Of a stretch of 32,422 nt of DNA, positions 1-32,422 are shown in pieces. Source of the stretch: Candidatus Kaiserbacteria bacterium (lineage in GTDB: Bacteria; Patescibacteriota; Minisyncoccia; Phycocordibacterales; UBA2100). Within the stretch, counting starts at the first letter, position 1. Each line of letters begins with the position of its first letter. The notes beneath the pieces were generated by a model. That model did no database searches and was not told where the DNA came from. It was given only the letters and a program-made list of their open reading frames with translations. Location of the stretch: the NCBI GenBank assembly GCA_027082835.1, contig JALWTP010000001.1:1-32422 (forward strand), in the 5' to 3' direction. A program made the translations under genes and the position numbers.

Positions 1-149
1 CACTCTTTGCATTCAAGTACGATTGCATATACTTCAGATTTGCGAATGGGAACCTTTACGATACTTCCCTTTGAAAAGGTTTCGGACGAGAAATAGGTGA
101 GTGCGTCTTTTGATCGTTTTTGAATAGGGGAAACAGTTACTAAATACAT
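1..149 (-). CDS. priA: Primosomal protein N' (PriA), N-terminal fragment running off the window edge
   Basis: Reverse-strand translation from CAT at 147-149: MYLVTVSPIQKRSKDALTYFSSETFSKGSIVKVPIRKSEVYAIVLECKE, resembling the PriA 3'-DNA-binding domain N-terminus. Not in the ORF track because it is open at the edge. Confidence 0.6.
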   Translation of the reverse strand, partial: MYLVTVSPIQKRSKDALTYFSSETFSKGSIVKVPIRKSEVYAIVLECKE

Positions 150-205
150 ACGAGTAGTATATAGCTTGAATAGAAATACCGCTATGTATTAACACTCACT
201 AGGAT

Positions 206-961
206 TTAATATGAAAGTGTAAAGAATTTGTCGCCGTCTTGTATGAAAAGAAGTCGTTTTGTATCTGGCGATGGTGTCGCTTTAGGCGAAGTGCCTTTAT
301 AGAGCGGGAAGAAGTTTTCAACGGAATCGCCTTGTATATCTATTACCGCCACGGTGTCTTGGGCCGATATGATAATTGCCGTATCGGTATCATTGTACCA
401 GTTTATGGAGCGTATTGGTGTTTTTGCAGTAAAGACTTTCTTTTGTGTATCTTTATATTGTTCGTATATAGTCACTCCTTCCACCCATATTTTTTTATCA
501 TTTTTAATAAGTGGTGTTGAGCGGGTCGGCTCACGGTAGTTATTTATTAAATGGCTCGCTGTCTGTATACGCTCAGCGTCTTTTTCTTTGTTGAGTTCAA
601 CTACCTTTGGTGTTCGTGTCACTTGTGTAGGGTGAAATGTTATACGCTCTCCCTTGGATGGAGTAGTCGTTATAATCCATGGCCACACATCAGCGCGCGA
701 TACGATGATGGAGTGTTTTTTTGGAGTAAGGCCGTCTATTTTTGCAACTCCCGACTTATGAATACTGCTAATGCGTCTCTTGTCTACATAGATACTGCTG
801 TTTGGGAGTGAATTGGTTATAGAAATGGTTGCGCCACGCACTATGGAGAATCCTGAAACGACAAATCCAAATTGTGACAGAAGTCCATAGCACAAGACGG
901 CGAGAGATATAGCTCCCGCGCCATACAAAACATATAGTTTTGTGCGCACTCTTTTTTTCAT
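206..961 (-). CDS. Membrane-anchored PEGA-domain-like protein (ORF can be extended to 1054)
   Basis: N-terminal TM segment followed by 'GATISITNSLPNSSIYVDKRRISSIHKSGVAKIDGLTPKKHSIIVSR', PEGA-like. ATG at 961 (MKKRVRTKLYVLYG) gives the usual single-TM layout; the upstream extension to 1054 overlaps a probable terminator. Confidence 0.5.
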   Translation of the reverse strand: MKKRVRTKLYVLYGAGAISLAVLCYGLLSQFGFVVSGFSIVRGATISITNSLPNSSIYVDKRRISSIHKSGVAKIDGLTPKKHSIIVSRADVWPWIITTTPSKGERITFHPTQVTRTPKVVELNKEKDAERIQTASHLINNYREPTRSTPLIKNDKKIWVEGVTIYEQYKDTQKKVFTAKTPIRSINWYNDTDTAIIISAQDTVAVIDIQGDSVENFFPLYKGTSPKATPSPDTKRLLFIQDGDKFFTLSY

Positions 962-996
962 ATAGATATTAAAGCAATTTACAGCGCATAATGCAA

Positions 997-1026
997 AGGA
1001 AATGCCGGCAATAGATGCCGGCATTA
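997..1026 (-). terminator. Rho-independent terminator for the 1051-1296 gene
   Basis: Perfect 10-bp stem AATGCCGGCA (1001-1010) / TGCCGGCATT (1016-1025), followed on the minus strand by TTTCCTTT. Confidence 0.5.
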
Positions 1027-1050
1027 TTATATTGAGCAAGTGGATTGAAA

Positions 1051-1296
1051 TCACTTGAAGGAATATTGATTTCGTGGAATCGTGACCTTAAATTCGCGGT
1101 CTTCGTCGCCGAATATGCACTTTATGGCACCGTTTTCGGCTGGCCACCAATCGATCATTCTGCAGCAAGATCCGTTTCGGATTCCACCAAGAATTCGATG
1201 AGCCCTTCTCTCAACAAGGCGATTGAATTCCGGGGTCAATTTAGGTTTCACTTTTCCGCCTGGTAGCGGAGCGTCAAGTGCTTTCTTTTTTGTCAT
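1051..1296 (-). CDS. Small hypothetical protein (81 aa)
   Basis: ATG at 1296 preceded by AGGAG (caggagattgtaATG); MTKKKALDAPLPGGKVKPKLTPEFNRLVERRAHRILGG...NQYSFK. The upstream extension to 1356 is unlikely. Confidence 0.5.
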   Translation of the reverse strand: MTKKKALDAPLPGGKVKPKLTPEFNRLVERRAHRILGGIRNGSCCRMIDWWPAENGAIKCIFGDEDREFKVTIPRNQYSFK

Positions 1297-1457
1297 TACA
1301 ATCTCCTGTTTTGATTTGCCGAGGTACATAATTGCATATTGAAACAGGTCGTGCAACTGAGCGTCTCAACACAGTGGATTGACACGCTCCGATTGCAGGT
1401 GTATATCTGAAATTTTACAAGCCAAAGAGGAAAGATTCAGGTACAATGCAAAGCACT

Positions 1458-2483
1458 ATGTTTAAGTTTAACTTCACTATGAAGCCGAAATTGGGGATTG
1501 ACCTCGGTACCACCTATACACTGGTGTATGTTCCCAATAAAGGGGTGGTGTTGCGAGAGCCATCTGTGGTGGCAGTATCGGAACAAGACAATAAAATACT
1601 TGCCGTTGGCGATGAAGCAAAAGAGATGATAGGACGAACTCCTGATGATATTGTCGCCTACAGACCAATGAAAGACGGCGTGATAGCGGACTATCGCGTA
1701 ACCGAGGCGATGCTTCGCTACTATATGCGCAAGGCAATGAGCTGGCAAACCATCTTTCGTCCTGATGTTATTATTTCGGTCCCTGCAGGGGTAACCTCTG
1801 CAGAGAGGCGCGCGGTGGTGGAAGCTGCTATTAAAGCGGGAGCAAAAACGGCACAGGTAGTGAAAGAGCCCATACTCGCGGCAATCGGAGCGGGTATTCC
1901 CATTCATGAAGCCCATGGTCATATGATAGTAGACATCGGCGGCGGAACGATAGATGTTGCCGTGATAGCACTCGGCGGTATCGTAGCTTCCACTTCGGTC
2001 AAATGTGCGGGAAATAGAATGGACGAAGCAATAATTGCGCATATGAAAAAGACATTTAATCTTGCGATTGGCGATACAATGGCAGAGGCGATCAAGGTCA
2101 CTATTGGCTCGGCAATTCCGCTTGAAGAAGAGTTGGTAATGACGGTAAAAGGACGCGACTATCTCACCGGACTACCAAAGTCAGTTGAGCTTTCAACAAA
2201 TGAAATAGTAAAAGCACTCGGAAGAGAGTTGCGTGAGATAATTAAAGCAATTCGCGATGTACTGCAAGAAACACCACCGGAACTTGCATCAGACATTATT
2301 GACAATGGTATAATTATGACCGGCGGTTCAAGTCAGCTGCGCAATTTTCCCGAGTTGGTATATCGGCGCACCGGTGTACGCGCACAACTTGCAGACGATG
2401 CGCTCTTTAGTGTGGTAAAAGGAACGGGTATAGCGCTGGAGCATCTGAATGTATACAAAAAAGCCATTATCGCCAAGCGATAG
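1458..2483 (+). CDS. mreB: MreB/Mbl-like actin-family protein (first paralog)
   Basis: 'LGIDLGTTYTLVYVPNKGVVLREPSVVAV', 'VDIGGGTIDVAVIALGG', 'IIMTGGSSQLRNFPELV'. TACAAT at 1442-1447 favours ATG 1458; ATG 1479 and the track start 1446 are alternatives. Confidence 0.9.
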   Translation: MFKFNFTMKPKLGIDLGTTYTLVYVPNKGVVLREPSVVAVSEQDNKILAVGDEAKEMIGRTPDDIVAYRPMKDGVIADYRVTEAMLRYYMRKAMSWQTIFRPDVIISVPAGVTSAERRAVVEAAIKAGAKTAQVVKEPILAAIGAGIPIHEAHGHMIVDIGGGTIDVAVIALGGIVASTSVKCAGNRMDEAIIAHMKKTFNLAIGDTMAEAIKVTIGSAIPLEEELVMTVKGRDYLTGLPKSVELSTNEIVKALGRELREIIKAIRDVLQETPPELASDIIDNGIIMTGGSSQLRNFPELVYRRTGVRAQLADDALFSVVKGTGIALEHLNVYKKAIIAKR

Positions 2484-2485
2484 TT

Positions 2486-3118
2486 ATGATTCTCAAAGAA
2501 ATTGAAAACAAAGATCTCTTTCACACCTATATATGTGAAAGTTCCGATTCAGATATAGTACGCAATATAACAGCGGCGCTAAAAAAAGCATATCCGGAAG
2601 CAGAATTATATGCACGCGAGTTTGATTTGTTTGGTGTTGACGATAGTCGAGAGCTTTTTGAGCGGGCGAGTGTGAAGTCTGCAAACGGGCAATGCTTTGT
2701 ATATAAGATACACAAGATTACATCAGAGGCACAAAACGCACTGCTTAAACTACTTGAAGAACCCGCTCCTCATACACATTTCTTTTTCTGTTTTCCATAC
2801 ATTGGGTCACTGATGCCGACGGTGCTGTCGCGTGCGCGCGTGATAAAGGCAGATGGTACAGGAGGCGATGCGACAGAGAGTGTATTGAACCTTTCCAAGA
2901 AAGAGTTGATAGAAAAAATAGGGGAACTGGCTGATGAAAAGGATATAAATGGTGCAAACGATTTACTGAAGAATATAGAGCGCGAGGCATACGCAAAAGC
3001 ACTACACAAAACACATACTGATTTATTTATTCATATCGCAAATGTACGAAGAGCACTGCAAGGTAGCGGCACTTCTATAAAGATGCTTCTTGAGAGTGTG
3101 GTGCTACTGCTTCCGTAG
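2486..3118 (+). CDS. holB: DNA polymerase III delta'-like subunit (short form)
   Basis: 'VYKIHKITSEAQNALLKLLEEPAPHTHFFFCFPYIGSLMPTVLSRARVI' is the delta'/clamp-loader signature. No Walker A motif; 210 aa. Confidence 0.75.
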   Translation: MILKEIENKDLFHTYICESSDSDIVRNITAALKKAYPEAELYAREFDLFGVDDSRELFERASVKSANGQCFVYKIHKITSEAQNALLKLLEEPAPHTHFFFCFPYIGSLMPTVLSRARVIKADGTGGDATESVLNLSKKELIEKIGELADEKDINGANDLLKNIEREAYAKALHKTHTDLFIHIANVRRALQGSGTSIKMLLESVVLLLP

Positions 3119-3149
3119 AGAACAAAATAGAATATGTTATACTACAGTT

Positions 3150-3698
3150 ATGTTTGATTTTTCAGAATTACAACTAAAACTTTCAGAAGTCCGAGAGTGG
3201 CTTGTCAAAGAGTATAAAGGCGTGCGCACAGGACGAGCGACACCTTCGTTCTTGGATTCCATTCAAGTTGAAAGCTATGGATCTCGTGTGCCGCTTAATC
3301 AGGTTGCAAATGTAGGAGTGGAAGATGCCAGGACACTTAAAATATCTCCTTGGGATGCTTCTACACTTAAAGATATAGAAAAGGCAATTACCAATGCCGA
3401 TCTTGGAGTAGGTGTACTTAACGATGGAGCGGGTATTCGCATTTCATTTCCCGAGCTTACCTCAGAGAGACGAGAGTCATTGATTAAAATTGCAAAAGAC
3501 AAGCTTGAGTCTGCACGACAAAGTGTGCGTGGAGCACGCGAAGACGCGTGGAACAAAATCCAAGAAGCAGAAAAGGCGGGAGAGATAAGCGAAGATGAAA
3601 AATTTAAGGCAAAGGATGACTTGCAGAAAAAAATAGACGAAGAGAATACGGCACTTGAAGAAATGTTTGCCAAAAAACAGGAGGAGATTAATAACTAA
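3150..3698 (+). CDS. frr: Ribosome recycling factor
   Basis: 'VREWLVKEYKGVRTGRATPSFLDSIQVESYGSRVPLNQVANV...ISPWD...GVLNDGAGIRISFPELTSERRESL'. Start MFDFSELQ at 3150, 6 nt after TATACT. Confidence 0.95.
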   Translation: MFDFSELQLKLSEVREWLVKEYKGVRTGRATPSFLDSIQVESYGSRVPLNQVANVGVEDARTLKISPWDASTLKDIEKAITNADLGVGVLNDGAGIRISFPELTSERRESLIKIAKDKLESARQSVRGAREDAWNKIQEAEKAGEISEDEKFKAKDDLQKKIDEENTALEEMFAKKQEEINN

Positions 3699-3780
3699 CC
3701 AATTTTCTGTAATAGATATCCCCCATAAATATATAGTATCGGGGCGGAAAAGATGTGGGTAGGATATACTACACTGTGAT

Positions 3781-4899
3781 ATGGAAGTTTTTACATTTAT
3801 TGCGATATTGGTAGTGCTCATTGTAGTCCATGAATTGGGGCATTTTTTAACAGCAAAACTTTTTGGTATTAAAGTTGACGAGTTTGGGATTGGGTACCCG
3901 CCACGGGCTGCTATTTTTGGAAAGATTGGTGACACGCTCTACACATTGAACTGGCTTCCGTTTGGAGGGTTTGTGCGGATATATGGGGAAGACGATACTA
4001 TTGAATATAATGAAGAAACGGCAAAAGTGGCATTTTCGCAAAAACCACGAATAGTGCAGGCATGTGTTTTGTCTGCCGGTGTTGTCTTTAATGTTATTTT
4101 TGCATGGATGTTGTTTACTGCAGTATTGCTGCTTGGTGCACCGTCTACTGTTGACGAAGCTAAAGTAATAGACGGTAGTGCTTCAGCACGATTGGTGCTT
4201 ACGGCAGTATTGCCTCAGTCGCCTGCGCAAGAGGTAGGGCTGACTTCGGGAGATGAGATAGTAAACATTACCAGCAAAGGACATAGCGTGGGACATTTGG
4301 TACCCAGTGAGGTCTCCGCATTTATTCAAGACAATGTTAGTAGAGATATTGTAATATCATACAAACGCGAAGGTGACGACACCATCTTTAAAACGATCCC
4401 ATTTTCTGCGGCACACGGAGTGCTGAAGAGTAGTCCGGGTACGCCGGCTATCGGAATAAGTATGGCACTTATTGGCGACTCTCGTCTTTCCTTTGGAGAA
4501 GCGGCAGTGCGCGCCGGAAAACAAACGGTACACACAGCATACGCAGTGGTGGTTGGCCTTAAAGGGTTTTTCACCACGGTAGTCTTGGGCACTGCCGATT
4601 GGAGTCAGATTGCGGGACCTGTTGGATTAGTGAGTTTGGTGGGAGATGCTACTTCTGTTGGATTTGTATATTTACTGTACTTCATTGCGTTTATATCGGT
4701 CAATCTTGCTGTTATAAACTTGATACCGCTTCCTGCACTTGATGGTGGGCGTTTAGCAATACTTGGTATTGAAGCCGTTATCCGCAGACCGCTTCGAAAT
4801 AGAGTTATGTCTTGGATCAATGTCATTGGGTTTGGCGGACTGATACTGCTGATGATAATTGTTACCTATCACGATATCATCAATCTTTTGATGCGATAA
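3781..4899 (+). CDS. rseP: RseP-like M50 site-2 zinc metalloprotease with PDZ domain
   Basis: HELGH active-site motif near the N-terminus, PDZ-like 'SPAQEVGLTSGDEIVNI', and 'NLIPLPALDGGRLAILGIEAVIRR'. Confidence 0.9.
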   Translation: MEVFTFIAILVVLIVVHELGHFLTAKLFGIKVDEFGIGYPPRAAIFGKIGDTLYTLNWLPFGGFVRIYGEDDTIEYNEETAKVAFSQKPRIVQACVLSAGVVFNVIFAWMLFTAVLLLGAPSTVDEAKVIDGSASARLVLTAVLPQSPAQEVGLTSGDEIVNITSKGHSVGHLVPSEVSAFIQDNVSRDIVISYKREGDDTIFKTIPFSAAHGVLKSSPGTPAIGISMALIGDSRLSFGEAAVRAGKQTVHTAYAVVVGLKGFFTTVVLGTADWSQIAGPVGLVSLVGDATSVGFVYLLYFIAFISVNLAVINLIPLPALDGGRLAILGIEAVIRRPLRNRVMSWINVIGFGGLILLMIIVTYHDIINLLMR

Positions 4900-4965
4900 T
4901 AATGCAAAATGTAAAGACCTCATAGATTGGAGATTGGTAGTGTTTTCTGGTACTATGCGTACCAT

Positions 4966-6240
4966 ATGAAAACAGCAGTACGACAATCAGATCTATTTAC
5001 TAAAACACGAAAAGAGGCACCAAAGGACGAAGTATCAAAAAATGCAAAACTCCTTATTCGTGCCGGCTACATTCATAAAGAAATGGCGGGAGTTTATGAC
5101 CTTCTACCTCTGGGGTTGCGTACTTTTAATAATATAGTGCGAGTCATTCGTGAAGAGATGGATAGTATCGGCGGGCAGGAGATGAGTATGTCAGCACTGC
5201 AAGATCCTGAAGTGTGGAAGCTCTCCGGCAGATGGGACGATGAGCAAGTGGATGTGTGGTTTAAAACACATCTTCACAGTGGAGAGAAGTATCACGGTGG
5301 ATCGCAATTGGGTATTGCCAACACACACGAAGAGCCAATAACAAAACTTTTGAAAGGGCACATTTCTTCGTATAAAGATTTGCCAAAATATGTATATCAA
5401 TTTCAGACTAAGTTTCGTAACGAGGTGCGTGCAAAAAGCGGCATAATGCGAACACGGGAGTTTGTAATGAAAGATTTATATTCTTTCAACACAGACGAAG
5501 TGGGATTTCGTGAGTTTTATGAAAAGTGTGCTGATGCGTATGTGCGCATTTTCAAGCGATTGGGCATAGGAGATAAAACATACCGCACCTTTGCAAGTGG
5601 AGGATCTTTTTCTCAGTTTAGTGATGAGTTCCAAACGGTGTCAGAGTCCGGTGAAGATCTTATTTATATTAACGAAAAAGAAGGAAGAGCGCTCAATAAA
5701 GAAGTGAATACCGAAGAAGTGATAAAAGATCTTGGTTGGGACGGAGTTGAGTTGAAAGAGCAAAAGGCAATAGAGGTGGGAAACATCTTTCCTTTGGGTA
5801 CAAAGTTCTCAGAGGCAATTGGATTGCAATATAAGAACGAGGAAGGGAAGCCGGTATACCCTATTATGGGATCATATGGTATCGGTCCTGCTCGTGCTAT
5901 GGGGACTGTTGCCGAAATACTCTCAGATGAAAGAGGGTTGGTATGGCCAGAGGAGATAGCACCGTTTAAGTATCATATGATTTCACTTGATAACGGAAAC
6001 GAAGAAGTAAAAAATGAGGCGGAGCGACTTTTTGAAGAGATGACCGAAAGAGGGATGAGGGGTTTGTAGGACGATAGGGCACTGCGCGCCGGCAAGAAAT
6101 TTGCCGATGCTGATCTTATCGGTATTCCAAAGCAAATAATCATAAGCGAAAAAACGCTGGCTTCGGGCGAGTATGAGATTATAAATAGAGCAACGGGAGT
6201 GTCTACTTTGGTGCACGAACAGGACTTACTTAACGAATAG
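4966..6240 (+). CDS. proS: Prolyl-tRNA synthetase interrupted by an in-frame TAG at 6067-6069
   Basis: 'MKTAVRQSDLFTKTRKEAPKDEVSKNAKLLIRAGYIHKEMAGVYDLLPLGLR', class II motifs, and after the TAG 'DDRALRAGKKFADADLIGIPKQIIISEKTLASGEYEIINRATGVSTLVHEQDLLNE*', the C-terminal anticodon-binding domain in the same frame. Confidence 0.85.
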
Positions 6241-6244
6241 GTAT

Positions 6245-7327
6245 ATGGAAGTAGTGCGCAGATGGATACAAATAATACGAACTAAGATATCAGGTCTTTT
6301 CTCGGATGATATTGGCATTGATCTTGGTACGGCAAACACGCTCGTGTATGTGCACGGGAAAGGGATTGTGATAAACGAGCCGTCAATGGTGGCGATAAAC
6401 CAAAAAACAGGGCAAGTGGTTGCAATAGGTAATGATGCGAAAAATATGCTCGGACGTACTCCAGCGCATGTGGTAGCGGTCCAACCGCTGATAGATGGGG
6501 TGATATCAGACTTTGAAGTGGCAGAAGAAATGCTCGGATATTTGATACGCAAGGCACAGGACGGAAAACCAAAATTCTTTGGACCGCGTGTGGTTATTGG
6601 CGTACCGTCAGGTATAACATCGGTGCAGGTGCGTTCGGTACAAGACGCGGCGCGCAACGCGGGAGCTCGTGAGGTATTTATTGTAGAGGAGCCGATGGCG
6701 GCAGCGATAGGTATTCGTCTTCCGGTAAACAATCCGTCAGGTTCTATGATTATTGATATTGGTGGCGGTACTACTGATATTGGGGTTATTTCACTGGGTG
6801 GATTGGTGAATGCAAAAAATGTAAATATAGCGGGAGATAAATTGAATGATGATATTATCAATTATGTGCGTGGCGAGTTTAAAATACTTATAGGAACTCG
6901 CACTGCCGAGGCGATAAAAATAGCAACAGCGTCCGTATTTGAAAACGAAAATCCATTTGAAGAAACGATACGGGGACGCGACTTAGTTTCAGGACTTCCT
7001 CGCGAGGTGGTGATTACTGATGCAGATGTACGCGAAGCTATTGGAAGTTCCATAGACCAACTCGTAGACGCCGCCAAAGAGGTGCTGGAAACAGCTCCAC
7101 CTGAAGTGATATCCGACATAATGCAAAAAGGTATCTATCTTGCCGGAGGAGGAGCACTTATACGCGGGCTCCCTATGCTGTTGAGTGAAAATCTTGGGAT
7201 ACAAGTACATGTTCCTGATGATCCGCTTACGGCAGTGGTGCGCGGAACAGGAATGATATTAGAAGATTTACAAAAATATGAAGAAACACTTATCACACAG
7301 AGTCACGAACTTTCGCCGACTGAATAA
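6245..7327 (+). CDS. mreB: Rod-shape-determining protein MreB (second paralog)
   Basis: 'DIGIDLGTANTLVYVHGKGIVINEPSMVAIN', 'MIIDIGGGTTDIGVISLGG', 'KGIYLAGGGALIRGLPMLL'; followed by mreC, mreD and mrdA. Confidence 0.95.
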   Translation: MEVVRRWIQIIRTKISGLFSDDIGIDLGTANTLVYVHGKGIVINEPSMVAINQKTGQVVAIGNDAKNMLGRTPAHVVAVQPLIDGVISDFEVAEEMLGYLIRKAQDGKPKFFGPRVVIGVPSGITSVQVRSVQDAARNAGAREVFIVEEPMAAAIGIRLPVNNPSGSMIIDIGGGTTDIGVISLGGLVNAKNVNIAGDKLNDDIINYVRGEFKILIGTRTAEAIKIATASVFENENPFEETIRGRDLVSGLPREVVITDADVREAIGSSIDQLVDAAKEVLETAPPEVISDIMQKGIYLAGGGALIRGLPMLLSENLGIQVHVPDDPLTAVVRGTGMILEDLQKYEETLITQSHELSPTE

Positions 7328-8114
7328 TTCTGTCAGTTTTTCAATGCGTAGGCGTATTTTTACCGTTGCGGTAGCACTATTTTTGATAATGCTTTTGTTA
7401 AACTTTATAACAGGAGGAGCAGTATCTGCGTTTTTGCGTCCATCTGAAAAAATAATTTTCGGTACACACTCTTTTATACAAAAAATAACAAATCCAATAT
7501 ACATAACTTTTGTCAGTAAGAAGAAGCTACAAAAAGAAAATGAACAATTGAAAAACAAACTTATCTCATATGAACTCTACGCACTTAATAACAAAATACT
7601 TAAAGATGAAAATGACACATTGAGAGCATTTCTTGGTGGAGAGACTCTTACTCAGAAAGTGCAAAAAAGGCACTTAGAAAATGTATTAACAACATCTGGA
7701 ATAATGCATTATGGCGTTGTACCAATTACTTTTTCCGGATCGTATAATTCTCATATAGGTTCGTTAGTATTTTGGGGCAATGACGCTCTTATTGGCACAG
7801 TACAAAATGTATATAAACATACTCAAGATGTTTTGCTGTTTTCCGCATCTGGTGCTAAAACAAATGTATTATTGCGCACAGGCAAAAGAGATATACCAAT
7901 GGAGGTACAAGGAATCGGAGCGGGTAATATGGTGGGGAAGCTGCCGCGTGATATTGTGGTAAAAAAGGGAGATTCTGTTATTTATAAATCTGCACCGGAG
8001 GTGGTGCTTGGAATAGTTGGAAGTGTAGAAGCAAAGCCGTCTGACGCACTGCAGACAATACGCATATATGTTCCCATTAAAATAAATAGTATAAAGCAGG
8101 TGTTGGTAGAGTAA
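7278..8114 (+). CDS. mreC: Rod-shape-determining protein MreC
   Basis: N-terminal TM, coiled coil (KKKLQKENEQLKNKLISYE), beta-rich C-terminus, directly after mreB. Start 7278 overlaps mreB by 50 nt; ATG 7344 is an alternative. Confidence 0.8.
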   Translation: MKKHLSHRVTNFRRLNNSVSFSMRRRIFTVAVALFLIMLLLNFITGGAVSAFLRPSEKIIFGTHSFIQKITNPIYITFVSKKKLQKENEQLKNKLISYELYALNNKILKDENDTLRAFLGGETLTQKVQKRHLENVLTTSGIMHYGVVPITFSGSYNSHIGSLVFWGNDALIGTVQNVYKHTQDVLLFSASGAKTNVLLRTGKRDIPMEVQGIGAGNMVGKLPRDIVVKKGDSVIYKSAPEVVLGIVGSVEAKPSDALQTIRIYVPIKINSIKQVLVE

Positions 8115-8115
8115 T

Positions 8116-8367
8116 ATGAAGTATTTACGCATATTTTTATTTGGTATATTCGCGGCAAGTATAGTATATAGCGCACCCATTGTATTTCTTACTGTTGGAA
8201 TTATATTGCTCATACAGAAGTTTTCTTACGCCGTGATTCTTATCGGGTTTGTATACGATATGATTTTTAATCACACCGCAGGAGGATACCCACTTTTCTA
8301 TACCTCTATGTTTGCGGTTGTTGCCATGGTGTCGTTTTATATAAAGAAAAGAATTTTTTGGTATTAA
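8116..8367 (+). CDS. mreD: Small multi-TM protein in the MreD position
   Basis: 83-aa hydrophobic protein between mreC and the PBP2 gene; assignment rests on position and topology. Confidence 0.5.
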   Translation: MKYLRIFLFGIFAASIVYSAPIVFLTVGIILLIQKFSYAVILIGFVYDMIFNHTAGGYPLFYTSMFAVVAMVSFYIKKRIFWY

Positions 8368-8402
8368 TTTGCAACCTGACGCTATTAGTTTAATCTGTAT
8401 AG

Positions 8403-10133
8403 ATGTCTTTGTTGAGAAGAAGAAAAAGAAGTATTTATAACAGTGTCATTGATCCGGATGAAGTACTCCTTGATGCCACCAATCTCCCTTCGTTTAATGT
8501 TGATCAGTTTGAAGGACGAGTAGAGAAGTCTATAGGTAAATATGTACCACTTTGGGTAGGACTTGCGATAGTGTCGTTATTTTTAGTATACGCATATCGC
8601 ATTGGTGACCTGCAAATAGTAAAAGGAGATGCATACGCAATCTTGTCCGCCAAAAATCATCTCAATCACGAAATTATCTTTGCCGAAAGGGGAATTATTT
8701 ATGATAGATATGGCAAAAAATTAGCATGGAATGAACCAAACACAGATAAAAATGGAAATATTGACACCAAGTTATTTGCGCTTCGTAAGTATATAGACTT
8801 ATCAGGATTGTCTATATTGCTTGGGTTTGTACAGTATCCTCAAAAAGACGCCAATAACTATTGGTGGCGTAAAGAATATATCGGTAAAGCAGGTATAGAA
8901 AAAAGTCAAAATGATGTTTTGACAGGGAAAAATGGAGTAAGACTTATAGAAGTGAATGCGCTTGAAGTAGAACAATCATCAAATACCATACAAAAACCAG
9001 TAGATGGGAAAAATATTCATCTTACTATAGATGCACAATTACAACATAAATTGTTTGAAACCATTAAAAGTGGTGTTAATAGATCTCACTTTTTAGGAGG
9101 ATCGGGTGTCATTATGGATGTAAAGACGGGTGAGGTGCTTGCGCTCACGAGCTATCCCGAGTATTCATCACAGGTAATGACCGACGGCACTCCTTCAAAA
9201 ACGATTGCTGCATATTCAAAAGACAAAAGAAAACCGTTTCTCAATCGTGCTGTTTCGGGCGAATACACACCGGGTTCCATAGTGAAGCCCTATGTTGCAT
9301 CAGCGGCACTCCAAGAGAAAATCATAAGTCCATATAAGAAGATATTATCTACAGGAGAGATTCGTGTGCCCAATCCATATGACCCGAAACACGACTCTGT
9401 CTTTAAAGATTGGAAAGCACATGGGTGGGTGGATATGCGCAGAGCAATAGCAGTTTCGTCCAATGTATACTTCTATACAGTAGGTGGTGGATTTGGAGGG
9501 CAAAAAGGTCTTGGTATTGCAAAACTTGCAGCCTACGCTGCTCGCTTCGGGTTTGGTATTCCAACGGAAATTGAGATAGATGGCGAAGCGCGTGGTGTAG
9601 TGCCAACTCCGGCATGGAAGCGAACTGTATTTGGTGATCGCGGAGAATGGCGACTTGGAGACACTTATCACACCGCTATAGGGCAATTTGGTTTTTTGGT
9701 GACACCTATTCAAGCAGTACGATATGTTGCGTCTGTAGCCAATGGCGGTAAGTTGTTGTCGCCACACATACTTTCTAAAACAAAAGTGAAAAGTATTCCC
9801 GTTGGTGTTGATGATAAAAACTTACAAATTGTCAGAGAGGGTATGATACAGGGGGCACTTAAAGGGACTGCTCGGGCGGCGAATGTTAAAGGTATAGATT
9901 TGGCGGGTAAAACCGGTACTGCACAGTTAGGAAATCATAATGAATATATGAACTCATGGGTAATGGGGTTTTGGCCTGCACACAATCCTCGATTTGCGTT
10001 TGCGGTTGTATTGGAAAAAGCTCCTGCACATACACCATTTGGAGCAGCACCTACGATGAATGCGTTTTTCAGATGGCTTGTAGATACGCAACCTGAATAC
10101 ACTTCAGGTCAGTATCCGACACCAGAAAAGTAG
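8403..10133 (+). CDS. mrdA: Penicillin-binding protein 2-like transpeptidase
   Basis: 'ERGIIYDRYGKKLAWN', 'SGEYTPGSIVKPYVASAAL' (SxxK region), 'SSN', 'LAGKTGTAQLG' (KTG motif). Confidence 0.9.
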   Translation: MSLLRRRKRSIYNSVIDPDEVLLDATNLPSFNVDQFEGRVEKSIGKYVPLWVGLAIVSLFLVYAYRIGDLQIVKGDAYAILSAKNHLNHEIIFAERGIIYDRYGKKLAWNEPNTDKNGNIDTKLFALRKYIDLSGLSILLGFVQYPQKDANNYWWRKEYIGKAGIEKSQNDVLTGKNGVRLIEVNALEVEQSSNTIQKPVDGKNIHLTIDAQLQHKLFETIKSGVNRSHFLGGSGVIMDVKTGEVLALTSYPEYSSQVMTDGTPSKTIAAYSKDKRKPFLNRAVSGEYTPGSIVKPYVASAALQEKIISPYKKILSTGEIRVPNPYDPKHDSVFKDWKAHGWVDMRRAIAVSSNVYFYTVGGGFGGQKGLGIAKLAAYAARFGFGIPTEIEIDGEARGVVPTPAWKRTVFGDRGEWRLGDTYHTAIGQFGFLVTPIQAVRYVASVANGGKLLSPHILSKTKVKSIPVGVDDKNLQIVREGMIQGALKGTARAANVKGIDLAGKTGTAQLGNHNEYMNSWVMGFWPAHNPRFAFAVVLEKAPAHTPFGAAPTMNAFFRWLVDTQPEYTSGQYPTPEK

Positions 10134-10183
10134 CTTCTTGCATAGAGTTTATTTTTCAAAATTGTCACGTATAATATGGAACT

Positions 10184-10654
10184 ATGAACCAAGAAGAACA
10201 GTATTTAACGAAAGAAAAGTTTCAAGAATTAACAAAAGAACTTGAGTATCTTAAAACAACTCGGCGACGCGAGATAGCTGAACAGCTTGAATACGCACGA
10301 TCACTCGGAGATTTATCAGAAAATGCGGAGTATCAAGAGGCACGCGAAATACAAGGAGCTACCGAAGGTAGAATACGACAGTTAGAGACAATGCTCGCCC
10401 ACACAAATATAATAAAAGGAGCAAAGAAAAGCGGTGAAGTATTGTTGGGATCTAAGGTGACTATCCTCAAAAAAGGCGAAAAAGATGCACGAGAATACGA
10501 AATTGTAGGATCTGCAGAGGCAAATATGCGTGAGCGGAAAATATCGCATATGTCACCACTTGGAACCGCTATGATGGGTAAGAAAAAGGGAGAGTCTTTT
10601 GAGTTTGAAACACCAAACGGTGTGGTAACCTACAAAATAATGAAAGTGGCGTAG
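10184..10654 (+). CDS. greA: Transcription elongation factor GreA
   Basis: 'YLTKEKFQELTKELEYLKTTRRREIAEQLEYARSLGDLSENAEYQEAREIQGATEGRIRQLE...SPLGTAMMGKKKGESFEFETPNG'. Confidence 0.95.
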   Translation: MNQEEQYLTKEKFQELTKELEYLKTTRRREIAEQLEYARSLGDLSENAEYQEAREIQGATEGRIRQLETMLAHTNIIKGAKKSGEVLLGSKVTILKKGEKDAREYEIVGSAEANMRERKISHMSPLGTAMMGKKKGESFEFETPNGVVTYKIMKVA

Positions 10655-10714
10655 AGTCGCATTTAAAGCAGTTATTTTCTTTGGATATTGTATATTTTAG
10701 GGTACAATCGAGAA

Positions 10715-12289
10715 ATGTTTTGGACAGATAAAATAGCAGATGACATAAAAGAAAAATACGCCACTCAAATTGCACGCGGTGATGCTCTTATTGTGCGTGA
10801 TGAAAAAACCGCAAGTGGGCGTGTGCATATAGGGTCAATGCGCGGCGTTGTTATTCACAATGCCGTAGCAGAAGTGCTGAAAGAAAAAGGTGTAAATACA
10901 AAGTTTCTCTATGAAATAAACGATTTTGACCCGATGGACGGTATTCCAACATACCTTAATCAAGAAGAGTACAGGAAATATCTCGGGGTACCGCTTAAGT
11001 ATATTCCTGCGCCCGATGGTATCAGTGAGAATTTTGCAGAACAGTATGCTAATGAGTTTAAGGCAGTTATAGAAAACGCGGGGTTTGATGCGGAGTTTTA
11101 TCGAGCGAGCGAATTATACGAAACGGGAAAGATGAATGAGGTTATAGAAAAAGCTCTTAATAATGCTGAAAAAATACGAGCCATATACAAAGAAGTATCA
11201 GGATCAGAAAAACCTGAAGGATGGTTGCCAATCCATATGATATGTGAAAAATGTGGCAACGTGCTCACCACAAAAACAGTAGGATGGGATGGGAGCGAAG
11301 TGCAGTATGTTTGTGAAGAAAAAGAAGGTGTTGGTGGAGCTGTTGGCTGTGGGCATGAAGGGTCGCGAAGTCCGTTTGATGGAGGAGCAGAACTGCCATG
11401 GAAGGTGGAGTGGCCTGCAAAGTGGGCAGTTGTCGGAGTAGATGTAGAAGGAGCCGGTAAAGACCACTCTACTAAAGGTGGCGCGCGAGATGTCGCAAAC
11501 AACATTGCGAAAAAAGTGTTTGATTATAACCCTCCCTATGATATTCCGTACGAGTTTTTCTTGGTCGGTGGTGCAAAGATGTCGTCATCTAAAGGTAAGG
11601 GCTCGTCATCAGCTGATGTTGCTTCGCTATTGCCAACACATATATTTCGATTGGCGCTCTTGGGTACTCGTCCAATGCGTGCAATTAATTTTGACCTTGA
11701 TGGCGCTACGATACCGGCGTTGTTTGATAGGTATGATACTATCGCGGAAAAGTATTGGAACGGCGAAGAAGATGACGATGCACGGCTGTTTGAGCTGATA
11801 CACAAGAGAAGTGTTCCGGAGCGATACTACCGTATGCGTTTTTCACAAGTCGCCTTTATCTCTCAGATGCCACATATGGACATTATGAAAGAAGCCGAAG
11901 GAGAAAAGAGTGATGCACTCACGCAACAAGAGAAAGATGATCTTAATGAGAGGGTGGAGTATGCACGGGCGTGGCTTGAGAAGTATGCACCGGAGCGATA
12001 TGTCTTTGAATTGCAACGCGGAGATAGTACGACTGAGTTTTCAGCACTGCAAAAAGATGCGTTTGCGCGCATTGCAAAATATATACAAGAACATAGCGCG
12101 TTGGTAGGAGAGGAACTGCATCACTTCGTACACAGTATTCAGAAGGAGGGGGAAATAGATGCAAAGGAGCTATTTTCAGGCATCTATCAACTATTCTTAG
12201 GAAGAGACTCCGGCCCGCAGGTAGGATGGTTTTTGAGTGTACTCCCACGAGAGTATCTACTCGAGCGACTACAAGGTGTTTCAAATTAA
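10715..12289 (+). CDS. lysS: Class I lysyl-tRNA synthetase
   Basis: 'SGRVHIGSMRGVVIHNAVAEVL' (HIGH-like) and 'GGAKMSSSKGKG' (KMSKS). ATG at 10715 lies 6 nt after TACAAT; the track start 10688 is upstream. Confidence 0.9.
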   Translation: MFWTDKIADDIKEKYATQIARGDALIVRDEKTASGRVHIGSMRGVVIHNAVAEVLKEKGVNTKFLYEINDFDPMDGIPTYLNQEEYRKYLGVPLKYIPAPDGISENFAEQYANEFKAVIENAGFDAEFYRASELYETGKMNEVIEKALNNAEKIRAIYKEVSGSEKPEGWLPIHMICEKCGNVLTTKTVGWDGSEVQYVCEEKEGVGGAVGCGHEGSRSPFDGGAELPWKVEWPAKWAVVGVDVEGAGKDHSTKGGARDVANNIAKKVFDYNPPYDIPYEFFLVGGAKMSSSKGKGSSSADVASLLPTHIFRLALLGTRPMRAINFDLDGATIPALFDRYDTIAEKYWNGEEDDDARLFELIHKRSVPERYYRMRFSQVAFISQMPHMDIMKEAEGEKSDALTQQEKDDLNERVEYARAWLEKYAPERYVFELQRGDSTTEFSALQKDAFARIAKYIQEHSALVGEELHHFVHSIQKEGEIDAKELFSGIYQLFLGRDSGPQVGWFLSVLPREYLLERLQGVSN

Positions 12290-12299
12290 ATGTAACTTA

Positions 12300-12322
12300 T
12301 GGGCAAGGGGGCTCCTTGCCCA
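12300..12322 (+). terminator. Probable lysS terminator hairpin
   Basis: TGGGCAAGG...CCTTGCCCA inverted repeat 11 nt after the lysS stop; only a weak T-tract follows. Confidence 0.45.
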
Positions 12323-12361
12323 TTTGTTCGTATGCCTTCAATTCATTCCTAAAAACATTTT

Positions 12362-12383
12362 ATACTGCGATGCATCGCAGTAT
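12362..12383. repeat. 22-bp perfect palindrome ATACTGCGATGCATCGCAGTAT
   Basis: Sequence equals its own reverse complement; T-rich on both flanks and overlaps a TATACT box. Confidence 0.8.
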
Positions 12384-12429
12384 TTTTAGTTCCAATGTTC
12401 TAGGGAGGCCTGGAATATTGGAGTAGTTC

Positions 12430-12453
12430 ACACCTGCTTTTGTAGGTGTTTTT
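12430..12453 (+). terminator. Rho-independent terminator
   Basis: ACACCT (12430-12435), loop, AGGTGT (12444-12449), followed by T-run. Confidence 0.6.
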
Positions 12454-12476
12454 GTGTGTGGATAAATAGCACCAGA

Positions 12477-12522
12477 GTGGGGCGAAGTGTGATAAGATTA
12501 CATTCAAGTGGGAGAAAGTGGG
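12477..12522 (+). promoter_or_regulatory. MraZ-box-like repeats at the mraZ promoter
   Basis: GTGGG 12477-12481, GTGTG 12487-12491, GTGGG 12508-12512, GTGGG 12518-12522; 10-bp phasing within each pair. TAAGAT (-10-like) lies between the pairs. Confidence 0.7.
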
Positions 12523-12553
12523 AAATCTACAATCTCTTCACAAAACACACACT

Positions 12554-12988
12554 ATGCTTCTCGGAGAATACACACACACATTGGATGACAAAAAGAGAGT
12601 AACGCTCCCAAAGAAATTCAAAGATGCTCTCGGAAAGAAGTTGGTTATTACCCGTGGTTTGGACAATTGTCTTTTTGTGTATTCAGAGAAGGAATGGAAC
12701 GCAATAGCGAAGCGATTGCGTGAATTAAGTTTTGCTCAGGCAGATACGCGAGGATTTAACCGTTTTATGTTTTCAGGAGCAGTTCAGGTAAATGCAGACG
12801 GGGCAGGAAGAATATTGGTACCGGATCATTTAAAGAAATTTGCAACACTCAAGACCAAAGTGGTCTTGGCAGGTGTTGCAGATCGGGTCGAGATTTGGGA
12901 TGAGGCACGATGGAATACTTACCAGAAGCGCATTGAAAGCCAAGGAGATGCAATGGCAGAAAAGCTTGGTGAAATCGGTGTTTTGTAA
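12554..12988 (+). CDS. mraZ: Transcriptional regulator MraZ
   Basis: 'MLLGEYTHTLDDKKRVTLPKKFKDALGKKLVITRGLDNCLFVYSEKEW...AGRILVPDHLKKFATLKTKVVLAGVADRVEIWDEARW'. Start 12554 rather than the track GTG at 12518. Confidence 0.95.
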   Translation: MLLGEYTHTLDDKKRVTLPKKFKDALGKKLVITRGLDNCLFVYSEKEWNAIAKRLRELSFAQADTRGFNRFMFSGAVQVNADGAGRILVPDHLKKFATLKTKVVLAGVADRVEIWDEARWNTYQKRIESQGDAMAEKLGEIGVL

Positions 12989-13019
12989 TTATTAGTTTAA
13001 GTAGTAAAAACGCATATAT

Positions 13020-13103
13020 CCAGCAACAACGGTTATTGGTTACATCTAGTTGCTGGAGGATTATCCATAGTCATGCGCACTCAATATTATGCAATCCTCC
13101 AGC
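13020..13103 (+). promoter_or_regulatory. Two mutually exclusive hairpins in the mraZ-rsmH intergenic leader
   Basis: CCAGCAAC (13020-13027)/GTTGCTGG (13049-13056) versus GCTGGAGGATT (13052-13062)/AATCCTCCAGC (13093-13103); they share GCTGG. Confidence 0.6.
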
Positions 13104-13109
13104 GGCTCG

Positions 13110-14015
13110 ATGTCGACAATAACACACACCCGACACATACCTGTTCTTTTACAAGAAGTACTCTCAGTACTTAACATACAAAAAACCGATACTGTCTTAG
13201 ACGGCACTTTAGGTGGTGGCGGACATGCGGGGGCTTTTGCGTCACTTTTAGGAGGCAAAGGACATTTCATAGGATTTGATCTTGATGATGATGCTATTGA
13301 GCGAGCAAAGCATAAAACTGAGCTCTACGATATACCAAAGACTTTTATAAAATCTAATTTTAGATTTGCACAGAAGGCATTGCAATCAAGAGAGATACCA
13401 AAGGTAGACAAAGCTTTTTTTGATCTCGGATTTAGTAGTGATCAATTGGAGGTATCTGGAAGAGGATTTAGTTTTCAAGGTGATGAGCCACTGCTTATGA
13501 CACTAAATAACGAAGTAGAGGATGGCACGCTGACTGCGTACGAAATTGTTAACTCATGGCAAGAAGAAAACATTGCCGACATCATTTATGGATGGGGAGG
13601 CGAGAGATATTCACGCAGAATAGCGAAAGCCATAGTGAACGCTCGTGCCAAAGAAAACATAAAAACCACAAAACAATTAGCAGACATTGTAGAGGGAGTA
13701 ATGCCGAGACGAGGCAAGATTCATCCGGCTACTAAAACATTTCAAGCACTTCGTATTGCGGTTAATGATGAAATAGGAGCATTGTCTGAGTTGCTCCAAA
13801 CACTGCCATCATTTATGAACTCCGGTGGAATTGTAGCATTCCTAACCTTTCATTCCATTGAAGACCGATTAGTAAAGCAGATATTTAGGAAATGGGCTCG
13901 CGAGGAAGGTATCGGAACTATTGTAACAAAAAAGCCAATTGTCGCATCAGATGAGGAAATAACACACAATCCTCGTGCGCGGAGCGCAAAACTACGGGCA
14001 TTTAAATTTAATTAA
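13110..14015 (+). CDS. rsmH: 16S rRNA (cytosine-N4)-methyltransferase RsmH
   Basis: 'RHIPVLLQEVLSVLNIQKTDTVLDGTLGGGGHAGAFA', 'FDLGFSSDQLEVSGRGFSFQGDEPLLM', 'LTFHSIEDRLVKQIF'. Start 13110 or 13089. Confidence 0.95.
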   Translation: MSTITHTRHIPVLLQEVLSVLNIQKTDTVLDGTLGGGGHAGAFASLLGGKGHFIGFDLDDDAIERAKHKTELYDIPKTFIKSNFRFAQKALQSREIPKVDKAFFDLGFSSDQLEVSGRGFSFQGDEPLLMTLNNEVEDGTLTAYEIVNSWQEENIADIIYGWGGERYSRRIAKAIVNARAKENIKTTKQLADIVEGVMPRRGKIHPATKTFQALRIAVNDEIGALSELLQTLPSFMNSGGIVAFLTFHSIEDRLVKQIFRKWAREEGIGTIVTKKPIVASDEEITHNPRARSAKLRAFKFN

Positions 14016-14030
14016 TAATACACACAACTT

Positions 14031-14387
14031 ATGCAACACACACTCACACACACAACACACACACTATACAAAACAGCAGATACAATATCTCGTACTTTTA
14101 GTAATTCAATACGATTTATATCAAGCGGACTCTTTTTAATGTCTATTGCTCTTTTAGTCGCTTATATGTATTTACTTATCAATTCAATTATGCTAACTGT
14201 AGAGCAAAAGGATATACAAAATAGTATACAAACAACACACACTCACCTCTCTACACTTGAGGGAGAATATCTAAACGCAAAAGAATCACTAACAAAAGAA
14301 AATGCTCTCTCTATGGGTTTCGTTTCAATTACTAACAAAACATATGCAAATAGAACAAGTTATATCGGTCAAGCTGATGTACAATAA
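14031..14387 (+). CDS. ftsL: FtsL-like small single-TM division protein
   Basis: 118 aa, one TM, followed by a helical region, located between rsmH and ftsI. Confidence 0.5.
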   Translation: MQHTLTHTTHTLYKTADTISRTFSNSIRFISSGLFLMSIALLVAYMYLLINSIMLTVEQKDIQNSIQTTHTHLSTLEGEYLNAKESLTKENALSMGFVSITNKTYANRTSYIGQADVQ

Positions 14388-14392
14388 GGCAC

Positions 14393-16114
14393 ATGAGTCG
14401 TGTGCAGAAACGAGAAGCATATAGAAAAAGAATTAATACTATTTTGGCCGCTCTTTTTTTAATTGCGATTATAATTATAGTGCGGTTGTTTTTACTTCAA
14501 ATAATAAATGGAGAAAAATACTACAAGCAGGCAGAGAGGCAGTATGTAAGTATAACTGATGATAATTTCAATCGTGGCAGTATTTTTTTCACCGATAAAG
14601 ACGGTAAGGAAATTGCAGCAGCGACGCTTAAATCGGGCTATAGTATATCTGTTAATCCGCAAGAAGTTGAAAATGCAGAAGAAGTAATAAAGACCGTTGC
14701 TCCGTATTCAAAATATTCCGAGACTGATATAAGAAGCAAGGTTCTCAATAAGAGGAGAACATATGAAGCACTTGCAAATAGAGTTTCTACTACAGATGAG
14801 GCGAAATTATATGCGCTACATATACCGGGTCTACATTTTAGTAGGCAATCATGGCGCTATTACCCCGGTGGAAGCCTTGCCTCACACACTATAGGATTTG
14901 TGGGATATGATAAAAACATCCAAGATGGACGATATGGGCTTGAGCGATATTATGAATATGTGCTAAATCGATCTGGAAGTTCAATCTATGTAAACATTTT
15001 CGCCAACTTGTTTTCTGGAGTGCGCGATTCACTTTTGGGTAAGCCGGATAAGCAGGAGGGGGATGTAATAACTACGATAGAGCCGACTGTACAATTACAT
15101 TTGGAACAGGTTTTGGAAAAGGTACAAGAAAAGTATCATTCAAAGTTTAGTGCAGGTATTGTTATAGATCCTAAAACTGGGAAAATATATGCACTTGCTG
15201 TAGCTCCTTCGTTTGACTTGAATAATTTTAGGAATGCACAAACATGGCAGTATCCCAACCCGCTTGTAGAGCGTGTGTATGAGATGGGTTCTATTATGAA
15301 ACCGTTAACTGTGGCAGCAGGATTGGATGCAGGAGTTATCAAAAGTGATAGCACCTATAACGATACGGGTTCTGTAGTACTCAATGGTAGCAGAATATCT
15401 AATTATGATAAAAAAGCACGAGGTATCGTACCAGTACAAGAAATACTATCGCAGTCACTCAATGTCGGCGCTGCACATGTGGAACATCTTTTAGGAAACG
15501 ATACATTTAGAGCATATATGAAAAAGTACGGCATTCTTGAAGAGACTGGTATAGACCTTCCAAACGAAGCTCAAAATATAACGAATAACCTTAATAGTCC
15601 ACGCGATATCGAGTATGCGACTGCAAGTTTTGGACAAGGAATAGCACTGACACCAATGAGTATGGCAAGAGCGTTGAGTGTGTTGCCTGATGGGTATATA
15701 GAACAGCCGTCTGTTGCCTCTAAAACAATTACGACCGCAGGAGTGGTACATACCATAGACAATTCAGATACACGAGAACAGGTCCTCAAGCCCGAGACGG
15801 TGGAGACAATAAATAGGATGCTGACAAAAGTATATGATGATGCACTGCTTGGTGGAAAGGTTAAAATGGAGCATTATAGTATTGCATCTAAAACAGGTAC
15901 TGCACAGATCGCGTCTCCGGATGGGAAGTATTATAAAGATAAGTACCTCCACTCATTTTTCGGTTACTTCCCATCATATAATGCGCGATTCTTAATCTTT
16001 TTGATGACCGTAGAGCCAAAAGGTGAATTGTACGCTTCGCATACACTTACCTATCCGTTTGTAGATATGACGAAGTTCTTAATAAACTATTATGATATTC
16101 CGCCCGACCGATAA
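14393..16114 (+). CDS. ftsI: FtsI/PBP3-like peptidoglycan transpeptidase
   Basis: 'RGSIFFTDKDGKEIAA', 'YEMGSIMKPLTVAAGLDAG', 'SQSLNVGAAHV', 'SIASKTGTAQIA'. Confidence 0.9.
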   Translation: MSRVQKREAYRKRINTILAALFLIAIIIIVRLFLLQIINGEKYYKQAERQYVSITDDNFNRGSIFFTDKDGKEIAAATLKSGYSISVNPQEVENAEEVIKTVAPYSKYSETDIRSKVLNKRRTYEALANRVSTTDEAKLYALHIPGLHFSRQSWRYYPGGSLASHTIGFVGYDKNIQDGRYGLERYYEYVLNRSGSSIYVNIFANLFSGVRDSLLGKPDKQEGDVITTIEPTVQLHLEQVLEKVQEKYHSKFSAGIVIDPKTGKIYALAVAPSFDLNNFRNAQTWQYPNPLVERVYEMGSIMKPLTVAAGLDAGVIKSDSTYNDTGSVVLNGSRISNYDKKARGIVPVQEILSQSLNVGAAHVEHLLGNDTFRAYMKKYGILEETGIDLPNEAQNITNNLNSPRDIEYATASFGQGIALTPMSMARALSVLPDGYIEQPSVASKTITTAGVVHTIDNSDTREQVLKPETVETINRMLTKVYDDALLGGKVKMEHYSIASKTGTAQIASPDGKYYKDKYLHSFFGYFPSYNARFLIFLMTVEPKGELYASHTLTYPFVDMTKFLINYYDIPPDR

Positions 16115-16151
16115 GATGCGAATATAAAAAATGGGGCTATAATAGGGAAGT

Positions 16152-17474
16152 ATGTTTATTAAATCATTTTTCAAATTTATTGTTGTTGAAATACTAACGA
16201 TAGAAGCACGCATAGTGTTGTGGAAATATAAACCGAGTATTATCTCGGTGACGGGAAGCGTGGGAAAGACAAGCACGAAAGACGCGGTCTATGCTGCCTT
16301 GGAAGACTCACTTTACATACGCAAAAGTGAAAAGAGTTTTAATGGTGAGATTGGCATTCCGCTTACGGTGCTGGGATGTCCTACCGGATGGAACAATCCA
16401 TTTAAGTGGCTCAAAAATATTTTCACCGGATTGGCGCTCATACTGTTGCCAAATCACTATCCTAAATGGCTTGTACTTGAAGTGGGGGCGGACCATCCCG
16501 GCGATATAGAGAGGATATCAAAATGGCTACACTCGGATGTTGTCATTATTACTTCGCTTCCTGACATACCAGTACATGTTGCTCACTTTAAGTCACCACA
16601 AGAAGTGATTACGGAAAAGCTATATCTTATCAAGACACTTAAAAATCAAGGGACTCTAATACTCAATGGTGACGACAAAAATACGCGTGAGCTTAAAGAG
16701 CGATACCCAGATATCTATACGCTTTTGTATGGTTTGGAATTGCATAACGATGTCGCTGCAACACATGTGGCTATTGATTACGATGCAAACAAGGTACCAT
16801 GTGGAATGAAGTTCAATGTGGAAGAGAGAGGTTCAAGTATGCCGGTTTCTTTCAAAGGGCGCCTCGGTCCTCAACAGGTCATTCCGATAGTTGCGGCGTT
16901 TGCCACCGCTCGCGTGGTGGGGGTGAGTCCTCTGATGGTTGTACGGTCGCTGAAAAAAGGGTGTGGTTCTCCGGGTAGGATGCGAATACTCAGTGGGCAT
17001 AACGATAGTACTATTATAGATGACAGCTACAACTCATCGCCTGAGGCTCTTCGTGCGGCGCTTACGGTACTCAAGAAAATAGAAACAAAAGGGAAGAAAT
17101 GGGCGATTATTGGTGATATGCGCGAATTGGGTAACTATAGCAAAAAAGCACATCAAAAAGCTGGGGTATATGTCGCAAGTATTGCAGATGAGTTGGTAAC
17201 GGTTGGCGAGGAGAGTTTGGTTTTAGCAACGGCGGCGCGTGAGGCAGGTATGGCAGAGGAACATATACATAGTTTTGGATACGATGAGTCCGCAAAAGCG
17301 GGGAGGTTTGTGCGAAAGCACATACAGCCAAATGATATAATTCTCGGTAAAGGATCACAAAATCACATTCGCATTGAGCGTGCTGTAAGAGAGTTGTTGA
17401 AGGATGTTACGCTCGCAAAAACAGTTTTGGTGCGACAAGATGATGAGTGGAATATCTTACGCCGTAACAGTTGA
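16152..17474 (+). CDS. murF: Mur ligase, MurF-type
   Basis: 'SVTGSVGKTSTKDAVYAALE' P-loop, 'LVLEVGADHPGDIERISKWLHSDVVIIT', 'TLILNGDDKNT', 'IIDDSYNSSPEALRAAL'. Ends in TGA. Confidence 0.85.
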   Translation: MFIKSFFKFIVVEILTIEARIVLWKYKPSIISVTGSVGKTSTKDAVYAALEDSLYIRKSEKSFNGEIGIPLTVLGCPTGWNNPFKWLKNIFTGLALILLPNHYPKWLVLEVGADHPGDIERISKWLHSDVVIITSLPDIPVHVAHFKSPQEVITEKLYLIKTLKNQGTLILNGDDKNTRELKERYPDIYTLLYGLELHNDVAATHVAIDYDANKVPCGMKFNVEERGSSMPVSFKGRLGPQQVIPIVAAFATARVVGVSPLMVVRSLKKGCGSPGRMRILSGHNDSTIIDDSYNSSPEALRAALTVLKKIETKGKKWAIIGDMRELGNYSKKAHQKAGVYVASIADELVTVGEESLVLATAAREAGMAEEHIHSFGYDESAKAGRFVRKHIQPNDIILGKGSQNHIRIERAVRELLKDVTLAKTVLVRQDDEWNILRRNS

Positions 17475-17564
17475 TTTTTATATAAACGGAGCGTATGCTA
17501 CTAATGGCCTTAACTTAAGTGCGGCCATTACCCCTTGCAGGACCAATGTTCCCCCCAGAACTGT

Positions 17565-17590
17565 CCCCTCCTGCGAGGGGCTTTCTTTTA
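17565..17590 (+). terminator. Terminator after murF, with an alternative longer stem
   Basis: CCCCTC-CTGC-GAGGGG followed by CTTTCTTTT. Confidence 0.6.
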
Positions 17591-17632
17591 CTTTATTTAT
17601 ATGACATTTTTGCTATAGTAGGCAGACAACTT

Positions 17633-17704
17633 GGCGCGTTCGTCTAACGGCTAGGACACCGCCCTCTCACGGCGGCAATACGGGTTCGATTCCCGTACGC
17701 GTCA
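17633..17704 (+). tRNA. tRNA-Glu (anticodon CTC)
   Basis: Acceptor GGCGCGT/ACGCGTC, anticodon arm CCGCC-CTCTCAC-GGCGG, T-arm CGGGTTCGATTCCCG. CCA not encoded. Confidence 0.95.
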
Positions 17705-17709
17705 CACAC

Positions 17710-17752
17710 AAAAAAGAAAACCGACAGGCTTGCCTGTCGGTTTTCTTTTTTA
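17710..17752. terminator. Bidirectional terminator between tRNA-Glu and csp
   Basis: AAAAAAGAAAACCGACAGG-CTTG-CCTGTCGGTTTTCTTTTTT. Confidence 0.9.
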
Positions 17753-17788
17753 AGATTTCTCTTGTTTGCTTTGCAGTAGGGAAAGGTA

Positions 17789-17989
17789 TTATACCTTGCT
17801 TACTTGCTCTGCTTGTGGACCTTTTTGTCCATCAACAACATTGAATTCCACTGTATCGTTTTCACGAAGATCGTCAAAAGCTACATTTTGGAGTTCGTTT
17901 GCGTGGAAAAAGAGATCTTTTTCTTCACCGTCTACTTTGATAAAGCCGTAGCCTTTATCCATAAGACGAGCAATAGTTCCTTGTGTCAT
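17789..17989 (-). CDS. csp: Cold-shock domain protein
   Basis: 'GTIARLMDKGYGFIKVDGEEKDLFFHANELQNVAFDDLRENDTVEFNVVDGQKGPQAEQV'; RNP1/RNP2-like motifs. Confidence 0.9.
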   Translation of the reverse strand: MTQGTIARLMDKGYGFIKVDGEEKDLFFHANELQNVAFDDLRENDTVEFNVVDGQKGPQAEQVSKV

Positions 17990-18146
17990 TTATTGGAATT
18001 TAAAAAATAATACTTCAAATAATCTACCTACAAATGAAACTCGACTACTATTACCTTTGATAGGGTTACTTGATACGGAGCATTAAATCATATTTAGAGT
18101 TGTATGTCAATGTATATTTTGGATTGCACTTAACGCACCAGAACAA

Positions 18147-18881
18147 CTACACCAAAGCTTTTTGTAGTCTTTTAGTTAGGTGCTTTGCATACTTTCTACC
18201 AAAAAAGAGGAATAATAATATTATAACCGCGAGAATGACAGAGAGCGTTATGTTTTGCTGGTGAGCACTATGTCCGAGGTATGTGGTTAAAATAGACAGT
18301 GTCATTATACCAGTCGTCCAAGAGAGTATAAATGTTTTGTAGCGCATTTGTATAAGCCCGGATGTGTAGCCGGTAATGTTTGCAGTCCCGACCGGTATGA
18401 GTGCAAGAAAGAAAACATTCCTCCCGGTGATGTAGGTTTTGTATGTCTCTATTTTTGAGAAGAAAACGGGGAACTTCTCTTTGGTTAGAAAAGGTCTGAT
18501 GATGTGCTTTCCTATTGCAAAATTAACTGAGGCTCCTAGTACTTCGCCCACAAGAATGAGCGCAATGGAGGTAATAGGAGTGAATAAGTAACCGCCAATA
18601 AGGCCGAGTGTAGAACTGGGTAGCGGGCTCATAACGGTGAGGGCTACTATAAGAGCAAATACTATATATGAGAATATACCTGCACTTTGTACGAAGGCAA
18701 TGATGGTTTGTGCATTTATAACATAATTCTCGCGTATTTCGTTGCCGAGAATATATAAAAGTATAAAAATAAGTCCGGTAATAATGCCGTATATAAAAAA
18801 CCTACTTCGTGGAATGCGAAATGGTGTTACTTCTACTAATCTTTCTAGAAATCGTTTAAATATCGTAATTGGTATAAACAC
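18147..18881 (-). CDS. VTT/DedA (TVP38/TMEM64)-family membrane protein
   Basis: Multi-TM, 'TVMSPLPSSTLGLIGGYLFTPITSIALILVGEVLGASVNFAIGKHI', 'ALIPVGTANITGYTSGL'. GTG start at 18881 lies 6 nt after TATACT. Confidence 0.75.
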   Translation of the reverse strand: MFIPITIFKRFLERLVEVTPFRIPRSRFFIYGIITGLIFILLYILGNEIRENYVINAQTIIAFVQSAGIFSYIVFALIVALTVMSPLPSSTLGLIGGYLFTPITSIALILVGEVLGASVNFAIGKHIIRPFLTKEKFPVFFSKIETYKTYITGRNVFFLALIPVGTANITGYTSGLIQMRYKTFILSWTTGIMTLSILTTYLGHSAHQQNITLSVILAVIILLFLFFGRKYAKHLTKRLQKALV

Positions 18882-18932
18882 AGTTATAGTATATCAAACA
18901 TTTAATACCGGTAGAGGATATTCACATTTACT

Positions 18933-19000
18933 AACAAACAAAAAACCCGACGCTATTCGCGTAGGGTTCCTTTGTTTGTTAGTGCCGAAGGGGGGAATCG
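18933..19000 (-). repeat. Partial copy of the tRNA-Leu 3' end plus its terminator
   Basis: About 68 bp nearly identical to 19133-19201 (one A indel), offset 200 bp; similarity stops inside the tRNA T-arm. Confidence 0.85.
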
Positions 19001-19132
19001 GTCACCTTTGCTAGATATTTTATTCGCGCTTCACGCTCTAAAATATCAAGCGACGCGACCCCGACGGCGCTTTCCGTCTCCGCTGTGCTACGACGGTCTT
19101 CGAGCGCGCCTCTTTTCGATTCCCCATTCAGC

Positions 19133-19182
19133 AACAAACAAAAAAACCCGACGCTATTCGCGTAGGGTTCCTTTGTTTGTTA
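19133..19182 (-). terminator. tRNA-Leu terminator
   Basis: Minus strand: ACCCTACGC-GAATA-GCGTCGGGTTTTTT, enclosed by AACAAAC/GTTTGTT. Confidence 0.75.
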
Positions 19183-19183
19183 G

Positions 19184-19265
19184 TGCCGAAGGGGGGAATC
19201 GAACCCCCACTCCCGAAGGAATGCGATTTTGAGTCGCACGCGTCTACCAATTCCGCCACCTCGGC
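19184..19265 (-). tRNA. tRNA-Leu (anticodon CAA)
   Basis: GCCGAGGTGGCGGAATTGGTAGACGCGTGCGACTCAAAATCGCATTCCTTCGGGAGTGGGGGTTCGATTCCCCCCTTCGGCA; anticodon loop CTCAAAA. CCA not encoded. Confidence 0.95.
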
Positions 19266-19284
19266 AATTTCTCTATTTTTATAC

Positions 19285-19375
19285 ACTTCCGAGGAATGCG
19301 CAACTGACTATTGGGAGTCGCACACATGGTGTTTCTACCAATTCCGCCACCTCGGCAATTTCTCTATTTTTATAC
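19285..19375 (-). pseudogene. Degenerate second tRNA-Leu copy (5' part and upstream flank)
   Basis: 19334-19375 is a 42-bp exact copy of 19243-19284 (tRNA 5' end plus upstream DNA); the remainder diverges and has no recognisable T-arm. Confidence 0.7.
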
Positions 19376-19509
19376 TTTTGAAGTATATATACTCTTTCGT
19401 TTAGAGTGCTCTTATTGTACATATTTTTCTCACAATTGCATGTTACACGCACCTTCTTTCCACTTGTTCACAATTTATAAGAGAGGCAACTATGATATAC
19501 TATGCGCGT

Positions 19510-20658
19510 ATGGCATCAGACTTTTATGACAATTCGGTTTTTTGGATAGAGGTGGAGCGCATCCATCCCAATCCATTCCAGCCACGAAAAGAGTTTGATC
19601 AGATGGCTCTTGAGAGTCTTGCTGACTCCATTAAACAATACGGAGTACTGCAGCCACTTGTAGTAACACGAAAAGAAAGAGAGCGAAGCGATGGTGGTAT
19701 ATCCGTAGAGTATGAACTAGTAGCAGGAGAGCGAAGGCTTCGTGCATCTAAGCTTGCATCATTGCGGCAGGTTCCAGTGCTTATTCGTAGCGCAGAAGAC
19801 ACCGACAAAATGAAGCTTGAAATAGCCATTATTGAAAACTTACAACGAGAAGATTTGAATCCGATAGACCGAGCACTTGCATTTAAGCAACTTGCCGATA
19901 ACTTTAACCTCAAGCATATTGAAATTGCAAAGAAGGTGGGAAAGAGTAGAGAGTATGTATCCAATTCACTTCGTCTTTTGTCACTACCTGAAGAAGTAAA
20001 AGAGTCGGTTATAGCAGGGAAAATAACCGAGGGACACACTCGTCCGCTTCTTATGCTTGTAGATCGTCCTGAAGAGCAACAAAAACTACATAATGAAATA
20101 ATAGAGCGACATGTCACCGTGCGCGAGGCAGAGAGAATAGCTCGTGGTATCGCAACCGAACGAGCGCGGAAGAAAGATTTGCCTCTGGAACTTGAAAAAC
20201 TTGAAAAAGAACTCAGTGAAAAGCTCGGTACACGCGTGCAAATAGAGCAACGAGAAAAGGGGGGAAAATTGCACATAGACTTTTATTCACCCGACGACAT
20301 CCAAACGCTTTTAAACAAAGTCTTAAATGCCTCTATGCAACAAGCACAGCCAGCACCGATGGAAAATATTCAAGAGGACGCAAGTACTACAGATGAGATA
20401 GTAGTGGATATAGTAGAAACTGACAAGGTGAATAAAGACGAGAGTATTGCAAGCGAAGACAATATGGTTAAGTCACCACTTATGGCGTTTGTAGAGGACA
20501 ATGGGGTGTGTGAGGAAAATATAACAAACACACAACAGTCATCGCCGATCGAGGAAGGGCAATTGTCGGAAAGTGTGGATATGTTTAATGAGAATACCGA
20601 AAGCGAAATGGATTCTGATGAGGACGATATTTATTCTCTCAAAAATTTTGTTGTATAA
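19510..20658 (+). CDS. parB: Chromosome-partitioning protein ParB
   Basis: 'IHPNPFQPRKEFDQMALESLADSIKQYGVLQPLVV', 'YELVAGERRLRASKLA', 'AIIENLQREDLNPIDRALAFKQL'. A TATACT 8 nt before ATG 19510 argues against the track start 19492. Confidence 0.93.
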   Translation: MASDFYDNSVFWIEVERIHPNPFQPRKEFDQMALESLADSIKQYGVLQPLVVTRKERERSDGGISVEYELVAGERRLRASKLASLRQVPVLIRSAEDTDKMKLEIAIIENLQREDLNPIDRALAFKQLADNFNLKHIEIAKKVGKSREYVSNSLRLLSLPEEVKESVIAGKITEGHTRPLLMLVDRPEEQQKLHNEIIERHVTVREAERIARGIATERARKKDLPLELEKLEKELSEKLGTRVQIEQREKGGKLHIDFYSPDDIQTLLNKVLNASMQQAQPAPMENIQEDASTTDEIVVDIVETDKVNKDESIASEDNMVKSPLMAFVEDNGVCEENITNTQQSSPIEEGQLSESVDMFNENTESEMDSDEDDIYSLKNFVV

Positions 20659-20661
20659 AAC

Positions 20662-22257
20662 TTAGCTATCGGTTTGGTGAGACCCTTGTGGAGTGAGGTA
20701 TGCTTTTATATGTCGCTTTGCTAGAGATGTCTTTGCCAGTGAAAGCCATTTTTGTGTGGGGTGTGATTTGGGGCTGGTGGTAATTTCAACCACATCACCA
20801 TTTTTCAGTGGGGTATCGAGTGATGCCAATTTGCCATTTACTTTTGCGCCCGACATATGGTTTCCGATTTCCGAATGGATGGCATAGGCGAAGTCTATCG
20901 GACTTGCGTTGATAGGGAGGTCAATAACATCACCACGAGGAGTAAAGACAAATACACGAAAATTAAAGAAGTCACTTTTAATGTCTTGTAAGAATGCCTT
21001 TGGGTCTGAATTGCTTGAAAGCTTTGGATCGCCTATATTTTTGAGCCATTCAGGGGTCTCGGCGTTTGAATAGGTATTTTCTCCATTTTCAGTGTGTCCC
21101 TGGCTCTCCATCCATATGCGCGCAGGTATAAACTGGCGTATCCAGCTCATCGCTCCGCCTCGGGAGTGATTACCTCGTGTTGTTGCTTCTTTGTAAGTAA
21201 AGTGTGATGCCACACCCCACTGTGCTTCTTTGTGCATTTCTTCGGTGCGTATTTGTATTTCTATGTTGTCGTTTTCGCCTGTGTGTACGGTAGTGTGTAT
21301 ACTGCGATATCCGTTTGGCTTTGGGGCGGCGATGTAGTCTTTCAATCTGCCGTATAGTGGGCGCCATTCACTGTGTACAATACCCAATACTGTATAGCAG
21401 TCGCTCACGGTTGGCACGATTATTCGCAGTGCCCAAATATCATTTATCTGTGCGCTGTCCCAATTTTTGCGCTCAAGTTTTCGGTATAAACTATAGAGAC
21501 CTTTGATCCTACTCATTGTGCGAAACTTTTTCACTCCATACTCTCCCAGTTTCTTCCGCAAGTTATTATGTATGTGCTCCAGTCGTTTCAATTCTTCTCC
21601 GCCCATTTCTTTAAATATCTGCTTTGTTCGTTTGTATTCTTCGGGGTATGCAAAAGGGAACACTGCATCTTCTATTTCTCGCTTCATTACTCCCATTCCG
21701 AGACGGTCTGCTATAGGAGCGTATATTTCCAGTGTTTCGTGTGCTATGCGACTGCGTTTGTCTTCGCGCGGCACAAATTCAAGCGTGTGTGCATTGTGTA
21801 GACGGTCGGCAAGTTTGATGAGCATTACCCGCACATCTTGCGATGTCGCAGCAAACAATTTTCGTAGACTTTCCGTGTGGCGTTGCATCCCGTGATAGCG
21901 CACATGACCTAATTTCGTTACTCCCTCTACCAAATTTGCCACTTCCTCGCTGGTTGCCTGTGCAATTTGTTCGTGTGTTATATCGCTGTCTTCCAGGGTA
22001 TCGTGCAAAAGCCCAGCAGATACAATGGTCGGACCCATACCTATCTTTGCAAGATACAAAGCGGTGCATACAACATGGTTAAGATATGGCTCTCCCGAGT
22101 ATCGCTTTTGTCCGCGATGTGCTTTTCTTGCCAATTCGTATGCGCGCGTCACAAAGTCTTTGTCTGATTGCACCTTAAGCTCCATTTTCTCTAAAATATC
22201 AAAAAGTGCTTTTGGAGCGGTTGGCGTCTTGTTCTTACTTGTTGCCTTTTCTGCCAT
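20662..22257 (-). CDS. RelA/SpoT-type (p)ppGpp synthetase/hydrolase with TGS domain
   Basis: HD motif 'AGLLHDTLEDS', synthetase 'PKPNGYRSIHTTV' and 'EIQIRTEEMH', TGS 'VFVFTPRGDVIDLPINASPIDFAYAIHSEIG'. No C-terminal ACT region. Confidence 0.93.
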   Translation of the reverse strand: MAEKATSKNKTPTAPKALFDILEKMELKVQSDKDFVTRAYELARKAHRGQKRYSGEPYLNHVVCTALYLAKIGMGPTIVSAGLLHDTLEDSDITHEQIAQATSEEVANLVEGVTKLGHVRYHGMQRHTESLRKLFAATSQDVRVMLIKLADRLHNAHTLEFVPREDKRSRIAHETLEIYAPIADRLGMGVMKREIEDAVFPFAYPEEYKRTKQIFKEMGGEELKRLEHIHNNLRKKLGEYGVKKFRTMSRIKGLYSLYRKLERKNWDSAQINDIWALRIIVPTVSDCYTVLGIVHSEWRPLYGRLKDYIAAPKPNGYRSIHTTVHTGENDNIEIQIRTEEMHKEAQWGVASHFTYKEATTRGNHSRGGAMSWIRQFIPARIWMESQGHTENGENTYSNAETPEWLKNIGDPKLSSNSDPKAFLQDIKSDFFNFRVFVFTPRGDVIDLPINASPIDFAYAIHSEIGNHMSGAKVNGKLASLDTPLKNGDVVEITTSPKSHPTQKWLSLAKTSLAKRHIKAYLTPQGSHQTDS

Positions 22258-22334
22258 AGCTATATAGTACGGTACTCTTGCATTTTATCAAAATATATCT
22301 ACCCTATTGTGTTGGGAACTGTAGGAGAAAAAGG

Positions 22335-22538
22335 ATGACACAGTTAATGCCGGAGGATGTGCTTCGCGGCAGCAAGGTCGCCACACATCAGTGCCTTCAG
22401 TGCGGGAAATATATGTACATTCCGCCGGAGGTGCAAAAGATGCGCGAAATCATAAAACACGATATGGGTTTTATGGTGTTGCGCCCCGAACAACGAATGG
22501 TGTTTGTTGCGCAAGAGTTCAAAAAGCGCTTGGTGTAA
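22335..22538 (+). CDS. Small hypothetical CxxC protein (67 aa)
   Basis: ATG 22335 preceded by GTAGGAGAAAAAGG; MTQLMPEDVLRGSKVATHQCLQCGKYMYIPPEVQKMREIIKHDMGFMVLRPEQRMVFVAQEFKKRLV. Confidence 0.6.
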   Translation: MTQLMPEDVLRGSKVATHQCLQCGKYMYIPPEVQKMREIIKHDMGFMVLRPEQRMVFVAQEFKKRLV

Positions 22539-22561
22539 CGGAGCAGAAACCGTAGGAACTG

Positions 22562-22593
22562 AAAATCGCGCAGAGATGCGCGATTTCTTTTTA
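22562..22593. terminator. Terminator between convergent 22335 gene and topA
   Basis: AAATCGCGC-AGAGAT-GCGCGATTT followed by CTTTTTATTT. Confidence 0.8.
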
Positions 22594-24810
22594 TTTATTG
22601 AGTTTATGCGGATTGTGATTTGGACATGCTTTATCACTGCATCGCTCAGGAATTGTTTTCGTCCCTTCCATCATTAGCTCTCCGCACATTGGGCATTTGT
22701 TTCCGGTAGGTTTTGCTTTTATCGCATGCTTACAATCAGGGTAGTTAGAACAGCTGTAAAACGCACCGAAACGGCCGTGTCTCTCTACCATTTCGCCATC
22801 TTTACACTTGGTACATTTCACTCCGGTAGAATTAAGAAGGGCGTCCTGCTTTATATACTTACATTTTGGATAACGATTACATGAGATAAAGCGACCAAAC
22901 TTTCCTTCGCGCTCTACGAGCTTGCCCGGTTCGTGCTTTGCACGAGGTCCCGGGGTCCCACACTTAGGACAAAGTTCTCCTATCTCTTTTGGTGGTTCCA
23001 TAATACTTCCGTCATCTTTGCGTGCGCCACTACACTCTGGGAAATCGGAGCAACTCATAAACTTACCATTGCGCGAAAGCTTCCAGAGCATATCTTTGCC
23101 ACATTCAGGGCATTTAAACTCTTCCGGAGCAGGACCCATATTGGTTATTTTTTCTATATCGTTTTTGCTTTGCACATCCTTCAAAAATGGTGTGTAAAAA
23201 TCTTTCAATGTTTTAGCATATTCTCGTTTTCCTTCTGCTATTTCGTCCAATTCATTTTCCATTTCTGCGGTAAAGGTGTCGCTGATGTATGATTTAAAAT
23301 GATCTTCTAAGAAGCTACTTACCACATCTCCAGTGTCGGTCGGAATGAGTGTCTTGCCTTCTTTTTGTACATATCCTCTATCTACGATGGTGCGCATTAT
23401 TGAGGCATAGGTACTTGGACGACCAATACCTCTTTTTTCCAATTCTTTAATAAGTCCCGCCTCAGAGTATCTTGATGGCGGAAGTGTTTCTTTCCCTTCT
23501 GATTCAATAGATACAAGAGAAAGTGGCTCTCCTTTTTCTACTTTTGGAAGTTCCACATCTTCACCACGCGCCATAGGGTCCGCCAAGAGCCACCCTTTGT
23601 CTATGAGTCGCGATCCAGTAACGGAAAAGTCAGGTACCGCTTCGGCATCCACTTCGGCAATGATTTTTGTTCGTGCAAGTTGTGCATCCTTCATTTGACT
23701 GGAAACAGCACGAGACCATATAAGAGAGTAAAGTTTTTTCTGTTCCTCATTTATGCCGGCACTCATCTTGCTTATGTTTGTAGGACGCACAGCTTCGTGT
23801 GCCTCCTGAGCCGATTTAGAGCGTGATTTGTACGCGCGAATTTGAAGCATATCTTTCCCATATTCTTTTTCTATAAATGAAGCAATTTGTCCCGTGGCCT
23901 GTTTTGAGAGTGTTGGACTGTCGGTACGCATATAGGTTATCAATCCTGCTTCGTAGAGTTTTTGTGCGATACCCATAGTACGCGAAGGAGCAAATCCCAA
24001 TCGTGAACTTGCTGTTTGTTGCAGTGTGGAAGTAGTAAACGGCGCGCGAGGTGCTCGTTTTGCAGAAGTCTCTTTTACCTCTTTCACTTTCCATGAATTG
24101 TTTTTAGCACTTTCTACAATGGAGTCAGCATCTTCTTGTGATTTTGGCTCTTCTACACACACAAGCGATAGTGGTTCTTTGGTCTTTGTTTTCGTTTGCG
24201 CCTCTATGACCCAATATTTCTCGGGTACGAACGCACGAATTTCTCGTTCTTTCTCCATAATGATGCGAAGCGCAGGTGATTGCACGCGTCCGGCAGAGAG
24301 GCCGTAGCGAACTTTTTTCCAGATAAGTCCTGACAGGTCGTACCCCACAAGTCTATCCAATACCCGTCGCGCCTCTTGCGCCTCTTTAAGATGCATATCT
24401 ACAGCACGAGGATTGTGAAGAGCTTCCTGTACGGCGTCTTTGGTAATTTCGTTAAAGGCAATTCGTTTTGGATTTTTTAATCCTAATACTTCTTGCAAGT
24501 GCCACGCAATTGCTTCTCCTTCACGATCGGGGTCGGTAGCAAGTATTACTTCATCTGATTTCTTTGCGAGTGATTTGAGTTCGCTAATGACCTTTTTCTT
24601 CAAAGGTGAAACTTCATAGTGTGGTGTAAAGTTATTTTCAATATCAATTGCTTTTGCGTTGTTTTTCGGCAAGTCGCGTATGTGTCCTACACTTGCGCGT
24701 ACGGTAAAACCCTCACCGAGATATTTCTCGATTGTTTTTGCTTTTGCCGGACTCTCCACGATAACGAGTCGTTTTTTCAGCGAATCTTTTTTGTTTTCCG
24801 TTTTTGCCAT
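22591..24810 (-). CDS. topA: DNA topoisomerase I
   Basis: 'RLVIVESPAKAKTIEKYLG', 'ATDPDREGEAIAWHLQEVLGLK', 'ITYMRTDSPTLS', four C-terminal zinc-ribbon-like cysteine clusters. Track start is 24834. Confidence 0.95.
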   Translation of the reverse strand: MAKTENKKDSLKKRLVIVESPAKAKTIEKYLGEGFTVRASVGHIRDLPKNNAKAIDIENNFTPHYEVSPLKKKVISELKSLAKKSDEVILATDPDREGEAIAWHLQEVLGLKNPKRIAFNEITKDAVQEALHNPRAVDMHLKEAQEARRVLDRLVGYDLSGLIWKKVRYGLSAGRVQSPALRIIMEKEREIRAFVPEKYWVIEAQTKTKTKEPLSLVCVEEPKSQEDADSIVESAKNNSWKVKEVKETSAKRAPRAPFTTSTLQQTASSRLGFAPSRTMGIAQKLYEAGLITYMRTDSPTLSKQATGQIASFIEKEYGKDMLQIRAYKSRSKSAQEAHEAVRPTNISKMSAGINEEQKKLYSLIWSRAVSSQMKDAQLARTKIIAEVDAEAVPDFSVTGSRLIDKGWLLADPMARGEDVELPKVEKGEPLSLVSIESEGKETLPPSRYSEAGLIKELEKRGIGRPSTYASIMRTIVDRGYVQKEGKTLIPTDTGDVVSSFLEDHFKSYISDTFTAEMENELDEIAEGKREYAKTLKDFYTPFLKDVQSKNDIEKITNMGPAPEEFKCPECGKDMLWKLSRNGKFMSCSDFPECSGARKDDGSIMEPPKEIGELCPKCGTPGPRAKHEPGKLVEREGKFGRFISCNRYPKCKYIKQDALLNSTGVKCTKCKDGEMVERHGRFGAFYSCSNYPDCKHAIKAKPTGNKCPMCGELMMEGTKTIPERCSDKACPNHNPHKLNK

Positions 24811-24820
24811 ATTTTGCAAG

Positions 24821-24844
24821 TGCACCTCCATCACGCGAGGTGCA
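24821..24844 (-). promoter_or_regulatory. Hairpin in the topA leader containing GGAGG
   Basis: TGCACCTC-CATCACGC-GAGGTGCA on the plus strand; the minus strand reads GATGGAGGTGCACTTGCAAAATATG. Confidence 0.4.
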
Positions 24845-24963
24845 TAAACGGTAGAGTTACACGACTTTGCAAAAAATGCAAAGAAAGTTTGGTGTAAAGT
24901 AGATATTTTCTTGACATATCTATCTCAAAGGAGTTTAGTATATATTAGGAAAGGAGGGTGGCT

Positions 24964-25299
24964 ATGAGTATTCGTTTTACGGCACTCTTGATTGCGTTGC
25001 TGATGCCGAATATTGCATCAGCAGGACCAGATCATAAAGGGATGTGTCATACACACCACTACTACCATCCAAATACAAACGGCGATTTGGTGGAAGATGT
25101 GTCGCGTCGCGTGACACACTGTGGTCCGCAGATGAGCGCAACACCACAATACAAACAGTCTCCAATCGGGGCGCTTATACGAGGTGGTGGAGTGGTGTAC
25201 TCCAAAGATACTTCGTATACAACGAAAAAAGGAACGACGGTAAAATGTCGTTTATCGGTCAAAATTACAGACGGTCTGCACTTTGACTGTCAGTTCTGA
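24964..25299 (+). CDS. Small secreted hypothetical protein
   Basis: AAAGGAGG then ATG at 24964; signal peptide MSIRFTALLIALLMPNIASA, then GPDHKGMCHTHHYYHPN... with four Cys. TTGACA at 24911. Confidence 0.65.
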   Translation: MSIRFTALLIALLMPNIASAGPDHKGMCHTHHYYHPNTNGDLVEDVSRRVTHCGPQMSATPQYKQSPIGALIRGGGVVYSKDTSYTTKKGTTVKCRLSVKITDGLHFDCQF

Positions 25300-25312
25300 T
25301 GATCTGAAAAAG

Positions 25313-25343
25313 AAACACCCGCGAGCGATTGCGGGTGTTCTTA
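25313..25343. terminator. Terminator between the 24964 gene and dprA
   Basis: AACACCCGC...GCGGGTGTTCTT. Confidence 0.75.
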
Positions 25344-26225
25344 TATCTGAGTGAGGCGTACTTTCCCCAGTTTCTCTACTATCACACCTTCTAACTCCAA
25401 TTTAGAAAGGATAATATTTGCCTGTGTTATGGGGAGTGGAAGCCGTTCTAATAATTCATCTCGTGCAAGTGGGTTTTGTAAGAGCTTTAATACCTTTTGT
25501 TCGTCTTGTGAATACTTTTCATACTCAATTTGTTTAACATTGCTTTCTTTTTGCCTTGAAGTGTCAAAACCAAGTACTTCCAATATATCTTTTGGCTCGA
25601 TGATTGGAGTCGCACCCAACTTTAAAAATTGATGCGAGCCTTTGTGTGAGTGTGCAAATATAGAACCTGGAACCACGCAGAGTTCTCGGTTGTATTCGGT
25701 AGCAAGGCGCGCGGTTATCAGTGTCCCTGATTTTGGTGATGCTTCAATAACCAAAACCGCGTGACTCACACCCACCATCAATCTGTTTCGCTGTGGAAAT
25801 GTCCACTGCGCCGCCTTTTGTGTCGGAGAGTATTCACTCATAAGAGCGCCACCTGCTTTAAGTATCTCTTTTGCAATGTGTATATTTGAGCGAGGATAGA
25901 GAACATCTTCATCTAATCCTGAACCAGGAATGGCTATGGTTTGAAGTCCATTTTCAAGTGCATGCTTGTGCGCGTGAGAATCTATACCCAAGGCAAGCCC
26001 TGAGACGATGGTAATGGGGTATCCTTTTAGGCCCTGCAATAAATACTCCACAACATCTCTGCCATAGGCGGTTGCTTTACGCGATCCGACAACGGCAAGT
26101 ATTTTATTTTTTGAATACAAAGGAGAAACATCTCCTTGTGTATATAATTTCTTTGGCGCATCGGGGATTTCCTTCAAAAGCGAGGGGAAGTCACTGGGGA
26201 AGAGTTCTTTTATCTTCGTATCCAT
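25341..26225 (-). CDS. dprA: DNA processing protein DprA
   Basis: 'ILAVVGSRKATAYGRDVVEYLLQGL', 'IVSGLALGIDSHAHKHALE', 'SEYSPTQKAAQWTFPQRNRLMVGVSHAVLVIEASPKSGTLITARLA'. Start ATG 26225; the track extension to 26729 is antisense to serS. Confidence 0.93.
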   Translation of the reverse strand: MDTKIKELFPSDFPSLLKEIPDAPKKLYTQGDVSPLYSKNKILAVVGSRKATAYGRDVVEYLLQGLKGYPITIVSGLALGIDSHAHKHALENGLQTIAIPGSGLDEDVLYPRSNIHIAKEILKAGGALMSEYSPTQKAAQWTFPQRNRLMVGVSHAVLVIEASPKSGTLITARLATEYNRELCVVPGSIFAHSHKGSHQFLKLGATPIIEPKDILEVLGFDTSRQKESNVKQIEYEKYSQDEQKVLKLLQNPLARDELLERLPLPITQANIILSKLELEGVIVEKLGKVRLTQI

Positions 26226-26298
26226 AATAGTATAAAGTATAGCACTACGACACAGGAATAATTTCCAAATATACAAAATAGATATATACTGTACGCAT

Positions 26299-27618
26299 AT
26301 GTTAGATATTAAATTTATACGCGAAAACAAAGAAATAGTGGCAGCAGGAGCACGTAAAAAGCACACCGAGATAGACCTTGATGCGCTTATTGCACTTGAT
26401 GACGAACGCAAAGCGCTTTTGGGTGAAGTGGAAGAAATGCGCGCAAAACAAAACGAAGTATCAAAGCAAATCTCAACAATAATAAATACCGAAAAAAAGA
26501 ACGAGCTCATCGCGCAGATGCAAGAGCTCAAAGATGCTCTCCAGAAAAAGGAAGACGAGTTAAAAGAGACGATGAAAAAGTGGCAAGAGCTTATGCTTAA
26601 AGTGCCAAATGTTCCCGATATGTCGGTACCCGATGGTGACAGTGACGAAGACAATAAAGAGATAAAAGTATGGGGCGATAAAACCGCATTTGATTTTGAA
26701 CCAAAGAGCCATATAGACATTATGACCAATTTAGATATGGTTGACTTTGAACGCGGTGTGAAAGTTTCTGGTTTTCGCGGATATTTCTTGAAAAAAGATG
26801 GGGCACTTTTAAGTTATGCAATATGGAATTATGCGCGAGACTTTTTCTTGAAGAAAGGATTTGACCCACTTTTGGTACCAACCATTGTACGCAAGAGTAA
26901 TCTATACGGAACGGGACACCTGCCAAACGAAGCAGAAGATGTATATAAGACACAAGATGATGACTATCTTATCGGGACTTCGGAAATATCAACTATGGGA
27001 TATTATTCGGACGAGGTATTGCCAAAAGGGAAATTGCCAGTGAAGTTTCTTTCTTTCTCTCCTTGTTATCGACGAGAAGCGGGCAGTCATGGAAAAGATA
27101 CAAAAGGGCTTATCCGTGTGCATGAGTTTTATAAACTTGAACAAGTTATATTGTGTGAGGCCAGTCACGAAGAGTCGGTAAAGTGGCATGAGTGGCTGAA
27201 CCGCAACACTGAAGAGTTTATTGAATCGCTCGGTATTCCGTACCACACAGTGCTTAACTGCGGAGGTGATTTAGGACAAGGACAGGTCAAGAAATATGAT
27301 ATTGAGTTATGGGTGCCAATGGAAGAAAAATACCGCGAGATAAGTTCTGCATCGTATTTCCACGATTTCCAAACGCGTCGTTTCAATATCAAATACAAAG
27401 ACGAACAGGGAAAGAGTAAGTATGCCCACTCACTTAACTGTACGGCAATACCAACACCCCGAATACTCGTTTCGCTCATAGAAAATTATCAAAATGCAGA
27501 TGGGACCGTTACTATTCCTGAGGTATTGCGACCATATATGGGAGGGCGCTCTACCATAGGAGAATCGGTGGAAAAAGCAAAAGAAGATAGTGAAGATATG
27601 CCAAGCAGTGATGAATAA
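26299..27618 (+). CDS. serS: Seryl-tRNA synthetase
   Basis: 'MLDIKFIRENKEIVAAGARKKH', 'LLVPTIVRKSNLYGTGHLP', 'GLIRVHEFYKLEQVILC', 'REISSASYFHDFQTRRFNIKYK'. Confidence 0.96.
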   Translation: MLDIKFIRENKEIVAAGARKKHTEIDLDALIALDDERKALLGEVEEMRAKQNEVSKQISTIINTEKKNELIAQMQELKDALQKKEDELKETMKKWQELMLKVPNVPDMSVPDGDSDEDNKEIKVWGDKTAFDFEPKSHIDIMTNLDMVDFERGVKVSGFRGYFLKKDGALLSYAIWNYARDFFLKKGFDPLLVPTIVRKSNLYGTGHLPNEAEDVYKTQDDDYLIGTSEISTMGYYSDEVLPKGKLPVKFLSFSPCYRREAGSHGKDTKGLIRVHEFYKLEQVILCEASHEESVKWHEWLNRNTEEFIESLGIPYHTVLNCGGDLGQGQVKKYDIELWVPMEEKYREISSASYFHDFQTRRFNIKYKDEQGKSKYAHSLNCTAIPTPRILVSLIENYQNADGTVTIPEVLRPYMGGRSTIGESVEKAKEDSEDMPSSDE

Positions 27619-27642
27619 TGGTGCAAGGAAGTGTGTATATGT

Positions 27643-28530
27643 ATGCAAATTTTTAAAAAGCAAGAACCGGTAAAAATACACGACCACTTTAAAAAGGTAC
27701 AACAAAAAAGAAGAAAATTAACGAAGGCAAAGGCACCAATGAGCAAAAGGCGCAGGATGCTTTGGAAAGGTATTTTGTTTCTTTCAGTGTTGGTATTGTT
27801 GACCGTACTGCTCAGTGTGATTTCATTTCTCAATATTTTGCAAATACAAAAAATTACAGTGAAAGGAGGTGACACTCTTTTAAATCTGCGTATTGAAAAC
27901 GAAATGTATCACGAACTTGAACATCCGTTTTTTTGGTTATTTTCTCGCCGAAATATAGTAACTGTTGATGTAGATGATTTACATAATAATCTATATCAGG
28001 CATTCCCGCGCATTAACACAATAAAAATAAAGAAACATTTATTTTCGCGAGAACTTTCTGTATCAATTATAGAGCGTATACCATATGCGCTGTGGTGCCC
28101 TCAAAGGGAAGTTTTAAGAGAGGACTGTTTTTATATTGACCCTGCTGGGTACATATTTGCGCGAGTAGGTGTCAACGATGACACTTCTGGGAAGGTTATA
28201 TTTTATGAAGGTATAGGCGAGAGTACCACTGATGCAATCCGGAAACGCATAGCGGAAAGTACTTTCAAGAAAATAAATGAGATCAATAAAGACTTGCGAA
28301 AAAAAGGATTACACCCAAGTCGTGTGAGTGTTATGGATGGAAACACACAGATAGAGATGCAGCCAAATTGGATTCTTAAAATAGACACAAATGACGATAC
28401 TGCGCGCATAGCAGACGACTTGATGGTTGTACTTACACAAAAGAAGCTTTTGAATGCACTTGATACTCTGGAGTATATAGATATGCGTTTTGGTAGACGC
28501 GTTTATGTAAAGCGAGCGGGAATAGAATAA
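27643..28530 (+). CDS. ftsQ: FtsQ/DivIB-like POTRA division protein
   Basis: Basic N-terminus, one TM, POTRA-like 'LQIQKITVKGGDTLL', 'FPRINTIKIKKHLFSRELSVSIIERIPYALW'. Start 27631 or 27643. Confidence 0.7.
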   Translation: MQIFKKQEPVKIHDHFKKVQQKRRKLTKAKAPMSKRRRMLWKGILFLSVLVLLTVLLSVISFLNILQIQKITVKGGDTLLNLRIENEMYHELEHPFFWLFSRRNIVTVDVDDLHNNLYQAFPRINTIKIKKHLFSRELSVSIIERIPYALWCPQREVLREDCFYIDPAGYIFARVGVNDDTSGKVIFYEGIGESTTDAIRKRIAESTFKKINEINKDLRKKGLHPSRVSVMDGNTQIEMQPNWILKIDTNDDTARIADDLMVVLTQKKLLNALDTLEYIDMRFGRRVYVKRAGIE

Positions 28531-28567
28531 ACTTCCACTCTGAAGCGCCTTGTGATACTGTGCCAAA

Positions 28568-29536
28568 ATGGGAAAGAGTTTTTGGAGACAATTAAAGAAG
28601 CCTATTTTAGTACTTGCACCAATGGAAGATGTGACTGATTTCGCATTTAGGCACATCATTGCAAAATACAGCAAAGGCAAAGGTGGAAATTATGTGACCT
28701 ATACTGAGTTTGTCGCCGCTGACGGACTGGTTTTTGCTGACGAAAAAGGGAGAAAAAAACTACTTTCAAAACTAAAGTATTCCGAGATAGAGAGACCGAT
28801 AGTTGCGCAGATATTTTCTTCAAAACCTGAAAATATAGAAAAGGCGGCACGAATTGCAGAAGAGCTTGGGTTTGATGGGGTGGATATAAATATGGGGTGC
28901 CCTGATAGATCAATAGAAAAACAAGGAGCGGGAGCTGCACTTATTAAAAATCCGGATCTCGCAGTAGAGTTAATTGAAGCGGCGCAACGCGGTGCACCGC
29001 ATTTACCAATATCAGTGAAAACGCGTATAGGATATGCTGAAAATGAAGTGGGAGAATGGGTACCGAAACTGCTTGAAACTGGTATTGAAGCGCTCACCAT
29101 CCATGCGAGAACACGCAATGAGTTGAGTAAAGTGCCGGCAAATTGGGAAGTGATTAAGCAAGTAGTAGAAATACGAGACGCATTGCAATCTAATACTCTT
29201 ATCATTGGAAATGGAGATGTGAGAGATGTTGAAGATGCATATAAAAAAGCAAAAGAAAGTGGTGCAGATGGAGTGATGATAGGGCGTGGCATTTTTGGTA
29301 ATCCATGGGGTATGAGTGCATACAAGCCAACCCTTAAAGAAAAGCTCGTTGCACTGATAGAGCACACAAAACTTTTCGAAAATACATTTGCTGACATAAA
29401 GAGTTTTGCAACAATGAAAAAACACTTTGCCAGTTATGTTGCCGGGTTTGAGGGTGCAAAAGAAATGCGTATACAACTCATGGAAGCAGACAACGCACAG
29501 GGCGTAGCACACATAATAGAGAACACACAACAATAA
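28568..29536 (+). CDS. dus: tRNA-dihydrouridine synthase
   Basis: 'LAPMEDVTDFAFRHII', 'GFDGVDINMGCPDRSIEKQGAGAALIKNP', 'PISVKTRIGY', 'ALTIHARTRNELSK', 'GADGVMIGRGIFGNPW'. Confidence 0.95.
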   Translation: MGKSFWRQLKKPILVLAPMEDVTDFAFRHIIAKYSKGKGGNYVTYTEFVAADGLVFADEKGRKKLLSKLKYSEIERPIVAQIFSSKPENIEKAARIAEELGFDGVDINMGCPDRSIEKQGAGAALIKNPDLAVELIEAAQRGAPHLPISVKTRIGYAENEVGEWVPKLLETGIEALTIHARTRNELSKVPANWEVIKQVVEIRDALQSNTLIIGNGDVRDVEDAYKKAKESGADGVMIGRGIFGNPWGMSAYKPTLKEKLVALIEHTKLFENTFADIKSFATMKKHFASYVAGFEGAKEMRIQLMEADNAQGVAHIIENTQQ

Positions 29537-29553
29537 TTTGGTATACTTACCAA

Positions 29554-30594
29554 ATGAATGAACAAAGCGAGAATCAGGCACTGTATAGAAAGTATCGACC
29601 AACTTCCTTTAGTGAGGTTGTTGGACAAGATCATATCGTTTCAGTTTTGCGTAAGGCACTTAAAGAGAGAAGTACAACACATGCGTATTTGTTTTATGGC
29701 GGGCGAGGAACAGGGAAGACTTCGGTAGCACGATTGCTTGCAAAAGAGTTGGGAACGAGCAGTAAAGACTTGTATGAAATGGATGCTGCGTCCAATAGAA
29801 AGATAGATCACTTTAGAGAGCTCAACGAGTCAGTCCACACACTGCCATTTGAATCAAAGTACAAAGTGTACATTATAGACGAGGTACATATGCTTACCAA
29901 AGATGCTTTCAATGCATTTTTAAAAACATTGGAAGAACCACCAAAGCATGTCGTATTCATTCTTGCGACAACCGAACTTGAAAAATTGCCAGATACTATA
30001 GTGTCGAGGTGTCAGACATTTCCATTCAATATACCCTCACGAGAGATATTGGCGGATGTAATGAAGAAAATCGCAAAAAAAGAGAAATATACATTGGATA
30101 CAGATGCAGCGGAGCTTATTGCACTTCTCGCAGAGGGGTCATTTCGTGATGGGCTTGGTATATTGCAAAAGGTACTCTCATACTCTGACGATACCAAAAT
30201 ATCATTGCGTGTCGTAGAGGAAATTACGGGGTCCCCGCGAAGCGAATCACTAAACAGCGTACTTTCAGCCCTTTGTGAAAAAGATACGGACACTGCACTT
30301 CGTGAACTTAATAGTGCAGTAGAAGCACAGATAGATATAGATGTATTCCAAAAATTGCTTTTAGATAGAGTGCGCGCAGTGCTATTATTAAAGCATTCTG
30401 CATCTATGGCAGATATGCTCAAAGAAAAGTTTAATAAAGATGATTATGCACTTATTGAAAAAGTTGCGTCTACCGAAGGGGCGAACATAAATGCTAAAAT
30501 ACTTAAAGAGCTCTTGGATGCGTATCTTTTCACTTCGGGTTCATACACCAAACAGATTCCGCTTGAAATGGCAATACTAAACATTTGCAAATAG
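29554..30594 (+). CDS. dnaX: DNA polymerase III gamma/tau-like subunit, short form without zinc module
   Basis: 'ALYRKYRPTSFSEVVGQDHIVSVLRKAL', 'GGRGTGKTSVARLLAKEL', 'DAASNRKID', 'VYIIDEVHMLTKDAFNAFLKTLEEPPKHVVFILATTE'. Confidence 0.93.
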   Translation: MNEQSENQALYRKYRPTSFSEVVGQDHIVSVLRKALKERSTTHAYLFYGGRGTGKTSVARLLAKELGTSSKDLYEMDAASNRKIDHFRELNESVHTLPFESKYKVYIIDEVHMLTKDAFNAFLKTLEEPPKHVVFILATTELEKLPDTIVSRCQTFPFNIPSREILADVMKKIAKKEKYTLDTDAAELIALLAEGSFRDGLGILQKVLSYSDDTKISLRVVEEITGSPRSESLNSVLSALCEKDTDTALRELNSAVEAQIDIDVFQKLLLDRVRAVLLLKHSASMADMLKEKFNKDDYALIEKVASTEGANINAKILKELLDAYLFTSGSYTKQIPLEMAILNICK

Positions 30595-30598
30595 TTAT

Positions 30599-31243
30599 AT
30601 GCAAGAAATAAAGAACATATATCTCGTGCGTCACGCAGAGAGTGAAGCAAACCTAACCAAAATAGGTGGTGGTAAAGAAACACCACTCACCGAGAGAGGA
30701 CGAGAACAAGCACAAGCACTTGCGGAGCGATTTGAGAACATACCGGTGGATGTAGTGCTCTCAAGTGACTATGTACGCGCACACGAAACGGCGCGCACCA
30801 TAACGGAATACAATAATATACCACTTGAGGTGGTAAATATGGCGGGTGAACGAGAGCTCCCGCCCGATTTGGCAGATCTCCACAAAGACGACCCAAAAGC
30901 AAAAGCACTTAAAAAGCAGTTTTATTATGAATGGATGCATGAAGCAGATACGACTGCCGGCGAGCATTTTGACAGTGTACGCAGGCGTGTGCATGATTTG
31001 GTAACGCTCATAGAGTCGCGCCCAGAGAAAAATATTTTGGTTGTATCGCACGGCTTCTTTTTGAAATTTTTTACTGCACAACAACTTCTCGGTGGGTATT
31101 TAACTCCCGAAATTTTTATAGACAATATAATGAGTCGTATGCGTATGAGCAACACGGGAATTACCTATTTTACCGTTGATGAAAATCATAAGTGGCAACT
31201 GTACGCATGGAGTGACTTTTCACACCTTGGTATCTATTTATAA
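30599..31243 (+). CDS. Histidine phosphatase (phosphoglycerate mutase-like) protein
   Basis: 'IYLVRHAESEANLTKIGGGKETPLTERGREQAQALAERF', 'LSSDYVRAHETARTI', 'NILVVSHGFFLKFF'. Confidence 0.88.
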   Translation: MQEIKNIYLVRHAESEANLTKIGGGKETPLTERGREQAQALAERFENIPVDVVLSSDYVRAHETARTITEYNNIPLEVVNMAGERELPPDLADLHKDDPKAKALKKQFYYEWMHEADTTAGEHFDSVRRRVHDLVTLIESRPEKNILVVSHGFFLKFFTAQQLLGGYLTPEIFIDNIMSRMRMSNTGITYFTVDENHKWQLYAWSDFSHLGIYL

Positions 31244-31288
31244 GTTGTATATACGGCAAGTATTTGCTACGATACAGTTCAATTTAAT

Positions 31289-31359
31289 TGCCAGATCGTC
31301 TAATGGTAGGACCCGGGATTTTGGTTCCCGTTATCTAGGTTCGAGTCCTAGTCTGGCAG
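31289..31359 (+). tRNA. tRNA-Gln (anticodon TTG)
   Basis: Acceptor TGCCAGA/TCTGGCA, anticodon arm CGGGA-TTTTGGT-TCCCG, T-arm CTAGGTTCGAGTCCTAG. CCA not encoded. Confidence 0.95.
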
Positions 31360-31372
31360 CATATATTCTTCA

Positions 31373-31398
31373 ACCCCCACACGGCAGTGTGGGGTTTT
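31373..31398 (+). terminator. tRNA-Gln terminator
   Basis: CCCCACAC-GGCA-GTGTGGGG-TTTT. Confidence 0.85.
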
Positions 31399-31657
31399 AG
31401 AATATAGCTACCAGTTTGGACTGAAAGAGCGAGTACAATTGAAGAGAGCAAGGAAACTTCTTATCCCTTGCCCACTTGTCTAGTGGTGAAAAATCGTGAT
31501 TATGCAACACTTTTACAAAAATAAAGGTGTCTGACCCCTTTTATTGACCTCTTTTATCTTTTGTTCTTCAATATTGATTTGGGATGAGCTTGCATATTGA
31601 GGGATATAGGCATAGATTAAAAGAAACTGCTCTTTAACAAACAAGGAAGGAATAGCA

Positions 31658-32422
31658 ATGGGTAGAGCACATGGAATGAAAAATCCATCTAATGGATACC
31701 GCCCGATCCCAAAATGGCAGAAAATTTCGCCAAAATTTGAACATCCAAAAACCGCTGGAGGATGGCACACTAAACAAAGTATCCCCCAAAAGTTGCGGCG
31801 GGTGAAAAAGGGTGCCGGGAAGATCATCACATATGTGCTGGACACAAATGTTCTCATGAGGGCTTGGGACTCGCTTTTCAAGTTTGAAGAACACGAAGTG
31901 TACATTGTCGGACAGGTGTGGAAGGAACTGGATGCTCACAAAAAAGGTCATTCCACTGAAGCGTGGAATGTTCGTCAGGCCATTCGCATCATTGATGGTT
32001 TGATGGAAGGTAAAACTCCTGACAAAATCAAAGAGGGCATACTGCTTACTCCTCCGGCTAAGTTGACCAATGGCAAGCCGCATACAGGCAAGTTGTACTT
32101 CGATTTCACGGAACCAAAACTTCCAAGGGATTCGAGCACAGGCTTGGACATATCTCATCCCGATGACCGAATTATTTTGAAGTGCCTTGAGCTACAAAGC
32201 CAGGGTAAATCAGTTGTTTTGGTTACCAACGATGGTGGTTGTCGCGTGAAGGCAACTATTTCGGGTGTTGTGGCGGAGGAGTATCTCAGCGATACCGTCA
32301 GAAGTATCCAAGGTGAAGAAGATTTTCACCCGGGATTCCATATGATGCGATCTGATTTTTCGGAAACTGCCGTGGTAAATGCTGATGCGAAAAATGGTCG
32401 CACAGTATATACGCTCAGTGAC
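31658..32422 (+). CDS. PIN-domain protein, probable N-terminal part of a PhoH2-type (PIN-PhoH) protein; partial at window edge
   Basis: 255 open codons to the edge: 'ITYVLDTNVLMRAWDSLFKFEEHEVYIVGQVWKELDAHKKG...NVRQAIRIIDG...HPDDRIILKCLELQSQGKSVVLVTNDGGCRVKATISGVVAEEYLSD'. Preceded by AAGGAAGG. Not in the ORF track. Confidence 0.75.
   Translation, partial: MGRAHGMKNPSNGYRPIPKWQKISPKFEHPKTAGGWHTKQSIPQKLRRVKKGAGKIITYVLDTNVLMRAWDSLFKFEEHEVYIVGQVWKELDAHKKGHSTEAWNVRQAIRIIDGLMEGKTPDKIKEGILLTPPAKLTNGKPHTGKLYFDFTEPKLPRDSSTGLDISHPDDRIILKCLELQSQGKSVVLVTNDGGCRVKATISGVVAEEYLSDTVRSIQGEEDFHPGFHMMRSDFSETAVVNADAKNGRTVYTLSD

Follow-up and report, generated by a model that had tools for sequence, protein, structure and literature searches.

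Autogenous translational operators, such as the MS2 coat-protein/replicase hairpin and the operators of ribosomal-protein mRNAs, offer a frame of reference for the RNA element described here. The element would work like such start-codon hairpin operators, in that a hairpin contains or overlaps the start codon and a conserved loop is available to a protein encoded in the same operon; we do not claim membership in a named family. Those operators have a binding protein, whereas the reader of the present hairpin is a candidate only.

The gene concerned is rsmH (mraW), which encodes the 16S rRNA m4C1402 methyltransferase. An RNA of Actinomycetales, the mraW RNA motif (RF01746), was listed by Weinberg et al. 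(2010, PMC2864571) as a candidate likely to regulate in cis. The hairpin of the window, which is the whole 32,422-nucleotide stretch of DNA that was analyzed, is likewise a conserved structured RNA located upstream of mraW/rsmH. However, the published motif is an Actinomycetales element, and its covariance model does not match the window: no Rfam model, RF01746 included, had a match in 12950-13200 at E values up to 10, and at gathering score the whole window returned tRNAs only. Judging from Rfam and the open-access literature, the hairpin appears to be an undescribed structured RNA, and a very well-supported one.

Further context comes from a 2026 preprint on Bacillus subtilis, in which MraW (RsmH)-modified ribosomes were needed for efficient translation of mRNAs with start or early codons in stem-loops, ribosomes without MraW methylation translated start-proximal stem-loop mRNAs poorly, and the stem-loops needed no conserved sequence (PMC13317604). 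As in the cmpA and isp mRNAs of B. subtilis, a stem-loop lies over the start or first codons at the locus described here, and MraW/RsmH is involved. In B. subtilis, however, RsmH acts on other mRNAs that have a ribosome-binding site, whereas here the hairpin belongs to rsmH's own mRNA, in an order without an anti-Shine-Dalgarno (anti-SD) sequence and with a loop sequence conserved family-wide; dependence on methylation would here be hypothetical.

The leader hairpin at the mraZ-rsmH junction

The window comes from a Paceibacterales genome of 571,735 bases and carries, on the forward strand, mraZ at 12554-12988 (PF02381, E = 1.6e-38) as the gene directly upstream and rsmH at 13089-14015 (PF01795, E = 1.3e-89). 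The stretch also encodes a penicillin-binding protein and a Mur ligase, and an open reading frame (ORF) of 118 amino acids occupies the place of ftsL. Upstream of mraZ, at 12476-12530, GTGGGG/GTGGGAGAAAGTGGGA repeats resemble MraZ-type TGGGN boxes for autoregulation.

The predicted fold of the leader at 12989-13140 has an energy of -43.5 kcal/mol (z = -5.0; 0 of 200 shuffles as good) and contains a single hairpin, made of 15 bp and two outer helices. The whole forward-strand hairpin (P1) spans 13032-13123, and the R1 covariance model matches it at 13038-13120 with 74.1 bits (E = 9.6e-20). In its main helix, a 5' arm at 13048-13062, which carries the SD-like sequence GGAGGA, pairs with a 3' arm at 13093-13107, within the rsmH coding sequence, through 15 bp that include 2 G-U pairs; both arms are supported by the fold and by two-sided compensatory changes. 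Outside it, ACATC (13042-13046) pairs with GATGT (13109-13113), as evidenced by the fold and by covarying columns 5-9/85-89 of alignment A3, and the fold adds an outermost helix of GTTATTG (13032-13038) with CAATAAC (13117-13123). Across the family, the helix measures about 20-25 bp and is broken by regular 1x1 mismatches. An earlier note on this DNA had described two inverted repeats, stems A and B, and both are present where it placed them. Stem B is real, although the 11 bp assigned to it fall short of its extent, which is that of the 15-bp main helix within the longer hairpin.

The apical loop holds the motif GTCATGCGCAC (13070-13080, forward strand), a putative recognition sequence, and the rsmH start codon. 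The in-frame start is ATG 13089 (MQSSSGS...), which lies within the loop just before the 3' arm and is kept in all 7 genomes of the window's genus; the start assumed previously, ATG 13110, gives way to it, as relatives read ACG at that position. An ORF of 33 codons from the loop ATG (13073-13174, forward strand) was also noted previously and is indeed present. Most family genomes begin rsmH in frame at the loop AUG, with residues such as SSSD encoded by the 3' arm. The ORF of the window is homologous to that start, is out of frame in the window's genus, and is a remnant or displaced form of it.

The 7 genomes of the window's genus, and G048 (L162) besides, retain the loop AUG although it is out of frame with rsmH. 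In G048 it starts a distinct ORF of 23 codons, the stop of which overlaps the start of rsmH (ATGACTAA). This leader-peptide arrangement arose separately from that of the window's genus. In genomes G009 and G033, the rsmH start lies 9-12 nt further upstream, and the AUG of the motif has drifted while GUC and CGCAC are kept. Because the loop is kept where its AUG is out of frame or where the start has moved, the constraint acts on the RNA, not on a peptide. A conserved N-terminal peptide was accordingly rejected as the cause of conservation, since the window's genus and G048 retain the RNA out of frame. An absolute recognition core would not, moreover, include the AUG, given its drift in G009 and G033.

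Distribution and covariation

When RsmH relatives were drawn from a collection of bacterial genomes, 4 had the same hairpin and loop with arms that differed in sequence. The initial list of relatives was picked by the exact loop motif and was circular in this respect, so conservation was re-measured on leaders picked by the position of rsmH. The gene was sought in 70 genomes of the family and found in 65, and leaders were fetched for 62, which gave 63 with the window. The hairpin is present in all 63 leaders. GTCATGCGCAC is exact in 56 of them, and its core, CGCAC, is invariant throughout; the loop positions 3' of this core follow N-C-R-A, so that the whole reads GUC-AUG-CGCAC-N-C-R-A.

Searches with R1 found 64 of the 70 family genomes positive, with one site each, always at the mraZ-rsmH junction, and in the 6 negative genomes the rsmH match was absent or a fragment only. 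Where enough sequence was available, almost every family member has the C terminus of mraZ directly 5' of the hairpin. Among 397 genomes sampled across the order, all 12 positives fell inside the family and none outside it. In a class-wide sample of 384 genomes, the sole extra match was a weak one in G679, which was rejected as an unrelated hairpin that has neither the loop motif nor rsmH. On the genomes searched, the hairpin is a single-copy feature of one Paceibacterales family, some of whose genomes are named Candidatus Kaiserbacteria (L003 and L016); a mobile repeat was discarded as an explanation on the grounds of its single copy per genome. In most other families of the order, the mraZ stop and the rsmH start nearly touch. 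Elsewhere in Paceibacterales (L038, L044, L070, and L035), unrelated long hairpins occur just before the rsmH start, with fold z scores of -3.7 to -5.4.

Covariation indicates selection on the structure itself. RNAalifold analysis of 14 sequences revealed two-sided changes in 16 of 21 pairs. In an alignment of 57 sequences, which was fitted to the R1 model and so favors the structure, 90% of cells were paired, 17 of the 18 main-helix pairs had two-sided changes, 125 cells were two-sided (against 42 after shuffling and no more than 30 in slid controls), and the covariation score was 0.367 (0.238 shuffled and at most 0.13 slid). Parsimony on a tree built from flanking sequence only put the two-sided events that arose independently at 66 or more for the 21 modeled pairs. 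Together, the slid controls and the flank-tree count would be hard to explain without a selected structure. Within the window's genus, identity is 97% in the hairpin, compared to 64% in the adjacent mraZ end and 77% in the rsmH sequence that follows. The check that the earlier note had proposed, covariation and conservation among relatives, thus came out very strongly in favor of the element, and the note's suggestion of a cis-acting structured element for rsmH is borne out by the covariation and by the family-wide conservation. As a structured cis-regulatory RNA motif, the element has both a covarying helix and a consistent association with one gene.

Shine-Dalgarno masking and other explanations

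It had been suggested that stem B hides GGAGGA. The motif is present and paired, but SD masking was rejected as the means of control in an order without an anti-SD. CCUCC after helix 45 at the 16S 3' end was found in 0 of 31 Paceibacterales genes (9 from the family and 22 from others in the order), whose ends read, for example, GGATTCATTCC and GTGGATTCATTCC (L205-L241 and L244), whereas the same procedure, applied as a positive control, found CCTCC in 19 of 21 other Patescibacteria (L246-L273). The 16S gene of the window's genome is absent from the assembly, and a same-genus genome (G007) was used as a stand-in. As far as these 3' ends indicate, anti-SD loss is order-wide in Paceibacterales; a published survey places Candidatus Campbellbacteria and Wolfebacteria among SD-scarce organisms without CCUCC (PMC10783764). 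Because of this loss, a hidden SD cannot work in the usual way, and no functional SD:anti-SD interaction was found in the order. SD-like words precede 4 of 25 listed starts in the window, which is near chance (12% of random 20-mers), and several relatives carry, in place of GGAGG, paired variants such as GAAGGA, GGAAGA, and GGAGAA. Several window starts (e.g., mraZ at 12554 and an ORF at 14031) have ACACACA-rich sequence before or just after them and no SD, which is possibly an SD-independent initiation context.

These data bear on a classical SD-sequestering switch, in which stems A and B would alternate to expose or hide GGAGGA. The pairing of GGAGGA in stem B and the overlap of the two stems in the window agree with such a switch; nevertheless, the missing CCUCC, the near-chance frequency of SD-like words, and the swapped GGAGG core make it very improbable, as does stem A itself. 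Only in the window does stem A form a perfect 8-mer, and it is missing from same-genus and family relatives; equally good stem A-like matches, with G-U allowed, are sporadic (5 other genomes) and at chance level. The mutually exclusive A/B pair was dropped because stem A is window-specific, and two conserved, mutually exclusive structures were not found. A downstream competing hairpin (P2), in which CGGTGYCGTCA pairs with GACACCG, reaches at most 5% of shuffles in about 20 of 58 genomes (about 3 expected), although it is not significant in the window (25 of 100 shuffles); P2 is a possible second state, which may make a real two-state switch, in part of the family but not in the window. After the 3' arm in family leaders such as those of G101, G104, and G106 (L153, L167, and L149), CGGTGYCGTCA can pair with the outer 5' strand or with a GACACCG-like segment, and the latter pairing, with the segment downstream, is enriched in part of genus g3.

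Other explanations dispense with SD masking. The inverted repeat is near-symmetric and R1 weakly matches the reverse strand too, as would be expected of a DNA-level palindrome that serves as a dimeric regulator site (for MraZ or another protein) or as a recombination site. We give such a palindrome very little credence, since forward scores are well above reverse in most genomes, the element occurs as one copy in one fixed place, and G-U cells outnumber A-C cells (83 versus 30), where DNA would give equal frequencies and plus-strand RNA is favored. It is also quite unlikely that the long helix, with its regular mismatches, serves in RNA processing or stability as a double-stranded target of RNase III or a different nuclease between the two genes, because a cut there would cost rsmH its start codon or its first codons and because conservation falls on the loop and not on any cleavage position in the stem. 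RsmH is S-adenosylmethionine dependent, which, with the highly conserved loop, brings to mind a small-molecule riboswitch in which the loop would serve as aptamer (e.g., for S-adenosylmethionine or S-adenosylhomocysteine); a lone hairpin that has no conserved junction, detectable pseudoknot, or Rfam match is, however, a most improbable riboswitch. Finally, initiation might need RsmH-methylated 30S subunits, with feedback, positive or via competition, on the enzyme's own synthesis. Here the start region lies under a stem-loop, as in the B. subtilis mRNAs cmpA and isp that depend on MraW (PMC13317604), and the hairpin is linked exclusively to rsmH. We consider this explanation possible but on balance doubtful: it does not by itself account for the near-invariant loop, the isp stem sequence can be swapped (PMC13317604) and a purely ribosome-state model would likewise require no conserved loop sequence, and positive feedback alone would be an odd design for homeostasis.

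Candidate control of rsmH translation

We propose that the element is probably a hairpin in the rsmH mRNA that controls translation in cis by occluding the start codon and whose loop is read in trans. The helix of about 20-25 bp closes over the translation start region, with the start codon in the apical loop and the 3' arm occupying the first rsmH codons. In an order without an anti-SD, 30S subunits depend on unpaired RNA around the start codon. By the principles of SD-independent initiation, a hairpin in the start region should restrict initiation, and a closed hairpin should keep rsmH translation low; we infer that the hairpin represses rsmH translation, although activation or RNA processing would be compatible with the same sequence evidence. 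This agrees with the suggestion of the earlier note that translational control is more likely than attenuation.

The near-invariant loop would then be read in trans by a factor that decides initiation. Recognition in trans is suggested because the loop has no detectable pairing with nearby mRNA or 16S rRNA above chance. Pseudoknots between the loop and about 200 nt of mRNA upstream or 150 nt downstream did not exceed shuffles (median ranks of 0.63 and 0.55), and comparison with 16S rRNA yielded short matches only, mostly containing G-U, with a few 9-nt Watson-Crick matches in single genomes only. A likeness between the loop and the C1402 region of 16S rRNA was sought and found to be weak, so that rRNA mimicry is not convincing.

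The likeliest factors would be RsmH, which would bind its own mRNA and so exert negative feedback, or 30S subunits with C1402 in a given state of methylation. Taken singly, RsmH as the factor is an uncertain proposition that we would not favor as it stands, and the methylation state of the ribosome is to be entertained with comparable reserve. Autoregulation or ribosome-state sensing is a reasonable hypothesis. We advance only tentatively a feedback sensor, in which rsmH translation would be set by RsmH, or by an m4C1402-marked 30S subunit, engaging the AUG-CGCAC loop. If this is true, an rRNA methyltransferase gauges its own product on its own mRNA.

In bacteria of the candidate phyla radiation, known cis-regulatory RNAs are few, and this hairpin sits on the gene of a ribosome-modifying enzyme that is almost universal. 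Because the order has no anti-SD, the element would illustrate control via start-codon accessibility and loop sequence, not via SD masking. If the B. subtilis result holds here, the message of rsmH would rank with those that respond most to RsmH activity. Together with the 2026 report (PMC13317604), the hairpin offers a concrete way to test whether RsmH governs its own production.
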